Source: Thermosynechococcaceae cyanobacterium MS004
GTDB lineage: Bacteria > Cyanobacteriota > Cyanobacteriia > Thermosynechococcales > Thermosynechococcaceae
Direction: 5' to 3'
Length of the DNA: 64,000 nt
Assembly: GCA_022402525.1 (NCBI GenBank)
Contig: JAKRSB010000095.1
Coordinates: forward strand, 1 to 64,000
Part shown: positions 1 to 64,000 of the stretch, one piece after another
Position numbering within the stretch: the first letter of the stretch is position 1
Layout of the letters: every line of letters begins with the position of its first letter
Notes under the pieces: model-generated
What the model saw: the letters and a program-made list of their open reading frames with translations, nothing else
What the model was told of the DNA's origin: nothing
Databases searched by the model: none
Made by a program: the position numbers and the translations under genes

Positions 1-63
1 TTGGGGGGCTGGGGGGCAAGTGCAAGGATGCTGAGCTTTAACCGAACAGTATTGAGAGCTGTC

Positions 64-1155
64 CTAGAACTGAATTAGAGAATCCTGTTTAACAGACGCC
101 TTGACGTGGCCATTGGTGGGAGCAATGCGGGAGGCAACTTGACTGCGATACACGGATTCATAGCCGTCTACCATCTTGGCAACGCTGAACTGAGTGGCCA
201 CATGATTTCGGCAGTCTTGCCGATTAAGATCCTTGAGGCGACCTACGGCTGCAATGCAGTCCTCAACGGAGTCGCACAGGTAGCCCGTTTTGCCGTGGAC
301 AATCACTTCGGGGGTGGAACCCATGCGCATGGCAATCACAGGCGTTCCGGCTGCCATGGACTCAATCATGACTAGACCGAAGGGCTCCTGCCAGGTAATA
401 GGAAACAGCATGGCGATCGCCCGTCCCAGCAGCTCATTTTTTTGTGCATGGTTGGCCTCGCCTAAAAACTGAATCTGGCTTCCGTCGATGTGGGGCTGCA
501 CTTCCCGCTCAAAAAAAGCCCGATCAATGGGGTCGACTTTGCCCGCCATTTTGAGTGGAATACCCGTGGCCTTGGCAATGGCGATCGCATGATGAGGCCC
601 TTTGTCCGGAGAAAATCGACCTAAAAATGCAAGGTAGGGCGGCTCATCCGCCTGGGCATAGAATTGATGGCGGCTCACATCAATGGCGTTATGTACCGTT
701 GCCACATAGTTAAGCCCTAGATCGCGATCAATCTGGGCTTCTGAAATACTGATATAGGACTGCTCCTTGGCGTACCGAAACAGTTTACGACTGTCCGGTG
801 TAAACGGTGCGTGAAGCGTATGGACGACCGGTGCCTTGATGGACTTAACGTAGGGCAAGGCTGTATGCCCCACATGGAAATGCACAACATCAAAAGTATC
901 TGCTTGCTGGCAAACATGATTGAGATGAAGCGCTTCATAGATGCCAGGATCCTTGACCTCTGGGTCAAGGCGAATAGCTCTGGAATGAACCGACTCTAGC
1001 TTGGCCTGACTCACTGAATCTCCGGACGCAAACAGCGTCACCTCATGTCCGCGACGCACCAGCTCCTCGGTCAATAAGCTAACGACCAGTTCAATTCCAC
1101 CATAGGCGGGGGGAGGCACCTGCTCCCACAATGGCGCAACCTGAGCAATTTTCAT
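64..1155 (-). CDS. Glycosyltransferase family 4 protein
   Basis: Predicted GT-B glycosyltransferase of 363 residues that would move a sugar from a nucleotide donor to a glycan or lipid acceptor at the cytoplasmic membrane; the substrate cannot be read from sequence. The N-terminus carries the glycine-rich acceptor-side motif PPAYGGIE (about residues 14-21). The second Rossmann domain opens with FLGRFSPDKGP, and the donor-site EX7E element is in PFGLVMIESMAAGTPVIA. The ATG at 1155 is chosen because AAGGAGAGAAAG sits just upstream as a strong ribosome binding site; an in-frame extension to 1188 lacks this. It is complete and stands alone, with a long spacer upstream. Family assignment is firm, function open. 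Confidence 0.9.
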   Translation of the reverse strand: MKIAQVAPLWEQVPPPAYGGIELVVSLLTEELVRRGHEVTLFASGDSVSQAKLESVHSRAIRLDPEVKDPGIYEALHLNHVCQQADTFDVVHFHVGHTALPYVKSIKAPVVHTLHAPFTPDSRKLFRYAKEQSYISISEAQIDRDLGLNYVATVHNAIDVSRHQFYAQADEPPYLAFLGRFSPDKGPHHAIAIAKATGIPLKMAGKVDPIDRAFFEREVQPHIDGSQIQFLGEANHAQKNELLGRAIAMLFPITWQEPFGLVMIESMAAGTPVIAMRMGSTPEVIVHGKTGYLCDSVEDCIAAVGRLKDLNRQDCRNHVATQFSVAKMVDGYESVYRSQVASRIAPTNGHVKASVKQDSLIQF

Positions 1156-1967
1156 GACTTTCTCTCCTTGAGACATACGCCACTCCAAGGCTTTGATGCC
1201 CAGTGAATAAGACGCTGCCCTGTATTAAAGGTTAAGTTTTAAAATCGAAAACAAAGAACTATGAAGAACCTAAAAGCTATTTTAACCCCTCTAATATATT
1301 TACTAAAAGTAGGGATTTCCGTCCTTAGGTAACGACTTAAAGATTTTTTAGATACTAAAACCCTATCAAAATCTTAGGAAGCGCCAATCTGTCGAAGGAG
1401 AGAGGATCTGGACACAAAATAATACCAGAGGTCTGAGATCTGGCGGGTTTGATGATAGGAATAGACCTGCACTGCTTTGTTAATGTAGGGTCTTGGGCTA
1501 AAGGTTTAATATTTTGAAGAAGATTTTGTTAAATAAACTACAAACAAAACTTTATTTTCTTGAAGACCTAGCTACTAAGCTATTTGTCTTGAGTCCGATT
1601 AAAATTCTTCAAAAATCATGATTTAAGGGGTGGTAGCCAGTATTTTAGGCACTTTTTTGGGGAAAATCGTAAGATTTGGCGAAGTGACTCTCAGCGAAAA
1701 ATATTATTTTTGTAACAAATTGCAATTTGTTGCTTGCACTGTGTCACTTGCAATTTGTCACTTGTCATTTGTCACAAATTGCAAAACGCAAAGTCTGTGC
1801 CCATTCTCTATTCCCACCCTCTGGGGCCATCCTCTGGGGTCACTCTCTGGGCTCATCATGCCTATTGAGCGCCTTCCCCAAGCCTAGGATGAGGGACTGA
1901 AGCAAGATACTCTGATGAGGTGATAGTGATCTGAAGTGATAGTGATCTGAATAGGGAGTCGCCTGGT
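1156..1967. other. Gene-free spacer with repeats
   Basis: No convincing gene. It contains a perfect 16-bp palindrome ACAAATTGCAATTTGT at 1715-1730 followed by degenerate direct repeats of CAATTTGTCACTTG to about 1790, and a 16-bp tandem repeat (TGATAGTGATCTGAA-) twice at 1921-1952, just before the ABC transporter start. The promoters of the two divergent flanking genes must lie here, but no convincing -35/-10 pair was identified. Confidence 0.6.
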
Positions 1968-3806
1968 ATGGAGTTGTCTGATTCAGGATCGTCCGAGTCT
2001 GAAGCGCCTGCAGCTCGACGGCGTCAGCTCTCAACCCCTCGGCGTTTTCTGCAGTACCTTGTTCCCTATCGCAAAGAAATTCCCATTGCCCTAAGCTTAG
2101 TGATCTTGGGCGCTGCAACCCAGGCTATTGGGCCTTTTTTGCTGGGCTGGTCGATTGACCAGCTCATTGCCCAAGGCAATCTACAGGGGCTACTCCAGCT
2201 TTTAGCGCTATTGTCCGCTATTTATTTGTCTGGCATTTGGGCCATTCGCGGCCAGATTCTGCGGGTTGGGTCAATTATGCAGCGCCTCCTGGGCCAGCTT
2301 CGCCAGGATATTTTTGTCAAGATTCAGAGCCTTCCCTTAAGCTTTTTTGACCGCAGCGAGGCGGGTGACTTGATGAGCCGTCTGCTGAATGATGTCAGTA
2401 CGGTCAATCAGGCTTTTGGTCAAACGGTCGCGCAAATGCTAGGGAACCTGTTAAGTCTGGTGGGCATCGTGATTGCGATGCTCTCCATTAACCTACAGCT
2501 AGGGCTTTTGAGTAATTTAGTTGTGCCCTTGATGATTTTTACGACGGGACTCTTTTCGCGGTGGGCTAGGGTGCGGTTTCGGGTGACTCGCCAAACCATT
2601 GGAGAACTCTCTGCCAAGCTTGAAGAAGATATTGGCAGTGTGAAAGAAGCCCAAGCCTTTAATCGCGTGCAGCTCAATATCCAAGAGTTTGACAGTCTGA
2701 ATGCGGCCAATCGCGATGCCAACGTGCAGGCGGTGGCCATTACCTCTGCCTTTTTGCCTTCCATTGATTTTCTCAATACCTTAGCGACGGCGGGGGTGCT
2801 GGCCTATGGGGGCTACCTGGCCGTCACTGGCGCAGTGACCGTGGGCGTGGTGACTTCTTTTTTGCTGTATGTGCAGCAGTTTTTCAGGCCCATCCAAATC
2901 CTGAGTCAGTTTTATACCCAGGCCCAGTCCGCTTTTGCAGGGCTGGAGCGCATTTTTTTGTTACTGGATGAACCCTCTACGCTCCAGGACAGGCCCGATG
3001 CGGCTATCATGCCGTCTATTCGAGGAGAAGTCACCTTTGAGGGGGTGGAGTTTGGCTACACCGCTGAGCAGCGCGTGCTGCAGAACGTGACCCTGAAGGC
3101 ACAGCCTGGACAAATGATCGCGCTGGTGGGGCCAACGGGGGCAGGCAAAAGCACCATCATTAATTTAATCTTGCGTTTTTATGATGTCTCTGGTGGGGCA
3201 GTCAGAATTGATGGAATCGATGTGCGCAGCGTGACTCAAGCTAGTCTGCGCCGTCAGATCGGTATTGTGCTCCAAGACAACATTTTATTTAGTGGAACTG
3301 TGGCTGAAAACATTGCCTTTGGTATTCCGGATGCAGCCCAAGCCGAAATTGAAGCCGCCGCGCAGCTTGCCAATGTCCATGAATTTATTACTTCTCTGCC
3401 CCAGGGCTACGCCACCCAGCTCGGTGAGCGCGGTGCGCCCCTGAGTCAAGGGCAACGTCAGCTCATTAGCATTGCCCGTGCGGTGTTGATTGACCCTCGC
3501 ATTTTGATTTTGGATGAAGCAACGAGCAGTATTGATACCCGCACGGAGTCTTTGGTGCAGGAGGCGATCGCCCGTCTGCTGAAAGGCCGCACGAGCTTTG
3601 TGATTGCCCACCGCCTCAGCACCGTTACCCAGGCTGATCAGGTGCTGGTTATTCAGCAGGGCACGATCGCAGAGCAGGGTACCCATACTGAGCTAATGGC
3701 GCGGCAGGGGGTCTACGCAAATCTCTATGCGCTGCAAATGGTTGCGGCAAGTTTTCCTGATGCAGCAAATGCTCCTGATGTGGCAAATGCTCCTGATGTC
3801 CCGTAG
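1968..3806 (+). CDS. ABC exporter, fused permease/ATPase (MsbA/multidrug type)
   Basis: A half-transporter of 612 residues, expected to dimerise in the cytoplasmic membrane and export a lipid, drug or peptide. Residues about 30-320 form the six-helix ABC transmembrane domain. The ATPase domain follows, with Walker A GPTGAGKST, Q-loop near VLQDNILFSGTVAENI, signature LSQGQ, Walker B ILILDEATSSID and H-loop IAHRLS, all intact. The last 16 residues are a repeat tail (PDAANA, PDVANA, PDVP) encoded by an 18-bp tandem repeat at 3756-3803; this is absent from the family core and looks like recent in-frame expansion. Substrate unknown. It ends 150 bp before the WD40 gene on the same strand. Confidence 0.93.
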   Translation: MELSDSGSSESEAPAARRRQLSTPRRFLQYLVPYRKEIPIALSLVILGAATQAIGPFLLGWSIDQLIAQGNLQGLLQLLALLSAIYLSGIWAIRGQILRVGSIMQRLLGQLRQDIFVKIQSLPLSFFDRSEAGDLMSRLLNDVSTVNQAFGQTVAQMLGNLLSLVGIVIAMLSINLQLGLLSNLVVPLMIFTTGLFSRWARVRFRVTRQTIGELSAKLEEDIGSVKEAQAFNRVQLNIQEFDSLNAANRDANVQAVAITSAFLPSIDFLNTLATAGVLAYGGYLAVTGAVTVGVVTSFLLYVQQFFRPIQILSQFYTQAQSAFAGLERIFLLLDEPSTLQDRPDAAIMPSIRGEVTFEGVEFGYTAEQRVLQNVTLKAQPGQMIALVGPTGAGKSTIINLILRFYDVSGGAVRIDGIDVRSVTQASLRRQIGIVLQDNILFSGTVAENIAFGIPDAAQAEIEAAAQLANVHEFITSLPQGYATQLGERGAPLSQGQRQLISIARAVLIDPRILILDEATSSIDTRTESLVQEAIARLLKGRTSFVIAHRLSTVTQADQVLVIQQGTIAEQGTHTELMARQGVYANLYALQMVAASFPDAANAPDVANAPDVP

Positions 3807-3956
3807 GCATTGCTCCCGTAACGTCGTGCCCCTTAACGCAGTTCGCTATTTCATGGGCCGCCACGGAATTTTGCCTGGAGCCTTACCGGTCGCTATAGCT
3901 ATAACTTTTTTCCTGATTTTTGTAGATTCTATCCCTATCATTTTTATCTCTGCGAT

Positions 3957-5393
3957 ATGAATCAGTTCTTCAACTTCAGTTTTTTTCTAGAAACGGTTTT
4001 GCCAAAGCTTATATTTACCACCATGGTCAGCGCCATCATTGCGCTGGTGGTTGGCGGTGGAATTGGCTGGATTGTTACGGCGATCGCCCGTAAAAAAAGC
4101 CGCACCAGTGGCCACCCTGCCCAAAGCCTTGTGTATCCTGCCATCTTTGGATGCTTTGTCGGCATGATGCTCATTGGCCTATTGCCCATTGAAGCAAATC
4201 CAGCCTCCTTAGTGGGCGGCCCTTACGGTGGCCTGTGGTACTTTATTACCTTTATTTTTCTAGCCCCAACGGGATCTTTGGTTGGCACGGTGGCAGGGCT
4301 GCTGGTGGGAGGCAAGCTCTCTCCTGCAAGACAGAAAAAGGTTGGCAAATGGGGGCTAGCGGTCACCTATTTGATTGCTGTTACAGCACTCTATTTCTGT
4401 TTGGTGCCGCCAGCGCTACGGATGACCCAAGCAAAGGGGGCTGCTTCAGATCCGCTATCTGTCCAGGCAGAAATTTCTGGCTACGAGCAAGGCGTGAAGG
4501 CGCTTGCCTTTAGTCCAGATGGCAAGTCCTTGGCCATTACGACGACAGATGGGGTGCATCTATGGGACTTGGCGGCACAGCGGGTCAAAAAAACCTTTAT
4601 ACGCTCAAAGATTGAGCCAGAAACGCTCAAAAATATGGCTCAGAAAGCAGTATTTTCTGCAAATGGTCAGCAGCTCTACAGCGTTGCGTCTCAGGGTATT
4701 GAGGTGCGCGATCTAAAAACGGGTGAGGTCACTGAGCGGCTGGAGGGCGGCAATGAGGTATACCCGACGGCAGATGGAGAGAAGCTGCTGGGAATGACCG
4801 TTCTTGACCCCTATGCTCCAAAAACTTCTGATACAGCGTCTCAAGAGCCTGAAGGGCTTCATGTCTGGGATCTTAAAACCTATCAGCGCCTCCAAACGAT
4901 TCCCGGAGTTTTTCGCCCTTGGGAAGGCTTAGGCATTGCGATCGCCCTCAGTCAAGATAGCCACACCCTCGCACTTTCGCCTGACCCCAACAATAATCTG
5001 ATTGAGGTGTGGGATCTAGAGTCCGGAAAACGGGTGAAGTCCTTGAACGGGAATGGAGGGGCATTCATTACGGCGATGGCCATTACCCCAGACAGCAAGC
5101 AGTTGGTTACCGCAGCGGCTGAGTCATTATTTCTGTGGGATCTTGACCAGAATAAACTGCTGCGTACCATTCCCAAGGCAGGCAAGGTGCAGGTGATGGC
5201 GCTATTTCCCCCTAGCGGCCTGGTAACGAAAGCCAACAATCAGCTCAGTCTATGGGATCTAAAGACAGGGAAATCTATCAAAACAATTTCTCGGCAGGGG
5301 GAAGACCTGAGTGCCGTTGGGTTTAGCCCTGAGAGCAAGGCGATCGCACTTTACAGCTACGCAGATAAGCGGGTCAAAATTTTGCGGCTTTAG
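3957..5393 (+). CDS. Membrane-anchored WD40 repeat protein
   Basis: Of 478 residues, the first 150 or so hold about four hydrophobic helices (residues ~10-45, 60-80, 90-120, 128-150). The rest is a WD40-type beta-propeller, recognised by repeats such as ALAFSPDGKSLAITTTDGVHLWDL, later WDL/WDLETG-like ends and GFSPESKAIALY. The propeller is probably a scaffold rather than an enzyme; its side of the membrane and its partners are not evident. The start ATG at 3957 lies 150 bp after the ABC exporter, so co-transcription is possible. The C-terminus runs to about 40 bp before a spacer holding a MITE-like repeat. I do not recognise a characterised homologue. Confidence 0.8.
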   Translation: MNQFFNFSFFLETVLPKLIFTTMVSAIIALVVGGGIGWIVTAIARKKSRTSGHPAQSLVYPAIFGCFVGMMLIGLLPIEANPASLVGGPYGGLWYFITFIFLAPTGSLVGTVAGLLVGGKLSPARQKKVGKWGLAVTYLIAVTALYFCLVPPALRMTQAKGAASDPLSVQAEISGYEQGVKALAFSPDGKSLAITTTDGVHLWDLAAQRVKKTFIRSKIEPETLKNMAQKAVFSANGQQLYSVASQGIEVRDLKTGEVTERLEGGNEVYPTADGEKLLGMTVLDPYAPKTSDTASQEPEGLHVWDLKTYQRLQTIPGVFRPWEGLGIAIALSQDSHTLALSPDPNNNLIEVWDLESGKRVKSLNGNGGAFITAMAITPDSKQLVTAAAESLFLWDLDQNKLLRTIPKAGKVQVMALFPPSGLVTKANNQLSLWDLKTGKSIKTISRQGEDLSAVGFSPESKAIALYSYADKRVKILRL

Positions 5394-5504
5394 GCTTGGC
5401 AGGATTGCGCCGCCCGCTCAATGCAGCTTCAGCCCATCTCCTGAACATCACCATTCCGTTGTCAATTCCGCTGTTAATTCCGGTGTCAGCAGACATTTTC
5501 GTTT

Positions 5505-5661
5505 AACGTGGGTTCGACAAGAAACAACCGCCCCTCATCCGCCCGTCATCCTTCTCTCTAGGGACAAGGAGGGCAATGAACAATCAACCTTCTTAAGCCC
5601 CTCGCCTTTGGGAGAGAGGTTTGGGGTGAGGGGCTTCAATCCCATCATCGAACTCACGTTT
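5505..5661 (-). repeat. MITE-like dispersed repeat, copy A (full)
   Basis: About 157 bp bounded by near-perfect inverted ends (AACGTGGGTTCGA left; AACGTGAGTTCGA on the opposite strand right). The interior is two G/C-rich arms (CGCCCCTCATCCGCCC, and AAGCCCCTCGCCTTTGGG with its partial complement) that would fold strongly. It is in the opposite orientation to the copies at 61,120 and 63,819. No transposase is encoded, so movement would need one supplied in trans. Confidence 0.75.
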
Positions 5662-5700
5662 GTTTAACAAAAACTCCCCGCCGAACGATTCGGCGGGGAG
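5661..5700 (-). terminator. Rho-independent terminator of psb34
   Basis: Perfect 11-bp stem (CTCCCCGCCGA / TCGGCGGGGAG) around a 5-nt loop at 5674-5700. Read on the minus strand it is followed by TTTTTGTT. It lies about 70 bp downstream of psb34 and also marks the edge of the MITE-like repeat. Confidence 0.85.
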
Positions 5701-5771
5701 AAGGGCATTTCTTTGGAGAACTGAACAATTGTTAACGGCTAGGTTGAGATGCCAATACTGGCCTGGACGCT

Positions 5772-5939
5772 CTAGCTGACCGCCAAGGCAGTCAGAATAG
5801 TGGCTGTCACCAACAGGATGGCAGCAGCACCTTGCAGCATGTAGCGACGCTGCTGCTCAACGGAAGGAAAAGTTGCAAAGTAGATTTCTGGCTCTACGGC
5901 GTAGTTGTTCATGACTCCAGTTTCATCAATCGTAAACAT
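5772..5939 (-). CDS. psb34: Psb34 (ssl1498-family light-harvesting-like protein)
   Basis: A 55-residue single-helix thylakoid protein. The soluble N-terminus MFTIDETGVMNNYAVEPE and a tyrosine/arginine-rich linker (EQQRRYMLQGA) precede one hydrophobic helix (AAILLVTATILTALAVS), the standard plan of the ssl1498 family. Psb34 is known to bind at CP47 during photosystem II assembly and is thought to compete there with high-light-inducible proteins. The ATG at 5939 fits the family start; upstream in-frame codons to 6017 do not resemble it. It is a single-gene unit with its own strong terminator. Its place between unrelated genes gives no further clue. Confident by overall sequence. Confidence 0.92.
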   Translation of the reverse strand: MFTIDETGVMNNYAVEPEIYFATFPSVEQQRRYMLQGAAAILLVTATILTALAVS

Positions 5940-6513
5940 GGTGCTTTTTCCTTTACTTGTATCTCTATGTAAATATTTATAACAGACTTGTAAAGATTTT
6001 GCAACATATGTTGACAATTTTCTTGAAAGTTGATCTAAATCATGCTGCTTGCCTAATCTGCAAAGAAGTATCTGGATGCTGCACAGTCCAAGTCCCGCCC
6101 AGCGCGAAACTAGGCAGCGTAAAACTGAAGGGTGCCAGGAGTGATAGTGAAAGACGGTGACGCGCTATCTGTCATCGAGTCAAATGAATGCCGCCAGTGC
6201 GTGCAGCAAAAGTAGCTTGACGGGACGGTCGGGGGTAAACCATCTCCGCGTTTATCCAAGCTCCCGAAGAATCCGTCGGCATAACCGAACCTGCCATTAT
6301 TGAGATGAAGACCGCGAAACAGCCGAAGCCACCCTCGTTACAGGCAATATCGCCTTCATTGGTCAAGCGGTTCTAGAACCCCTCGATCTGCTAGTCGCTA
6401 ATCCTGTGAGTCATCTTTTTAAGCCACACAATCTTCAGATCGCACAATTCAGATCGCACAATACTGACGCGGTACTGATGCTGACACGGTATTGAATTGA
6501 CGCGGTACTTACT
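5940..6513. other. Gene-free spacer with short tandem repeats
   Basis: No credible gene on either strand. Near the right end a 14-bp unit (CAGATCGCACAATT) occurs twice at 6436-6463, followed by a diverged 17-18 bp unit (CTGACGCGGTACTGATG and relatives) to about 6510. The psb34 promoter is expected just right of 5940. Confidence 0.55.
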
Positions 6514-7641
6514 TTAAAAAGAAAACGTTGCCTGAAGAGCGCCCTGTACTTCAGAAGTTTGTCCTGATGCGTCTGGGTGAGTCATGATGACAATGCGAGG
6601 AGAGAGCGTGAGTTGCTCCGTAATCGGGAATTGGTAAAAGGCACCGTAGTTTGTTTGGGTGGGCTGTAAAGAGCCCCCTGTCACCCGACTGGCGGCAACC
6701 GTCAGTAAGGAGTTGGGAATCACGATGTTTTCGATACCAACCCCTGCTGTCCAGGCTTGAAGGGCTTGGGTATTGAGCAACTCCCCCCAACGACTAGATG
6801 TACTGTCTTGGGCAACGCCATAACGCCCAAAGAGCTGAATTTTTCCAAGGTCAGCCTTGGCATTGATGCCCAAGGTGTTTTGGGTCAATTGGGGCATCAT
6901 CGGGTTTGTAAAATCTAGCCCCATCACCTGTGGATTTTGAGATCGCTTGCTGATGGATGCGCCTCCGATGGGCGTCATACCACTGACAGATGAAATGCCT
7001 AATTGCGATGAAATAGATTTGCCAGCCGCCGGAGTCTGGCCAGAGAAAACAGGGTCAAACCTGACCGATCGCTGAGGAATGCTTGCAAAGGTCAGGCTCG
7101 GTTCTGAAGCGCTATTGGCGCTGAGGGCGACTAGCTCAAATTTAAACTCGGAACGCAGGGTTTTAAGAACCCGTTTTTCTTGAGAATTAAACCGTTCTTG
7201 ACCATTAAACGGGACTTTATCCCAGTGCTCAAGGCAGGAAAACAACAGTGCTGCAATTTTATAGCGGCTGTCTTCTTCTGAGTCAGAGCGGTCTAGGACG
7301 CTCTGGCCTGGCTTTGAAGGGATTGTAGGCTGTGTTGAGGGCGGGGTAGATGCGGCACATTTATGCTGCTGCATTAGACGGGCAAGGGACTGAGAGGCCC
7401 AAACCGTAGATGACCTTTGGACAGATTCATGGATGGCTTTCTCCTGCTGCGGTGAGGCCTCAGAAACAAGGTTTTCGGCGATCGCCTCCGTCGAGGGTTG
7501 CGCTGATGCCAAGCTCGCACTAACCTGAACCAAAGCGGTTACAGAACTGCTGGCGATCGCAAGGCTGATGGTAAAAATGCTGCCGATCAGAGCTGGAAGC
7601 CTACCCACTGAATCTAACCACTGAACGAATTGACCCTTCAC
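6514..7641 (-). CDS. Divergent, shortened relative of SLH/OprB iron-uptake porins
   Basis: Probably a secreted outer-membrane protein of 375 residues, starting at GTG 7641, with a hydrophobic leader near residues 15-45. Three blocks match, in order, the two full porins of this window: WASQSLARLMQQHKC (cf. WAFQALQSLVERYGC), RYKIAALLFSCLEHWDK (cf. RYELAAALNACLDQISD) and KTLRSEFKFELVAL (cf. KALQEEFKAELATL). The middle of the beta-barrel is missing. The end is kept: LFGRYGVAQDSTSS, then LSPRIVIMTHPDASG and a final QATFSF, like IYLLNPN...VRTTFNF. So it looks like a porin that lost the SLH glycine/proline core and most strands. Whether it still forms a pore is uncertain; the intact frame argues against a pseudogene. 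Confidence 0.6.
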   Translation of the reverse strand: MKGQFVQWLDSVGRLPALIGSIFTISLAIASSSVTALVQVSASLASAQPSTEAIAENLVSEASPQQEKAIHESVQRSSTVWASQSLARLMQQHKCAASTPPSTQPTIPSKPGQSVLDRSDSEEDSRYKIAALLFSCLEHWDKVPFNGQERFNSQEKRVLKTLRSEFKFELVALSANSASEPSLTFASIPQRSVRFDPVFSGQTPAAGKSISSQLGISSVSGMTPIGGASISKRSQNPQVMGLDFTNPMMPQLTQNTLGINAKADLGKIQLFGRYGVAQDSTSSRWGELLNTQALQAWTAGVGIENIVIPNSLLTVAASRVTGGSLQPTQTNYGAFYQFPITEQLTLSPRIVIMTHPDASGQTSEVQGALQATFSF

Positions 7642-7849
7642 AGCTCACGCTACGTTTAGGATTCCCCACTGCATCCGTCAGGTTGATCTGGGGACCAATC
7701 AATCTCATTAAATCTTCATAAAGGGCGCTGAAAGCTTCCTGATTGTGCTCCAAGCCTTTATACTCACGACAAACGCTTTGGCTTAGAGTTGGACTTGCTT
7801 GTTTTGAGATCTAGGTAGTGAGTATTAGGTAACGAGTATTAGTAAAGTT

Positions 7850-9184
7850 TTGATCCATTTCTCTCATTCATGGTGCTATCGACTCGCTTGGGGAACCAGC
7901 GCGATCGCTCTAATTCTCACCTGCTTTCCCCAAACCATCTCTCAAGCAAGTCGGCCTGCTGTACCAGAACTGCGCGGTGTCTGGCTCACCAATATTGATA
8001 GCGATATTTTGTTTTCCCGCGATCGCCTCAAAAAGGGACTGCAAAAGCTCTCAAAGCTCAACTTCAACACGGTTTATCCCACGGTCTGGAACTGGGGCTA
8101 TACTCTATACCCCAGCCCCATTGCAGAAAAGGCAACAGGACTCTCCCAGCGACTTCAGCCTGATCTACAACCCGATTCACAGCCCGATCTACAATCCGAT
8201 TTACAATCCGATTTACAATCTAATTCACAATCCGATTCACACAATACTGGCCAGCCCCGTGGCCGGAATTTACCTAATCTCGTTTTGCCCGATCCAGCGT
8301 TGAACCCCCCTGAGCGCGACATGCTGCAAGAGCTTGTATCGCTTGCCAAACCCCAGCAGCTTAAGGTGATTCCTTGGTTTGAGTTTGGGTTTATGGCACC
8401 CGCCGACTCAGCGCTCGTCAAACGCCACCCGAACTGGATTACCCAACGACGGGATGGATCTTCTATTGTCATGGAAGGGAGTCACCCTAGAGTTTGGCTC
8501 AATCCGTTTCATCCAGAGGTTCAGGAGTTTTTGGTGAGCCTCATTGGGGAAGTCGTGACCCGCTACGATGTGTCCGGCATTCAGCTCGATGACCACTTTG
8601 GGCTACCCGTTGACCTGGGCTATGACCCCTACACTACGCGCCTCTACCAGCAAGAACACCAGGGGAAACGTCCGCCCCAAAACCCAAAAGATAAGGAATG
8701 GATGCGCTGGCGTGCAGACAAAATTACGGCGATCATGGCGAAGGTTTTTGCAACGGTCAAAGCAAAAAATAAAAGCGCTACGGTGTCGCTTTCGCCCAAC
8801 CCCGCCGAGTTTGCCTACGATACGTTTTTGCAGGACTGGGTGACGTGGGAGCGACGCGGCTATATTGAAGAGCTGGTGATTCAGGTCTATCGCACCGATC
8901 GCAATCGATTTTTAATGGAGCTTAACCGTCCAGAGGTGCTGCGGGCGCGTCAGCATATCCCCGTCAGTATTGGAATCTTGAGCGGACTCAAAAATCGAGG
9001 CGTTCCTATGCCTTGGATTGATCAGCAGGTCAGATGGGTGCGCGATCGCAAGTTTGCCGGAGTCTCATTCTTCTTTTACGAAACCCTCTGGACATCCACC
9101 ACAGAATCCTCAAATAAGCGCCACGAGGGATTTCAAAAGCTTTTCCCCGCGTTCGTAAGCCGCCCCCAAGTCAAGAATCTCTAG
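7850..9184 (+). CDS. Secreted family-10-like glycosyl hydrolase (GHL10/DUF187)
   Basis: Predicted exported hydrolase of 444 residues with a TTG start. A signal peptide (hydrophobic AWGTSAIALILTCFP, about residues 12-26) precedes the conserved opening PELRGVWLTNIDSD. The TIM-barrel carries VIPWFEFGF, GIQLDDHFGLP, SLSPNPAEF and a late VSFFFYETLW, as in the bacterial GHL10 family that probably acts on cell-wall or extracellular glycans. Residues ~101-131 are a Gln/Ser/Asp repeat (QPDLQSDLQSD type) encoded by a 12-bp DNA repeat at about 8155-8240, inserted between barrel strands; this is not a family feature and looks like local expansion. Substrate unknown. Confidence 0.85.
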   Translation: MIHFSHSWCYRLAWGTSAIALILTCFPQTISQASRPAVPELRGVWLTNIDSDILFSRDRLKKGLQKLSKLNFNTVYPTVWNWGYTLYPSPIAEKATGLSQRLQPDLQPDSQPDLQSDLQSDLQSNSQSDSHNTGQPRGRNLPNLVLPDPALNPPERDMLQELVSLAKPQQLKVIPWFEFGFMAPADSALVKRHPNWITQRRDGSSIVMEGSHPRVWLNPFHPEVQEFLVSLIGEVVTRYDVSGIQLDDHFGLPVDLGYDPYTTRLYQQEHQGKRPPQNPKDKEWMRWRADKITAIMAKVFATVKAKNKSATVSLSPNPAEFAYDTFLQDWVTWERRGYIEELVIQVYRTDRNRFLMELNRPEVLRARQHIPVSIGILSGLKNRGVPMPWIDQQVRWVRDRKFAGVSFFFYETLWTSTTESSNKRHEGFQKLFPAFVSRPQVKNL

Positions 9185-9371
9185 TCTGGGTGTTAGGTCG
9201 TCACCGATCCGATCCCTGTCACCCCACACCGCAATTCTGAGAAATGATTGTAGTTTTGTAATATTTCTGTTACATTGATATACATAAAGACATTTAAATC
9301 TTGAACGTTTCAAAACCGCCTGTTCAAAGCAGCCTTTAGAGCGTGACGGATCAAAACCCATAGAACGAGAC

Positions 9372-9401
9372 GAACCCCCGCTACTCTCCTAGCAGGGGTT
9401 C
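9372..9401. terminator. Possible bidirectional terminator hairpin
   Basis: GAACCCCCGCTA / TAGCAGGGGTTC pair with one mismatch around a 6-nt loop between two convergent genes. There is no clear T-run, so it may act as a processing or weak termination site. A 16-bp direct repeat (AGCTCTTTGTCTGAAC) follows, twice, at about 9412-9443. Confidence 0.4.
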
Positions 9402-9476
9402 TTCGCTTGCATAGCTCTTTGTCTGAACAGCTCTTTGTCTGAACCGTTTTATAGGAGCGATTTAGGCGACAGCAGT

Positions 9477-10388
9477 TCACGAAAGGGGTTCAGCATGGTG
9501 AAAGTCGGCTTTATTAAAGTAGCGATCGCCATTTTCTGAGGACTGCATGACATCGGCAAAGCGGTGACCAAAGAGAATATCTTGAGATCCGTAGGCGTAT
9601 CGGGTATGGACTGTCTCGGCAACAGTTTCATCTAGTCCGCTGAGTGAGACAATAATCTGTACATTTTTCTCCATCAGGGTTTCGGATGTGGCTTGATAGA
9701 GGGGGCTGCTGGGCGTGATGGGGTGCATTGCCGTCCAGCTCAGGAAAAAGCTGGGAGAGCGATCGCGCAGGAGATTTAGGGAATGAATTCGGTAGAAAAA
9801 TTCGCCTTCCGCCGTGAGCTCATTTTGCAGCAAATACAGCCGGAGCTGCGCTTCTAAGATTTGATTCCCCCGCTCATTGGCCATCCGAAACATTAGGGTT
9901 GGAATGCCTTCATGGGGCTTGACCACCATCGTTCTGCTAAACAAAACCCTAGCCGTGGGCTTAGAGAACCGCGCAAAGGCCAGTCCCGTGACAACCGCGA
10001 TCGCAAAAAGGCTGCTGATGGCTTCTAAGGTCACAATGATATGGGCGTAGTCTGTCTTGGGCGACATCACGCCGTAGCCAATGGAGCCCAGGGTCTGCAC
10101 GCTAAAAAAGAATGCATCTGCAAATGAGCCAGGTCGAGCACCCAAAATGCAGTCGCCGCCCAGACGATAGAGCAGCGCAAACACCCCGTTGAGGGCTAGA
10201 TAAGCGGCTGACACAAGGGTCACAAAACCCCACCACGGAACCGTCAGCATGAGGTGATACGGATCTCGCCAGTAGCGATACCAAGCCCCTAGTCCGTCAA
10301 TTTCAAATCGACCATCCGGTTGCTTGACAACCCGTATAACGCCTTGGGGCCGATTCCTGCTTTTCCTAGCGCGTAGCCGAACTCCCAT
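9477..10388 (-). CDS. Inward-rectifier (KirBac-type) potassium channel
   Basis: A 303-residue prokaryotic Kir channel of the cytoplasmic membrane. The slide-helix region YRYWRDPYHLMLTVPWWGF leads into TM1 (residues ~52-75). A pore helix and filter follow (FFFSVQTLGSIGYGVMSP; Ser replaces the usual Thr before IGYG), then TM2 (~120-145). The cytoplasmic Kir domain is typical, with MVVKPHEGIPTLMFRMANERGNQI, a FFLSWTAMHPI block, and SETLMEKNVQIIVSLSGLDET before the conserved HTRYAY. Length and order match KirBac1/KirBac3. The ATG at 10388 has GAAGGAAAG upstream. It probably sets potassium conductance and membrane potential; gating ligand unknown. Confidence 0.93.
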   Translation of the reverse strand: MGVRLRARKSRNRPQGVIRVVKQPDGRFEIDGLGAWYRYWRDPYHLMLTVPWWGFVTLVSAAYLALNGVFALLYRLGGDCILGARPGSFADAFFFSVQTLGSIGYGVMSPKTDYAHIIVTLEAISSLFAIAVVTGLAFARFSKPTARVLFSRTMVVKPHEGIPTLMFRMANERGNQILEAQLRLYLLQNELTAEGEFFYRIHSLNLLRDRSPSFFLSWTAMHPITPSSPLYQATSETLMEKNVQIIVSLSGLDETVAETVHTRYAYGSQDILFGHRFADVMQSSENGDRYFNKADFHHAEPLS

Positions 10389-10574
10389 TGGCTTTCCTTC
10401 AAAAAGATGTCGCTAGTGTACCGTGCACTTCTTCTGAACCTCAAGCGCAGTGAAAGACCGGGGGTTCCTAGCGCTTGCAGAAACCCCTAAAGCGGCTGTA
10501 AAAACCGACAGTCCCCCGTGAAGCCTGGGTAGACTAAACATACCCTGTCAACGTACTGTGTCACTTAAGTTCCC

Positions 10575-12875
10575 ATGAAGGCGTTTTCCCCTCAGCCCCG
10601 TCTCCAGCAGTGGATACAGCGCCTCGGTCAAAGACCTGACCAGGGCAGCGATCCGTATCCAGGGCAGCAATCTACAGGGCTGGCGATTGAAGATTCGGTT
10701 TGGCTCCGGATTTTTGTGCAGGCGTTGGTCAGTGTGGGTATTGTGGCGACCGATGTAGCCGCCACGACCCAGAGCGGCCTCTGGGCCATTCCCCTCAGCA
10801 TTGTGGGTGCAACCTGGAGCTGGTATTGTCGTCGTCGCCGCAATCTTTTGGCAAAGTTTGGCATTGCGGTTGGGATGCTGGGCGTTTTGGGTGTCTTTTT
10901 GTCCCAGCTTTTAGGCAATGCGGGTGACTCGCGTCTGTTGCTGGCGGGTCTGTTGATTCAGCTTCAGGTGCTGCACACCTTCGATATGCCCCGCCGCAAG
11001 GACTTGGGTTACTCTGCGGTGATTGGGCTGATCTTGATTGGGGTGGGGGCAACCATCAGCGAAACCATGGCCTTTGGTGGGTTCTTGGTGCTGTTTATGG
11101 CGATCGCCCTACCAGTATTGCTGCTGGACTACCGCTCTCGGCTGGGGTTAGGTGCGGTGCAGCTTCAGTCTTTGGGGGCAAAGGTTCCAAAACGCTTAGG
11201 GTTTTTATTGGTTGCGGTACTAGGGCTGGGGCTTTTGATTTTTGCCGTGACCCCTAGGCTACCGGGCTATCAGTTTCGGACATTTCCCGTAAGTGGTGAG
11301 GTAAACATTCAGGGAGAATTTGACCCTGGCAAAATTGTGAACCCAGGCTACCTGGGCGGAGCGAGAGGATCTGGGGCTGGCGGCAATGAAAGCCAAACGA
11401 TGGGGGCTGGCTCTACCCAAAGCTTTAGCTCTAAGTTTTACTACGGCTTCAATACGGAAATGAACCAAAATCTGCGGGGGAGCCTCACGCCTCAGGTGGT
11501 GATGCGGGTGCGCTCTCAATCAGAAGGGTTTTGGCGCGTCATGGCCTTTGATCAGTACACAGGGCAGGGCTGGAAGGTCTCACGAAATCTAAACTCAACT
11601 ATTTTGAAGCGGCCTCGCTGGTCCTATCGCTTCGTGGTGCCGCCCCTGTGGCCGCAAAATTACACGAAGGAAATTGTACAGACTTTCTCGATTTTGACGG
11701 AATTTCCGAATCTGCTACCCGCTCTCACCCAGGCCAGGGAAATCTATTTCCCCACCCAAGAAATTGCTCTGGATCCCGAAGGCGGGTTGCGATCGCCAGG
11801 GCCACTGGAAGAGGGTCTGACCTACTCGGTTGTGTCCGATGTACCCTACCGCGATCGCACTCGACTGAATCAGAGCTCGACTAAGTATCCAAAAACCGTT
11901 CGCCAAACCTACCTTCAAGTTCCCGAAGCTGTTTTACCCAAAATTCAGCAGCTCACCGAGGCGATGTTAGCCAAATCCGAGCGACCCCTGCTGACCCCCT
12001 ACGAAAAGTCGCTATTCCTGGCCCAAAGCCTTAAGCAGTCTTACCAGCTTCAGGCCGATATTCCTGCCCTAGAGCCAGGAGGAGATCTTGTCGAAGCCTT
12101 CCTCACCGACTGGAAAGGGGGCTATCCCGATCACTTTGCCTCAGCTTTGACCCTGATGCTGCGCTCCATTGGCATTCCAGCGCGCCTCGCCACAGGCTTT
12201 GCCTCCGGCGAATTTAACCCCTTTACGGGAATGCACGTGGTCAAAAATACAGACGCCCACGCCCTCACCGAAGTGTATTTCACCGGCAACGGCTGGTTTG
12301 CTTTTGATCCCATTCCAGGCCATAGCCTGTATCCGCCCTCTGTGGAGGTGGATCAAAGCTTCTCGGTTCTGCGCCAGTTCTGGAACTGGATTGCAGGATG
12401 GCTACCTTCCCCCGTTGCGGGATGGCTGAATGGGGCGATCGCATTTCTCGGCGAAGGGCTGAGTAAGATTCTGAGCTTATTTTCCCAAGGCTGGAGCGGC
12501 ATCCTTCAGCTCGTGTTCATCGCAGGCGGGCTGGGCGTTGGCCTGTGGGCTGCTTGGCAGGGTTGGCAGAGCTGGCGCGTCTTTTACTGGCTCCGCCAGA
12601 TGCCCCCTATGGCGCGGCTTTACCATCAAATGCTGCACTTCTTGGCCGAGCAGGGCATTCAAAAACACCCTTCTGAAACGCCTTTGGAGTATGCCAGACA
12701 GGTGAGCCGAGTCTATCCAGCGCATAAGGCTACCATCGTCCAGGAGCTGTCTCACGCCTACATGGCATGGCGATACGGGAGCGCTACGCCCGACCTTGGA
12801 CAGCTACAACAGCACTTTAAGCAACTCAAGCAAAAGGGCGACAGACCATCAACTACCGTAGCAAAAAGGGGCTAA
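10575..12875 (+). CDS. TgpA-like membrane protein, DUF3488 plus transglutaminase-like domain (catalytic Cys absent)
   Basis: A 766-residue membrane protein. The N-terminal third has about six or seven helices (residues ~45-230), followed by an extracytoplasmic transglutaminase-like domain (~400-590). A transmembrane helix near 640-660 and a C-terminal tail (PLEYARQVSRVYP) follow. TgpA-family enzymes carry a GYC(E/D)xFA motif with a catalytic Cys; here the aligned stretch is GGYPDHFASALTLMLRSIG, with Pro at the Cys position. The His (NTDAHALTEVYF) and Asp (FDPIPG) positions are kept. A cyanobacterial variant without Cys hydrolysis is therefore likely, perhaps structural. Its stop is about 100 bp from the first attC-like site of the integron. 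Confidence 0.88.
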   Translation: MKAFSPQPRLQQWIQRLGQRPDQGSDPYPGQQSTGLAIEDSVWLRIFVQALVSVGIVATDVAATTQSGLWAIPLSIVGATWSWYCRRRRNLLAKFGIAVGMLGVLGVFLSQLLGNAGDSRLLLAGLLIQLQVLHTFDMPRRKDLGYSAVIGLILIGVGATISETMAFGGFLVLFMAIALPVLLLDYRSRLGLGAVQLQSLGAKVPKRLGFLLVAVLGLGLLIFAVTPRLPGYQFRTFPVSGEVNIQGEFDPGKIVNPGYLGGARGSGAGGNESQTMGAGSTQSFSSKFYYGFNTEMNQNLRGSLTPQVVMRVRSQSEGFWRVMAFDQYTGQGWKVSRNLNSTILKRPRWSYRFVVPPLWPQNYTKEIVQTFSILTEFPNLLPALTQAREIYFPTQEIALDPEGGLRSPGPLEEGLTYSVVSDVPYRDRTRLNQSSTKYPKTVRQTYLQVPEAVLPKIQQLTEAMLAKSERPLLTPYEKSLFLAQSLKQSYQLQADIPALEPGGDLVEAFLTDWKGGYPDHFASALTLMLRSIGIPARLATGFASGEFNPFTGMHVVKNTDAHALTEVYFTGNGWFAFDPIPGHSLYPPSVEVDQSFSVLRQFWNWIAGWLPSPVAGWLNGAIAFLGEGLSKILSLFSQGWSGILQLVFIAGGLGVGLWAAWQGWQSWRVFYWLRQMPPMARLYHQMLHFLAEQGIQKHPSETPLEYARQVSRVYPAHKATIVQELSHAYMAWRYGSATPDLGQLQQHFKQLKQKGDRPSTTVAKRG

Positions 12876-12976
12876 TGCATCAGTCACTGCAATTCGGAGC
12901 GGCGGTAGGACATTTCTGCTCACAGCCTATCGGCAGTAGAAACGGACTGAATAAACAGCTAGGAATTGCTGGTGGA

Positions 12977-13040
12977 GTCTAACGGCCTACGTATCAGCGG
13001 ACGGACTTGAACAAAAGCGCAGCTATAGCGGTGGTTAGAC
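12977..13040 (-). repeat. attC: attC-like site 1 (hicB cassette)
   Basis: 64 bp bounded by GTCTAAC and GTTAGAC. In cassette orientation these fit RYYYAAC and GTTRRRY. The plus-strand left arm CGGCCTACGTATCAGCGGAC resembles that of site 5. It lies 36 bp downstream of the hicB stop and is the last site of the array. Confidence 0.8.
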
Positions 13041-13076
13041 ACACCCAACAGATATCGTTATGCTGAATTCTAAACT

Positions 13077-13283
13077 CTAGGCATAGACTAATTTACCTTT
13101 TGGCTGAGGAATGAATCTACCTAGTTCCTGTGCTGTTTCAATCCACTCTTGCATAACGATTTGCACATTTTGCAAGGCTTCTACATAGGTTTCGCCATCA
13201 GCCACACAACCTGCAAGTTCTGGCACCTCAGCAACGAAAGATTTATCCTCTTCACTCCAGTAAATGATTACCTCATACTTCAT
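13077..13283 (-). CDS. hicB: Orphan HicB-family antitoxin (integron cassette 5)
   Basis: A 68-residue partial-RNase-H-fold HicB protein: MKYEVIIYWSEEDKSFVAEV, then PELAGCVADGETYVEALQNV, and a helix ending EWIETAQELG. In type II HicAB systems HicB neutralises the mRNA interferase HicA and represses the operon. No HicA-sized gene lies within the cassette (13,432 to 12,977) on either side, and no C-terminal ribbon-helix-helix or HTH extension is present, so this is a solitary short HicB. It may be a remnant, an anti-addiction antitoxin against a HicA elsewhere, or a repurposed protein. The ATG is at 13283 with AGAGGATAA upstream. Family call is firm, role open. Confidence 0.85.
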   Translation of the reverse strand: MKYEVIIYWSEEDKSFVAEVPELAGCVADGETYVEALQNVQIVMQEWIETAQELGRFIPQPKGKLVYA

Positions 13284-13425
13284 TATCCTCTTAGCCTCCC
13301 AGCTTGTATTTAAGAGGATGTTTGGAAGCAGCCTGCAATCCTTATAAAGAGTGACTTTGCTAAATAACGATGAGAACTCGCCAAACTTCCAAATGTCAAA
13401 GGTTCTAACTGTGTTTCCAAATATC

Positions 13426-13516
13426 CTCTAACGTTCCCAATCACCCGCCGCAGACAAACCTGAATCCAACAAACAAATAAACCCTTGTCGGTCGGTGTGC
13501 ATTGGGGTTGTTAGCT
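13426..13516 (-). repeat. attC: attC-like site 2 (transglutaminase-like cassette)
   Basis: 91 bp from CTCTAAC to GTTAGCT. The arms pair imperfectly (CCCAATCA-CCCGCC against the complement of GGTGTGCATTGGGG). The end core sites are less canonical than in the other sites. The TAA that would end the full-length transglutaminase frame lies inside its right core site. Confidence 0.7.
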
Positions 13517-14137
13517 GGCTGTCGCATACTCATTATGTATCACAAGGCCGTAGTTATTCGCGGATTCTAACGCAATGTCTGGAAGGTTACGAGCCATATC
13601 ATCCCATGTATCCTGTTCTTGCAGCGCCTCTACGATAATTTGAAGTGGCTCAGCAAAAATTGTCCTAAAGTCGGTTTCTTCAGCGAACTAAATGTTATAT
13701 GCTAACCGTTCTTGTGGTGGGGTAAACTGAGCGTTGACTCCTTCTTTATTGCCTCTAGCATCAACCCGATACCAACCGATCTCAGGAAAATGAATTGCAT
13801 TGAAACCGTGCAAACTATACGGCGCACCTTTATCATCAATACTCAATCGTTGATAACAAAACCCTGCTGGAATTTTGTTTGCGCGTAGCAATGCTGCTAA
13901 TAAATGGCTTTTAGCAAAGCAGTAACCTGTCTTGTATTTTAGAACCTCAGAAGCACGACAAGTTATAGGGTTCATCTGATAGTCAAAGCTGTGTCGAATC
14001 TCATCTCGCACCCACTCGAAGCAAGCTTTTGCGATCGCCATTGATGTTTTATGACCTGTTGCAATTTGTTTGGCAAGCTCGACGATTTCGGGATGTTGCC
14101 AATTAATAAATTCACTAGCTCTTAAGTATTCATCCAT
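13511..14137 (-). pseudogene. Transglutaminase-like protein with in-frame amber stop (cassette 4)
   Basis: The reading frame MDEYLRASEFINWQHPEIVE... is a small soluble transglutaminase-fold protein. The putative triad is Cys in TGYCFAKSHLLAALLR, His in SLHGFNAIHF and Asp in YRVDARGNKEG. Translation from ATG 14137 stops at TAG 13,688-13,690 after 149 codons. The same frame then runs 58 more codons (FAEETDFRTIFAEPLQIIVE ... TWDDMARNLPDIALES) to TAA at 13,511-13,513. From memory of the family, full-length members end in a similar block (ADFPEI.AEPL.IVVEAL....NLPDI), so the stop looks like a nonsense mutation. The truncated 149-residue product still holds the triad and might fold. The upstream in-frame extension to 14,215 abuts attC site 3 and is unlikely to be used. 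Confidence 0.75.
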
Positions 14138-14219
14138 GTTAACTGCCCAAATACTGCAAGTCAATTCAAAGCGACTGACCGATAACTTCAAAGTACTGCT
14201 ATTATCCAGACACAAAGCC

Positions 14220-14305
14220 AGCTAACGGTTGCGGTCAGCGGCTGCAAAGAACTTGAACTCAGCTCCAGCGGTTTCCTCCAATCCGTTGCACCGCGATTGT
14301 TAGAC
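14220..14305 (-). repeat. attC: attC-like site 3 (DUF4145 cassette)
   Basis: 86 bp from AGCTAAC to GTTAGAC. The left arm GGTTGCGGTCAGCGG pairs imperfectly with the right arm CCGTTGCACCGCGATT. It lies 45 bp downstream of the DUF4145 stop. Confidence 0.8.
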
Positions 14306-14349
14306 TGCTCCACAGCACGCAAGACGACTATAATAACGGCTTATTTTAT

Positions 14350-15036
14350 TCATTTTTGTCTGGCTTCTGCTTCTTTTTTCTCTTTCAAGCGATTGAGCTT
14401 CTCTTCTGCTTTTTCTACGAGATACGGAGCATTGTAGACATACTCTAGAATAGCTTTACACAAGTCATCTAGAATAGGAATCTCCTCACGGGTCAATTCT
14501 CCAAGAGAAGCATGAGCACCAAAGTTGCGTAGCTGCCTTAAACTATCAGCGACTCCCACCAATTTATCTGGAATTTCGCCTTTCGCAGCTAGGTCGCTGA
14601 GTTTGTTATACAGATCTTTTCCTGTAGCTTGACGGTCTTCACATATCATCTCTAAGATCCGTCCTATAAGGACTGCATACGCATTAGCATCAATAACTCG
14701 AACTTTAAGTGCTATTTCATACGCGCGCTGAATTTGAGAAGGCAATCCAGATAATCTTAATGCTGCTGGTGGGTAAAGAGTTTCTACTCTAATATCTTCA
14801 CCATCCATATAGTCAGCATCAAAGTATTTCCATAAAGTTACTTCTTTACAAGCTAGACATAGCAATAATCTATGATGGTATCCTTCTTCCGGCTGAGGAT
14901 TATAATATTCATCATACGGGTCTTCATAAGTAGATTTTATGGATAAGTAATATTCAGCCACAATATCCATTGGAGCGCGATTCCCACAATGACCACATTG
15001 CAAAAACTCTGTAGTTTTTCGCTTCGCTTTAGCCAT
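14350..15036 (-). CDS. DUF4145-domain protein with zinc-ribbon-like N-terminus (cassette 3)
   Basis: 228 residues. The N-terminus has two Cys pairs (CGHC near residue 14 and CLAC near 60) that could bind zinc. The helical C-terminal two thirds carry the DUF4145 signature: AYEIALKVRVIDANAYAVLI, RILEMICEDRQATGK, LADSLRQLRNFGAHA-type (here VADSLRQLRNFGAHAS) and a late DLCKAILEYVY. The C-terminus is a charged coiled-coil-like helix (KAEEKLNRLKEKKEAEARQK). DUF4145 occurs alone and fused to restriction or nuclease proteins; its activity is unknown to me. It is complete and occupies one cassette. The ATG at 15036 is the only sensible start. A defence role is possible but is only inference. Confidence 0.8.
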   Translation of the reverse strand: MAKAKRKTTEFLQCGHCGNRAPMDIVAEYYLSIKSTYEDPYDEYYNPQPEEGYHHRLLLCLACKEVTLWKYFDADYMDGEDIRVETLYPPAALRLSGLPSQIQRAYEIALKVRVIDANAYAVLIGRILEMICEDRQATGKDLYNKLSDLAAKGEIPDKLVGVADSLRQLRNFGAHASLGELTREEIPILDDLCKAILEYVYNAPYLVEKAEEKLNRLKEKKEAEARQK

Positions 15037-15125
15037 AGATTTACCGTTGTCTACCTATTGTATTTCGCAACTAAACTACATTTTGCGCAAGTAACTTCCA
15101 GTGCCTTTCTCCAGGCATCTTGGCA

Positions 15126-15216
15126 GTCTAACGGTCGGCTATCAGGGACGTGAGCAGAAGTGAAAAAGCTTCACGGATAGTTTGATTCGAGCGTTCCTTG
15201 CACAGTATTGTTAGAC
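15126..15216 (-). repeat. attC: attC-like site 4 (DUF3800 cassette)
   Basis: 91 bp from GTCTAAC to GTTAGAC. The arms CAGGGACG and CGTTCCTTG pair with unpaired extra bases on one side, the asymmetry expected of attC hairpins. Confidence 0.8.
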
Positions 15217-15286
15217 TTGAGCACTGATTTGACAAGAAATAAAAGGTTATAAGAAATTACTTGAAAAACTGAAGGTAAAAATTGCA

Positions 15287-16150
15287 TCAAAATTCATTTT
15301 TCGTTGGAGCTGTATCCATTTCATGTTGTGGCATGTAATGCCAGAAATTAATGGGATTATTGGGATTAGGCGTTTGAAGATATCGATTCGATTTAAGACT
15401 AACACCTAACTTTCTACTCTTACAGCCATGATCAAAGTATTGAAGAATTGGGAAGCGATGTTCTTCCGCACGACTCAGTTGAGGTTGCTCTCCAGGAAAC
15501 AGAGGAAGGCTAGGATTAGTAAATTCACACCATTTCTCATAAAGATCATAATGGGTTCGAGAGAAAATACTCAAGCCTGCGAATAGATCCGCAATTTGGC
15601 AACAGGGTTCTGTATGGGATTGAACTTCTTTGCAGTCGGCAATACAATAATGAGGATCACTGAAAAAGCTACCGAATAATGGCAGATGAAAAAGCTCTCT
15701 GCGTTGACCACGAGCATCAATACATTGAGTCACAACCTCCCAGTTAACTCCAACTCCTTCATCAGGATATATTTTCCAGATTAGTGATTTTGGGCGACGC
15801 TTGAGAGCATTTGAATGCAAATGATAAAACATTCTTTCATAATTTGCGATGTCATCCCGATTTCTGATCTGATGACGAGAGTCATTGATATTCCAGATGA
15901 CTACGTCCACACGTGCATCGTCAGTTTCGATAAGTTCCCATACAGCATCAATTAGTTTCTGAGCACAGAACCGATATTTTGCATCTTTCAACTTCTGCCA
16001 TTTAAACTCACCTACATTTGATTCTTCAAGTAGTGTATTCAAGTTTGAATTTATCTGTGGCAGGTTGTCAGACCTTAGAGAGAAAGCAGCAATACTATTA
16101 AAGCCACTATCTCTTGAATAGCTCTCGTCTGCGAATGAAACATACTGCAT
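15287..16150 (-). CDS. DUF3800-domain protein (cassette 2)
   Basis: 287 residues from ATG 16150. DUF3800 proteins have an RNase-H-like fold and acidic residues that suggest metal-dependent nuclease activity. Here the opening MQYVSFADESYSRDSGFNSI supplies the SxDES-type motif. A central stretch YERMFYHLHSNALKRRPKSL and DEGVG follow, and the C-terminal part CQIADLFAGLSIFSRTHYD carries the conserved Asp. Upstream in-frame codons to 16,246 run through attC site 5 and so cannot belong to the gene. The start sits 21 bp from the cassette joint, typical of integron cassettes, which have little leader. DUF3800 genes are frequent in mobile and phage-defence settings; no function is shown here. Confidence 0.8.
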   Translation of the reverse strand: MQYVSFADESYSRDSGFNSIAAFSLRSDNLPQINSNLNTLLEESNVGEFKWQKLKDAKYRFCAQKLIDAVWELIETDDARVDVVIWNINDSRHQIRNRDDIANYERMFYHLHSNALKRRPKSLIWKIYPDEGVGVNWEVVTQCIDARGQRRELFHLPLFGSFFSDPHYCIADCKEVQSHTEPCCQIADLFAGLSIFSRTHYDLYEKWCEFTNPSLPLFPGEQPQLSRAEEHRFPILQYFDHGCKSRKLGVSLKSNRYLQTPNPNNPINFWHYMPQHEMDTAPTKNEF

Positions 16151-16170
16151 GTGACTCAAATAATTGTGAG

Positions 16171-16259
16171 GTCTAACGGCCTCTGCATCAGCGGACGGCG
16201 ATACAAAATAAGCGTGGAGATAGAGTTGCAATCCGTTCCGTTGCATGCAGTAGTTAGAC
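16171..16259 (-). repeat. attC: attC-like site 5 (first cassette)
   Basis: 89 bp from GTCTAAC to GTTAGAC, the best-formed site. CTGCATCAGCGGACGG on the left pairs with the complement of CCGTTCCGTTGCATGCAG on the right, leaving two single extrahelical bases on one strand. Such bases mark the attC bottom strand for the recombinase. Confidence 0.85.
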
Positions 16260-16359
16260 AGGAGCGTGATACGAACTCTTGCTTCGTAATTATTTTGCCG
16301 CCATTACAGTACATTTTGCCTGGTAGATGATATTGCAAAAATGCAAAGTAATAAATACG

Positions 16360-16686
16360 CTACTTCAGCTTTTGCTTGAGTAAGCTAGTAATTAACCCTT
16401 TCGCACGTCGTACAAACTCCTCTTCAGTCTCATCTTCAGATGGAGTGCCAAGTTCATTGCTTAGTTCAGCAATAAATCCTTCGCTATGAGCCAAGTTACT
16501 AACTTTTTGGCTAAACTTTTCCCGATCATCATCAGGAAAAAGGCTTCCATTTGAGAGAACAGTGCCTATTAAGGCTGTTGAAATTGTAGTTGTCGAGATA
16601 TATGCAGACTGGAGCGCAGGCGGCAGGGACTTATCAGGGTTCTCTCCAGAATCGAAAAATTCTTTGAAGCTTTTAGGTGTGCTCAT
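16360..16686 (-). CDS. Hypothetical protein, second ORF of cassette 1
   Basis: 108 residues beginning MSTPKSFKEFFDSGENPDKS, mostly hydrophilic. A short Ala/Thr/Ile-rich stretch (YISTTTISTALIGTVLSNGS, about residues 29-48) could form a hydrophobic hairpin. The C-terminal half is acidic (LGTPSEDETEEEFVRRAKGL) and ends in basic LLKQKLK. I recognise no family. Its ATG overlaps the stop of the upstream 49-codon ORF by ATGA, so translation is probably coupled. Together they form the first cassette next to the presumed attI, the best-expressed position of an integron. Small two-gene cassettes are often toxin-antitoxin pairs, but nothing here proves that. Confidence 0.6.
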   Translation of the reverse strand: MSTPKSFKEFFDSGENPDKSLPPALQSAYISTTTISTALIGTVLSNGSLFPDDDREKFSQKVSNLAHSEGFIAELSNELGTPSEDETEEEFVRRAKGLITSLLKQKLK

Positions 16687-16832
16687 AAGTTTTTTGATTT
16701 ACGGTAGTATGTTCTTAAGATCTCGTCAAAACTTTCAGCCACCAAATTAACAATCTTATCTTTTATGGGTTGTGGGAGATCACGCCAAAGCCTAAAAATC
16801 CACTTAACAAAATTCCAAATTAAGTCAATCAC
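16683..16832 (-). CDS. Small 49-residue protein, first ORF of cassette 1
   Basis: Starts at GTG 16832 and encodes MIDLIWNFVKWIFRLWRDLP, then a basic/acidic helix (PIKDKIVNLVAESFDEILRT) ending YYRKSKNL. The first 17 residues are strongly amphipathic and Trp-rich, so membrane contact is plausible. The stop overlaps the ATG of the following 108-residue ORF by four bases. The ribosome binding site is weak. Coding is supported by the clean frame, the overlap with the next gene and its place inside the cassette, not by a recognised family. A toxin or a small regulator are both possible. Confidence 0.5.
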   Translation of the reverse strand: MIDLIWNFVKWIFRLWRDLPQPIKDKIVNLVAESFDEILRTYYRKSKNL

Positions 16833-16971
16833 GACGTCATTTTTCTATAGTTATAACCTTAAATCTAGCATGAAAGACTGGTAGCTTTAAGTTCTTTTTT
16901 TCTTTTGTAGTAATTTAAATGAAATGAACTTTAAGGCGAACTTGGAATCAAAATTGTGAACTCCAGTATGC

Positions 16972-16978
16972 GTCTAAC
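16972..16978 (-). other. attI: Candidate attI core / first cassette joint
   Basis: On the minus strand this is GTTAGAC, the GTTRRRY core expected where attI joins the first cassette. It lies between the broken integrase and cassette 1, with no gene between. Assignment rests on position and the 7-base core only. Confidence 0.45.
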
Positions 16979-16982
16979 TATA

Positions 16983-17178
16983 CATAGACGGGCAACATCC
17001 ACCTATATCGTCTAATCTGGCATATAGACGGATAGTTGTCCATCCATAACCCTTTTGGTATATAGGCGTATAGCATCTACCCATATACCTGTTTGAGTCG
17101 TTTAAACGGACGCATCCAACCATATCCCCGTTTCCGGCATATAGATGGATAGGTATCCACCCATATCGCTTTCCTGAC
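16983..17178. repeat. About five degenerate 39-bp tandem repeats
   Basis: A unit of 38-40 bp recurs about five times; its clearest element is CATATAGACGG (variants TATATAGGCG, TTTAAACGG, CATATAGATGG), followed by CATCCACCCATAT-like sequence. The repeats are bounded by GTCTAAC (16,972-16,978) and GTTTAGAC (17,180-17,187). They fill the interval where attI and the cassette promoter would lie. The minus strand is open for 71 codons because the repeat length is near a multiple of three, but that frame looks incidental. Confidence 0.7.
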
Positions 17179-17277
17179 TGTTTAGACAAATAATTTCAGT
17201 ATTTTTCGGATGTCGAACTCATCAACTCTTTTTACTATTACTGTCAATACCTTTGCATTTCTTTGAGTTTTGACATA

Positions 17278-17520
17278 GTTGAGCAGTCCAAAAAGATTTT
17301 GGATCAGTTGCGTGATGTCCTTCGCCTTAATCATGATTCTTGCCGCACTGAGCAGTCTTATGGGGACTGGGATGAGGTTTATCGTGTTTCACAATAAACC
17401 TCATCCCAAAGACATGGGTGCGTCTGAATGGGTGCGCCAGAAATTGAGGCTTTTTTGAGTTATCTTGCTGTTCAAAGAAAGGTTGCGGCGTCTACTCAAA
17501 ACTAAGCCCTTAGCGCCTTA
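17278..17520 (+). pseudogene. intI: Integron-type tyrosine recombinase (IntI), N-terminal remnant
   Basis: Translated piecewise this gives KKILDQLRDVLRLNHDSCRT EQSYGDW in one frame, then HNKPHPKDMGAS in the next, then APEIEAFLSYLAVQRKVAAS TQN, a stop, and ALSAL. These match in order the N-terminal SAM-like core-binding domain of IntI-type integrases (typically ...LLDQVRD.IR..HYS.RTEQ.Y.DW..RFI.FH.KRHP..MGA.EIEAFLTHLAV...VAASTQNQALSAL). Lesions: about 2 bases missing after GDW (leading to TAA at 17,393), a 14-bp imperfect tandem duplication (ATGGGTGCGTCTGA / ATGGGTGCGCCAGA), Gln to TAA in TQNQ, and loss of everything after about residue 80 at an IS982 fragment. The catalytic domain is absent, so it is inactive. 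Confidence 0.88.
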
Positions 17521-17708
17521 ATGGCCCGTTTGCGCAGCAAAACCTTGTCCATAAGCTTCACAAGGCTATTTCCTATATTCTTGCGCCGACGCGCAATCAG
17601 CTCCAAGCCTTGGGCATCAAACTGCTCAAACAACAGTTGCGAGACATAACCGCGATCGCCCAAGAGCTTACCCAATAGCCCTATTCCGGTCGAACTCATG
17701 TCGGTCAA
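17521..17708 (-). pseudogene. IS982-family transposase fragment
   Basis: Encodes GLLGKLLGDRGYVSQLLFEQ, then a basic segment with RRRKN and LMDKVLLRKRAI. This is the block around the second catalytic Asp (GDRGY) of IS982 transposases. The N- and C-terminal parts and the IS ends are missing. The right-hand reading frame (KALRA) is sequence of the neighbouring intI remnant, so the two are fused at about 17,520. A partial MITE-like repeat abuts the other end. Confidence 0.8.
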
Positions 17709-17775
17709 AAATCAACCTTCTTAAGCCCCTCGCTTTTGGAAGAGGAGTTTGGGTGAGGGGCTTTGCATCATCTCA
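17709..17775 (-). repeat. MITE-like dispersed repeat, copy D (partial)
   Basis: Carries the AATCAACCTTCTTAAGCCCC ... GGGTGAGGGGCTT half of the element, same orientation as copy A, and ends in a diverged CATCTCACGC. It sits between the IS982 fragment and the response-regulator gene. Confidence 0.65.
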
Positions 17776-17777
17776 CG

Positions 17778-18896
17778 CTAAACAGGCTGAATCACAGATT
17801 TTGTGGGCAGAGAAACCGTCAGTGTAAACTGCGCCTCAGCGTCACAGTCTAGGGTTAAGGCTCCGTTATACAGCTCAGCAATGCGCTGAATAATTAAAAC
17901 CCCAAGGCCAGGGTCGAGTTCTTCAAAGAAGGAGCGATCCAGCGGCACTTGCGCCTTATCCAAGATTCTTTGGCGCTGCTCTGGCGTGAGAATTTCAAGG
18001 CGACACTCAAGAGAATATTGAAATATCTCCTTCGCTACCCTCGTTTGAATCAAAACAGGCGTGTTAGCTGGAGTTGTGGATAAGACAAAATCTAGCGACT
18101 CTTCAATCATCTTTTTTAGATCGTCCGTCGCAATCCCTAGATGCACATTCGCCGTCTGGGTTTTGACATCCCTGAGCCGTCCGTACTGCTTTGCCTTTTG
18201 CGTAGAAACCATGTAGATGAAGTCTCCAGGCCGCATGGTGTGAGCGCCCTGGATAACGCGCAAAGACTCAGAGTTGCGCGCCAAAAACTCTAGATTCATG
18301 TATAAAAAGAAGTTTTGAATGGCGCGCTGCAAAAACTTGGTGTTTGCAGAAATATGCTTACCCAACTGCTTAAAGTCATCGGTGGTGAGCAGATCAGCAT
18401 CTTGGCCAAAAATCTCGGCGGTTCTAGAAATTTCGTCTAGGGGACTGAGGATTTTATCGGGAATGGAGTAGGAAATACTCTGCCTGATCCCCGTTAGCTC
18501 ATAGTCAGCCTGCTGCACAAAGGTTCTTTGCCGAGACAAGCGCGAGCTGACGGCCTGCAACAACTCGGTACGGGTAAAGGGCTTGGTCAGATAGTCATCG
18601 GCTCCTAGATTCATGCCCTGGCGAATGTCTTTGGTAGCTGCCTTGGCGGTCAAAAAAACAAACGGAATCATCGCCGTTGCTGGGTCTTGCCGCAGCACGT
18701 TGAGCACATCGTAGCCATCCAAATCTGGCATCATCACGTCGCAGAGAATGAGGTCAGGATGGTGGGCTTGGGCAATATTGATCCCGGCCATGCCGTCTTC
18801 TGCGGCAAAGGTTTCAAAGTCTTCTGCACCCAGTAGCTCTACGATATTGTCCCGGACATTGGGCTGGTCCTCGATGACTAAAATTCGATTTACCAT
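17778..18896 (-). CDS. Response regulator with degenerate histidine-kinase-like C-terminus
   Basis: 372 residues. Residues ~4-120 are a canonical receiver: acidic pair in IEDQP, phosphoacceptor Asp in LILCDVMMPDLDGYD, Thr in FLTAKAA and Lys in YLTKPF. The remainder has the outline of a kinase core: a helical DHp-like region (about 135-215) without the HE/D-x-x-T/N phosphorylation box, then an ATPase-like part with DDLKKMIEESLDFVLS in place of the N-box and LGVLIIQRIAELYNGALTLD in place of the G2/ATP lid. Phosphotransfer by this part is unlikely. It overlaps the end of the upstream kinase gene by seven bases, so the two are a coupled pair. Confidence 0.88.
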   Translation of the reverse strand: MVNRILVIEDQPNVRDNIVELLGAEDFETFAAEDGMAGINIAQAHHPDLILCDVMMPDLDGYDVLNVLRQDPATAMIPFVFLTAKAATKDIRQGMNLGADDYLTKPFTRTELLQAVSSRLSRQRTFVQQADYELTGIRQSISYSIPDKILSPLDEISRTAEIFGQDADLLTTDDFKQLGKHISANTKFLQRAIQNFFLYMNLEFLARNSESLRVIQGAHTMRPGDFIYMVSTQKAKQYGRLRDVKTQTANVHLGIATDDLKKMIEESLDFVLSTTPANTPVLIQTRVAKEIFQYSLECRLEILTPEQRQRILDKAQVPLDRSFFEELDPGLGVLIIQRIAELYNGALTLDCDAEAQFTLTVSLPTKSVIQPV

Positions 18897-21800
18897 TGAT
18901 ATTCCCCCGTGATTTGATGGTCTGACTGAATTGGCAGCGAAACAGTGAATTGGGAGCCTTGCCCCACTGCACTCTTGACATCAATCGTGCCGCTGTGTAA
19001 GTCAACGGCTTTTTTGACAATTGATAAGCCTAGCCCCGTGCCAGAAATGGTGCCTACATTTCCAGCACGGTGGAACGGATCAAAGAGGTGAACCTGATCC
19101 TCTGGCGGGATGCCAATGCCCCGATCTGCGATCGCAAAGATCAGATTGGTTGCGCTGACGGTGAGACTAAAGTCGATGGGCTGATGGGCCAAAGAATACT
19201 TCACCGCATTAGACAGCAGATTGCTTAAGATATGGCGCAATAGCTTTTTATCCAGACTGACTGGTGGTATCGCTTCAGGGTAAGAAAAATTGATAGTGTT
19301 TTTGCAGGGGCTCCCAGGCTTAACTTCTTCGATTAGCGTTTGGCAAAATTCAATAATATTAAAGACTTCTGGCTCAAATTTAAGTTTGCCGGCTTCTCCA
19401 GCGCTAATGATCAAGACATCATTTAACAGTCCTGTCATGTGGTTGACAGACTCCTGAATTTGCTTCAGGTAGGCCAGTTTCTTTTCCAACGTCCAGCGAT
19501 CGCCATAGTGCTCCAGCAGTTCACTGGCCGAGAAAATGGTGGTCAGTGGTGTCCTGAACTCATGGGAGGCGATCGAAATAAATCGAGACTTTAGCTCGCT
19601 CAGCTCCTGGGTTTTTTCAAGAGCGCGATGAATTTCTAGCTCGGCCTGTTTCCGCTCCGTAATGTCTAAGATGACAAACACAGCGGCTTGACCCTCCAGA
19701 TAAAGCTGCGCTACCGCTAAATAATAGATAGAGCGCTTATCCACCACCACCTCAAGCTCTTGGGTTGCACTCCCCGTCTTCGGTGTCGCACTATTCTGGC
19801 AGGTCGCAAAAAAGGATTTAAAAAAGCTGGAGAAGCTTTCAACACTTTGATTCTTGATAAAATCGACCTTTTGATTTACAAAATCTTCTGGCGATCGCCC
19901 AAAGATCTCCGCCATCAGCCGATTCACGCCCAGGTAATGGAGATCTTCCCCAACCCAAGCCACACAGCCCGGAACCGCATCCAGAACCGCCTGGAGCTGA
20001 TTTTTGGCCATATTCAGGGCCTGTTCAGCCCTCTGTCGCTTATAGACATGGTGCTTGCGGATCGCATTTTCAATGCGCAGCTTCAGATTTGCCTGCTGTA
20101 GTGCATCGGTACGGTCAGCAACACGCTGCTCTAGGCGCTCATTGAGATGCTGAAGCACAATTTCAGAGCGTTTTTGACTAGAAATATCTGTAATTGTCCC
20201 CATGTAGCCCGTTAGACCCGTTTCAAGGCGCATCGGTGTCGCTTGGCCCAGCACCCAAAGGGTTTCCTCATCCGCCGTCTTCAGCCGAAACTCACTCACC
20301 CAAGAAGACTGATCCTCGATAAATTTCTGAAAGTATTGAGAAACCGCCTCAGCATCCTCTGGGTGCAGTTGATGTTTCCACGACCGACTGACATTTTCAC
20401 CCTCTTGAAATCCGCTGATTGACTGTAGATAAGGGTTCTCATAAACAATGGTGCCCTGAGCGTCTGCACAAAAAATGCCGATCGGCGCAAGCTCGCTGAG
20501 CAAACGAAAGCGCAGCTCACTCTCACGGAGCGCCAGTTCAGACCGCTTCCGAACCGTGATATCCCCAATAAACCCAACCAATCGATCTGGATTGGCATCT
20601 TCGTCCAGCAGCATCTGGGTTTTATCTTCAACCCAGAAATAATGCCCATCCCGATGACGTATCCGATATTCCAGACACATTCGCCCTTTCTGCTCCAGGC
20701 CAAAGCACACTTCATTCTTAAACCGAGCCTGATCATCGGGATGGATTAGATTTACCCACTCATCAAAGAACTTGGGCATTTCGTCTGGGGGGTAGCCCAG
20801 GATTTTCTCTGCATTTTTGCCCCAAGTGGGCTTATTGCTTTGGACATCCCACTCAAACAAAATTTGGCCGCTGACCAGACCCGCTTCTTCATAGCGCTTC
20901 CGCCAATTTTTTAGCTCTCCTAAGTACTGCTGCTGAATTTGCTCCGTGAGTTTCCGTTTCGTCACGTCAAAGGCAAACCCATCCCAAGCCACAACGCCAT
21001 CTTCTAAAACCTCTGGAATCGACGTAATTTGAATCCAGCGCACCTCATGATCTTGCAGAATTTCTCGATACTCTACGTTAAAAATGCTAAGCGTTTTCTT
21101 CGACTGTCGAAGCGTCTCTCGCACGGCGGCCACATCTTCAGGATGGATCACGTCCCATAGGGATAAAACATCCTGCATTGCAACCTCCGCTTCAACCCCC
21201 AACACCTCTCCGCTGCGCGGGCTGATGTAGCGCATGGCGTCCGTACCGTCAGGATTTTGAACGTACCGAAACAGAACGCCAGGAATATTCGCCGCCAGCC
21301 GTCTAAATCTTAATTCGCTGGCGGCTAACGTCTGCTCAGATCGTTTTTGCTCAGAGATATCTTGAATCACGGCCAAATTTAAGCTGGGGCGATCAGATCC
21401 ATACTGAACCCGAGAAGCCGTGATGTGAGTCCAGATTGCAAAGCCATCTTTATGAATTAAGCGCTCTACCAGTGAAAAGGTATCGATTTCACCGGCTGCA
21501 AACTTTTGGCGATAGGCTGAGTGTTGAGCCATAGCCAAATCATCAGGATGCGTGATGTCTTGATATCGCAGCGCCAGAAGCTCCTCAGGGCTGTAGCCCA
21601 GCATCTTGCAATATTGTTGATTGACCCGCACATGCCGACCTTCAGCATCGGTATAGTTCAATCCAACCAAGAGCTGATCAAAAATTGCCCGTAGTCCTCC
21701 TTCTTGTTCCTGAAACGCTTCACTCTGTTGTTGAGTAATGGGTTGAGCGGGCGCCGCAATGGGTGCAGCTTCTGAACTTTCAGGAGGCTTTTCAGTAGAC

Positions 21801-22306
21801 TTTAGCCGATAGCGTATTGCAGCATGCTGCAGGATATATGCAACAACCTCTAAGTTTTGTAGGCTGTCTGGGGTGAAGTAGTCTTGAGCGCCCCCCTGAA
21901 AAGCAGATGCGATCGCAGCGCTATGGTTTTGCTCTAAAACCACAAAAACCGGCAGATCTGCCGGGTTGGTGCGTGGGTTAAGAATTTCTGTGCGAACCCT
22001 TTCTAGGGATGATTGCCAAACGATGATGGCCTCAATGGGTTGGGTGATCAAGTGCGATCGCGCTTCATCCAGGGTCTGGGCAGTATAGACATGGAGAAGG
22101 GTGTTGTTCTGAAGCTTACTGACGCAGGATACACGCTGCTCTGTTGCGTCGAAGTCCACCCACAAAACCTGTGCCGGAGAAAATAGCGCGTCATCAGCTT
22201 TCTCACTCACCGGATCGCCTATATTCTGGGGTATTAAAGATGGATGCTCTGGAGCCCATTCTGGAACCCATTTTGGATCAAATGAATTGTTACTTTTGAC
22301 CCACAT
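18890..22306 (-). CDS. Multi-PAS sensor histidine kinase with N-terminal pseudo-receiver
   Basis: About 1138 residues from ATG 22306 (a GTG at 22330 is also possible). Order: a receiver-like domain (VLWVDFDATEQRVSC... QGGAQDYFTPDSLQ) in which the phosphoacceptor position reads EAIIVWQSS with no Asp; then five PAS/PAC domains (about residues 200-895), each ending in an ITERK/ISEQKR-type linker. HisKA follows with the phosphorylatable His in FISIASHEFRTPLTTIF, then HATPase_c with N-box NLLSNAVKYS, G1 IADRGIGIPPEDQ and G2 GTGLGLSIVKK. No transmembrane helix is apparent, so it is probably a cytoplasmic sensor; PAS ligands are unknown. The likely partner is the response regulator overlapping its 3' end. 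Confidence 0.93.
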   Translation of the reverse strand: MWVKSNNSFDPKWVPEWAPEHPSLIPQNIGDPVSEKADDALFSPAQVLWVDFDATEQRVSCVSKLQNNTLLHVYTAQTLDEARSHLITQPIEAIIVWQSSLERVRTEILNPRTNPADLPVFVVLEQNHSAAIASAFQGGAQDYFTPDSLQNLEVVAYILQHAAIRYRLKSTEKPPESSEAAPIAAPAQPITQQQSEAFQEQEGGLRAIFDQLLVGLNYTDAEGRHVRVNQQYCKMLGYSPEELLALRYQDITHPDDLAMAQHSAYRQKFAAGEIDTFSLVERLIHKDGFAIWTHITASRVQYGSDRPSLNLAVIQDISEQKRSEQTLAASELRFRRLAANIPGVLFRYVQNPDGTDAMRYISPRSGEVLGVEAEVAMQDVLSLWDVIHPEDVAAVRETLRQSKKTLSIFNVEYREILQDHEVRWIQITSIPEVLEDGVVAWDGFAFDVTKRKLTEQIQQQYLGELKNWRKRYEEAGLVSGQILFEWDVQSNKPTWGKNAEKILGYPPDEMPKFFDEWVNLIHPDDQARFKNEVCFGLEQKGRMCLEYRIRHRDGHYFWVEDKTQMLLDEDANPDRLVGFIGDITVRKRSELALRESELRFRLLSELAPIGIFCADAQGTIVYENPYLQSISGFQEGENVSRSWKHQLHPEDAEAVSQYFQKFIEDQSSWVSEFRLKTADEETLWVLGQATPMRLETGLTGYMGTITDISSQKRSEIVLQHLNERLEQRVADRTDALQQANLKLRIENAIRKHHVYKRQRAEQALNMAKNQLQAVLDAVPGCVAWVGEDLHYLGVNRLMAEIFGRSPEDFVNQKVDFIKNQSVESFSSFFKSFFATCQNSATPKTGSATQELEVVVDKRSIYYLAVAQLYLEGQAAVFVILDITERKQAELEIHRALEKTQELSELKSRFISIASHEFRTPLTTIFSASELLEHYGDRWTLEKKLAYLKQIQESVNHMTGLLNDVLIISAGEAGKLKFEPEVFNIIEFCQTLIEEVKPGSPCKNTINFSYPEAIPPVSLDKKLLRHILSNLLSNAVKYSLAHQPIDFSLTVSATNLIFAIADRGIGIPPEDQVHLFDPFHRAGNVGTISGTGLGLSIVKKAVDLHSGTIDVKSAVGQGSQFTVSLPIQSDHQITGEYQW

Positions 22307-22359
22307 GACTGAATGGCCTTGCAGAAACACCGGAAAACAACCTTCTGCGCCCTACTGAA

Positions 22360-22415
22360 CTTAACGCGAATGACTTAGCGTGAATGACTTAACGCGAATG
22401 ACTTAACGCTAATTA
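22360..22415. repeat. 14-bp tandem repeat x4
   Basis: CTTAACGCGAATGA and variants occur four times head to tail, directly upstream of the histidine kinase. The rest of the spacer to 22,716 shows no gene. Confidence 0.8.
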
Positions 22416-22716
22416 ATTTACTTTTCAAAAAATAAATTAAATCCTGTTCAGGGCTGTGTTTATTGTGCCCCGACAGCCCTCCCAACGATACGTACTAACA
22501 CAGACTTTTTATTTCAGCCTTTGAATCGTCTTCAGAATTCTCCGTGATTGTGCTGAATTTCTAGAGTCTGTTATGAAGCGATCGCATTCTGTTTCGGCTT
22601 AAATATTTCTCAAAACTTGCGAATCAAACAAGTTCTAAACGTATTAAGACCACCCCTCGACCAAAATACTCGATCAAAACACTCGACTAAAATAATAGAC
22701 AGGCTTGCATAGAAGC

Positions 22717-24189
22717 CTAAACCCCCTGACTATTGCAGGCTTTTTCATAGACCTGCTCCTGCGCCTTCGCCGACTTCCAGAGGTCAACCATCGGCAAAGG
22801 ATAAGTTTTGCCCAGTTCCAGGCCAAAGCGCGTCTGCTCCACGGGCAAGAGCTGCCAAGGCGTATGCACCTTTGGACTTGGAATGTTTGCCAATTCGGGG
22901 AGCCAATGCTTCACGTATTCTCCTTGGGGGTCGTAATCTTTGGCCTGCTTGGTAATGTTAAAAAAGCGGAACCCCCTGGCATCGTTGCCGACCCCTGCGG
23001 TGTAGTTCCAGTTGCCCCAATTGCTGCAGGGGTCGTAGTCAACGAGCTGCGACTCAAACCATTCCGCACCCATCTGCCAGTTGATGCCTAAATTTTTGGT
23101 CAAAAAGCTCGCAACATTCTGACGGCCCCGATTCGACATAAAGCCCGTGGATGACAGCTCTCTCATGCTGGCATCCACCAGTGGATAGCCCGTCTGGCCC
23201 CACTGCCAATGCTCAAAGACTTCCCGATTCTGGCTCCAGGGCAGCTTCAGTCCACGCAGTCCAGATACGCGGAAGATGCGGGTTCCGTGCTTTTTGCAGA
23301 TCCAGCGAAAGTAGTCGCGCCACAGCAGCTCAAAAATGAGCCAGTAGGTAGAGTCGTTCTGAACTCGTGCTGCCTCGTACCGCTGCACTTCAGCATGGAT
23401 GTATCGGGGTGACAGACAGCCTAAGGCCAGCCAGGGCGACAGTTTTGAAGAATCGTCTGGGTTCAGCATTCCGTTGCGGGTCTGCTTATAAACCCGCAGG
23501 CGATCGCGCTCCCAAATGTAGGTTTGTAGGCGATGCTTACCCGCCGTTTCGCCACCCTTGCAGATCCATTGCGCGCGCGGATCAGGGATCGATGTTTCTA
23601 ACCCCAAGTCCTGTAGGGTTGGTCCTTCTTCCGCTAGGTCTAATGCAGCCTTGGGCAGCGGCGGCAGGCTGTGGGGTGCAGGCAACGGCGGATAAATTGT
23701 AGACGCTGCCTCCACTCTCTTCCGAAACTGGGTAAACAGTTCGGGCAGATCGGCGATCGCAAAGGGGATGTCCTCTGGGTTGTGCAGGGTATGCCCCCAA
23801 AACTCGCGGGCGCTAAGCCCCAGGGTATCTAAGGCTTGCGTGAGAGCTGTTTCTACCTGAATTTCTTCGGGGGTTGCCTCCTGGTGGTAATACACCGCAT
23901 TACAGCGCAGGTCTTGGGCAAGCTGGGGCAAAACGACTTCCGGCTCTCCCTGAAGAATCAGTAAATCACTCCCCAATTCCTGGAGCGACACCCGTAAATC
24001 CTGGACGCTTTCGTGCAGAAACTTCCCCCGAAATGCGCCCGTTTTGGGAAAGCCAAAGGAAGTGTGCCCAAACTGGCGTGGGTCAAAGCAGTAGGCAGGC
24101 ACAACCTCGGCCTTTAACTCAAGAGCGGCCTGTAGGGGGGCATGGTCATGAAGCCGTAAGTCCGTCCGAAACCACATTAAAATGCGCAT
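22717..24189 (-). CDS. Cryptochrome DASH / FAD-binding photolyase
   Basis: 490 residues, full length for cry-DASH. The photolyase alpha/beta antenna domain opens MRILMWFRTDLRLHDHAPLQ. The FAD-binding helical domain carries KLSPWLALGCLSPRYIHAEV, ELLWRDYFRWICKKHG, the tryptophan-rich GYPLVDASMREL and FMSNRGRQNVASF, and the diagnostic WNYTAGVGNDARG block seen in cry-DASH. The family binds FAD and usually MTHF, and repairs cyclobutane pyrimidine dimers in single-stranded DNA or acts as a blue-light photoreceptor. It is complete, with no sign of damage. The next gene downstream in the same orientation is 390 bp away, so it is probably its own transcription unit. Confidence 0.93.
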   Translation of the reverse strand: MRILMWFRTDLRLHDHAPLQAALELKAEVVPAYCFDPRQFGHTSFGFPKTGAFRGKFLHESVQDLRVSLQELGSDLLILQGEPEVVLPQLAQDLRCNAVYYHQEATPEEIQVETALTQALDTLGLSAREFWGHTLHNPEDIPFAIADLPELFTQFRKRVEAASTIYPPLPAPHSLPPLPKAALDLAEEGPTLQDLGLETSIPDPRAQWICKGGETAGKHRLQTYIWERDRLRVYKQTRNGMLNPDDSSKLSPWLALGCLSPRYIHAEVQRYEAARVQNDSTYWLIFELLWRDYFRWICKKHGTRIFRVSGLRGLKLPWSQNREVFEHWQWGQTGYPLVDASMRELSSTGFMSNRGRQNVASFLTKNLGINWQMGAEWFESQLVDYDPCSNWGNWNYTAGVGNDARGFRFFNITKQAKDYDPQGEYVKHWLPELANIPSPKVHTPWQLLPVEQTRFGLELGKTYPLPMVDLWKSAKAQEQVYEKACNSQGV

Positions 24190-24327
24190 CAGTTACACAT
24201 CGCTCAGGATACATATCGCTCAAGATGCGCGCACGAAAGCCCAAACAAAGCACCATGAGTGGCAATAAACCCCTACTCATGAACGTCATGAACTTGACAA
24301 GGAGAACTTAACAAGAAGAAATCAAAA

Positions 24328-24371
24328 ACTTAATGAGGTAATCTCGAAGACTTAACGAGGTAATCTCGAAG
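24328..24371. repeat. 22-bp tandem repeat x2 at the ferredoxin 3' end
   Basis: ACTTAATGAGGTAATCTCGA- and ACTTAACGAGGTAATCTCGA- lie head to tail. The second copy contains the last codons and stop of the ferredoxin gene, so the duplication arose from the gene end. Confidence 0.7.
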
Positions 24372-24843
24372 ACTTTGCCCGACGTTGTCTGTTTGCAGCC
24401 GCATCCACCGCAGAACCAGGCAGCGTAATCACCTGATCCTGACGCTCTAGCTCTAGCTGCTTGAGCTGGGTGTAGTCTACCCAATGGATACAGTCTACGG
24501 GGCAGGTATCGATCGCCTCCTGCACCACCTCTTCTGCGTCTCCATCCTGGCGAAAAACCCGCGATCGCCCGTAGCTTTCTTCAATAAAAAACGTATTGCG
24601 CGCCACCAGGGCACAGTGGCGACAGCCAATACAGGTTACTTCATCCACGTAGACCCCGCGCTGGCGAAATGCTCCGCCTAGCTCCGGCTCTAGGCCGGAG
24701 CGCTGCACCGCGTCTCGCAGCCGACCGCCTAACTCTGGCTCAGCCCCAGTCCGCAAGTCAGACAGGCGATCGCTATCTAATCCGCGATCGCTATTTAGTC
24801 CGCGATCGCTATCTAATCCGCGATCGCTGTTTACCCCAGACAC
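24352..24843 (-). CDS. 4Fe-4S ferredoxin with repeat-encoded N-terminal extension
   Basis: 163 residues. A single 4Fe-4S cluster is predicted from CIGCRHC (about residues 75-81) and the distant CPVDCIHWV (about 114-122). The GTG start at 24843 overlaps the TAG of the upstream ycf35 by one base, so the genes are translationally coupled. The first 30 residues are SDRGLDSDRGLNSDRGLD, encoded by four 18-bp repeats each containing HIP1 (24,766-24,837); this is an unusual addition before the conserved core. A second duplication (PELGGRLRDAVQ / PELGGAFRQRG) follows. The role is electron transfer, partner unknown. The constant neighbours are Ycf35 and a DUF2997 protein, an association common in cyanobacteria. 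Confidence 0.88.
   Translation of the reverse strand: MSGVNSDRGLDSDRGLNSDRGLDSDRLSDLRTGAEPELGGRLRDAVQRSGLEPELGGAFRQRGVYVDEVTCIGCRHCALVARNTFFIEESYGRSRVFRQDGDAEEVVQEAIDTCPVDCIHWVDYTQLKQLELERQDQVITLPGSAVDAAANRQRRAKSSRLPR
24766..24837. repeat. 18-bp HIP1-containing tandem repeat x4
   Basis: GCGATCGCTATCTAATCC and close variants, four copies in frame with the ferredoxin N-terminus. Confidence 0.9.
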
Positions 24844-25229
24844 TAGGCACTCCAGCGCTGTACAACCAGGCGAATGCTGCCGTCGGCACGACTAGCCTCT
24901 TCCGTTACCTGAAAGCCTTGGGATGCCGTCGTATTAAGCACCGTATGGTAGGCGTAGCGCTGCGTAATTTTTTGTAAAAAGCGATCCACAGACCAAGCCT
25001 GTTGCCAAAAGTCTAGGTCTGCCACCAGCTCGTATTCTTGGCCGCTCCAGCTAAAGCCCACATCGTAGCCATTCTCTTGAGCCACCACCAGATCAGCAGA
25101 GCGCACCTGCCCCTGATAGCCGCGCACAGGCTCAGGCCCGGATTTCCAGCTCACGCCTAAGTCCGTCAAAGCAGACTGGAGTGCAGGGAGGTTACGGATT
25201 TTGGTTTTAATTTGGCTAAAGTGTGACAT
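24843..25229 (-). CDS. ycf35: Ycf35 (DUF1257 family)
   Basis: 128 residues starting MSHFSQIKTKIRNLPALQSA at ATG 25229, the family's usual start; codons further upstream to 25,331 do not match. Central blocks GYDVGFSWSGQEYELVADLD and DRFLQKITQRYAYHTVL are characteristic. Ycf35 is conserved in cyanobacteria and some red-algal plastids, with no established biochemical role. The stop codon overlaps the start of the downstream ferredoxin gene, and the DUF2997 gene lies about 220 bp upstream on the same strand. Co-function with the ferredoxin, perhaps as scaffold or redox partner, is inference from this conserved linkage. Confidence 0.92.
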   Translation of the reverse strand: MSHFSQIKTKIRNLPALQSALTDLGVSWKSGPEPVRGYQGQVRSADLVVAQENGYDVGFSWSGQEYELVADLDFWQQAWSVDRFLQKITQRYAYHTVLNTTASQGFQVTEEASRADGSIRLVVQRWSA

Positions 25230-25448
25230 TTTAAAAGCGCTTGCTATACAACAATCAAAAACGAGTCTAAAAGTCCGGGCGTAACGTCTAAGTCTGAGCG
25301 TAAAGTCTAAATCATTAAGATCAGGCTCCAACTTTCATTTTGCTTCCCAATGCTGAGTTGCGGGTCTGCTAAGTGGCTAAGACTGATGAGTGACTAAGAC
25401 TGAAGAACGCCTTAGCGCTTAAGACCTTAGCGCCTAAGCTAGAGAGCC

Positions 25449-25664
25449 TTACCATTGGCTAAAGCTGACCTGAGCCGCAGTTTCGTTCACATTTTGGGCA
25501 GAATGGGACGCAGAAAAGTAGTCAGAAGTGGTTTGCATACTGGTCACTTGACCCAGTTGAGCCTCAATCAGTGCAGTCACCTCAGCGCAAGATGCCCCAA
25601 TCACACCCGTCACTGTTTCCTGCACCCGACCGTCTGGATAAATGATGAACTCTAGCGTTTCCAT
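25449..25664 (-). CDS. DUF2997 protein
   Basis: 71 residues from ATG 25664: METLEFIIYPDGRVQETVTG, then GASCAEVTALIEAQLGQV and a divergent Ser/Ala/Gln-rich tail. The opening beta-hairpin with the FIIYPDGRV pattern is the DUF2997 signature. These small proteins are commonly encoded next to Ycf35 and the 4Fe-4S ferredoxin, as here, in the order DUF2997-ycf35-ferredoxin on one strand. Function is unknown. An extra MGYF in frame upstream is possible but not typical. Short AAGACTGA-like repeats fill the spacer to ycf35. Confidence 0.85.
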   Translation of the reverse strand: METLEFIIYPDGRVQETVTGVIGASCAEVTALIEAQLGQVTSMQTTSDYFSASHSAQNVNETAAQVSFSQW

Positions 25665-26407
25665 GAAATACCCCACACAGGTGTCAGTTTGGACTGCAAG
25701 ATCAGGCTTGTCTCGAATTGAGCTTCATTCAATAGGCCCCATTAACAATAGGCCCCATTAAAACAGGCGCTAACTTAGCCTAAAACAATCGTCTAAAAAA
25801 CGTGGGCGCGATCGCCGCGAATTATGAGCAAACTTATCAAAACTTAATCAACAAAGGACAAAAGTTTGAAAAAGTTGTCAAAACTCCTTGCTTGCAGGAG
25901 CTTTTGCTACCTTCCGATCAGTGTCGCGCAATAACCGAAACCCGTCAAGAAGGGAAGCACTTTTTAATAAATCGAGACATGACGAGCTTTGGCTTAAAAG
26001 AGTTTACGCTTAAGTTTGCGGCGGGAAGCCAGCTCAGGGGGTTGAGTCCTAGTCTCGGCTGTGGGTTGGTTAGGGCATTTGGTCGGGGCGATCAAACGCG
26101 GTCATTTCGCGATCATTTTCAAAGATCAGGCAAGGCAATCAAACAAGTCAGGCGAACAAACAAGCGTTTTACGTTGTTCAAACCGTGCGTTCAAAATTTT
26201 GACGCTCTAGGCAGGGACGCTTTCGGATTAATATAAAGAGCGTGGCTCAAGCCATCAATCAGCCGCACCGTTCAGCCGCATCGTTCGCGTCAGTATCCAA
26301 GCCCTTCCGCCGACACTGAAAACCTTACGAAACGCCCTGAAGTCTTTTAGCCCATTGTTCAATCGTGACTGGGCGTAACCGTTTTATCCCTTTAAGAGAG
26401 AGTACCC
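25665..26407. other. Long leader/spacer upstream of acpP
   Basis: No gene is supported. A 144-codon plus-strand opening at 25,802-26,236 has no ribosome binding site or recognisable family. The acpP promoter and leader must lie here; AAGAGAGAG at 26,393-26,401 is the acpP ribosome binding site. Confidence 0.5.
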
Positions 26408-26653
26408 ATGAGCAAAGACGATATTTTTGAGAAAGTCAAGTCTATTGTGGCTGAGCAGCTTAGTGTTGAAAGCGACCAAGTCACTGCTGAAGCAAATTTT
26501 CAAAATGACCTGAATGCAGATTCCCTGGATGTCGTCGAGATGGTCATGGCCCTCGAAGAAGCGTTTGACGTTGAAATTCCTGATGAAGCAGCAGAAGAAA
26601 TTAAGACGGTGCAGGATGCTGTGGACTACATTTCTGGAAAAGTTGCTGAATAG
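26408..26653 (+). CDS. acpP: Acyl carrier protein
   Basis: 81 residues. The phosphopantetheine attachment Ser is in the invariant [20 protein letters not shown] block. Both flanking helices are typical ([40 protein letters not shown]). After modification by a phosphopantetheinyl transferase it carries growing acyl chains in fatty acid synthesis. It is followed 450 bp later by fabF, its elongation partner, and then tkt, a gene order widely kept in cyanobacteria. A long hairpin lies just downstream, so acpP is probably made in excess of fabF. Confidence 0.98.
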
Positions 26654-26709
26654 CAACGATTTGCTTAGGGTCTACTCGTAAGGCCTGACCTTCTGAAAGG
26701 TTCTGTTTA

Positions 26710-26757
26710 GAGGTGTTGTAGGACTCGCAAGCCATCTTTTTTGCGAGAAAACACCTC
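26710..26757 (+). terminator. Hairpin after acpP
   Basis: Nested pairing GAGGTGTT/AACACCTC and CTCGCAA/TTGCGAG. The T-run lies inside the loop (CTTTTTT), not after the stem, so it may be a partial terminator or an mRNA stabiliser. Confidence 0.5.
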
Positions 26758-27103
26758 TTCAGAGACATTCTCTAGATGAAAGTCACTAGGTATAGAAGTC
26801 ATTAGGTAGAAGCCAGAGCTCTAAATTCCTCGTCCGAAGTAGTTTGGATTTCCAGTCAATCTCTCAAGTCTTAATCTCTTAAGCCTTAATCTCTCAAGGC
26901 TCAAGTCTCAATTTCTCAAAAAGTTTTTCTAGTCCTTCTCAAAGATCTCTATCCATAAAATTTTTGAGAAAGATTTCCAAAAACATCCCCTCCATTTTCT
27001 TTGCCTTTGGCTGAGTTAGCCTTTTCCATTCATTGGCTTTTGAGGGAGTAAGCTGCTCAATCTCTGAGCATCACGACAACTGACTTCATGACAACTAAAC
27101 ATC
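26758..27103. other. Spacer acpP-fabF with short repeats
   Basis: Degenerate repeats of CTTAATCTCTCAAG and relatives at about 26,860-26,930. No gene seen. Confidence 0.5.
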
Positions 27104-28360
27104 ATGACAAATATTGAATTAAAGCGTGTTGTGGTCACGGGTCTAGGTGCCATTACCCCCATTGGCAATACCGTTGCCGATTACTGGCAGGCTTTGCTAG
27201 CAGGTCAGAGTGGAATTGGCCCCATCACGCTCTTTGATGCATCCCGCCACGACTGCCGCATTGCTGGAGAGGTGAAGGGCTTTGACCCGATTGATCACAT
27301 GGATCGTAAAGAGTCCAAGCGTATGGACCGCTTTGCTCAGTTTGCGGTGGCGGCCAGCAAGCAGGCGATTCAGGATGCTGAGTTTGTAATTAATGATGCG
27401 AATGCAGCTCAGGTGGGCGTCATTATTGGCACGGGCATTGGTGGACTGAAGGTGCTCGAAGATCAGCAAGAAATCTACCTCACCCGTGGCCCAGACCGCT
27501 GTAGCCCTTTTATGATTCCCATGATGATTGCCAATATGGCGGCTGGGCTGACGGCAATTCATGTGGGCGCAAAAGGGCCCAATACCTGCACGGTGACAGC
27601 CTGTGCGGCAGGGTCTAATGCGATTGGCGATGCGTTTCGGCTGGTGCAGCGGGGCTATGCGAAGGCCATGATTTGTGGGGGCACGGAGGCTGCGGTGACG
27701 CCGCTTTCGGTGGCTGGATTCTCAGCTTGCAAGGCACTAACGACCTCACGGAACGACACGCCTACGATCGCCAGTCGCCCGTTTGATCGCGATCGCGATG
27801 GGTTTGTGCTGGGCGAGGGGGTTGGCACGCTAGTTCTAGAGGAGCTAGAGCACGCCCTCAATCGCGGCGCTAAGATCTATGCCGAAATGGTCGGGTATGG
27901 GCTAACGTGCGATGCCTACCACATGACTTCTCCTGTGCCGGGTGGGGAAGGGGCGGCTCGTGCCATTGAGCAATGCCTAAAGGATGCGGGGCTGACGCCG
28001 GATCAGGTGACCTACATCAACGCCCACGGCACCAGTACCGGAGCCAATGACCCCACGGAAACCGCCGCCATCAAGAGTGCTCTAGGCGATAACGCCTACC
28101 AGCTTGCTGTTAGCTCTACGAAGTCTATGACCGGGCATCTGCTGGGTGGGTCTGGCGGCATTGAGGCTGTGGCCACGGTTAAGGCGATCGCGGAAGGCCA
28201 GATTCCGCCGACTATCAACTTAGATAATCCTGACCCAGACTGCGACCTAGACTACGTTCCGCACCACAGCCGTGAGCTAGCGGTGGAGGTTGCCCTGTCC
28301 AACTCCTTTGGGTTTGGTGGGCATAACGTGACGTTAGCCTTTAGAAAGTACCCTGGTTAA
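27104..28360 (+). CDS. fabF: Beta-ketoacyl-ACP synthase II
   Basis: 418 residues, full length. The N-terminus [20 protein letters not shown] is typical. The active-site Cys lies in [20 protein letters not shown] and the two catalytic His in [17 protein letters not shown] and [20 protein letters not shown]. The C-terminal [14 protein letters not shown] is intact. It condenses malonyl-ACP with acyl-ACP to extend chains in type II fatty acid synthesis. The flanking order acpP-fabF-tkt supports the call. Confidence 0.98.
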
Positions 28361-28621
28361 GGATCGTAAAATTGGCCCGTTCTCATGATCAAACCATTGG
28401 TATATGCCCCTTGTGGTTTTGGAACAAGTGGTTCGGGTTGGTAATATAGTGAAGTCTTACGCCTGTGTCTTATGCCTGCGATTGATGCTCAGGCCTGATG
28501 ATTCGATTGACCCACTGAGCTGATCTGCCAACCCTGCCCCCTTAAACGAACCTGGCTTTTTGTTTGCCATTAAATCTGTCCATTGACTTTGCCCATCGAA
28601 TCCTAGGAAGACTTGAATATT

Positions 28622-30634
28622 ATGGTTGTTGCGACCCAATCCCTCGAAAAACTCTGTATTAACTCGATTCGCTTTTTGGCGATCGATGCGGTGGAAAAGG
28701 CAAAGTCCGGCCACCCTGGTCTGCCCATGGGCGCTGCTCCAATGGCGTTTGTGCTGTGGGATCAGTTCCTGCGGTTCAATCCTAAAAATCCTAAGTGGTT
28801 CAACCGCGATCGCTTTGTGCTGTCCGCTGGTCACGGCTGTATGCTGCACTACGCCCTACTGCACCTGACGGGCTACGATAGCGTCTCCATTGAAGATATT
28901 AAGCAGTTTCGACAGTGGGGTTCTCATACTCCTGGTCACCCGGAAAACTTTGAAACCGACGGGATTGAAGTTACCACGGGGCCTTTGGGTCAGGGCATTG
29001 CCAATGGTGTGGGTTTAGCGCTGGCGGAAGCGCACCTTGCCGCCAAGTTCAATAAGCCAGACTGCACGCTGGTTGACCACTACACCTACGTGATTCTGGG
29101 CGATGGTTGCAACATGGAAGGCGTTTCTGGCGAAGCCGCTTCCATTGCAGGTCACTGGGGTCTGGGTAAGCTGATTGCCCTCTATGACGACAACCATATC
29201 TCCATCGACGGCTCTACGGATGTGGCCTTCACCGAAGATGTGTCCCAGCGGTTTGAGTCCTACGGCTGGCATGTTCTCCATGTTGAAGACGGCAACGATG
29301 ACCTCGGCGCGATCGCTTCAGCGATCGCCGAAGCCAAGAAAGTCACCGACAAGCCCTCCATGATTAAGGTCACCACCACCATTGGCTATGGCTCTCCCAA
29401 TAAAGCCAATACTGCGGGCGTCCACGGGGCAGCCCTCGGTGCGGATGAAGTGAAGCTCACCCGCGAAAACCTAGACTGGAATTACGACCCCTTTGTCCTG
29501 CCGGAAGATGCTGTGTCCCATCTGCACAAGGCGATCGAGCGCGGTGCAGGCTACGAAGCCGAGTGGAATGCGACCTGGGCGCAGTACAAGTCCAAATACC
29601 CCACCGAAGCCGCTGAATTTGAGCGGATCACCAGCGGCAAGCTGCCCGATGGCTGGCATAGTGTTTTGCCCACCTACACCCCAGAAGATGCGGCCTTACC
29701 CAGCCGGAAGCATTCCGAAAAATGCCTAAACCTGCTGGCACCCGTTCTACCTGAGCTGATTGGCGGTTCTGCTGACTTAACCCACTCCAACCTCACTGAG
29801 CTGAAAATCTCCGGAGATTTCCAGAAAGGGCAATACGAAAACCGGAACGTTCACTTTGGGGTGCGCGAGCACGCCATGGGTGCAATCTGTAACGGCATGG
29901 CGCTCCACGGCTCTGGACTAATTCCCTACGGTGCCACCTTCCTAATCTTTTCGGACTACATGCGGGCACCCATTCGTCTTTCTGCGCTCTCCTTGGCAGG
30001 GGCGGTTTGGGTGATGACCCACGACTCCATTGGTCAAGGGGAAGATGGCCCTACCCACCAGCCCATCGAAACCCTTGCCTCCCTGCGCGCCATCCCTAAC
30101 CTCACTGTGATTCGGCCTGCGGACGGCACGGAAACTTCAGGGGCCTACAAGGTTGCTGTGGAATTTTCCAAGCAACATAACCCCACCTTGCTGGCGCTCT
30201 CTCGCCAAAATCTGCCGAACTTGGCTGGAACCTCCATCGAGGGCGTCGAGAAAGGTGGTTATGTGATTAATGATTGTGACGGGACGCCCGACATCATCTT
30301 GATTGGCACTGGATCTGAGGTGAGCCTATGCGTGAAGGCGGCTGAGGCCTTGACCGCTGAGGGCAAAAAGGTGCGCGTGGTATCTATGCCATCGACTGAT
30401 TTGTTTGATGCACAGGATGCCGCCTATCGAGAGTCTGTACTGCCCAAGGCCGTCACCAAGCGGCTCTCGGTAGAAGCAGCCTCAAGCTTTGGTTGGCACA
30501 AGTACGTGGGTACTGAAGGTGATACCGTCAGCATTGATCGCTTTGGGGCCTCGGCACCCGGTGGCGTTGTGCTAGAGAAGTTTGGATTTAGCGTTGAGAA
30601 TGTCTTGGCTAAGGCTAAGGCGCTCTTGGGCTAG
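28622..30634 (+). CDS. tkt: Transketolase
   Basis: 670 residues. ATG 28622 is chosen because [20 protein letters not shown] is the usual cyanobacterial start and AGGAAG lies about 12 bases upstream; the TTG at 28613 is too close to it. Thiamine diphosphate binding is seen in [20 protein letters not shown] with the later [12 protein letters not shown]. Substrate-binding His are in [10 protein letters not shown] and GVHGAAL. The pyrimidine-domain segment has [20 protein letters not shown] and the C-terminal domain is complete. In the Calvin cycle and pentose phosphate pathway it transfers two-carbon ketol units. A strong hairpin terminator follows. Confidence 0.98.
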
Positions 30635-30683
30635 CCCTGAGCTGTGTTGCGGTAGTCTGACTTGTGAGTCAGCTTGATTTTTT

Positions 30684-30722
30684 GAGAAAAGCGGTGGGCA
30701 CTAAACGCCCGCCGCTTTTCTC
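30684..30722 (+). terminator. Terminator hairpin of tkt
   Basis: A 16-bp stem (GAGAAAAGCGGTGGGC / GCCCGCCGCTTTTCTC, one wobble) with a 7-nt loop, preceded by a T-run (GATTTTTTGAG). In the plus direction the T-run is upstream, so the arm CTTTTC must serve. Confidence 0.65.
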
Positions 30723-30746
30723 ATGGAGCAGACCGAGGAGCCATGG

Positions 30747-30811
30747 CGAGGCTTAATGCCGAGACTTAGTATCGAGGCTTAATATCGCGACTTAGTATCG
30801 AGGCCTAGCAC
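30747..30811. repeat. 13-bp tandem repeat x5
   Basis: CGAGGCTTAATGC, CGAGACTTAGTAT, CGAGGCTTAATAT, CGCGACTTAGTAT and CGAGGCCTAGCAC head to tail, directly before the NAD-binding protein gene. Confidence 0.85.
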
Positions 30812-30835
30812 AAAGATTGAGTGTAGAGGCGATAT

Positions 30836-32884
30836 ATGCAGCCAGCCCAGAAAACCAGCGCTGTAGAAGCTCCCACTGTAGAGGCTTCCACTGTAGAGGC
30901 TCCCACTGAATTTTTGGTGTGTGGGCTTGGCCGATTAGGCCAGCACTGCGTCGTTGCGCTGAAGGAGTTTGGGGTGACTGTGCGCGGCATTACGCTGACG
31001 GATCAGCTCTACTGGAATGTTGCAGAGCTGCCAAACTTGCTAGAGCAGCTTGTGATCGGGGACTGTCGCTATCCTAAGACACTCTTAGCTGGAGGGATAG
31101 AACGCTGTCGTGGGGTACTTCTAGTCACCAGCGATGAACAAACCAATATTGAGGCAGCTTTTGCGGTGCGATCGCTTAATCCAGGGGTGCGCCTTGTGAT
31201 TCGCTCCACCCAAGAAAATCTAAACGCGCTTTTGGCAAAGCAGCTTGGCAACTTTGTGGCCTTTGAAGCCACTCAACTGCCCACGACCGCCTTTGCCTTA
31301 GCCGCCCTCGGTGGCGAAAGCTGCGGCTTTTTTAAGCTAGATTCCCATTTGTTTCGCGTTGTGCAGACCCAAATTGACGCCACCCATCCCTGGTGCGATC
31401 GCCGCAGAATCTCAGAACTCAACACAGCCACCCGTCGGGTCTTGAGTCATCTCCCAAAAGAGGCACCCATCCCTTCCGGATTTTATCAGTGGGAACCAGA
31501 GGCAACCGTCTGTACCGGGGACATCATTACCTACGTTGAGCTGAGCGACGGACTAGCGCTGAGTGCCCGACCCTCTAGCAGTCCTTCTGCTGCCGCCCCT
31601 TTCTGGTCGGTGATCCGGAGCTATCGCGCTCAGCTCCCCAATCCCAGGGATCTGTGGCAGCGGTTTTGGCAAAAGAATCAGACCCAACGGGTGATTGTGC
31701 TGTGCACGAGCTTTATGCTGGCGCTATTTTTAATCGGCACCCTTTTGTACAAACTGAGTTATCCAGATCTGGGCTGGACTGATGCCCTCAACGTTGGCAT
31801 TGTGTTGGCTCTGGGCGGCTTTGGTGAACTGTTTGGCGACCTAAAACTCCCGTTTCCCATTCCTTGGTGGCTGCACTTCTACAGCCTTGGCCTTACTCTC
31901 GCTGGCACTATTTTTATTGGTATTCTTTACGCCATTTTGACAGAGCAGGTCTTGGCAGCCCGTTTTCAGTTTCTGCGGCAGCGTCCTTCCATTCCTCGCC
32001 AAAACCACGTCATCCTCGTGGGATTAGGGCAGGTTGGTCAGCGCGTTGCGCAGCTCCTGCTCGATCTCCGACAAGCTTTGGTGGGCGTTAATGCCCAGGG
32101 GTTAGATGCCAAAGACTTGCCGCAAATGCCCTTGGTGGTCGGCAACTGGAAGTCAGCCTTTGAACAGGTCAATCTTGAGTCTGCCCAAAGCCTGATTGCG
32201 GTGACGGACAACGAAGTGGTCAACTTGGAAATTGCGCTGACGGCCTACGCCGCCAATCCAGCTCTAAATCTGGTGATTTGCACCTACGACACCTTTTTTA
32301 CAGAGCATGTTGAAAAACTGCTGCCCTACACCAAAGTCTTAGGAATCTATGCCCTTGCGGCAGAAGTTTATGCCAGCGCAGCCTTTGGCGAAAATATTCT
32401 GGAGCTGCTGCACCTCAATCACCAGACCATTTTGGTCACAGAGTATCAGGTTGAAGCAGAGGATACTCTCAACGGACTGCTGCTGGCTGAAGCGGCCTAT
32501 GGCTATGGTGTCGTGCCTATCGTGCATCAAAGAGATCTGCACGAGTCGATCCGAATGCCTTCCTCAGAACGCAGCCTACAGAAAGGCGATCGCCTGATTG
32601 TCTTTGCAACCCTAGAAGGGCTGCGCCGCATTGAGCAAGGGGCACTGCTGCCGCGCTTGTGGCAAGTCCGGGTGGAGAGGGCTATTTCAACTGAGGCGGC
32701 ATTTGAGGGCGCGATGGTCATTGTTCAAGTCTCAGGCTGTGATATCGGCGCGGCGATCGCGCTCATGAACCATCTCCCCGATACCTTGCCCTATCCGCTC
32801 TATAAGCATCAAGCTCAGCGGCTCGTTCAGCAGCTCGGTCGGCTTCAGGTCTCTGCTCAGCTTATTCAAGTCCCTAGCGCTTAA
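30836..32884 (+). CDS. Membrane protein with two TrkA-N (RCK) NAD-binding domains
   Basis: 682 residues. The first Rossmann domain begins FLVCGLGRLGQHCVVALKEF (about residue 27) and the second HVILVGLGQVGQRVAQLLLD (about 390); both have GxGxxG. Between them are two hydrophobic helices (about 285-305 and 340-370) around LNVGIVLALGGFGELFGDLK, which sits where a potassium channel pore would be but lacks TxGYG. Acidic residues end each beta-2 (TLTD, and NAQ in the second). The likely role is ligand-gated ion conductance or regulation. The first 24 residues are VEAPTVEASTVEAPT from a DNA repeat; the true start may be later. The best-known comparable design is the plant CASTOR/POLLUX type, by analogy only. 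Confidence 0.8.
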   Translation: MQPAQKTSAVEAPTVEASTVEAPTEFLVCGLGRLGQHCVVALKEFGVTVRGITLTDQLYWNVAELPNLLEQLVIGDCRYPKTLLAGGIERCRGVLLVTSDEQTNIEAAFAVRSLNPGVRLVIRSTQENLNALLAKQLGNFVAFEATQLPTTAFALAALGGESCGFFKLDSHLFRVVQTQIDATHPWCDRRRISELNTATRRVLSHLPKEAPIPSGFYQWEPEATVCTGDIITYVELSDGLALSARPSSSPSAAAPFWSVIRSYRAQLPNPRDLWQRFWQKNQTQRVIVLCTSFMLALFLIGTLLYKLSYPDLGWTDALNVGIVLALGGFGELFGDLKLPFPIPWWLHFYSLGLTLAGTIFIGILYAILTEQVLAARFQFLRQRPSIPRQNHVILVGLGQVGQRVAQLLLDLRQALVGVNAQGLDAKDLPQMPLVVGNWKSAFEQVNLESAQSLIAVTDNEVVNLEIALTAYAANPALNLVICTYDTFFTEHVEKLLPYTKVLGIYALAAEVYASAAFGENILELLHLNHQTILVTEYQVEAEDTLNGLLLAEAAYGYGVVPIVHQRDLHESIRMPSSERSLQKGDRLIVFATLEGLRRIEQGALLPRLWQVRVERAISTEAAFEGAMVIVQVSGCDIGAAIALMNHLPDTLPYPLYKHQAQRLVQQLGRLQVSAQLIQVPSA

Positions 32885-32955
32885 GGGATCAAACTTTGCT
32901 GCCAAGCTTTGCCACTAAACCTTGCCGTCAAACCTTGTTGTTAAAGCCTGCTGCA

Positions 32956-33435
32956 TTAAATAGAGAGACCTAGATTGAGCCCCAAAGCTGCATGAACCAC
33001 AAACAAGACTAGCGCCGCACTGCCAATATAGGCATGAGCCGCACGAAGCGTCCCGCCACCAAAATTTACGGCGGCTAACAGTCCATTGAGGGAGAGCAGG
33101 GCAATGATGGCAGACCCCGTCCAAAAGTGCGGGCTTTCAAAGATCGATTCGTTTTGCATGACCAGGGACAGAACACCACCCGTGTAGCCCAAGGCAATAA
33201 ACACAAACATTAGGGGCGCAATCTTACGATGGTCTAGTCGATTTTTGGCAGCAGCGTCGGGATCTTTTTCCTTTAGGGTGCGGCTTTTCCAGCCCGTAAG
33301 CCCCACAAAGCTCCCCATCACAAACAGCACAATCCCCATCATGGCTGGATGTCCCCAGTGAACAATCGGCTCCGGTACACCCAATGCGGAAAACCAAGCG
33401 GCGATCGGCTCTAATGTATCCCGAAAGTTAGACAT
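32956..33435 (-). CDS. DUF4079 membrane protein
   Basis: 159 residues with four hydrophobic helices (residues ~25-45, 73-90, 105-122, 135-155). The family-typical block is PIVHWGHPAMMGIVLFVMGS, then HRKIAPLMFVFIALGYTGGV and LRAAHAYIGSAALVLFVVHA. Several His residues (HWGHP, DHRK, AHAYIG, VHAALG) are spaced like haem ligands of cytochrome b561-type bundles, but haem binding is not shown. DUF4079 proteins are common in cyanobacteria and chloroplast-bearing plants, and function is not established. It stands alone; the 70-bp space to the preceding convergent gene has short CAAACCTTG-type repeats. Confidence 0.88.
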   Translation of the reverse strand: MSNFRDTLEPIAAWFSALGVPEPIVHWGHPAMMGIVLFVMGSFVGLTGWKSRTLKEKDPDAAAKNRLDHRKIAPLMFVFIALGYTGGVLSLVMQNESIFESPHFWTGSAIIALLSLNGLLAAVNFGGGTLRAAHAYIGSAALVLFVVHAALGLNLGLSI

Positions 33436-33475
33436 GCTGTTTTCCTTGCTGAAGTGAAGTAACTTTACAATTTGA

Positions 33476-33617
33476 GTTCGATGACGGGGCGTTCAATGAT
33501 AAGGAATTCGAGATAGGGAATTCGAGATGAGAAGTTCGAGATGGGCTTAATAATAAGCCTGAATCTCCGCAACCCAAATTCCTCTCCCGAAGGCGAGGGG
33601 TTTAGGATACAGCGCTC
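33476..33617 (+). repeat. MITE-like dispersed repeat, copy E (partial) with short repeats
   Basis: 33,568-33,617 carries the CAACCCAAATTCCTCTCCCG- half of the element in the orientation of copies B and C. Before it GAGTTCGATGA matches the terminal repeat, and three GAATTCGAGAT-like units lie between. The remaining spacer to 33,857 shows no gene. Confidence 0.55.
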
Positions 33618-33857
33618 CTTTGGTAGACTGCTCTGCCAAAGCGCTGAGTGATCCCCAGAAAAATCTAGCAAACAAACGTTTCTGTCGTCGCGCTTGAGTG
33701 GCTAAAGCCCACTCAGAAGAGGCTGCCGAGAAAAAAGGTCTCTCAAGAAAAGATCCGCTGGGCAAAAGCTATCTGATAAAGCCGAAAACTAGGGGGCGGG
33801 AATCGGGAATAGACCTTCTTTGGGGCAAGGACTCTCTGAATTGCGATCCCCCGTTCA

Positions 33858-34046
33858 ATGACCTATGGCCAAACCTCTCCAGAAGAACGCAATTTGAAGC
33901 GTCTAGCAGCGTCAGGAGGAGAGCTTTTGAGCCGTTACGAAGATGAAGCAGCAAGGCAGAATGATGCTAGGGCAATGCCAAGGCACAGAATTTGGCCTAG
34001 ACAACTCAAATATTTCAGCTTAGCCAGCTTAGAACCTAGCCAATGA
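33858..34046 (+). CDS. Possible small hydrophilic protein
   Basis: A 62-codon frame beginning MTYGQTSPEERNLKRLAASG, charged and helical to about residue 40, then low-complexity. It lacks a clear ribosome binding site and runs convergent with the next gene, ending 3 bp from it. No family is recognised. Listed because the first half looks like a soluble protein rather than random translation; it may be spurious. Confidence 0.25.
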   Translation: MTYGQTSPEERNLKRLAASGGELLSRYEDEAARQNDARAMPRHRIWPRQLKYFSLASLEPSQ

Positions 34047-34048
34047 AT

Positions 34049-34426
34049 TTAGCCAATCTGCAGAATTGCTGCATCTTGGGCAGCTGCACCAAGGAGGTAT
34101 TGATTCTTGACGAGGTTTGCTAATTCTTGAAGCTGACAGATGGCTTCAGCGCCCTCTAGCTTCATGAGTTCGCGATCATCACGCATTTCGGTCCAGGTGA
34201 TCCCGTAGTCGGATACCAGAAAACGAATGAGGTGGTTGTCTCCGAGGCTGACCATAAAAGAAGCCCCATTCATCTGCACGCCACAGGTGTAGCAAGAGGC
34301 AGGGTAGCCATGATTATCTAAAACCTTGGAGAGCGCTTGAAGGCTCATCACAAGGTCTCGGACAAATTGGCGATGTTGTTCGGCAAGTCTTAGAAACACG
34401 GGCTTCTCCCAATCATCACAACACAA
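34049..34426 (-). CDS. Conserved cyanobacterial protein of unknown function
   Basis: 125 residues, soluble, with a TTG start. The opening DWEKPVFLRLAEQHRQFVRD and the sequence ASCYTCGVQMNGASFMVSLG followed by HLIRFLVSDYGITWTEMRDD look strongly constrained; the CYTC pair could be redox-active or bind metal. A short helix (GAEAICQLQELANLVKNQY) closes the domain. I recall similar proteins across cyanobacteria without an assigned role. It is a single gene, with a 600-bp spacer upstream holding repeats. The TTG start is the only in-frame option that keeps the DWEKP block. Confidence 0.65.
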   Translation of the reverse strand: MCCDDWEKPVFLRLAEQHRQFVRDLVMSLQALSKVLDNHGYPASCYTCGVQMNGASFMVSLGDNHLIRFLVSDYGITWTEMRDDRELMKLEGAEAICQLQELANLVKNQYLLGAAAQDAAILQIG

Positions 34427-35053
34427 TTGTAGCTATCTTTAGACTTTTTTAAACATTTGGGAATGAAAATCTCTTGACTTTGAGGGCTGAAGTATGGTTC
34501 CGACTGCCTTAGGATTCCCTAGGCAGAGAGAAAAAATGTAGGCTACCTCAGTAAAGGCTGTGGGGCAAAGATGATTAAGGGGCGAACCTATCGGCCATCA
34601 GTCCACGGCCTGCTCTTTTAATACGATCATCCCTGGGGTCATCCCTGGGGTTTGGTCAGACAGGCTTATTTGGGGAGCGCAAGTCTGGAAATAGGGCTGG
34701 ATTCGCTATTGGCGATCGCTCGATATAGGGGGAACCTGAACGCGGTCGAGCGAGGCGTCAGAAAAAAGAGAACTCAATCAGGAACGAAGGAATTAAAAAA
34801 GATTTTATAAATTGCCTGAGAATAGAAGCTAAGCGCAACAGGCTATGGGCTTTCAGGACTCAGCTTGTGGAAATGCGTGCTGAAGTACAGGGTGTTGCGA
34901 ACAGCTACAGCATTGAGCAAAGGCTATCAGGGTTTGGGTAACAATACAAGCCGATTGGAACAAGCTGCTATAAACAAGCTGTTTCAAACAAGCTGTTCCA
35001 AACAAGCCGCTCGAAATCATTGTGGCAAATGAATTTAAATTCTGCACGGATTA
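34427..35053. other. Gene-free spacer with 14-bp tandem repeat
   Basis: AAACAAGCTGTTTC-type units occur four times at 34,958-35,013, just upstream of the next gene. A GGTCATCCCTGGG direct repeat lies near 34,635. No gene is supported. Confidence 0.6.
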
Positions 35054-36820
35054 TTGGCGCAGATTTATCAAGATTTACTGAAATCCTTTGGGGTCAAGAT
35101 GGTGCGCCAGTTGTTTAAGTCGGTATTTTTATCCGTTTTGATGGCTTTATCCCAGATTTTACAAGTCTTATTCAATGGGCTTGCGTTTATGGGTTGGGGA
35201 TCACTGGTGCAGCGGATGGTAATCACGGCGATCACCACACTCCTGGGCTTGATTGCGTTGGATCGCGCCAGCTTTCTGGCCTGGCAGCGGCTCTCCTGGA
35301 TTGAGCCGTGGGGCGAGGCTTGGCTGCGTCTAGACCTGGGCTTTGCGCCGGAGATTTGGCTGGCGGTCATTGGCGTCACCCTGGGAACTTTAGTGATTGC
35401 CATTTCAATTGCGGCTCAGAATATCCCCAAAATTACTGAGCTGTATATGCAGGATTGGTTCAGTTTGTTTTATATGTGGTTTCTGATTGGGGGCGGCTGT
35501 CACGCAGTAGTGGTGAAGGCGATCGCAGAGACACAGGTGGTGCAGCAGCCCTCTAGTTTGGCGCTTAACGTCTATGTGCTGTTGCCTGCGGCGGTTTTAA
35601 TGGCCGTTCCCTATGTGTTTTATGTGCTGCGCAGCATTCAGCCCACCACAGTCATTGAAAAAATTTGTCGGCGGCATTTGCAAAGGCTGTTGCGCCTGGT
35701 CAGCCGTTCTGCCCATCCCTCGTTTCATCAGGTCCCCGTGCGGGAAGCCTGCCACCGAGAGCTGTTGGAATCTCTTAATCAGCTTGAAAACCTATTGGAG
35801 TATCTGGCCTTTAAGGAGCCAAAACTTCAGATTATTCAGAAACTGAGCCAGCTCCTGCAAGCCTTCATCCAGCTCAAGCCGAAAATTGATCCCCATTTTT
35901 TTGAAGGAAGTGAAGCCATCCGGACAGATGTTTCGTTCCAGACCATGATGGATCGGTTCCCGATGCAGCAGCAGCGCAATATTTTCTATGAGCAAAAGGT
36001 GTTTCGGCTCTTGGGCAATGCCTATGCTCAGCTTTTGGAAGAGGCCAGCTTTGACCTCGCGGCCCTGTGCGGGGCTGAGGTGCGGCGCGTGGGAGCGGTG
36101 GCGATCGCCCTTCGGGATCAGTGGGTGATTGACTTAGTGGTGGTGCGCTTTAATACGATGCTGCGGTTTGCGCTAAAGCACGGGGTTAACAATAACGAGG
36201 CGAGGAACCTTTATAGCCTCATTTTTCACTATCGCGGCTTTATTGAAGATCTCATTCACCAAGAGGAGCGACAAAAAGCACGAGAGTGCTTTTTTTACTT
36301 AAGGCGCTACGGCAATGAAGCCTATGCTTTGGGAAAGCTCAGTCCGGCACTCTACTTTATTGTGGATGTGTTTGCCGCAGAGATGCGATCGCTCTTGATG
36401 TTGGTTCATGCTCAAGGCTGGCCGCTGGGCACACAGCAGCAGCTTCTCGTAGAGCTATTGAAAATCGACAGTCCGCCCCAGAGTGATCCCCTCAGCACGG
36501 AGCTAAAGCAGCTCAACAGCGGTGTGCGAACCCTACAAATTAGTCTGGCGCTGTTTTACCTAGACGTTGATCTGCCGAATTTTGCAAAACAGATTGCCGA
36601 AGATTTACTAGATGACTTTCGAGTTCTGGGTGCGCCGCTCTTTCAGGAAACCCTCCAGGGCATTTATGAAAACCTGCAAAACGCCCAGCCCCTCTTTTGG
36701 GAAGATACCGATCGTGGCAATGAAAACCTCTACTACACCACCCATGCTCAGCATATCGGCTCGTTTAAGGCGCTGTTAATGGATGCAACTCACCCGTCAA
36801 ACACCCATGATGGTCTGTGA
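35054..36820 (+). CDS. Membrane protein of unknown function, DUF2254-like outline
   Basis: 588 residues if started at TTG 35054; ATG 35099 (MVRQLFKSVFLSVLMALSQI) is also possible. About four helices occur within the first 205 residues (roughly 18-40, 55-70, 100-125, 135-160 and 168-190). The rest is a large cytoplasmic helical region with YLAFKEPKLQIIQKLSQLLQ, ALCGAEVRRVGAVAIALRDQ and a conserved-looking HYRGFIEDLIHQEERQKARE. The plan of N-terminal helices and a long soluble tail resembles DUF2254 membrane proteins, but I cannot confirm membership. No enzymatic motif is visible. It lies alone between repeat-rich spacers. Confidence 0.65.
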   Translation: MAQIYQDLLKSFGVKMVRQLFKSVFLSVLMALSQILQVLFNGLAFMGWGSLVQRMVITAITTLLGLIALDRASFLAWQRLSWIEPWGEAWLRLDLGFAPEIWLAVIGVTLGTLVIAISIAAQNIPKITELYMQDWFSLFYMWFLIGGGCHAVVVKAIAETQVVQQPSSLALNVYVLLPAAVLMAVPYVFYVLRSIQPTTVIEKICRRHLQRLLRLVSRSAHPSFHQVPVREACHRELLESLNQLENLLEYLAFKEPKLQIIQKLSQLLQAFIQLKPKIDPHFFEGSEAIRTDVSFQTMMDRFPMQQQRNIFYEQKVFRLLGNAYAQLLEEASFDLAALCGAEVRRVGAVAIALRDQWVIDLVVVRFNTMLRFALKHGVNNNEARNLYSLIFHYRGFIEDLIHQEERQKARECFFYLRRYGNEAYALGKLSPALYFIVDVFAAEMRSLLMLVHAQGWPLGTQQQLLVELLKIDSPPQSDPLSTELKQLNSGVRTLQISLALFYLDVDLPNFAKQIAEDLLDDFRVLGAPLFQETLQGIYENLQNAQPLFWEDTDRGNENLYYTTHAQHIGSFKALLMDATHPSNTHDGL

Positions 36821-36891
36821 TGAAAGCAGGCATGGAGTGAAATCCGATGCCTGCTTGATCTGGCAGTTTTTAGAGCGCCTTTCTAGAGAAC

Positions 36892-38565
36892 CTAGAAATT
36901 AAACGTGGTACGCACCACGCCTACGATAACGTCTGAGTTTGCAGCATTATGATTGGGATTCAAGAGGTAGATAATCCCTGGAGTAATGGTGATGTTGTTG
37001 TTAATCGGAAACTGATAGAGCGCCTCCAGGTGAATAGTGGTATCGGGATCCCTGCGAGCCGCGATAGAATTGCTAATCGTCTTTGGAGGTACGCCGACAA
37101 TAATTCCCCCCATAGCCCCTTTCATGAATAGGTCTGGCAAGGCGAGGTTAACGGCACCATTGATGATGTCTGCATTAGCCGTGCTGTTGATCTGATCCGC
37201 GAGGGTATAGCCAAACCAACCGCCAACCGCCAACTTGGGCGTAATCCGAAACGATCCTTGTAGGCCAAAGGAGTTTGAGGTCAATGGACGATTGATGCCG
37301 CCATTCACGAAGGGAATATTGGCGAAGGGACTGCCCACGCCGTAGCGCAAATTGCCGTCCGGGGCATAACCACGCACATAGGTGAGCGCCACCTCGGCTG
37401 CTTTGCTAGGCTTGAACGTGAGCTGAGCAAGGGCGCTGTAGGTGCCGCCAAAGAGTCCGCCATCGGTAGCACCCCCAGGCAAGGCGATCGCAGTGGAGCT
37501 ATTAGACCGAGCCGCCAAATAGCCTAAATCAAAGCGAAACTTGGGCGAAATTTGGTAGCTTGTCCCAATCCCCGCCGTCGATCCTCCTGCAATGCCAACG
37601 GTTCCAATCCGGTAGATGGGGTTGCGCTCCCCAAAGAAAGAGAGTGCGCCTCTCGCGCCACCGCCCCCTTCAAAAAATGGGTTAACAGTGGAGGTGTAGT
37701 AGTGGTGGAACCCGCCGTTGGCAAAGACATCGATTTTGAGCTTTTTGCCTACTGGAAACATGTAGTCTAGGCGATCGATCACGAGGCTATTGCCTGTGTT
37801 GCCCGTATCCAAGGCGAGACGGGTCATGTTGGTGCCCGCTGCATTATTAAAGTTGACTTCACGATTAGAAGCCTGAAGCCGAATGTAAAGACGATCCTTA
37901 CCCGTGAAACTGGTGAGTAAATTGAGGCGAACCCGATTAGAGAGGGTGACGCGGGAATCAATATTTGCGCCTGTGCCCGCTGCTGCACCTACTCCAGCAA
38001 CATCGCCAAACACATCAGCGAGGGCAAAAATGGCATCCCCCTGAAGTTTGGTGGTGGTCGAAAACTGCTGGGCTTCTAAGGTGGCGGTTCTTGCCTCTAG
38101 GCCATCGACGCGCCCTTTGAGGGTAGCTAGCTCTGCTTTGAATTCTTCCTGAAGTGCTTTAACGGCCTCAAGGTCTTCTTTGGTGGCAAAGCGATCGCTA
38201 ATTTGGTCTAGGCAAGCATTGAGCGCAGCGGCCAGTTCGTAACGAGTGGCAGCACGATTTCCGCGAAACGTACCGTCTGGATAACCTGCAATACAGCCAT
38301 AGCGCTCTACCAAAGACTGCAAAGCCTGAAACGCCCAGTCTGTAGGCTGTACATCTGACAGTTGGGAGACGGAGGTAACCTGAGCGACGCTTTCTTCCTC
38401 CTGGGTCGGAATTAAAGGCGTCAGGTGCATCGTTGTGCCAGTCGCCTGAGTTGAAGACTCCTCGATTTGTCTAACGGATAGGCTTTCGCCTGCCGATACG
38501 CTATTGCTAAATACAACGAACATTGCCGAGCTTAAAATAAGTCGGCTCCAAAATTGAGTAGACAT
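36892..38565 (-). CDS. Iron-uptake porin (SLH domain plus OprB-type barrel)
   Basis: 557 residues from ATG 38565. Order: signal peptide (LILSSAMFVVFSNSVSAGE); SLH domain (QLSDVQPTDWAFQALQSLVE, RYGCIAGYPDGTFRGNRAAT, RYELAAALNACLDQISDRFA); coiled coil (KALQEEFKAELATLKGRVDG); and an OprB-like beta-barrel ending IIYLLNPN...VGVVRTTFNF with the terminal Phe of outer-membrane proteins. Cyanobacterial porins of this kind pass inorganic ions including iron, and the SLH domain ties them to peptidoglycan. The leader has GGTGTGAGGA seven to ten bases before the ATG, combining the ribosome binding site with a potential Yfr1 sRNA target. A paralogue lies at 50,656. Confidence 0.93.
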   Translation of the reverse strand: MSTQFWSRLILSSAMFVVFSNSVSAGESLSVRQIEESSTQATGTTMHLTPLIPTQEEESVAQVTSVSQLSDVQPTDWAFQALQSLVERYGCIAGYPDGTFRGNRAATRYELAAALNACLDQISDRFATKEDLEAVKALQEEFKAELATLKGRVDGLEARTATLEAQQFSTTTKLQGDAIFALADVFGDVAGVGAAAGTGANIDSRVTLSNRVRLNLLTSFTGKDRLYIRLQASNREVNFNNAAGTNMTRLALDTGNTGNSLVIDRLDYMFPVGKKLKIDVFANGGFHHYYTSTVNPFFEGGGGARGALSFFGERNPIYRIGTVGIAGGSTAGIGTSYQISPKFRFDLGYLAARSNSSTAIALPGGATDGGLFGGTYSALAQLTFKPSKAAEVALTYVRGYAPDGNLRYGVGSPFANIPFVNGGINRPLTSNSFGLQGSFRITPKLAVGGWFGYTLADQINSTANADIINGAVNLALPDLFMKGAMGGIIVGVPPKTISNSIAARRDPDTTIHLEALYQFPINNNITITPGIIYLLNPNHNAANSDVIVGVVRTTFNF

Positions 38566-38573
38566 GCAAAAAA

Positions 38574-38583
38574 TCCTCACACC
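38574..38583 (-). promoter_or_regulatory. Predicted Yfr1 sRNA target over the ribosome binding site
   Basis: GGTGTGAGGA is complementary to UCCUCACAC, the conserved unpaired loop of the cyanobacterial sRNA Yfr1, known in Prochlorococcus to repress porin mRNAs. The same ten bases occur before the second porin. Confidence 0.55.
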
Positions 38584-38862
38584 CTAAAAAATCGGTCTAA
38601 ATGCATGGCTTCCCTAAGTGGTGTTTTTGGCGTTAGGTTTCTTGCTTCCTAGCGAAACAAAAAGAGGCTTAGTACCCCTAACGCGCTCACCCAAAGCCCA
38701 TTACATAAAGTCCATTACGCCTAACGTTACGGAGCATTTCTTGGCCGTTTTGTAGCCCACAACACAAAAAAAGCACGGCTCTGCGATCACTGCATGGTTT
38801 TGATGCAGCTCAAGAATAATCTCAAAGCACAACTCAGTAGATGGCCTGCAGCAGATGGTCTG
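38584..38862. other. Spacer, porin leader and promoter region
   Basis: No gene seen. It should contain the porin promoter; no consensus element was identified with confidence. Confidence 0.4.
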
Positions 38863-39165
38863 CTAAATGGGGGAGCGAGCCGATCGCCAAATGCGCCAGG
38901 CGGCTGCACACATCGTGATGTTCCCCGCAACGGTCATCGCGGCCTGGAGGGACACGAGCCATTCCAGATCTGGGGCATTATCAAAAAAGTGCCAGGTACA
39001 GGCACACATCGCGCTTACAAGAGCCGGCAGCATTCCTAAGGCAAGCCATCGCCAGCTTGAATTTTCGCTGGCATCGGCATAGAGCCAGATCAGCCAAATG
39101 GCTGCAACCCATTCAATGACGCTTGAAACATGAATGATCCAGGTAGGAATAGAAAGTGCGGTCAC
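38863..39165 (-). CDS. DUF2499 (Ycf49-like) membrane protein
   Basis: 100 residues with three hydrophobic helices. The signature MTALSIPTWIIHVSSVIEW and the block LALGMLPALVSAMCACTWHF, then DNAPDLEWLVSLQAAMTVAG, are highly characteristic of DUF2499/Ycf49-like proteins found in cyanobacteria and plastid-bearing eukaryotes. The role is unknown; a thylakoid or envelope location is likely. The ATG at 39165 matches the family start. It diverges from the DUF1190 gene, with a 16-bp tandem repeat between. Confidence 0.92.
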   Translation of the reverse strand: MTALSIPTWIIHVSSVIEWVAAIWLIWLYADASENSSWRWLALGMLPALVSAMCACTWHFFDNAPDLEWLVSLQAAMTVAGNITMCAAAWRIWRSARSPI

Positions 39166-39250
39166 GGGTGGCTCCTGGAGGGGATGGGGTTAGAGACAAA
39201 AACAGCCTACACATGATTCTCTAACACAGTATCTAGTTCAGGCATATACC

Positions 39251-39330
39251 CAGTTCAGGGCGAATCCGGTTCAGGGCGAATCCAGTTCAGGGGACATTCA
39301 GTTCAGGGCACATCCAGTTCAGGGCAAAAA
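39251..39330. repeat. 16-bp tandem repeat x5
   Basis: CAGTTCAGGGCGAATC and variants, five copies head to tail, in the divergent spacer between DUF2499 and DUF1190 genes (39,166-39,447). Confidence 0.9.
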
Positions 39331-39447
39331 TAGATCTGGGTGTTGCTGTAGTGCGGCCAGTGATAGTGATCTGCATCAATGGGATTGGGCAGGGATCTGG
39401 CTAAAGTGGGAAAGCTATAGATTCAGCCTGCTCAACGTACTGGTGAC

Positions 39448-40212
39448 ATGACTCATAGGAAGCGCGAAATTACGGTTCTAGAAGTTCGTTTGATTCAGCG
39501 ACAGCGGGTTCAGCAAAGCTTGGCGATCGCCGCTGTGGCCGCGCTGATTTTGTCGAGCTGCGATAGTCCAACAGTTGAGCAAACTGAAAACACACCCGTT
39601 GATGCCGTATTTTACGAAACCGCCCAGCAGTGCGAAGCAGATATTAAGCGACAGACCCAAGCCTATCAGACTCAACTGGCCGCCCAAAAGCGGGGTGAAC
39701 TGAAACAAACGCCCACCCCGCCTGTCATGAAGCCAGAAGACTGTGCCCCGCAGATCCTGGCTGCCCGCCAAGAGCATGAAAAAACGGCCCCTTTCTACGC
39801 CAATCAGCAAGATTGCCAAGCGGAAGGAGTGCAGTGCGAGCCAGTTCGTAATTTTGCTGTAGACAATTCTGCGGCCGGGTACTCCTCCTCCTCTGGCTAT
39901 CGTCCGGTCTATGGCGGCACCTACTTTTATCCCTACGTTTCCCCTAGCTACAGCTATGTGAACTATGGTGGCTCCTACCGACGGGTCTATGCGCCCCGAC
40001 CCGTCTATGCCAGCAAAACCCCTGGCCAAGTTGTGACTCCCTATGGCCGCACGGTGGCAAAAACCACGACGGGACGGGTCAGTGTGCCGCAGCATACGAC
40101 GGTGCAGGCCCCCAGCCGTCCCTCTGGTACCTCGGCACGGGGCACCATCTCAGGACGCAGTAAATTTGGGTTTGGTTCAACATTTAAGAGTACGGGGCGC
40201 GGTGGGAAGTAA
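39448..40212 (+). CDS. DUF1190 (YgiB-like) lipoprotein
   Basis: 254 residues. The signal with lipobox AALILSSCDS (Cys about residue 38) predicts a lipid-anchored protein. The DUF1190 core follows: DAVFYETAQQCEADI, MKPEDCAPQILAARQEHEKT, PFYANQQDCQAEGVQCEPV, with four paired Cys. The C-terminal half is Tyr/Ser/Gly-rich (SYSYVNYGGSYRRVYAPRP) and ends in basic Gly/Arg/Ser low complexity. In E. coli ygiB lies next to ygiC; here too the next gene, 3 bp on, is a ygiC homologue. Function is unknown. The short spacing shows an operon. Confidence 0.85.
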   Translation: MTHRKREITVLEVRLIQRQRVQQSLAIAAVAALILSSCDSPTVEQTENTPVDAVFYETAQQCEADIKRQTQAYQTQLAAQKRGELKQTPTPPVMKPEDCAPQILAARQEHEKTAPFYANQQDCQAEGVQCEPVRNFAVDNSAAGYSSSSGYRPVYGGTYFYPYVSPSYSYVNYGGSYRRVYAPRPVYASKTPGQVVTPYGRTVAKTTTGRVSVPQHTTVQAPSRPSGTSARGTISGRSKFGFGSTFKSTGRGGK

Positions 40213-40215
40213 CCG

Positions 40216-41565
40216 ATGAAAGCTCTCAAAGTGTTACGGCGGCCTCACTGGCAGCAACATATTCGAGACAATGCCTACCAGGCCGATGTGCTCAGCGATG
40301 CCCAACAGAAATACTGGATTGAGGCACTCCCCCAGCCTTTTGTGATTCAGTTTGATACCCAGGAAGAGGAGGCGATCGCCCAAGCTACTGAGCAGATCTG
40401 GGCCATGTGTGTTGAGTTTTTGGACTGGCTTTTTACGGAAGATTCCCCAGGAGAAGTGGATCAGCGTCTAGGGCTCCTCAAAATTCGGCGGGACTATTGG
40501 CCCGCGATTAAAGCAAGCTGGGATCGGGTGGAGCCGGTGGAAGACCTGACCCTCATGACGCGGTTTGACCTCGTGGTGAACGAAGCGGGAGCTATCAAGC
40601 TCATTGAAATTAATGGTGAAACGCCACTCTTGGGGGCAGAAACGGTCTACCAGTGGAACTGGTTGGTGGACTATCAGCGTAACCATCAAAAAAGTATCCT
40701 GCCCTTACCCAGTGATGCCCGCCAATTTAATGAGTTCTGGGAGCAAATTGCAGGGCAGTGGCGCTGGATTGCTGAGTCCTATCCGCTGCGGGAAAAGGGG
40801 ATTTCTTTTTTAGTGGATGAGCGGCTCGAAGAAGACCTCGAAATGGCAATGCAGCTCATTCAAATTCTGCACGATGAGGTGGATCCAAGCATCTACACCC
40901 AGATTGTCTATCTGCGGGGGCTAGAGGATGACCAGGGTCATCCGATTCAGCGGGGGCTGGGAGTTGATGAAGAGGGGTACTTTGTCGATCATGTGAACGA
41001 TCGCATTCCGATTCTGTGGAAAATGTATGACTGGTCGGATATCCAAAACGATATGGCCAATGCTGGCTGTACGACGGCGATCGCCCAGCGTCTAGTGCAA
41101 GGCGACATGAAGGTCTTAGAACCCCTCTGGAAGCAGGTATTGTCTAACAAGGGTGCGATGGCGCTGATGTGGGCGCAATTTAAGGACTCGATCTATGCTC
41201 CCTATTTGCTGGAAACTTACTTTGACCATGATGTGTCTCCAGTGGCCACAAAGCTGATGCTGAATATGCACGTCAAAAAGCCCCTGTTAGGGATGGAGGG
41301 AGTGGGCACCTCCATTGAAGTGGGCGTGGGAGCCCTGGAGCAGCGGCCGACGCTGGGCTACGGGGCAGAGGGCTATATTTACCAGGAATATATAGAGCTA
41401 CCCCAAGCCTTTGGTTATCACTATATGGTGGGGAGCTGGGTGATTAACGATGAGCCTGCCGGCATTATTCTGCGGGGCGATACTTCGCGCATTACAGGGC
41501 GGCACTGCTTAATTATTCCGCATATCATCTCGGATGATGGGCTATATATTCCAGCTTCTCCATGA
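40216..41565 (+). CDS. YgiC-like ATP-grasp protein, glutathionylspermidine synthase family
   Basis: 449 residues, covering only the synthetase (ATP-grasp) domain of glutathionylspermidine synthase, without the amidase domain. Recognisable blocks are MTRFDLVVNEAGAIKLIEIN followed by GETPLLGAE, VDHVNDRIPILWKMYDWSDI, NKGAMALMWAQF, and GYIYQEYIELPQAFGYHY with a late ATP-site element. Members join an amine to a carboxylate with ATP. For YgiC-type proteins the substrate is not known to me, and glutathionylspermidine itself is unlikely in cyanobacteria. It is coupled on both sides: DUF1190 three bases upstream, and the diiron-like protein beginning within or just after its stop. Confidence 0.88.
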   Translation: MKALKVLRRPHWQQHIRDNAYQADVLSDAQQKYWIEALPQPFVIQFDTQEEEAIAQATEQIWAMCVEFLDWLFTEDSPGEVDQRLGLLKIRRDYWPAIKASWDRVEPVEDLTLMTRFDLVVNEAGAIKLIEINGETPLLGAETVYQWNWLVDYQRNHQKSILPLPSDARQFNEFWEQIAGQWRWIAESYPLREKGISFLVDERLEEDLEMAMQLIQILHDEVDPSIYTQIVYLRGLEDDQGHPIQRGLGVDEEGYFVDHVNDRIPILWKMYDWSDIQNDMANAGCTTAIAQRLVQGDMKVLEPLWKQVLSNKGAMALMWAQFKDSIYAPYLLETYFDHDVSPVATKLMLNMHVKKPLLGMEGVGTSIEVGVGALEQRPTLGYGAEGYIYQEYIELPQAFGYHYMVGSWVINDEPAGIILRGDTSRITGRHCLIIPHIISDDGLYIPASP

Positions 41566-41576
41566 GAGGACGCTTG

Positions 41577-42419
41577 ATGAACCCCATGAAGCAAATCTCG
41601 GCCCGTAGCGGCCTCCTTCTCCAAAACCCCTGGAATCTGGACGAGGTGATTGGTTTAGATCATGCGATCGCCCCTGAATACTTTGCCCAAGTTCCAGCGC
41701 TGGTGCTACAGAACTTCCGGTGGCTTCTGGCGCGGGATGTGTACTCAGAAGGGGATGCCCAGGCGCTGTATGACTATATTTGGGCGCGCAAAGGAGAAAT
41801 GTCCGCAGCCTTTTTGGGATTGCTGCGTCTCTGGCTCCAGGATGAGCTGAAGCACTATGAAGCGCTACGCCGCACCTATCGCTGCATTGCTGGGGTGAGC
41901 TACGCCGACATGAACGGCTGCTTTGCAGCGCGTGTCCACGAAACACAGCCCATTGAGCGGGTCTTACGGGATGAGTTCACAATGCTGGTGACGCTCATGT
42001 TTGACGAAATTAGCTCGGTTTATTCTTACCGCCGCGACTTGCGAGAATACTACGCTCGCTTTGATAGTGCGGTGCAGCGGGTCGGTCACCACTTGGTACA
42101 GGATGAAGGGACACATTTTCAGAATGCGGCGCAGGTTTTATTGCAGGAGCATTCCCATCGATTACTGGAGGTGGAGCCGTTGCTCCAAGAGATTGCTCAC
42201 CTCGAAAACAGCCTACAGCACTATTACAAAACCTTCTTTTTAGACCATGCCCAGGAAAAATTTCGGTTTCCAAGTCACTTTAGTGCGGTCATGATTCAGG
42301 TGGTTTTGGCGCAGCTTGGGCTAGGCGATCGCCCTTCTGCTGCAACACTGCGATCGCTCTGGCAGTGGGTGCCGGACGGCTGTGATTGGGTTCCAGTTGG
42401 GGCGGCGTTGACCCGGTAA
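41577..42419 (+). CDS. Ferritin-like diiron protein, unknown substrate
   Basis: 280 residues if started at ATG 41577, which has GAGAGGA seven bases upstream; an ATG at 41562 would overlap the previous stop by four bases. All-helical, with two carboxylate/His motifs of the ferritin-like diiron type: LWLQDELKHYEALRRTY (ExxH) and VGHHLVQDEGTHFQNAA (DExxH), plus intervening Glu residues in LRDEFTMLVTLMFDEISSVY. This is consistent with a four-helix diiron oxygenase/oxidase such as the AurF-like group, but identity is not secure. Being third in the DUF1190-YgiC operon suggests it acts on the ligase product or substrate; that is inference. Confidence 0.7.
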   Translation: MNPMKQISARSGLLLQNPWNLDEVIGLDHAIAPEYFAQVPALVLQNFRWLLARDVYSEGDAQALYDYIWARKGEMSAAFLGLLRLWLQDELKHYEALRRTYRCIAGVSYADMNGCFAARVHETQPIERVLRDEFTMLVTLMFDEISSVYSYRRDLREYYARFDSAVQRVGHHLVQDEGTHFQNAAQVLLQEHSHRLLEVEPLLQEIAHLENSLQHYYKTFFLDHAQEKFRFPSHFSAVMIQVVLAQLGLGDRPSAATLRSLWQWVPDGCDWVPVGAALTR

Positions 42420-42769
42420 AGATTGTAACCGTCCCTGAGAGGGGAATATCCGGAGACTTATTTGCAAATGAACCCTCAGGATCGTGGTGTTAATCACATC
42501 CAGATTTTTGCGATTTAAAATCCCTAATTTTTCATTGCTCTTTCTGCTTTTTAGAACCAGCGCCCATAAGTTGACCCATTCAGGACAGGACCGCCGTACC
42601 GATGTTGCAACGGAGTGGTGGGTTTGTGCATACTAGGTCAGGAGGGAACGGACTTCTGTTGTGCTCAGCACTCTTGCCCTTGACGACACCACACCCTAGC
42701 CCCGTTGCACCCTAACCCTATCCTGCTACCCAGTTGCTTGGACAAAAATGTCAAGGTACTAAGCGTTTT
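42420..42769. other. Spacer before Ser/Thr kinase
   Basis: No gene. CCCTAGCCCCGTTGCACCC-type sequence occurs near 42,695. Nothing else recognised. Confidence 0.4.
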
Positions 42770-44368
42770 ATGAATGAAAATTTTGACCCAAATCTAGGTC
42801 AGGTCTTAGTGAGTCGATATCGACTGATTGAGATTATCGGCCAAGGGTCGATGGGTAAAGTCTACCGCGCTGAAGATCAGATTTTGGGGGGTGTGACGGT
42901 TGCGGTTAAATTCTTATCCCAAACCTTGCTCAATGCTGCGATGAAGCAGCGGTTTGCAGATGAAGCCAGAACCGGCGCTCAGTTGGGGCAGCGCAGTATT
43001 CATATTGTTCGGGTGCTTGACTATGGCGTGCACCAGAATGACTCTCCCTTCTATGTCATGGAATACATGGAGGGGAAAAATCTCAGTGACTTAATTGAGA
43101 TGGGGCCTCTCTCTGTTAAGCGCTTTATTCGCCTTGCGCGACATATGTGTCTGGGGCTGCAGTGTGCCCATGACGGCATTAAAATTGATGGCAAAATTTG
43201 CAAGATTGTTCATCGAGATGTAAAGCCTAGTAATGTATTTGTGATTTCTGATCCGGGACTGGGTGAAGTTGCAAAGGTCTTAGATTTTGGCATTGCAAAG
43301 CTGTTTCGTGATACGGCAGAAAATAGCAATCAAACCCGCTCGTTTATGGGGACGTTAGCCTACTGTTCGCCGGAGCAAATTGAGGGAAAAGATTTAGACG
43401 ACCGTTCTGATATCTATAGTCTGGGCATCACGATGTTTGAGGCTCTGACGGGCAAAATGCCCATTGAGCCAGAGGCGCATACACTTTTAAGCTGGTATAA
43501 GGCACATCGGGGTAAACCGCCTAAGACCTTTGCGGAGGCTGCCCCCAGTCTAAAGCTGCCGCCAACACTGGATGATTTGATCATGAGCTGCATGGCGAAA
43601 TCTCCCGAAGATCGCCCTGCCAGCATGACCGAGATTCTGACCAGCCTGGATGAGATTCGCGATCGCCTCGAAGGCCGCCGCGCCGCGCCGCCACCGCCCA
43701 CCGCCTCACCAGAGGAAGTGGAGGTGGAACCTACCCCAGATTTAGCCAGACCTCCAAGCAAAGACACCTATGTTCCCAGTATTCCGCTCCCGCAGCAGCG
43801 GTTTTGGTCTGTGGAGCAGGCGGGGTGGACGGTTCCTTGGCCCCAAGATAAGCCCGTGGCGCAAATTGTTTTTCCGAGAATGCTGACTTCGGAGCAGGAT
43901 GAAGCGGTGGGGCTTTGGGTCATGCTGACGCGCACGGAAGTTCAGCAGCGGCTACTTAGCACGCGCTACAACCACTTTCTTTGCCTAATGGCTCCCCATC
44001 CCATGCTGCTGTGGATTACTGCCATCTATGATGCACAGCTTGGCCCCCGCTGGCTCCCTTGCTACTTAGACTTGAAGCTAGACCGTAGCCAGCAGTTTTT
44101 GAGGTCTTTGAGCCAGAAGGGATACTACCTGCTGCTGTTTTTTGCGATGGAAGACCTAGAAGAGCCAGCCAACGTCAAGACCCTTGCGATTTCGCCCTAC
44201 CAGAGACAGCTTTTCCAAGACTGGATTGGCATGGCACAGCAGGCTATTTCAACGGCGAGCCCTGCCGCAAGCAAGCAAATTTTGAAGGCTGAGTTTGAGC
44301 GAATTAAGCCTGATATTGTCAAGAAGATGGAAAATGCAAAGAGTGCGTTTCCCTTACCGACGTTTTAG
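42770..44368 (+). CDS. Serine/threonine protein kinase with unknown C-terminal domain
   Basis: 532 residues from ATG 42770 (in-frame codons from TTG 42734 precede it). The kinase domain (about residues 15-290) has the P-loop IIGQGSMGKVYRAEDQ, VAIK-type Lys in VTVAVKFL, catalytic HRD in IVHRDVKPSN, metal-binding DFG in KVLDFGIAK, and CSPEQIEG for APE; it should be active. A Pro/Glu-rich linker (PPPPTASPEEVEVEPTPDLA) leads to a compact C-terminal domain (about 345-515) with aromatic clusters such as YNHFLCLMAPHPMLLWITAI and KGYYLLLFFAMED that I cannot name. No transmembrane helix. It is a single gene; targets unknown. Confidence 0.92.
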   Translation: MNENFDPNLGQVLVSRYRLIEIIGQGSMGKVYRAEDQILGGVTVAVKFLSQTLLNAAMKQRFADEARTGAQLGQRSIHIVRVLDYGVHQNDSPFYVMEYMEGKNLSDLIEMGPLSVKRFIRLARHMCLGLQCAHDGIKIDGKICKIVHRDVKPSNVFVISDPGLGEVAKVLDFGIAKLFRDTAENSNQTRSFMGTLAYCSPEQIEGKDLDDRSDIYSLGITMFEALTGKMPIEPEAHTLLSWYKAHRGKPPKTFAEAAPSLKLPPTLDDLIMSCMAKSPEDRPASMTEILTSLDEIRDRLEGRRAAPPPPTASPEEVEVEPTPDLARPPSKDTYVPSIPLPQQRFWSVEQAGWTVPWPQDKPVAQIVFPRMLTSEQDEAVGLWVMLTRTEVQQRLLSTRYNHFLCLMAPHPMLLWITAIYDAQLGPRWLPCYLDLKLDRSQQFLRSLSQKGYYLLLFFAMEDLEEPANVKTLAISPYQRQLFQDWIGMAQQAISTASPAASKQILKAEFERIKPDIVKKMENAKSAFPLPTF

Positions 44369-44728
44369 TCCGTCGACTGTAAGCGCAATAACGAATGTAG
44401 GTGCAAAACCAAGGCAACGATAAGACCTGAGCAACCCAAGAAATGATAAAGTGCAGGGCTCAATTTGCTTGGCGGCACCTGATGGTTGAAAACGCCCCAG
44501 AACCCTAGCTGTCCTTGACATATCAAGGAGAGAAAAAGAATGAGGTCGTGAGCGAGAGATCAAAGCCCAAAGGGCAAGCTAGAGCGTAAGGCGATCTAGA
44601 GGGTTCTAAATTAACGTTCTCAAGATAGACGCCCAAGATAGCGCCTGCATCACCAGCATTTGGTTCATGAACTTTGCCAGCACAAGCTAGCCAGAGCCGG
44701 CTAAGCCTAATGTATAGCCAAAGGAGGG
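44369..44728. other. Spacer between kinase and nblA
   Basis: No gene or clear terminator recognised. Weak short repeats (CAAGATAGACGCCCAAGATAG) near 44,622. Confidence 0.4.
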
Positions 44729-44926
44729 TTAGCCGAAGTGAGGCTGAGAGCCAAGACCCCACTCTTTTGCCAAAAAGTGCTTATACATTGTTTCTTTCAT
44801 TACCATCTGCCGATAAAGCTTGACCAAGAAGTCCTGCGCTTCTGCCTGCGAAAGATGCTGTACCTGGTCTTCAAAGGAGCGAATGCTGAACTCTTGCTCC
44901 ATGGAAAGCTCAAATGATTGATCCAT
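44729..44926 (-). CDS. nblA: Phycobilisome degradation protein NblA
   Basis: 65 residues from ATG 44926; codons upstream to 44,965 are not family-like. The core MDQSFELSMEQEFSIRSFED, then QAEAQDFLVKLYRQMVMKET and MYKHFLAKEWGL, matches NblA, a small helical-hairpin dimer. Under nitrogen or sulfur starvation NblA binds phycobiliproteins and directs them to the ClpC protease. Expression in other cyanobacteria is strongly nutrient-controlled (NtcA, NblR). No consensus NtcA box GTA-N8-TAC was identified in the 44,927-45,188 region by eye. A clpB gene lies elsewhere in the window but is not linked. Confidence 0.95.
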   Translation of the reverse strand: MDQSFELSMEQEFSIRSFEDQVQHLSQAEAQDFLVKLYRQMVMKETMYKHFLAKEWGLGSQPHFG

Positions 44927-45188
44927 AATTGACTCCAGAAATGTACTTTGTAAACAACAAGTCACAATCTATTAAAGATTATAACGAATGATTGACAAAG
45001 GTGACTACGGTTGTTTCATGGAGTAGTTGTATCAACTTCCGATTGAGAAAAAAGCTCAGGGTGAACACCCTGAGTATTTATGCTGATCGCCAGATCTGAG
45101 GACTAGATAAGTCGAAAGTGACTTTCTCTTTTGTAGGAAAGCTTCAGACATCCATAAGTCAGCTTGACGCTTCAGGGTGAGCTGGAAT

Positions 45189-46253
45189 TCAAAGTTGAGC
45201 GATCGCCCGATCGAGGAGGCGTAGACCGTCTTCTACCGTCTGGATGAGACAGAGCTGGTTGCGGAGTTCGGCTGCCCCTGGAAATCCCGTGGCGTACCAG
45301 GCCATATGTTTGCGCGCCTGTTGAATACCGCGATCGCCTTTGTAGGCATAGAGGGCCTGTAGGTGTTCCTTCGCACAGTCGAGCCTTTCTTGAATGGTGG
45401 CTGCAGGTCTGAGCTTTCCAGTCTTCAAGAAGGCGTCAATCTCACCCACCAAGAAAGGATAGCCCAAGGTGCCGCGAGAGCACATCACCCCATCGGCTCC
45501 GGTCTGGGCGAGGCACTGCACGGCTGCTGCCACACTATTAATATCGCCATTGGCAATCACTGGAATGGTGAGTACTTCCTTCACGCGGGTAATCCAGTCC
45601 CATTGGGCAGCGCCCGTATAACCTTGGGCGCGGGTGCGGGCGTGAACCGTAATCATTTGTGCCCCAGCCGCCTGCATCCGCTGGGCAAAGTCCAGAATCG
45701 TGATTTCATCATCATCCCAGCCAATTCTGGTTTTGACAGTGACGGGCACAGAGACGGCCTGCACCACCGCGCGCACGATCGCCTCGGCAGTTTTAGGATC
45801 GCGCAGGAGAGAGGAGCCGCCCCCTTTTTTGGTGATTTTGTTAACCGGACAGCCCATGTTGATATCAACGGTATCTGCGCCTTCTGCTACCGCACGGCGG
45901 GCGGCCTCAGCCAAAAAATCTGGGCGGCAGTCAAAAAGCTGAATGCTAATGGGGCGCTCCTGGGCATCGATCTCCATCAGCTTCGGCAGCGTTTTTACAT
46001 GGCAAACCTGGGAGGCATGAACCATCTCGGTATACAGCATGGACTCCGGCGCAAATCGCCGCACCAGCCGCCGAAAAACTAAGTCCGTCACGCCAGACAG
46101 GGGTGATTGCAAGACCCGACTATGGACCGTGAGCGATCCAATCTGGAGTGGGGTGGACAGACGCGATCGCAATGGGCTTGCTTGCAATGGACTTGATCGC
46201 AGTGGCTCTGGGATGGATGACTCTGATGGTAATGGTTCTGTAAAGACTGCCAT
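45189..46253 (-). CDS. dusB: tRNA-dihydrouridine synthase
   Basis: 354 residues from ATG 46253. FMN-dependent TIM-barrel enzyme that reduces uridine to dihydrouridine in the tRNA D-loop. Motifs: LQSPLSGVTDLVFRRLVRRF, catalytic Cys in VDINMGCPVNKITKKGGGSS, VTVKTRIGWDD, TVHARTRAQGYTG and VIANGDINS, with the GVMCSRGTLGYPFL phosphate site. The usual N-terminus begins at LQIGSLTVHSRVLQSPL; the preceding 35 residues (PEPLRSSPLQASPLRSRL) are a repeat-rich addition encoded by imperfect 12-15 bp repeats. Closest to DusB/cyanobacterial Dus by overall pattern. Confidence 0.94.
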   Translation of the reverse strand: MAVFTEPLPSESSIPEPLRSSPLQASPLRSRLSTPLQIGSLTVHSRVLQSPLSGVTDLVFRRLVRRFAPESMLYTEMVHASQVCHVKTLPKLMEIDAQERPISIQLFDCRPDFLAEAARRAVAEGADTVDINMGCPVNKITKKGGGSSLLRDPKTAEAIVRAVVQAVSVPVTVKTRIGWDDDEITILDFAQRMQAAGAQMITVHARTRAQGYTGAAQWDWITRVKEVLTIPVIANGDINSVAAAVQCLAQTGADGVMCSRGTLGYPFLVGEIDAFLKTGKLRPAATIQERLDCAKEHLQALYAYKGDRGIQQARKHMAWYATGFPGAAELRNQLCLIQTVEDGLRLLDRAIAQL

Positions 46254-46581
46254 CAAGAAATGTACCTGTGCTTACTTTTCTAGAATACCGATGGGTGAAG
46301 AGTGGCGATCGCCGCAAGTCTGAAACCCTGATGCCCTACAACCACCGAAAAACGATATCCAGCCTCTGGAATTATCGGGGATCGCAAAAGTCGCCAATCT
46401 ATGACAATTAAGATCTGACGCTGAAAGCTATTATTCTCAAGGGATTTATCGATATCTGACACATCGTTTGGTGATGCATAGTTTTAAGAAACATTGCGGA
46501 ACCTAGGCTGAAGTGTTACCGTCCGTTACGTAATGGTTCTTCAAGTTAAGGGTTCGAATTTACCTACTCAGAGGAGGGGTT

Positions 46582-46653
46582 ATGCAAACGCTATTTCTAA
46601 GATCCATTTCTTGGGCTGCGCCCGCCGATTCAGGTGCAGAGTCAGCCTTTTAA
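46582..46653 (+). CDS. Possible 23-residue leader-type small ORF
   Basis: ATG at 46582 follows a very strong ribosome binding site (GAGGAGGGG, six bases away). It encodes MQTLFLRSISWAAPADSGAE followed by SAF and a stop. No family is recognised. The strength of the ribosome binding site in an otherwise gene-free spacer, about 500 bp upstream of the SDR gene, is the only support. Confidence 0.35.
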   Translation: MQTLFLRSISWAAPADSGAESAF

Positions 46654-47156
46654 TTATTTTTTGAGGTCTGCTGCTTTTAGGGACTGTCGTATTGATACGT
46701 TGCTGCATGGATCGATTTGCGCAACCTTTCAGCGGTTATTCCATGGATTGCTGGCTTTGCCGTTCTGAGTCCCTGGCTTTTCTTAAGGCCTCAAGTCCGT
46801 CAGTCTAGACGGAGATCTTGTTCAGTCGCATACTCAGCAGCAAGACTCTTCAGCAGCAGGACTCTTCAGCAGAATTGTTCAACAAGATTCAGGCTGAGGT
46901 GCTTTGCAGTAGTCTGCCTATCGCAAGCCCGCTTATTACTAGAACAGCCAGTTTCCAACTCATTTTGGATGTAGCCTGCAGATTTCCCTTTTTGACGAAT
47001 ACGGTCTGCCGACTGGGCTTTTGAGCGCCTCAGGTGTTCGCTACTTTTTTCAGTTTTTGTTTTGGGTTTCACTGCGAACTCACGCTTCATTTAGGACGTG
47101 CGGGATCGATCTACTGCTCTGTGCAGTGAAACCTCAACTCTGGAGGTTTTATAACG
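46654..47156. other. Gene-free spacer with 16-bp direct repeat
   Basis: GACTCTTCAGCAGCAG-like units lie head to tail near 46,845-46,875. No gene supported; the SDR ribosome binding site CTGGAGG is at 47,139-47,145. Confidence 0.5.
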
Positions 47157-48038
47157 ATGAATATTACAGGAAAGACGGCTCTGATTACAGGAGCCTCTCG
47201 CGGCATTGGGCGCGCGATCGCCTTGGAATTTGCCCATCAGGGCGTAAAGCGTCTGCTATTGGTGGCTCGCAATCGCCAGAAGCTAGAGTCGGTTGCAGCA
47301 GAGGTGGAGGCCATTGGTGCTGCAACAGGGTTAGAAGCCGTTGTGCTGCCCCTGGATCTTACAGACCATGCTGAAGTGAGCGTCGTCATTGCCCAGGCAT
47401 GGCGAGACTTTGGCCCCATTCACCTGCTCATTAACTGTGCGGGGGTTGCCCATCAGGTGCCGTTTCTGCGATCGCACTTGCCCCAGGTGCAGTCCGAACT
47501 TAACACCAACCTCATGGGTCTATATGCCATTACCCGTCAAGTGGCGCGGCGGATGGTGGCGCGTCAGGAAGGCACCATTGTCAATGTGTCTAGCTTGATG
47601 GGTAAGGTGGCGGCACCCACCATGGCTACCTATTCTGCTACCAAGTTTGCGATCCTCGGCTTTACCCAAGCGCTGCGCGGAGAGCTGGCTGATCGTCAGG
47701 TCAAGGTGACGGCACTCTTACCCTCATTGACGGATACTGACATGGTGAGCGGGTTTCAGCCCTTTGCCTGGATGATTAAGCTATCTCCCCAGCAGGTTGC
47801 CCAAGCCTTAGTTGCAGGCCTAAAAAACGATACCCCTGAAATTGCTGTGGGATGGCAGAGTCATCTGGCGCTCATGGCAAATCGCATCGCTCCTACTCTC
47901 GTGGAAGCTATTGTGCAGATGGCCGTTCCGGATACTGGCCTACTGTCGCGCGTAAAGTCGCGGTGCAGGCAGTGGCTCACTGAGCTGCGGATAGTGGTTC
48001 TGCGTCAAGGCCATCGCTTGTGGCGATCGCAGGTTTAG
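47157..48038 (+). CDS. Short-chain dehydrogenase/reductase
   Basis: 293 residues. Classical SDR: NAD(P)-binding TGASRGIGRAIALEF (TGxxxGxG), NCAG in LLINCAGVAHQVPF, and the catalytic Ser-Tyr-Lys in IVNVSSLMGKVAAPTMATYS followed by ATKFAI (Tyr in TYSATK). The Arg in position after the first strand (LLVARNRQKLE) favours NADPH. The C-terminal 60 residues extend past the domain and include a hydrophobic/basic tail (LRIVVLRQGHRLWRSQV). Strong ribosome binding site CTGGAGG. Substrate unknown; lipid or carbonyl reduction is possible. Confidence 0.92.
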   Translation: MNITGKTALITGASRGIGRAIALEFAHQGVKRLLLVARNRQKLESVAAEVEAIGAATGLEAVVLPLDLTDHAEVSVVIAQAWRDFGPIHLLINCAGVAHQVPFLRSHLPQVQSELNTNLMGLYAITRQVARRMVARQEGTIVNVSSLMGKVAAPTMATYSATKFAILGFTQALRGELADRQVKVTALLPSLTDTDMVSGFQPFAWMIKLSPQQVAQALVAGLKNDTPEIAVGWQSHLALMANRIAPTLVEAIVQMAVPDTGLLSRVKSRCRQWLTELRIVVLRQGHRLWRSQV

Positions 48039-48057
48039 ACTGCGTTTACAAGCCAAT

Positions 48058-48258
48058 CTATTCAACAAAGTAGGTGGCGCTCAGGTGGGCCAAGGGATCT
48101 TGAATCGACTGGCGATCGCCCTTCAGCACGGCTTCCATCCGCTGTTTGAGGGGCGAGATGCCACGCTCCTTGCGCCGCCACGGAAACTTAGATGCGACTT
48201 GGCTAGATACTTTTTGAGCAGAGCGAGGAGATTTTGAAGCGTCGAAATGGCTGTGCAT
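48058..48258 (-). CDS. Small basic hypothetical protein
   Basis: 66 residues from ATG 48258: MHSHFDASKSPRSAQKVSSQ, then ASKFPWRRKERGISPLKQRM and a tail ending DPLAHLSATYFVE. It is basic and Trp/Arg-rich in the middle, with a patterned end suggesting real coding. Upstream in-frame codons to 48,489 look unconstrained. No family recognised and no clear ribosome binding site. It is convergent with the SDR gene 20 bp away. Confidence 0.45.
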   Translation of the reverse strand: MHSHFDASKSPRSAQKVSSQVASKFPWRRKERGISPLKQRMEAVLKGDRQSIQDPLAHLSATYFVE

Positions 48259-48632
48259 AGGAGGGCCGAATAGTAACCCCTCTATGCTGGCCAAAAAAAA
48301 AGCAGCCCCCCACCGCGAATTTACGGAATTTGGATCGGCTGATCTGGATAAATACTTTTTGCTTAATACTGAGTGCTCAGCGCTCTGGGCATTCCGTGTA
48401 GACTTTAAAAAAGAAAACCCTTGGGCGTCTGTCCGTGTTTCGACTCCAAGGGCTTCTTTATTAAACTTTTGAATGCACTCTTCACACATTCAAACAATAG
48501 CAGAATTACCGAAAAACACAACGCCCCTATCGTGACACTTTAAAAATTGGCCTACTCCCCTTGACCCATGACGCGAAGACTTTGCGCTACGGTATTTTAA
48601 ACCGGAAGTTTCCAGCCCAGTGGCACTCAGGC
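48259..48632. other. Spacer before sfsA
   Basis: No convincing gene; a poly-A tract (48,292-48,301) and CTTTAAAAAAGAAAACCC near 48,404 are the only notable features. Confidence 0.35.
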
Positions 48633-49376
48633 CTAGAGCTTCAGCTCTGCAAGCCCCAGATACCGAATACCTTCCGGTGAGACCTCAAATCGACAGGGAT
48701 AAACCTCCAGCCCTGCTTGGACAGCCTCTCGGAGAAGCTGTCCGTAGACAGGATCAGCCTCATCCCCTGGCGCAAAAGCAGTACAGTCAGCTCGATTAAT
48801 AAAGTACAGCATACAGACCCGTGCGTCTGGCAGCAACGCTCTGAGTTCTCGGATATGTTTTTGCCCTCGTGTGGTCACGGTGTCTGGAAACAGGGCACAG
48901 CGCCCTTTTAACCAAGTCGTGCTTTTGACCTCGACATAGGTTAAAGGATCACTGATTAAGGGATCACTTGTGGCGCTGGCACCCGTTAAGACAAAATCAA
49001 CCCGGCTTTTTTCTTGCCCGTAACACACTTCAGAGCGCAGGGCTTCATAGTTACTGAGCTGTGGCACCAGGCGCTGTTCTAGCAGAAGCCTTGTGACCTG
49101 ATTTGGCATTGCGGTATTGACGCCCACCCAAGTTGGCTCATGATCCTGCACTTCAATGAGTTCCCAGGTGTAGGCGAGCTTGCGCTTGGGGTTGGTGCTT
49201 TGGGATACCTGTACGGGGCTGCCAACGGTAGATACGCTGGTCATGGGGCCTGTATTGGGACAGTGAGCCGTAATGAGTTCGCCAGTGTCTAGTTCAATAT
49301 CCGCAAAGAACCGCTTATATCGTTTGATCAGGGTGCCGCGCAGGAGGGGCGGGTAGCGATACAAAAAGTCTGGCAT
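48633..49376 (-). CDS. sfsA: DNA/RNA nuclease SfsA
   Basis: 247 residues, ATG 49376. N-terminal OB-like part: LLRGTLIKRYKRFFADIELD and GELITAHCPNTGPM. The nuclease-like part has VRFVL-type DFVLTGASATSDPLISDPLT followed by YVEVKSTTW and LFPDTVTTRGQKHIRELRAL, then ARVCMLYFINRADCTAFAPG. The family fold is restriction-endonuclease-like, with E and K of VEVKS at the metal site. An in-frame duplication SDPLISDPL, encoded by a 15-bp repeat at about 48,940-48,970, interrupts the strand before YVEVKS; this is unusual for SfsA. The biological role is unsettled (originally linked to sugar fermentation). Confidence 0.95.
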   Translation of the reverse strand: MPDFLYRYPPLLRGTLIKRYKRFFADIELDTGELITAHCPNTGPMTSVSTVGSPVQVSQSTNPKRKLAYTWELIEVQDHEPTWVGVNTAMPNQVTRLLLEQRLVPQLSNYEALRSEVCYGQEKSRVDFVLTGASATSDPLISDPLTYVEVKSTTWLKGRCALFPDTVTTRGQKHIRELRALLPDARVCMLYFINRADCTAFAPGDEADPVYGQLLREAVQAGLEVYPCRFEVSPEGIRYLGLAELKL

Positions 49377-49584
49377 GGATTAACGTTGGATAGGGTCTAG
49401 CATGGAAGCGTTTTGTCACGCAGTGCTTTTGCCGCGTTCTCTGTGAGGAATGGTCTGAAGGGGTTGGCGTTCAGGCAGAGCGATGAAATGGGTTGATGTT
49501 GTACGGCGGTTCCTGCGAGGTTTTGCGATCGCGCGGACAGCAGAACATAATAAACACACTGTATAGTCCGTTAACCCTCAAATT

Positions 49585-49884
49585 ATGACGAGTATTCGCG
49601 AGCAGTTGATTAAGGATAAAGCCAATATTGAATGGGAGGCGCTAATTCCGCATTCCCAGCGAGACTCCGTTATTTTTGTCCATGAGGGATTGGACTTGGT
49701 GGAGGTAGCACTGGCGATCGCGGAGGACAATACGGCTCAAGTTGAAGTTTGGATTGCGGAACAGCTCATCCAGAAGCCCACTGCCCAGCAGTTGAGTCAG
49801 TGGAATCAAGACCCCGCCCAGTGCTTTAGCGCCCTGATTGTGCAGCCCTATGTGCTGATGAGTACGGTGCGAGATCCAGAATAG
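49585..49884 (+). CDS. DUF2288 protein
   Basis: 99 residues: MTSIREQLIKDKANIEWEAL, then IPHSQRDSVIFVHEGLDLVE and VWIAEQLIQKPTAQQLSQWN, ending FSALIVQPYVLMSTVRDP. This pattern is the DUF2288 family, common in cyanobacteria and proteobacteria, with no known function. It diverges from sfsA across a 208-bp spacer. Downstream, short CCAGAATTGATACCC-like repeats (49,890-49,950) lie before the VOC gene. Confidence 0.9.
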   Translation: MTSIREQLIKDKANIEWEALIPHSQRDSVIFVHEGLDLVEVALAIAEDNTAQVEVWIAEQLIQKPTAQQLSQWNQDPAQCFSALIVQPYVLMSTVRDPE

Positions 49885-50048
49885 TGCGTCCCAGCATTGA
49901 TACCCAAGAACTCATGTCCCAGAATTGATACCCCAGAATTTATGTCCTCGAATACATTCCCACCTTAGACTTGGAATTTGCCAAGATTTAGGAGAATACA
50001 AATAGGAGATCACAAAAGCTTTAGGCAATCGTTTTTTGGAAAACACTT

Positions 50049-50516
50049 ATGAATGCACAAGCCCTCGATAGCCCAATCTCCACCACAGGCTCAGTCGTTT
50101 TCCATTTAGCCTTCCCCGTGACCAGCATTCCTGAGGCAAAGGCATACTACGCCGATCAGCTTGGCTGCGCGGTGGGTAGGGAAAACGAGGCTTCCGTCAT
50201 TTTGAATCTTTATGGCCACCAGCTTGTCGCCCACCTGACCGATGCGATCGCCCCGCAGAAAGGCATCTATCCCCGTCATTTCGGTATTGTGTTTGGGTCA
50301 GAGGCAGACTGGGAAGCGCTCTTAGCCCGTGCCCAGAGCCATCACCTTAAGTTTTATACCCAGCCCAAGCGCCGCTTTGAAGGGTTGCCCCTAGAACATC
50401 GAACCTTTTTCCTGGAAGATCCGTTTCAAAATCTGCTGGAGTTTAAGTTTTATCGGGAACCGTCGGTAATTTTTGGGGGGCATGAGTTTAAGGAGATTGG
50501 CGATCGCACGACTTAA
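50049..50516 (+). CDS. VOC-family (glyoxalase/dioxygenase-like) protein
   Basis: 155 residues, one VOC module pair of beta-alpha-beta-beta-beta units. VVFHLAFPVTSIPEAKAYYA supplies the first metal-ligand His; LYGHQLVAHL a second; FGIVFGSEADWEALLARAQS begins module two; and RTFFLEDPFQNLLEFKFY supplies the terminal Glu. The likely member group is the glyoxalase/extradiol dioxygenase superfamily, metal-dependent, substrate unknown. It is followed by a convergent porin gene, with the spacer 50,517-50,655 holding AGGCACTGAC-type complementary sequences that may terminate both. Confidence 0.9.
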   Translation: MNAQALDSPISTTGSVVFHLAFPVTSIPEAKAYYADQLGCAVGRENEASVILNLYGHQLVAHLTDAIAPQKGIYPRHFGIVFGSEADWEALLARAQSHHLKFYTQPKRRFEGLPLEHRTFFLEDPFQNLLEFKFYREPSVIFGGHEFKEIGDRTT

Positions 50517-50655
50517 GCTTCAATCACCCCAGATTGGCCCTCAGATTAGCCCCCCCGATTGGCGATCGCGCTTATAAAAAAGCCAGTGCCTGAGAATTGA
50601 ATGGCCCCAGGCACTGACCTATCTTAAATGTTGGCTTGTTTATAAAGCTAAACGC

Positions 50656-52590
50656 CTAGAACCTAAATTGAGTGCGAATGTTACCCACAAAGACCGTGGG
50701 GTTAGTACCAAAGTTATTGGGGTTAATAATGGCGTAAAAAGCCGGAACCACCGCAATATTATCTGAGATGGGATAGTAGTAAGAAGCCTCCACCTCATAC
50801 TGGGTCGCACCATCCCCATTCCCTGATCGCAAAAATCTGCGCCCTCCCAAGTAATCTTGAGGCACCACAAACGAAATTGTGCCAAGGGCACCTTTTTTGA
50901 TTAAATCTGGAAATGCGACCCCAGCCTGAATCGACTGTACATCCAATGAGCCACCCGCACGACCTGCCGTGGTTGGCGCAATTTTAGTTGTGCCGTAAGA
51001 GTAGCGCCCAAATAGCCCAAACCCTTTTGTAACCAACCAATCAAAGTTGGCAACAAAGGTATTAGCGATCGCATTATTGAGTCCGCCCCCAACGCCATCA
51101 TCCACAAAACCATAGGGTAAGGGTTCTCCCACGGCACCGCCTATTAATCCAGCGCCATTGGCCTGGAGCAATGTACGAGCGTACAAAAACCGAAGGTTTA
51201 CAGATTTGGTCGGCGAGAAGTCAAGTTGACCCACTAGCGTATTATTGCCGCCAAATAAGTTTTTGGTTGCCGTATTAAAGTTGGGCAAAGCAGGGTTTAA
51301 AAATTCAGTACTTTCCGCTAAATAAGCTGCCGCTAAGCGAATCTGCTTGGTAGGTCTCCAAATAATAACCGTTCCAGCACCTCGGTCTACCGCACTAAAT
51401 AAGGTGCTGCCGCTTGAGTTAAAGCTGCCTGCTCCTGTCAAGAAGTTGGTAAAGCGATTATTGTCAAAATAGCGATAAGTGTTTATACGTGCCCCAACGA
51501 CAATCTGCAGATCTTTAGTCGCCGGAAAGCTATAGAACAGTTCGCGCAAGGTAACTGTATTGGCTGAGAGCGTTCCGGTTTGATCGGTGATTGGCGTTCC
51601 CCAGCTATTGAAAAAGCCTGAAGAGACAAATGCATTCGCAGGAGAGCTTCCATTCCCAACAGCGAGCTGCGTTACGAGAGAATCTTTACCCGTAAATGAA
51701 GTGTTAAATGTTAGCCAAGCGTAATAACTAAAGGTGACGTTCGGATCGCTAGAGGAGACCCTTGTGGGCACTCCACCCACTCGCGGGGGTGCTACATTTA
51801 CGTTTCGACTGAGGGGGCGTTCTGCGAGTACGCTTCGACCCGCAAATGCACCTGACATATTAAACCAGACTAATCCCGAAAGTTTCGTAGTGGTGGAAAA
51901 CTGCTGGGCTTCTAGGGTGGCAGCTCTGGCCTCTAGTCCATCCACCCGACCTTTGAGGGTTGCCAATTCTGCCTTAAACTCTTCCTGGAGCGCTTTGATG
52001 GTCTCAAGGTCTTCTTTGGTGGCAAAGCGATCGCTAATTTGGTCTAGACAAGCATTCAGTGCAGCGGCCAGCTCATACCGAGTTGCCGCCCGATTCCCGC
52101 GAAAGGTGCCGTCCGGATAGCCTGCAATACAGCCGTACCGCTCCACCAAGGACTGAAGCGCCTGAAATGCCCAGTCTGTGGCCTGTACATCAGAGAGCTG
52201 AGAGACAGAAGTCACCTGCTCAAATAAATCGGAGGAGTTGTCAGACACATCGCTGACTAGGGGATCGGACAAGCCAATATCTGCCAAGCGCGGAAGCTCT
52301 ACAGGGAGACTAGGTGGAGCTGGTTCGCTTTGAGCGAGCTCGCCTATGGCTGGTTCGCTGATAACTGCGTTGTTCGCAGATAACGCGCTGGATAAACTCG
52401 ACTCCTCTGGCAGGCTAGGTGGCAGGAGCGCATGCGTTTCTGGAGCCGCTGCCTGACCCAATATCTCTGGAACAACTTCTGGCTGACTCTTCAACGCTTC
52501 TTCTGCAGAAACTCGCTGAGCCAACAGTACCGCACAGGCAACAAAACCCGTGCTCAGGGCAAGCCTGAGTGACTTAAAAGCTATGAACAT
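50656..52590 (-). CDS. Iron-uptake porin (SLH domain plus OprB-type barrel)
   Basis: 644 residues. Signal peptide (LRLALSTGFVACAVLLAQRV SAEEA region), a Pro/Ser/Glu-rich spacer of about 100 residues, then SLH (QLSDVQATDWAFQALQSLVE; RYGCIAGYPDGTFRGNRAAT), coiled coil (IKALQEEFKAELATLKGRVD) and OprB-like barrel ending with VPAFYAIINPN and NIRTQFRF. The SLH plus coiled-coil block is almost identical at protein level to that of the porin at 36,892, while codons differ freely, so selection rather than recent conversion maintains it. The barrels differ greatly. It carries the same GGTGTGAGGA leader element. Confidence 0.93.
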   Translation of the reverse strand: MFIAFKSLRLALSTGFVACAVLLAQRVSAEEALKSQPEVVPEILGQAAAPETHALLPPSLPEESSLSSALSANNAVISEPAIGELAQSEPAPPSLPVELPRLADIGLSDPLVSDVSDNSSDLFEQVTSVSQLSDVQATDWAFQALQSLVERYGCIAGYPDGTFRGNRAATRYELAAALNACLDQISDRFATKEDLETIKALQEEFKAELATLKGRVDGLEARAATLEAQQFSTTTKLSGLVWFNMSGAFAGRSVLAERPLSRNVNVAPPRVGGVPTRVSSSDPNVTFSYYAWLTFNTSFTGKDSLVTQLAVGNGSSPANAFVSSGFFNSWGTPITDQTGTLSANTVTLRELFYSFPATKDLQIVVGARINTYRYFDNNRFTNFLTGAGSFNSSGSTLFSAVDRGAGTVIIWRPTKQIRLAAAYLAESTEFLNPALPNFNTATKNLFGGNNTLVGQLDFSPTKSVNLRFLYARTLLQANGAGLIGGAVGEPLPYGFVDDGVGGGLNNAIANTFVANFDWLVTKGFGLFGRYSYGTTKIAPTTAGRAGGSLDVQSIQAGVAFPDLIKKGALGTISFVVPQDYLGGRRFLRSGNGDGATQYEVEASYYYPISDNIAVVPAFYAIINPNNFGTNPTVFVGNIRTQFRF

Positions 52591-52597
52591 GATGAAT

Positions 52598-52607
52598 TCC
52601 TCACACC
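52598..52607 (-). promoter_or_regulatory. Predicted Yfr1 sRNA target over the ribosome binding site
   Basis: GGTGTGAGGA, seven bases before the porin ATG, complementary to the Yfr1 loop UCCUCACAC; second instance in the window. Confidence 0.55.
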
Positions 52608-53099
52608 TATCGCAAAACTGAAGGGCGATCGCCCAAATTACCCAAATTGACCTAACTCAAAACCATCGGCTTAAAGTGCTTACAGAAACCCATGAGTCGA
52701 AAGGATGAAACTGCCCAAGGACAACCCCATAGTCAGTCTGTGGCTATTCCCCATGCCCTAGCAAATAGAGATGTCAAAAATCACAGAAGTACCAAAGAAA
52801 TCCATTCTTTCAAGGTCGTAGCGCTTTGAACCATGTTTTTTGAACCATATTTTATGAGTCGTAACGTTTTGAGTCTAAGAACTCTAGACCCAGCTCAAGC
52901 CATGATAGAAATGAAGACATTTGTATTCTGTATACAGCCTGACAAAACTTGGAGTTCATGGCCTGTTTAATCTAAGGGTGAAACGGTATCAATGACTTCA
53001 AAATGCTTGAAGCGATCTGCTGAAATAATTGTCTGTGATCGCTCTCTTGCAGGGTGGAGATTGATTTTGGGTGTAAATACGGGAGGCCTCATAATTCAT
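52608..53099. other. Divergent spacer, porin and secreted-protein promoters
   Basis: No gene identified. TTTTGAACCAT/TTTTGAGTC short repeats at about 52,826-52,873. Confidence 0.4.
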
Positions 53100-53675
53100 A
53101 TGCTCAGCTCCATGCTTAACGTTTTAGGCGATCGGTTCAAGGTATTTACCGCTGTTTTTCTAGTCTCTGTGGGCATTTTTTCTGCCGCTCCTTATCCTGT
53201 TCAGGCCAGTCCTCTGACTGTCGAGGCTGATCGCGTCATTGTCAAAGCCATTGACCAAGACCTGTTTGTCAAAGATTTGCTTGTCAAAGATTTGCTTAAC
53301 CCATCCGCACAAAGCACGAGCGCCTTTACGTCGCCCACTCTACTGGCACAAGCCACCGTTGAAGACCCCGAAGTTGTAGATACGGAAGCGGCAGAAGAGG
53401 AAGCGAAGAAGGCCAAGGAATTGGCCAAGGCTGAAGCTAAAAAGGCGAAGGCTGAGGCAAAAGCCGAAGCTAAAAAAGCCAAAGAGGCCAAAGAAGCGGA
53501 GGAAGCGTTAGCCAAAGCTGAGGCTAAAAAAGTTAAGGATGCCGAAAAGGCAGAAGCTAAGAAGGCAAAAGAGTTGGCAAAAGCAGAAGCTAAGAAAGCT
53601 AAGGAGCTAGCCAAGGCTGAAGCAAAAGCTGCAAAAGAGGCTGAAGAAGCCGAGGCGGCTCCTTCTCCTGCGTAG
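53100..53675 (+). CDS. Secreted protein with Lys/Ala/Glu-rich helical repeat tail
   Basis: 191 residues from ATG 53100 (MLSSMLNVLGDRFKVF); ATG 53112 is also possible. The signal peptide is TAVFLVSVGIFSAAPYPVQA with cleavage after QA. A short stretch contains VKDLLVKDLL, from a 15-bp DNA repeat. From about residue 100 the protein is a long charged helix built of KAKELAKAEAK and similar 7-11 residue units, like TolA-type linkers, ending EEAEAAPSPA. No globular domain. Probably a periplasmic spacer or polyamphoteric protein. Function unknown. Confidence 0.7.
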   Translation: MLSSMLNVLGDRFKVFTAVFLVSVGIFSAAPYPVQASPLTVEADRVIVKAIDQDLFVKDLLVKDLLNPSAQSTSAFTSPTLLAQATVEDPEVVDTEAAEEEAKKAKELAKAEAKKAKAEAKAEAKKAKEAKEAEEALAKAEAKKVKDAEKAEAKKAKELAKAEAKKAKELAKAEAKAAKEAEEAEAAPSPA

Positions 53676-53716
53676 GGTGTACCCGAAATGAAGGCTGGTT
53701 ATCCACTGGCGCGCTA

Positions 53717-53740
53717 GTGCAGTTGCGATCGCAACTGCAC
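53717..53740. repeat. Perfect 24-bp palindrome centred on HIP1
   Basis: GTGCAGTT-GCGATCGC-AACTGCAC. It lies 41 bp after the stop of the secreted-protein gene. No T-run follows, so a classical terminator is doubtful. Confidence 0.8.
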
Positions 53741-53745
53741 CGAGC

Positions 53746-53817
53746 CTAAGTCATTAGGTCTAAGTCATTAGGTCTAAGTCATTAGGGTCTAAGTCATCAA
53801 AACCTAAGTCATCAGGG
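53746..53817. repeat. 14-15 bp tandem repeat x5
   Basis: CTAAGTCATTAGGT and variants head to tail. A shorter repeat (CTGATCCCA-) occurs three times just before the next gene, at about 53,919-53,950. Confidence 0.9.
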
Positions 53818-53972
53818 AAGGGATCTTCCTCTCGATTCGGTGACGTTCCTCTGCAACCGCGCCATCCTTAACAAAAATCACAGTTTTAGAACCTCAGCTC
53901 TAAAACCTCAAAACTAATCTGATCCCAAACCTGATCCCACATCTGATTCCAAACGCATTGACAGGAGCAGCC

Positions 53973-54758
53973 ATGACTGTAGTTCCACGCCAAGGAGAAC
54001 CCTTTAGCCTCAGTGCCTTTCTTATCAGTGATGGGCCTGCGGGCTTTTTGTTGAGTTGGGTGGCGGGGTTTGTAGATACCTCAGCCTTTATTGTTTTGTT
54101 TGGGCTATTCACGGCCCATGTGACCGGAAATTTAGCCTTAGCGGGCAATTCGTTTGTGAGCTCCGATGAGGGCAGCACCATTACTCGTCTGCTGATGATT
54201 CCCACCTTTATGGCTGTTGTATTCTTGACCTGTCTGCTGGCACGCTATGCCCGCCGTCAAGGATGGTCAGTTTTTGCGACGCTGCTCACGGCTGAAGCGG
54301 CCGCGCTGGTTGTGTTTCTGGCCATTGGGACTCGTCTATCGCCTGTCCTTCTGCTAGACGTCCAGGAAAATTTAATTCTTCCGATGGGTATTTCAGGAGT
54401 GGTCGCTATGGCGATTCAAAATGCGCTGATGAAAGAAGCGAAGGAATCGTTTAAGAGCTATATCCCCACCACAGTCATGACGGGGAACACCACTCAGCTC
54501 ACGATTGATTTGACACAGCTTTTTATTGCTAAATTCCTACCTACTTGGAGTAGTTCGCCCCAGGCAGACATAGAAGAATCGCTTGAAAGGCTAAGCCGCG
54601 TGATTCCCACCCTCGTAGGCTTTGCTCTGGGCGGTTTAGGAGCTGCACTTTTTGTACCGACAGCGGAATTTTGGTCTCTTATTTTGCCGCTTTTTATTGT
54701 CTCAATTTTGGCCATCTCTGCCTATCTACAGCACAGTCTCTCAACGGCTCGATCTTGA
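53973..54758 (+). CDS. YoaK/DUF1275 membrane protein
   Basis: 261 residues from ATG 53973, with GACAGGAGC immediately upstream; a TTG at 53,958 is less likely. About six hydrophobic helices. The DUF1275 signature is WVAGFVDTSAFIVLFGLFTA followed by HVTGNLALAG, and GVVAMAIQNALMKEAKESFK with TTVMTGNTTQLTIDL. The family is found in many bacteria, with transport suspected and not proven. It is followed 86 bp later by a secreted LTXXQ-type protein in the same direction. Confidence 0.92.
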   Translation: MTVVPRQGEPFSLSAFLISDGPAGFLLSWVAGFVDTSAFIVLFGLFTAHVTGNLALAGNSFVSSDEGSTITRLLMIPTFMAVVFLTCLLARYARRQGWSVFATLLTAEAAALVVFLAIGTRLSPVLLLDVQENLILPMGISGVVAMAIQNALMKEAKESFKSYIPTTVMTGNTTQLTIDLTQLFIAKFLPTWSSSPQADIEESLERLSRVIPTLVGFALGGLGAALFVPTAEFWSLILPLFIVSILAISAYLQHSLSTARS

Positions 54759-54844
54759 GGCGGCTGAACGGTAGGGTTATTAACACGATAGGGTTACGAA
54801 CCTAGAACGCTAAAAGTAATAAACCTTTGGAGAACTCTACTCTA

Positions 54845-55372
54845 ATGAATCGCGCATTTGTATCCGTTGTGGCTAGTCTTCTGTTGTGCCTAAGCTTAAT
54901 GCTGGGAAATGTTGCCCAGGCTCAAACTTTCTTTGCGGTGGAAGACGCCAGCGCCGCAAAACAGGCGGTGATTGAGCAGCTTAAGACCAAAATCATGCCT
55001 GAAATCGAAAATATTCTTACGCCTGAGCAGTCAGAACAATTGGAAACGGCGATCGTGGATGGCCAAAAAAGTCTCAAAAAAGCATTTAAGTCCCTAGCCT
55101 TGACGCCAGCACAAAAAACAAAGCTCGCCTCTGTCTTTAAGAGTCTTCCGGCCAAGGAAGTTTTTACCTCTATGGCTCCCGACGAGAAAAAGTCTTTTTT
55201 CCTAAAGCAAAAGAGCGCTTTTATGCCAACGCCTGAAGAAATTGGGGCAAAAATTAATTTAAAATTGAAGGCAGCTAAGGATAAAGGTTCTCTTGTTCCT
55301 TCAGCATCAGAAATTACTGACAAAATCAGTGAAAAACTGAAGCTGGCGAAAGAAGCCATTTCGCCCGACTAG
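54845..55372 (+). CDS. Secreted LTXXQ-motif (Spy/CpxP-like) protein
   Basis: 175 residues from ATG 54845. Signal peptide FVSVVASLLLCLSLMLGNVA with cleavage after QAQ. The mature protein is helical, with two LTPxQ elements: ENILTPEQSEQLETAI and LALTPAQKTKLASVF. Such motifs define the LTXXQ/Spy family of periplasmic chaperones and stress sensors. The remaining C-terminal helices (SLKKAFKSLAL, AKINLKLKAAKDKGSL) are Lys-rich. A role in periplasmic protein quality control is a reasonable guess. Confidence 0.7.
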   Translation: MNRAFVSVVASLLLCLSLMLGNVAQAQTFFAVEDASAAKQAVIEQLKTKIMPEIENILTPEQSEQLETAIVDGQKSLKKAFKSLALTPAQKTKLASVFKSLPAKEVFTSMAPDEKKSFFLKQKSAFMPTPEEIGAKINLKLKAAKDKGSLVPSASEITDKISEKLKLAKEAISPD

Positions 55373-55382
55373 CTTTGCTTTG

Positions 55383-55495
55383 ATGGTATGTGGATTAAAA
55401 GATATGTGGCTTAAAAGGTGCGTGGATTAAAAGGAATATGACTTAAGAAGGAGTGTGGCTTAAATACTTAAATATTGTGGCTTAAATATAGATTC
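55383..55495. repeat. Degenerate 14-16 bp tandem repeats
   Basis: GTGGATTAAAAGG/GTGGCTTAAAT-type units, about seven. The rest of the spacer to 55,768 shows no gene. Confidence 0.7.
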
Positions 55496-55768
55496 GCTAA
55501 TTGAGATTCCATGATGCTTTAGCTTGTCGATGTCCTTTTGTGTCACGAGTCCTAAGGGGTGGATAGATTTGAGGATTTTTCCCTGTATAAGCCCTGAATG
55601 CCTCATGCAGTCTTCGCTCTAAGGGAAGGCTGCATTTGTTTCTGACGGAGGCTCTATCTAAAGTTGATTGCCTCAGGCCACAATTTTGCTGTATGTCTAT
55701 GCTGATCGGTATTTGCTCGCCCCCAGCATGGGTAAAGTGCTGGCAATTTATACACAACGTTTGGTCAG

Positions 55769-56440
55769 ATGTTCAAGCCTCAGGTTAATGAAATTTTCTA
55801 TTCCAGCCTTATCATTGAGCACATCGTGCCTAAGGGGCGAGGTTTTGCCTTCAAGATTTGGCACTCAAAGTTTATAAGAACCGCTAGGCTCCAGGGTGGG
55901 TTTGTGCGAGCAGATCGCTGCCCACCCCTCAACTGTGCTGATGGCGTTGTGAAATGGTACTCTATTCTCCACTTTGACTCCCATGCAAACCTCAATCGCT
56001 GGGTGGAGTCTGACGAACGTAAGAGTTTGCTGGAGTCTGGGCAAAAGATTTTTCGAGCTTACCGATTTAAGTCTTTTACCACAGGCTTAGAAGGCTGGTT
56101 TTCCTACGGTACGGGTGCAGAACAGACAGGGCTTGGTCCTCCGCCTTGGAAGCAGATTTTATCGGTTGTGTTGGGTCTCTACCCCATTATTATGATTCAG
56201 GCGTGGGTGTTTGATGCTCTAGGGGTGATGAAGGGCTGGCCTCCTGCGATCGCAATGCTGGCCAATAACCTTATTACCTCCTCGATTTTGAGTTTGTTGA
56301 TCATGCCCTTTTTGGCAAGACAGTTTAGCTTTTGGCTACAGCCAGCCTATCGGTTGACTGAACCAAAGATAGACTTCTTGGGGACTGCTATCATTGCGTT
56401 CGTCTTAGGCATGATGGTTCTTGCGTTTAATGGGGTTTGA
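55769..56440 (+). CDS. Antibiotic-biosynthesis-monooxygenase-like membrane protein
   Basis: 223 residues. The N-terminal part is an ABM-type ferredoxin-like domain: YSILHFDSHANLNRWVESDE, then RKSLLESGQKIFRAYRF. The C-terminal half has three hydrophobic helices (about 130-150, 163-190 and 205-222), with PPPWKQILSVVLGLYPIIMI opening the first. This two-part architecture occurs in the COG3224-like group of membrane-bound ABM proteins, whose role is not known. The first 40 residues are less typical, and an internal start is possible. The next small gene begins 73 bp later, in the same direction. Confidence 0.78.
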   Translation: MFKPQVNEIFYSSLIIEHIVPKGRGFAFKIWHSKFIRTARLQGGFVRADRCPPLNCADGVVKWYSILHFDSHANLNRWVESDERKSLLESGQKIFRAYRFKSFTTGLEGWFSYGTGAEQTGLGPPPWKQILSVVLGLYPIIMIQAWVFDALGVMKGWPPAIAMLANNLITSSILSLLIMPFLARQFSFWLQPAYRLTEPKIDFLGTAIIAFVLGMMVLAFNGV

Positions 56441-56513
56441 CCGTAGATTGGCGATCGCTTAGGCCAAGTCGTTCCTCTAGGCGCATCGTTTTCTATTCAT
56501 TGAGGCAATTGGG

Positions 56514-56759
56514 ATGGATTCCATACTAGATTCAATTAACTCACAAACGGTTTTGGCAGTTGCCGCGATCGCAGTCTTAATTTTGTCCGTTCGGCTGCTG
56601 ATTCGGATTTTGAATGTGGGTTTAGGATCAATTTTGACCATCGTGGCGATCACGGTTGCGCTTCAGTACTTCTTTGGCATTAGTCCAAAGCAGCTTTGGT
56701 TTGAAGTTCGCCACATTCCACAAGAAATATTGAATCTGCTCAAAGGGCTTAGCGGATAA
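56514..56759 (+). CDS. Small hydrophobic protein, conserved-looking
   Basis: 81 residues: MDSILDSINSQTVLAVAAIA, a two-helix membrane hairpin (about 12-33 and 36-55: LGSILTIVAITVALQYFFG), then an amphipathic tail ending PQEILNLLKGLSG. No family named. A GTATGGA-type ribosome binding site is weak; ATG 56514 directly follows TTGGG. It ends 9 bp from the convergent EAL gene. Probably a small membrane protein of unknown role. Confidence 0.6.
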   Translation: MDSILDSINSQTVLAVAAIAVLILSVRLLIRILNVGLGSILTIVAITVALQYFFGISPKQLWFEVRHIPQEILNLLKGLSG

Positions 56760-56768
56760 GGGGTCTAC

Positions 56769-57932
56769 CTACTTCTGAAGGCGGTTCATCCTCCCTAACC
56801 AGTTGGCCTCAAGGACATCAAGCGCATCGCCTTCTGTGAGAGGTTTGTCAAATAAATATCCCTGGACAATCGTGCATCCCAGGGAATGAACAGTATTAAG
56901 CTGGTCAGCAGTTTCAATGCCTTCAAATACTAGGTCAACATCATACCTTTCTGACAAATTGGCAATTAAACTGATTTTCTCAAACTCCTCCATGCTAATC
57001 GTAAGCTGGTTCATAATACTGCGATTAATTTTTAAAGTATCAAAAGAGAATTGAAGCAGTGATTTAATGCTTGAAGCGTCTATATTTGAAGTGTCAAGTT
57101 CACTCACTGCAACCTTGATTCCTACTTCGCGCAATTTATTGATACTTGCTTGAGAAATTTTATGGTTATGCCTCAGCATTTTTTCGGAGATTTCAAGTTC
57201 AATAGTTTTAGGATTTAAATGCGATTTAGAAAATTCTTCAGATATCCAAGATATAAAACTGGACTGATAAAATAAATCCGAAGAAATATTGATAGAAATT
57301 GTTAACGGAATAAGTCTTTGAGACTGCCAACATGCAGCCTGTAGAATTACCTTGCTTATTGCCCATTTTTCTACTAGCAAAAGGAGCTTGCTTTTCTCGG
57401 CATTAGGAATAAATTGATCTGGAAAAAGGAGTCCTTTTTCTGGATGTTGCCAACGCAGCAAAGCCTCCATTCCCACAATGTTTTTAGTCTTCGTATTGAC
57501 AATGGGCTGATAGTGAATAATAAATTCTTCTTTTTCTAGCAAACGATGAATTTGAACATTGGAAAACAAGAGTTCGGGTGTGGCGGCAGGCGTTGCCAAG
57601 CTTGGATGAGTGCTTGAGGCAAAACTTGACGCTTTATTGGCAGGAAGAGCAGCTTGCCCTATTGACTCTTGTCTTATTGGTTTTTGAGCTCGGCTTTTTT
57701 CTCGATAGATGGCTAAGCCCTCCCATCCACACTGATCTGCTTGACATCTGTAGCGACGGAGGGGCGCGAAGAGGACTTTGCCTGCAAGGTGTTCGATCGT
57801 AGTTCTTGGAATGCGGCTGAGTTTTGAATGACCACATCGAGGACATTGTGACTTACTAAACCACGTCGCCCCTAGAACTCTTATTAAGATTAGGCCAATA
57901 CCCAGCACAATTAATATTCTTAGTGCAATCAT
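56769..57932 (-). CDS. EAL-domain protein with zinc-ribbon-like motif, degenerate loop
   Basis: 387 residues. An N-terminal hydrophobic segment (IALRILIVLGIGLILIRVLG) is followed by a Cys set (CPRCGHSKLS ... YRCQADQCGWEG) that could bind zinc. The C-terminal EAL domain (about 128-380) has the EALLRW signature, IELEISEKML, LKINRS, LVFEGIETADQL and VQGYLFDKPL. The loop that is normally DDFGTG reads SELDTSNIDASSI, so the metal-binding Asp pair is not intact. A phosphodiesterase for cyclic-di-GMP is therefore doubtful; a binding or regulatory role is more likely. No GGDEF domain. Confidence 0.85.
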   Translation of the reverse strand: MIALRILIVLGIGLILIRVLGATWFSKSQCPRCGHSKLSRIPRTTIEHLAGKVLFAPLRRYRCQADQCGWEGLAIYREKSRAQKPIRQESIGQAALPANKASSFASSTHPSLATPAATPELLFSNVQIHRLLEKEEFIIHYQPIVNTKTKNIVGMEALLRWQHPEKGLLFPDQFIPNAEKSKLLLLVEKWAISKVILQAACWQSQRLIPLTISINISSDLFYQSSFISWISEEFSKSHLNPKTIELEISEKMLRHNHKISQASINKLREVGIKVAVSELDTSNIDASSIKSLLQFSFDTLKINRSIMNQLTISMEEFEKISLIANLSERYDVDLVFEGIETADQLNTVHSLGCTIVQGYLFDKPLTEGDALDVLEANWLGRMNRLQK

Positions 57933-58303
57933 TAGGCTTTATTAATATGTATTGATTTCAAATTCTTGGTCTTATTTCTAGCGTTCTTTAAATCATTAAA
58001 TACAGTTAGATGATTAATTCTAATTAGAGTCTTGAAAATTCAGATTGGTTTCGTTTCGACTTTACTTCTAAAAAATAAATAAAGCAAATCCCAACAACTC
58101 TCCCTAAAGTGAAAAGGATCTCGAAATCTTTAGACGGTTGAGGCTACGGAAGGTGGCACAGAAACGAACTCACGGGTGTGGGCCTTGAGTGGCTAAATCT
58201 ATGCGGAAATTGCTCTGCGAAGCAGATTCATTCACTAATCAGATCGTCGTCCCTTGTTATACTAGGAAGACTAAACGCGCACCCTCAAGAGTTTCGAGAC
58301 CCC
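57933..58303. other. Leader region of clpB
   Basis: No gene. TATACT at 58,258-58,263 might be a -10 element, but a matching -35 is poor. No CIRCE inverted repeat was seen. Confidence 0.35.
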
Positions 58304-61078
58304 ATGCAGCCAACTGACCCAGGCAAGTTTACCGATAAGGCTTGGGAAGCCATTGTTAAGTCGCAAGAGGCTGCCCGAAAGTATCGCAACCAGCAGCTAG
58401 AAGTTGAACATTTAGCGATCGCCCTCCTGGAGCAAGATGAAACCACGGGCTTGATTCTGGAGCGGGCAGGGGCAGATCCTGTCGCTATGCTCAAGCGGCT
58501 GGTGGACTACGTGCGGCGGCAGCCTAGCGTAATGTCCGACAGCACTAATATATATCTAGGGCGTGGACTAGACCAGCTTTTAGACAAGGCTGATATAGTA
58601 CGCGAGGAGCGGGGCGATCGGTTTATATCGGTGGATCACTTCTTGCTGGCGCTGGCAGAGGATAAGCGCATCGGCAAGAACCTTTTCCGCAGCGTGTCGT
58701 TGGATGTAGGCCTGCTGGAAGAAGCGATTCAAAAAATGCGCGGCACCCAAAAGGTTGTGGATCAAGATTCTGAGTCACGCTACAACGCCCTAGAAAAGTA
58801 TGGTCGGGATTTAACCGCTCAGGCGCAAGGGGGCAAGGTTGACCCCGTTATTGGTCGAGATGAAGAGATTCGCCGGGTTATTCAGGTGCTGTCGCGGCGC
58901 ACCAAAAATAATCCTGTGCTGATTGGGGAGCCCGGTGTGGGCAAAACCGCGATCGCTGAGGGCTTAGCCCAGCGCATTGTTAAAGGGGATGTGCCTGAGT
59001 CGCTCAAAAACCGCCAGCTCATTTCCCTGGATCTTGGCAGCCTGATTGCGGGGGCAAAATATCGCGGTGAATTTGAAGATCGGCTGAAGTCTGTACTCAA
59101 AGAAGTAATTGACTCCGATGGACAGATTGTATTGTTTATTGACGAGATGCACACCGTCGTCGGCACCGGAGCCACCCAGGGCAATATGGACGCCAGCAAT
59201 CTGCTCAAGCCGATGCTGGCACGGGGCGAGCTGCGCTGTATTGGCGCGACCACCCTGGATGAGTACCGGAAACACATCGAAAAAGACGCTGCTCTGGAGC
59301 GGCGCTTTCAGCAGGTCTTAATTGAGCAGCCCACTGTTGACGACACCATTTCCATTCTGCGAGGACTCAAGGATCGCTACGAGATTCACCATAATGTCAA
59401 AATTACCGACTCGGCTTTAGTCGCCGCTGCCGTCCTCTCCAATCGCTACATTACGGAGCGTTTTCTGCCGGATAAGGCGATCGATCTGGTGGATGAAGCT
59501 GCCGCCAAGCTCAAAATGGAGATCACCTCCAAACCCGGTGAACTCGAAGCCATTGAGCGACGCCTGATGCAGCTAGAAATGGAAAAACTTTCCCTAGAGC
59601 AAGAGGCTCCCGCTGCGCGATCGCGGAGTGCAACCCCCTTCAAGGCTTCCCTAGAGCGCCTAGAGCGCGTTGTGCAGGAAATGCAGGAGCTTCACCCCAA
59701 GAAAGCAGCCCTCGAATCCCAGTGGATGGGGGAAAAGCTGGTTCTAGATCGCATTAACCAGCTTAAAGAAGAAGAAGATCAGGTGCGGATTGAAATTGAA
59801 AAAGCGGAGCGTGAGTACAACCTGAATAAAGCCGCGCAGCTCAAGTATGGCCGGATGGAAACCCTCCAGCGTGACCTTGAAGAGCAAGAAACCCAGCTTC
59901 TCGCGCTTCAGGAAAAAGGGTCTACCCTCCTGCGGGATCAGGTCACAGAAGCAGACATTGCCGAAATTGTGGCCAAGTGGACGGGAATTCCCGTCACCCG
60001 TCTCCTTGAAGGCGAGCGGCAAAAGCTGCTTCAGCTAGAGTCTTATCTCCATCAGCGCGTCATTGGTCAAGATGAAGCAGTTTCGACGGTTGCTGCAGCG
60101 ATTCGTCGTGCAAGAGCCGGCATGAAGGATTTAGGCCGACCCATCGGGTCCTTCTTATTCCTAGGCCCAACTGGTGTTGGGAAGACCGAACTCGCCCGCG
60201 CCTTGGCGGAGCTATTGTTTGACAGCGAACAGGCGATCGTCCGCATTGATATGTCTGAGTACATGGAAAAGCATACGGTGTCTCGGCTCATTGGCGCACC
60301 ACCGGGCTATGTGGGCTACGAAGAAGGTGGTCAGCTTTCTGAGGCCATTCGCCGCCGCCCCTACTCGGTGATTTTGCTAGATGAAGTCGAAAAAGCCCAC
60401 CCCGATATTTTCAACGTGCTGCTTCAGGTGCTAGATGATGGGCGCGTCACGGACTCCCAAGGCCGCACGGTGGATTTCTGCAATACCGTCATTGTGATGA
60501 CCAGCAACGTCGGGAGCGAGCATATCCTAGAGTTTGGTGGAGACGATAGCCGCTACGCGGAAATGCAGGAGCGGGTGCTGGGGGTACTGCGATCGCAGTT
60601 TCGCCCAGAGTTCCTAAACCGCGTGGATGACATTATTCTGTTCCACTCTCTGCTGCGGGATAACCTGCGCCAGATTGTTACTATTCAGCTCAAGCGTGTT
60701 GAGCGTCTACTAGCCGAGCAAAAAATTAAACTGCATCTGAGTGATGCTGCCCTGGATCATCTTGTTGATGTGGGGTACGACCCCATCTATGGCGCACGAC
60801 CCCTCAAGCGAGCCATTCAGCGCGAAATTGAAAACCCGATCGCTACGAAACTACTAGAGCTGACCTTTGTCGAAGGCGACAGCATTACAGTGGATCTCCA
60901 AAAAGATCACCTGGTCTTTCATGCTGAGCCGACTCAACCGGAGCTGAACCCAGATGAGTTGGCTATATCCGATGACTTAGCTTCGCCTAATCTCAAGGCT
61001 GAAGCCAAATCTGTTTCCAAAGAATCTCAAAAGTCGCAGCGGCGATCGGATAGTTTAGCAGATGTGGTTGAGGCATAA
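58304..61078 (+). CDS. clpB: Chaperone ClpB
   Basis: 924 residues from ATG 58304, which matches the family start ([20 protein letters not shown]). Order: N-terminal Clp-N repeats; first AAA+ module with Walker [15 protein letters not shown] and Walker [13 protein letters not shown]; a middle coiled coil (about 400-530, [20 protein letters not shown]); and a second AAA+ module with [12 protein letters not shown] and [15 protein letters not shown]-terminal tail of about 50 residues rich in Ser/Glu/Lys ([14 protein letters not shown]) extends beyond the usual end. It disaggregates proteins with DnaK after heat or other stress. It is a single gene, and regulation is not evident from sequence. Confidence 0.97.
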
Positions 61079-61119
61079 CTGTGAGTGATGCTTGCCCTGG
61101 CACAATTGAGTTTTCATCC

Positions 61120-61273
61120 TGTGAGTTCGAGGATGCACTTGAAGCCCCTCACTCCAAATCCCTTTCCCAAAGACGAGGAGTTTAAGAAGGTTGATTTTTA
61201 ATTGACCCTCCTTCTCCCTAGAGAGAAAGATGAGGAGCGGATGAGGGGCGGTTGTTTTTTGTCGGACTCACGT
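61120..61273 (+). repeat. MITE-like dispersed repeat, copy B (full)
   Basis: Ends TGTGAGTTCGAGG and GTCGGACTCACGT. Interior CTTGAAGCCCCTCACTCC to GAGGGGCGGTTG, same orientation as copy C. Lies between clpB and the fasciclin gene. The remaining spacer to 61,706 has TTGACGACTTGA-like repeats at about 61,550-61,600. Confidence 0.8.
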
Positions 61274-61706
61274 CTTCATCAGTCTTCACAAGTATTCTCA
61301 AGCTTGAATGTATAAATAGTACAAATAAATTTACTCTGGGATTTGAGTTGACTTGGATTAAAGAAAGGTCTGACCGGATCGAAATCTTTTCCCAGCGGTG
61401 CTTTGAAGCATTTGACGGCAGGTAGAATGCTTCAAAAAGCCAGATTATTTTTCCTGAATGTATTTATATGATGACATTGTGCGGAACCTTCCCCAGTCGA
61501 GCAGGTCTGGGGGCAACATGTCTCAAGATGCGAGGTGACAAGGTTCAATTGACAAATTTTGACGACTTGACGATTTGCCTTGACGACTTGATTTGACTGA
61601 TTGAATTGAAAGCTTGCGGCTTGAGACCCTGAATGTTTGATCAATGCTGTATCGCTGCAGAGGTAGTGCAGAGATTCGACAAACAGGTTTTCATGAAGAG
61701 TTTGGT

Positions 61707-62537
61707 ATGTTTCCCATGAAGACGATTTCAAAAACGATCTTCAGCTTGATGGCAGCTGGATTTATCCTGACAACCATCACCTCCCGGAGTTCGGCTCAGC
61801 CGTCTCCCACCGAAAAACCGCTATCGCCACAGATCTTGAAAATCCTCTGTGAGCGATCGCCTCTCAATTCTCGCTGCGCCCAAAGTGGCAGCCTAGGGGC
61901 CTCACCCTCCGCACCTGTTCCATCGAGCGGTGGAGGCACCTTGCCGTCCGCCCAGGAAGTCCCCCAAGGTGAAATTATGCCTGCGGCACCTTTGCCGGAA
62001 CCCACCGCACCCGCAGGTGGAGGCACCCTGCCGCCCGTACCATCCCCTAGCACCACGCCTGCTGCTCCCCCCGAAGTTCCTGCGTCGGGTCAACCTTCCT
62101 CTGAGGTTCCAGCAAGTGGCGGTACTGTGGTTGAGGCGATCGCGTCTAACCCTAAACTCAAGACGCTTTCTGCTGCAATCAAGGAGTCTGGCTTAGAAGA
62201 GACGCTTTCTGGGCAAGGGCCATTCACCCTCTTTGCCCCTACGGATGAAGCGTTTGCTGCGCTGCCGCCAGAAGCGGTGCAGGAGCTTCTCAATCCAGAG
62301 AACAAGGCACGGCTGGCTCAATTGCTGACTTACCATGTTGTATCAGGCAAGGTTGAGTCCACTGCAATCAAAGCAGGACAAACTCAGACCGTCCAGGGAC
62401 AGCCCATCACCCTAAAGGTTGAAGGCAGTCAAGTGACGGTCAATGATGCCAAAGTCACCCAGGCCGATATCCCAGCGTCTAATGGCGTGATTCATCTGAT
62501 TGATAAGGTGATCCTCCCTCAAGATAAGGCCCCTTAA
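61707..62537 (+). CDS. Secreted fasciclin (FAS1) domain protein
   Basis: 276 residues from ATG 61707 (an ATG at 61716 is also possible). Signal peptide IFSLMAAGFILTTITSRSSA. A Pro/Gly-rich linker with GGGTLPSAQEVP and GGGTLPPVP repeats, then a single FAS1 domain (about residues 143-275): VVEAIASNPKLKTLSAAIKE, FTLFAPTDEAFAALPPEAVQ, AQLLTYHVVSGKVES and the closing PASNGVIHLIDKVILP. FAS1 domains mediate cell or matrix adhesion and are common on bacterial surfaces. A palindrome follows the gene. Confidence 0.93.
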   Translation: MFPMKTISKTIFSLMAAGFILTTITSRSSAQPSPTEKPLSPQILKILCERSPLNSRCAQSGSLGASPSAPVPSSGGGTLPSAQEVPQGEIMPAAPLPEPTAPAGGGTLPPVPSPSTTPAAPPEVPASGQPSSEVPASGGTVVEAIASNPKLKTLSAAIKESGLEETLSGQGPFTLFAPTDEAFAALPPEAVQELLNPENKARLAQLLTYHVVSGKVESTAIKAGQTQTVQGQPITLKVEGSQVTVNDAKVTQADIPASNGVIHLIDKVILPQDKAP

Positions 62538-62628
62538 GGCCCCTGAAGGGTTAGATGGGTTGGGGTTCGGAGCTTACTGGATTTAATTACTCCAATCTCA
62601 ACCCCATTGGCCGGCTTTCTGAGCCTCC

Positions 62629-62658
62629 AGGAGTCTGGTGCGATCGCGCCAGACTCCT
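62629..62658. terminator. Palindrome after the fasciclin gene
   Basis: AGGAGTCTGG and CCAGACTCCT flank a HIP1-containing centre that can also pair with one wobble, giving a 15-bp arm. It lies between convergent genes. There is no T-run, so termination is plausible but unproven. Confidence 0.5.
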
Positions 62659-62710
62659 TGGTCTGTGATGACGGGCTGGATGGAGGAAGCTTCGATGCTT
62701 AGGGGATAGG

Positions 62711-63700
62711 TTAATCCTGAATCATGAAGACTTCTGGGGAGAACGCTTCTCTAAACGATCGCAAGTAAGGCTCCACAATGGGATAGAGATCACTGTTGAG
62801 GCGAGAATAGGCTTCACTGCCCAGGAGCTGAAGCATCTGCCGTACCAGTTCCCAATGCACTTTGAGTTTTGGATACAGCATGAGGCACAGGGGAAACAGT
62901 TCCTGCTCGACAATGCTGAAGTTTCCCTCTAGCACGCAGACAAATAAATAAATCTGAAACATTTGGGTATCCCGCAGGCTTGATACTTTCACAGAGGGAT
63001 GACTCAGCAACCCACCGTGGGTTTGATAGTTTGGGTATAGTTCCGCGACGCGCTCCACAATGTTGACTGAAATTTCGTGACTACAGTCGATCAGCTGATG
63101 CACGACTTGAAGGCGAGGGTCGCTGTTGTCATGATTTGCCGCTGCATCATAGGCGCGGTGCAGCGGCATGTAGAGGTGGTCATCAATGACCTGAAAGCAG
63201 TTTCCTAATAGCGAATTTTCAATGGGTGAAAGCTGAGTCTTGAGCAAATCGCTCATGTAGTGAAACTGCATACTCACAAATCCGATGATGCGCGGATCGT
63301 TTTGAGTATACTTTTTGCGGATTTTTGCAATATCTGGCCCCATCAAAAAAGGGACTTGGCTATAGGATGTGCGCTGGGTATACAGCTCTAGCGCTTTTTC
63401 GTAAATCAAGAATGCATCTTGAGAAATTTCCCAGGCATTAATGAGGCTTTTATCAATTTGCTGACGATGAATTTCACTCCTGAGCAGCGCTTCTGTCTGA
63501 GACCAAGCCTTGGCACTAACTTGACGCAATGAGCTAAGCAGACGTTCAGCGGCGATCGCCCGGACACTTTTTCGAGAGGGGGCTAACTCTGCACCTACCG
63601 TTTCCGCACCTTCTGGGACGATTCTCTGGGACGACGAAGCGTTCTCCAGATATCTTTTCGCCCAATGCTGAGCCAACGAATAAGGTTGTGAGGAAATCAT
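62711..63700 (-). CDS. Conserved-looking protein of unknown function
   Basis: 329 residues from ATG 63700 (MISSQPYSLAQHWAKRYLEN); codons upstream to 63,745 look unrelated. All-helical, with no signal and no transmembrane helix. Notable blocks are YSQVPFLMGPDIAKIRKKYT, DPRIIGFVSMQFHYMSDLLK, IDDHLYMPLHRAYDAAANHD and LYPKLKVHWELVRQMLQLLG. The density of conserved-type aromatics and His/Asp pairs suggests a real folded protein, possibly a phycobilisome- or regulator-related helical fold, but I cannot name the family. It is the last gene of the window and lies between a palindrome and a MITE-like copy. Confidence 0.65.
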   Translation of the reverse strand: MISSQPYSLAQHWAKRYLENASSSQRIVPEGAETVGAELAPSRKSVRAIAAERLLSSLRQVSAKAWSQTEALLRSEIHRQQIDKSLINAWEISQDAFLIYEKALELYTQRTSYSQVPFLMGPDIAKIRKKYTQNDPRIIGFVSMQFHYMSDLLKTQLSPIENSLLGNCFQVIDDHLYMPLHRAYDAAANHDNSDPRLQVVHQLIDCSHEISVNIVERVAELYPNYQTHGGLLSHPSVKVSSLRDTQMFQIYLFVCVLEGNFSIVEQELFPLCLMLYPKLKVHWELVRQMLQLLGSEAYSRLNSDLYPIVEPYLRSFREAFSPEVFMIQD

Positions 63701-63724
63701 TAGGATAGTGTCACTGCGGTAAAA

Positions 63725-63785
63725 ATGCATCAAGCGTGAATGCATGAAGGATTAATGCATCAAAAACTAATGCATCAAGGGCTGG
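63725..63785. repeat. 14-15 bp degenerate tandem repeat
   Basis: AATGCATCAAGCGTG, AATGCATGAAGGATT and further AATGCATCAA-type units, just upstream of the unknown protein gene. Confidence 0.75.
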
Positions 63786-63818
63786 TGAGTGATTGATGAC
63801 TCTAAATGAACGGATGAG

Positions 63819-63976
63819 ACGTGAGTTTGATGATTCACTTGAAGCTCCTCACCCCAAACCCCTCGCCTTTGGGAGAGGGGCTTAAGAAGATGGATGTTTC
63901 ATTGCCCCTCTCCTTCTCCCTAGAGAGAAGGAGGAGGGGAGGATGAGGGGCGGTTGTTTTTTTGTCGAACTCACGT
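63819..63976 (+). repeat. MITE-like dispersed repeat, copy C (full)
   Basis: Ends ACGTGAGTTTGATG and GTCGAACTCACGT. Interior arms CTCCTCACCCCAAACCCCTC and GGAGGATGAGGGGCGGTTG. Same orientation as copy B and closely similar in length. Confidence 0.82.
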
Positions 63977-64000
63977 GATGAGTCTAAACTGATTATTAAA

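Follow-up and report, generated by a model that had tools for sequence, protein, structure and literature searches.

The intI relic

At positions 17275–17520 (plus strand) of the window, the 64,000-nt stretch of contig JAKRSB010000095.1 analysed here, the 5′ third (~80 codons) of an integron integrase gene (intI) is preserved as a pseudogene (the window copy), with a cassette attachment region (attI) and an array of gene cassettes on its left and a fragment of an insertion sequence on its right. The gene was recognized by a match to TIGR02249 (E=4.6e-12) in a profile search of the entire genome, by three-frame translation, and by alignment with five sister copies and the intact intI of a relative (L072). 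As stated in the original prediction, the N-terminal domain of IntI can be read through changes of frame: the frame starting at 17275 yields IVEQSKKILDQLRDVLRLNHDSCRTEQSYGDWDEVYR, the next one, entered after a 2-nt deficit at ~17372–17377, yields FIVFHNKPHPKDMGASEW, and the first frame, restored past a 14-bp duplication, yields EIEAFLSYLAVQRKVAASTQN, which ends at a stop codon.

The start codon ATG is changed to ATA (17275–17277, plus strand), as evident from three-frame translation and the alignment with sister copies; this change was missing from the lesion list of the original prediction. The lesions which that list did contain were recovered on the plus strand: frame is lost at 17372–17377 by a deficit of 2 nt accompanied by local changes (ATGAGG versus TTTATYGC in the sister copies), a 14-bp imperfect tandem duplication (12/14 identical) comprises 17414–17427 (ATGGGTGCGTCTGA) and 17428–17441 (ATGGGTGCGCCAGA), and a Gln codon CAA is converted to the stop TAA at 17503–17505 (TQN followed by stop). 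A Gln codon occupies the latter position in L002, L004 and L005, and the same TAA is present in L003 (C74). Deletion and duplication together amount to a net shift of +12 and thus return to the original frame, as calculated before; both are private to the window copy in the alignment with the five sister copies and the intact relative.

Homology to IntI stops at 17520, where homology to an IS982 transposase begins on the minus strand, in agreement with the truncation proposed earlier. The adjoining piece is an internal fragment of an IS982-family transposase gene (17520–17681, minus strand; PF13612, E=5e-14; NF033520 IS982, E=1.7e-10) and corresponds to residues 10–63 of the ORF at 17502–17708. 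Since the catalytic C-terminal domain (Arg, His, Tyr) is missing, the window copy is classed as a pseudogene of the IntI family and not as a working member. The IntI-specific additional domain (patch) was likewise removed by the truncation; it is found in the near-complete copy L007 and in the intact proteins L072 and L009. A repeat with a GCCCCTC…GAGGGGC hairpin is located at 17682–17772 of the window, and several more occur near the integron remnants L033, L034 and L036; in L006 this repeat directly adjoins the truncated intI.

Cassette array and genomic setting

Two things were absent from the original prediction: the context of the relic (attI, the cassettes with their five attC sites, and the sister copies) and some of the sequence of events. 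Searching with a custom pattern of paired R and L boxes, in a strict and then a relaxed form and complemented by reading of the gaps between genes, revealed five attC sites (12977–16259) in one orientation, which delimit five outward-facing cassettes; no further site was found in the remainder of the window. The strict search returned a single plus-strand site in the 64 kb, and five randomised sequences gave no match. Judged by the attC pattern (RYYYAAC…GTTRRRY with paired L boxes), the five qualify as attC sites between cassettes. A covariance model (R1) was built from sites 1–4, which score 54–72 bits, and recovered the held-out site 5 (24.9 bits, E=2.4e-4). On the plus strand, the sites locate at 16171–16259 (site 1, end of cassette 1; found by the R/L-box search; 61.6 bits), 15126–15216 (site 2; 59.3 bits), 14220–14305 (site 3; 71.9 bits), 13426–13515 (site 4; 53.9 bits) and 12977–13040 (site 5, closing the array on its outer side; found by the relaxed search). 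Genome-wide, at least 35 attC sites were detected at E<1e-3, with those beside intI copies located on the strand of intI. About six or seven attC sites each are present in G000 on C115 (L228) and C125 (L229), where no intI was detectable nearby (CALIN-like).

Each cassette harbours one main ORF, and all five are encoded on the minus strand, pointing away from intI: a 108-aa protein of no family (cassette 1, 16360–16686), a 319-aa DUF3800-like protein scoring slightly below the Pfam cut-off (cassette 2, 15287–16246), a 228-aa DUF4145 protein (cassette 3, 14350–15036), a 175-aa transglutaminase-like protein (cassette 4, 13688–14215) and a 68-aa HicB-like antitoxin (cassette 5, 13077–13283). The true start of the cassette 2 ORF may be further in, since its listed start lies inside attC site 1. 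The proteins of cassettes 2 and 3 have weak PADLOC matches to anti-phage candidates (PDC-M04A and PD-T7-4, respectively).

The gene to the left of the array (766 aa, 10575–12875) is conserved in 10 of the 11 relatives searched. Neither attC nor intI was found beside it in the nine relatives' loci read, so the integron appears to be lineage-specific at this place; the gene flanking it on the right is not retained there, which limits how far these loci may be called empty sites. An intact orthologue with the same flanking genes, the check suggested with the original prediction, was not found in these relatives. By the conserved gene at its left and the 182-kb contig, the integron does not qualify as a mobile one borne on a transposon or plasmid, and PLSDB yielded partial matches only, none of them spanning most of the integron. 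Further to the right, a ferredoxin-like ORF (24352–24843, minus strand) has an N-terminus (24669–24843) built of repeated SDRGL units.

The attI region

The attI crossover core GTCTAAC (inverse GTTAGAC) lies at 16972–16978 (plus strand), the boundary between attI and the first cassette, and comparison of near-identical copies supports the crossover position. In three near-identical pairs (G007, G034 and G000 C72), identity is 100 % over 120 nt to the right of AAC versus 27–40 % over 60 nt to the left. Identity thus breaks exactly at AAC, the position at which IntI joins a cassette to attI, and the crossover is naturally marked. The break might also have been produced by the intI module moving itself through core-site recombination; this was rejected, as the attC sites showed a break at AAC to be the ordinary outcome of cassette capture. 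The right-hand ends of the intI modules have no common boundary.

From the core, attI extends on the plus strand as an array of ~42-bp imperfect palindromes (16976–17195; ATATAGRCGGA…TCCRYCTATAT) with folding z of -3.1 and -5.2 on the two strands; it contains one unit fewer than the sister copies. A leader (17196–17274, plus strand) connects the array to the intI start, and the motif TGTCAA (TTGACA on the minus strand) is present here in the sister copies and L072. The number of ~42-bp units varies between copies, and their arms repeat the box beside the crossover; in L072 the array spans 1680–1955. In copy L004 (L032, ~7658–7836), the attI array harbours an insertion of ~180 bp bounded by the inverted GAACCCATTT/AAATGGGTTC, similar to a small transposable element. 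Palindromes serving as recombinase core sites with a fixed centre were considered and rejected, their centres measuring 2 to ~14 nt.

Here and class-wide, a core (R)YYYAAC is located upstream of intI, mostly followed by TA and then by palindromic units. Tandem palindromic attI units precede intI in most cyanobacterial loci. Cyanobacterial attI is strongly structured: for 56 named loci in which sufficient sequence precedes intI, this preceding region has a mean folding z of -3.4 versus -0.2 in a control region (1.25–1.5 kb upstream) and -1.1 downstream. No preference of the attI fold for one strand was detected (mean z -3.87 versus -3.88). The arms of the first hairpin co-vary (TTAGAC/GTCTAA versus TTATAC/GTATAA) across 32 loci of cyanobacteria and Chloroflexi, with a score of 0.165 versus 0.101 in shuffles (0 of 500 reach 0.165) and at most 0.119 when slid; a left-arm sequence pattern was partly used to pick these loci, and counts of this kind are inflated by relatedness. 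Covariation is expected both from a folded strand and from paired boxes to which two IntI molecules bind, because either keeps the arms matched. The attI start RYYYAACTA…TTAkACnGAA is common to loci labelled Chloroflexi and to many cyanobacterial intI (L168, L179, L181 and L191 beside L152, L154 and L162); this type of attI may travel with intI between phyla, or it may be old.

Sister copies and order of decay

The attI-intI module is present in the genome in six copies or more, all with decayed intI and with unrelated cassettes. Five of them are close copies of the window module (80–88 % nucleotide identity); in total, 18 matches to IntI profiles were obtained genome-wide, and a single gene is intact (C140, 324 aa). 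The segment shared by the window copy and its close copies is essentially 16974–17520, beyond which cassettes and right-hand flanks differ and only similar attC sites and a dispersed repeat are held in common. An intact relative is found in the same genus: the MAG Acaryochloridaceae cyanobacterium RU_4_10 encodes a 322-aa IntI (L072), preceded by the same type of array, with attC upstream. In L036, two attC sites of equal score (10717–10803 and 11467–11553) lie 750 bp apart, possibly representing a duplicated cassette and hence a trace of recent integrase activity.

In a tree of the copies, L006 (C146:107.5 kb) is the partner of the window copy, with a support of 0.94. Nine sites unite these two against the other four copies, including the ATA start, a Val-to-Gly and an Arg-to-Pro change; four of the nine also occur in the attI of G002 (L092) and may represent the ancestral and not a derived state, but the ATA start, like both missense changes, is not one of these four. 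As the latter three are common to L006, decay began before the window copy and L006 separated, and their distribution in the sequences indicates that the module was duplicated after the first lesions had occurred. The proposal that the lesions may have accumulated in either order therefore holds only for the -2 deletion relative to the +14 duplication; the loss of the start codon is older than both because ATA is shared with the sister copy and the -2 and +14 changes are unique to the window copy. Common descent of the TAA in L003 and the window copy was rejected, since the tree joins the window copy with L006; this TAA is most readily explained by gene conversion or a parallel change.

Distribution of truncated intI

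A survey of intI relics in 156 genomes of the class (at least 50 % identity; obvious contig-start cases removed) yielded at least 61 sites retaining only the N-terminal 90 aa versus 18 retaining only the C-terminal 91 aa; without the window's own genome, the numbers are at least 53 versus 17. A naive binomial test gives p=1e-6, a value to be read with the reservations that neither copies sharing a genome nor genomes of related organisms are independent of one another and that far-side contig ends were left in. L232, L233 and L236 keep attI arrays and upstream attC, and the stretch read at each of them contains no detectable intI. Identity between copies amounts to 78–90 % in attI versus 85–95 % in the intI stretch, the latter among copies spanning it. 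Identity of attI is thus no higher than that of intI, which gives no hint that attI is under stronger selection than the dead gene.

Interpretation of the relic

We consider the feature to be the intI relic of a chromosomal integron, with a probability of about 0.93. That the remnant could descend from a different tyrosine recombinase (XerC/D-like or a phage integrase) is suggested by the SAM-like N-terminal domain, which is common to the superfamily, and by weak matches of the sister copies to XerA, XerC and XerD. The assignment to IntI made in the original prediction is nevertheless borne out, and the refuting condition named with it, an alignment favouring IntI no more than unrelated tyrosine recombinases, did not come true: the sister copies match IntI models at E=1e-21 to 3e-32 versus 1e-4 to 8e-3 for XerA, the best non-IntI model, i.e., a lead of at least 17 orders of magnitude, the corresponding values for the near-complete copy L007 are 1.4e-49 and 8.9e-11, the IntI-specific patch is present in this near-complete sister lineage, and attI and attC sites adjoin the relic, all of which makes a different recombinase highly improbable. 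A broken gene simulated by assembly or sequencing errors is conceivable in a draft genome of 150 contigs; the truncation at an IS fragment, the different damage seen in five additional copies and the shared ATA start are hard to reconcile with random errors and render this explanation negligible. Equally far-fetched is a gene functioning via frameshifting, or a regulatory N-terminal fragment: the -2 and +14 changes do bring the frame back, but the start codon is lost, an in-frame TAA follows, the catalytic domain is wholly absent and the lesions differ from copy to copy.

Less clear-cut is why attI and the adjoining end of intI persist beside the cassettes. They may simply be a decaying gene without a role, 5′ relics being numerous because deletions from the 3′ side spare the selected cassettes; a 3′ deletion would be free of cost, and a 5′ deletion running on may take cassette 1. 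Such plain neglect agrees with the absence of a detected promoter and with the similar divergence of attI and intI between copies. Against it stand the class-wide 5′ bias, which requires some cost on the 5′ side, and the survival of attI arrays where intI is undetectable, and its probability falls just short of one half. Perhaps the retained attI and intI end still serves the cassettes, a role to which we assign about even odds against neglect. The 5′ end of intI might hold a cassette promoter, by analogy with class 1 integrons; no sigma-70-type match was found in the retained outward stretch of the window copy, though cyanobacterial promoters may differ, and with no promoter found a role in expression is a guess.

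Proposed history and significance

The cassettes would have been captured while IntI was active, the folded attC strand being joined to attI at the GTT/AAC core. Decay of intI could then have proceeded in steps: the start codon and two missense changes would have arisen in the ancestor of the window copy and the copy at C146:107.5 kb, followed later by the -2 and +14 changes, the stop codon and a deletion beside an IS982 element that removed the remainder of the gene. The window integron would be inactive in cis, and any change in it would require an intact IntI working in trans, for which the C140 protein, the sole intact one found in the genome, could serve. If attI and the adjoining intI end were kept because they still serve the cassettes, they would do so either by offering a site for docking in trans or by acting as an upstream expression region. 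The idea of action in trans is weakened by the C140 IntI belonging to another lineage and having an attI without hairpin array.

A more general reading would be that cyanobacterial integrons possess a distinct class of attI, in which the core is followed by hairpins (one, or several in tandem) or by paired boxes for IntI binding, and that such genomes keep many attI platforms without an integrase of their own, fed or expressed in trans, with intI being dispensable and decaying from its distal end while attI stays. We regard this generalization as speculative and rather doubtful. Knowledge on integrons derives mostly from proteobacteria and from antibiotic resistance. The present genome represents a natural experiment with several platform copies, dead integrases in all of them and cassettes near most, and it makes two questions testable, namely whether several platforms are served in trans by one integrase, and what role the hairpin array has. 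The weak anti-phage similarity of cassette genes hints at the content stored.

Comparison with known integrons

Integrons have already been described in cyanobacteria, and their attC sites are known well enough for a dedicated model (PMC8352920). About one third of surveyed intI genes are pseudogenes with stops or frameshifts ('pseudo-integrons'), and more than one fifth of integron-bearing lineages carry more than one intI (PMC2426708). Compared with these pseudo-integrons, a partial order of the lesions can be derived in the present case from the sister copies. Cyanobacterial integrons and intI pseudogenes are known; the hairpin attI, like the 5′ bias, is to be seen as a lead to a possible function. 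A literature search with partial journal coverage retrieved no account of a hairpin attI or of 5′ bias in cyanobacteria, which due to this coverage is only weak evidence of novelty.

In clinical class 1 integrons, intI1 may be truncated at an insertion sequence with the attI side kept, and the IS-truncated intI described here likewise retains its attI side. Class 1 integrons carry the cassette promoter inside intI1; unlike there, no such promoter was found inside the intI stretch of the window. In the attI1 site, about six bases separate the core GTTRRRY from an inverted L-type box, an arrangement resembling GTCTAA-N6-GTTRRRY on the minus strand of the relatives studied here. At ~65 bp, attI1 contains two direct-repeat accessory sites, in contrast to the ~70–290 nt with repeated palindromes of the present attI. 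The locus is read as a sedentary chromosomal integron, and with this known type it shares an IntI remnant, an attI core, attC R and L boxes and outward-facing cassette genes mostly without known function; it differs from that type in that a single genome contains one attI-intI module six times or more, never with an intact intI, and in that attI carries a tandem hairpin array.

Follow-up and report, generated by a model that had tools for sequence, protein, structure and literature searches.

Porins decide which nutrients enter the cyanobacterial cell. Yfr1 is an abundant cyanobacterial small RNA of 54-69 nucleotides, whose gene is located between guaB and trxA in most genomes. In enterobacteria, the Hfq-dependent small RNAs MicF, MicC and RybB cover the start region of outer-membrane porin mRNAs; they work in a similar way, but are unrelated to Yfr1 and thus do not represent the same system. 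Porin repression by Yfr1, for which an earlier note on this DNA had named Prochlorococcus as a precedent, is published for two organisms, as far as the accessible parts of the respective papers describe it. In Nostoc PCC 7120, Yfr1 represses reporters of the OprB porins alr0834 and alr4550 and of eight other genes via its conserved motif, and the sites of the repressed targets are mostly located at the translation initiation region (PMC6974561). In Prochlorococcus MED4, Yfr1 represses the porins PMM1119 and PMM1121, given in the accessible text as the only two such porin targets known (PMC6778093). The same source reports that Yfr10 of Prochlorococcus carries the Yfr1 motif, and Prochlorococcus strains devoid of Yfr1 were therefore dropped as a natural knock-out comparison.

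The locus analysed here resembles the Nostoc targets alr0834 and alr4550 with regard to Yfr1 itself, the conserved motif, the OprB type of the porins and the position of the site just before the start codon. It differs in lineage and in some of the other target genes (see below). For the Nostoc porins, repression was shown with reporters in E. coli; for the present locus, the analysis shows that Yfr1 is encoded, that the site is complementary to it and that the site is conserved at porin starts. Likewise, it has in common with MED4 that the Yfr1 motif is directed against porin leaders, but there two porin targets are described, whereas here all eight OprB porins with a readable N-terminus have a site. 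Since repression of porins by Yfr1 is published for both organisms, the mechanism and the target class are known, and the addition made here is breadth. A phylum-wide survey of Yfr1 sites at porin genes was not found in the open-licence literature without its supplements, and we claim no priority.

Two porin genes of the window and the site before their start codons

The window, the whole stretch of 64,000 nucleotides that was analysed, contains on its minus strand the genes for two porins with SLH and OprB domains, referred to as p1 (36892-38565, 557 amino acids; Pfam PF04966, E 4.5e-52, and PF00395, E 1.2e-7) and p2 (50656-52590, 644 amino acids; PF04966, E 3.8e-22, and PF00395, E 5e-7). Both domains lie over the Pfam cut-off in either protein, and the two proteins are 41% identical from residue 62 onward. 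With the iron-selective Slr1908, an SLH/OprB porin of Synechocystis linked to iron uptake (PMC8707739, accessible text), p1 and p2 share a likeness at the domain level only, and their designation as iron porins in the earlier note is not supported by the present results.

As the earlier note had claimed, two identical sites precede the porin start codons. An exact copy of GGTGTGAGGA is located at 38583-38574, separated by 8 nucleotides from the ATG of p1 at 38565-38563, and a second one at 52607-52598, separated by 7 nucleotides from the ATG of p2 at 52590-52588, all on the minus strand. Both proposed Yfr1 pairing sites overlap the respective ribosome-binding site. The wording "both porins" in the earlier note needs correction in one respect, since p1 and p2 are indeed SLH and OprB porins, but represent only two of nine OprB matches in the genome. 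Apart from the ten-mer and one chance 7-mer, the 150-nucleotide leaders of p1 and p2 have nothing of note in common. With one mismatch, GGTGTGAGGA occurs four times in the window versus 3.1 times expected by chance; thus, its frequency is ordinary, and the unusual part is that both exact copies are found at porin starts. One caveat is an in-frame GTG at 38580 within the p1 site, which represents an alternative start of p1. Divergently from p1, a DUF1190 gene directly followed by a glutathionylspermidine-synthase-like gene is located on the plus strand (39448-41565).

Yfr1 of this genome and its predicted pairing with the porin leaders

The genome harbors Yfr1 at C32:33179-33244 (L001 1479-1544; Rfam RF01116, 54.9 bits versus a gathering score of 38), and the sequence ACTCCTCACAC occurs a single time in the 4.93 Mb. 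The flanking open reading frames, read by eye, are GuaB-like and thioredoxin-like, which corresponds to the order guaB-yfr1-trxA. In the predicted fold of the RNA (-28.9 kcal/mol, z -3.7), a hairpin flanks the unpaired motif on either side, and the published definition of Yfr1, the undecanucleotide ACUCCUCACAC unpaired between two stem-loops (PMC2190773, accessible text), applies to it. Consequently, the objection raised in the earlier note that the genome might lack Yfr1 falls away. Its description of the pairing partner as an exposed loop holds in part: UCCUCACACC is unpaired and pairs with the site, but the motif forms the linker between two stem-loops and not a loop.

The base that follows the undecanucleotide is a C, and pairing with the porin leaders therefore spans all ten bases. 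With either site, the unpaired UCCUCACACC is able to form an uninterrupted duplex of ten pairs, and the duplex energies for the unpaired part of Yfr1 are -19.7 kcal/mol (p1) and -20.0 kcal/mol (p2). In support of the earlier note, p2 and p1 rank first and second, i.e. lowest in energy, among 196 open reading frames of at least 120 amino acids, which were taken from the window plus ten stretches of 20 kb each (200 kb) and have a median of -8.6 kcal/mol. The third rank is held by a BacA/UppP homolog, a gene of the peptidoglycan pathway (-17.4 kcal/mol). Opening the mRNA sites of p1 and p2 is predicted to cost 4.9-6.4 kcal/mol.

Conservation at porin starts and rival explanations

When the motif was simply counted upstream of every ATG in 58 relatives, it looked enriched compared with the reversed control, yet permuted controls were similar or higher in the compared rows. 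In the genome itself, the motif was counted 8 times before an ATG versus 5 and 16 times for the permuted GAGGA controls TGGTGAGGA and GGTTGAGGA. Because permuted controls are as frequent, raw genome counts are uninformative and were replaced by a comparison of porins with their neighbours. For this purpose, a site was defined as at least 7 contiguous nucleotides of GTGTGAGGAGT within 30 nucleotides upstream of an in-frame ATG. The best 80 public loci matching p1, mostly from Nostocales, yielded 88 porin open reading frames, 7 of which were excluded because the match started after residue 120 or because an in-frame ATG was lacking. The nearest named relatives of the porins include metagenome-assembled genomes labelled Thermosynechococcus sp. 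and Acaryochloridaceae.

A site of at least 7 nucleotides is present in 71 of the remaining 81 porins versus 1 of 230 neighbouring open reading frames of the same loci, and one of at least 8 nucleotides in 29 of 81 versus 0 of 230. After clustering at <60% identity, the proportions are 25/33 for porins and 1/158 for neighbours. Thus, the ten bases are not common before unrelated genes, the second objection that the earlier note had put forward against itself. The sites lie on the sense strand 0-21 nucleotides before the ATG (median 13). When permuted 11-mers were applied to the 81 porins, 2 of 1000 equalled the real one, and the high-scoring permutations keep GTGTGAG, GGTGTGA or close parts. 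As the Yfr1 motif is invariant, there are no compensatory changes to count.

The site is likewise found across the phylum. In a draw of 98 genomes, 44 of which encode OprB porins, it precedes 26 of the 30 genes read as the best porin per genome, some pairs of which are near-identical, and 23 of 39 further paralogs, which were hand-picked from the porin list of the draw and hence not random; 14 of these paralogs lack the site, and for 2 no ATG is within reach. Taking both categories together, 10/81, 4/30 and 16/39 porins of the three sets are without a 7-nucleotide site or a reachable ATG. Of the 44 genomes with OprB porins, 42 were found to contain Yfr1; the two exceptions are G138, whose sister G140 has it, and G088, an assembly with 9% contamination. 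G088 has an OprB gene that lacks an in-frame ATG within the initial 60 codons of the open frame, and no conclusion is drawn from this genome. In G029, a small genome that is Prochlorococcus-like by reading, two porin-like genes in tandem each have GTGTGAGGA upstream of the ATG; by eye, these genes resemble the validated MED4 targets. In the genome of the window, the eight porins with a readable N-terminus have 7-9 contiguous nucleotides of the Yfr1 complement before the chosen ATG. In the porin gene on C60, the matching GTGTGAG adjoins the ATG, and a separate GGAGGA is located further upstream.

We consider it probable, at roughly 0.83, that the ten bases are a Yfr1 pairing site and that binding of Yfr1 blocks the start of translation and holds porin output down. 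The unpaired UCCUCACACC of Yfr1 would pair with GGUGUGAGGA. As this stretch overlaps the ribosome-binding site, Yfr1 positioned there would stop the ribosome from initiating on the porin mRNA, resulting in a lower output of the porin; some decay of the mRNA may follow. A site of this kind is present at nearly all SLH/OprB paralogs, which would be set together. In our judgement, the earlier note made a correct prediction of a published kind of regulation, for which the comparative support is strong.

It is conceivable that the ten bases are a Shine-Dalgarno sequence and nothing else, their likeness to Yfr1 being a by-product of the CCUC common to Yfr1 and the 3′-end of the 16S rRNA. GAGGA is a usable ribosome-binding core with a suitable spacing of 7-8 nucleotides, and Yfr1 variants with a scrambled linker that keeps CUCCUC still bind, with mean energies of -14.3 and -13.5 kcal/mol. 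Equal binding was reached by 4 of 200 scrambles for p1 and 5 of 200 for p2; taken by itself, the energy is thus no more than moderate evidence once the shared core is allowed for. However, GTGT has no role of this kind, yet it is the sole enriched prefix before GAGG, present in 26 of 81 porins as compared to 2 for the next-best four-base prefix and 0 of 230 neighbours, a comparison that already largely refutes a mere Shine-Dalgarno sequence. Moreover, GTGTGAG, typically as GGTGTGAGTGAG, is kept without a following AGGA in about 40 porins, the majority of which come from heterocystous species, and in heterocystous porin leaders the sequence flanking the site has diverged. By reading, GGTGTGAGTGAG can form 8 pairs with Yfr1, followed after a bulged U by 3 more possible pairs. 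As many heterocystous species keep GGTGTGAG without a Shine-Dalgarno sequence, ribosome binding alone is not a sufficient explanation, and we regard it as very unlikely to account for the site. We give slightly less weight still to a conserved target of an RNA- or DNA-binding protein at porin starts, to which the Yfr1 match would be secondary. Conservation by itself names no partner, and protein layers do exist, since in Anabaena the yfr1 promoter is bound by FurC, which also influences many of the targets of Yfr1 (PMC10936207, accessible text). Nevertheless, the attachment of the site to the ATG on the sense strand is unlike that of a transcription factor site, and three Yfr2-family RNAs of the genome carry 9-11-nucleotide versions of it, which fits RNA pairing.

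The outcome of binding might also differ from repression, in that Yfr1 activates the porin mRNAs or is neutral, for instance by stabilising them or by acting within a Yfr2 network. For this, amiC2/alr0093 provides an example, the one of eleven Nostoc targets tested that is raised by Yfr1 in the accessible account (PMC6974561). Its site is located far upstream of the start codon, though, while the other targets are repressed and nearly all have sites just before the start (PMC6974561), and the p1 and p2 sites overlie the ribosome-binding site; activation or neutrality thus appears improbable to a high degree. Repression by Yfr1 is, in our judgement, the reading to prefer. A wider proposal, for and against which we see the chances as evenly balanced, is that Yfr1 control of the whole SLH/OprB family is ancient and near phylum-wide among photosynthetic cyanobacteria, with GGTGTGAGTGAG kept in heterocystous lineages where the Shine-Dalgarno core is gone, that Yfr2 RNAs, as permanent mimics of the porin start site, titrate Yfr1, and that the ratio of Yfr1 to Yfr2 sets the permeability of the outer membrane. 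Should one small RNA set nearly all porins across the phylum, this would help to account for the rare loss of Yfr1 and for the near-constancy of its eleven bases, which would be held in place jointly by many porin leaders, by some genes of the peptidoglycan pathway and by Yfr2. The site would further give ready lists of candidate targets for any cyanobacterium.

Yfr2-family RNAs and further sites in the genome

The Yfr2 family has been linked to the Cyano-1 motif (PMC8400943), and in Prochlorococcus MED4 Yfr2 keeps Yfr1 off its targets (PMC6778093), according to the accessible parts of both sources. The window contains a Cyano-1/Yfr2-family RNA on the minus strand (48406-48491; Rfam RF01701, 44.1 bits versus a gathering score of 41), at a distance of about 2.2 kb to the 3′-end of p2. 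Its 5′ part comprises a near-copy of the site, GTGTGAAGAGT (48487-48477), with one mismatch to the full Yfr1 complement. Two other Yfr2-family RNAs of the genome carry GTGAGGAGT and an exact GGTGTGAGGA, the latter in an RNA that scores 37.5 bits, below the gathering score. It is likely that the RNA in the window serves as a Yfr1 decoy in this organism; by sequestering Yfr1, RNAs of the Yfr2 type that contain these bases could lift the block on translation. The sub-threshold RNA with the exact GGTGTGAGGA (G000 C13; L163 1501-1571) is located 26 bases before a fluoride riboswitch (L163 1598-1675; RF01734, 57.6 bits).

GTGTGAGGA occurs 20 times in the genome versus 10 times for the reversed control. 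Six copies sit 2-13 nucleotides upstream of a plausible start, namely those of p1, p2, a third OprB porin on C150, murI, a Bmp-family substrate-binding protein and an N-terminus at the end of C132; of the remaining copies, the antisense strand of yfr1 and a Yfr2-like RNA account for one each, and 12 are elsewhere. The murI-like gene (L015 1501-1509; G000 C135) has a GTG start and a Yfr1-complementary site with -23.6 kcal/mol, and an uppP/BacA-like gene (L032 1745-2578, minus strand) has a strong Yfr1-complementary site before its GTG start. Both sites are in keeping with a cell-envelope regulon, and murI and uppP may join the same Yfr1 regulon in this genome. By contrast, the orthologs of murC and mraY, which are Yfr1 targets in Nostoc PCC 7120 according to the accessible literature, were checked in this genome and show weak complementarity at most, with no clear site. 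The envelope theme may therefore be kept while individual target genes change.

The N-terminal fragment with which contig C132 ends (12714) comprises 123 amino acids, looks secreted and has GTGTGAGGA before its ATG; a Pfam search with these 123 residues gave no match. Contig C39 starts (29) with the C-terminal part of a cut-off OprB porin, and the C132 fragment may be its missing part, in which case the gene would have been split by the assembly. Finally, at one copy of GTGTGAGGA outside long open reading frames (L006 1501-1509; G000 C41:3475), inspection by eye suggests a hairpin (CTCAACT...AGAGTTGAG) that has this copy in its loop, which may represent another small RNA or chance.
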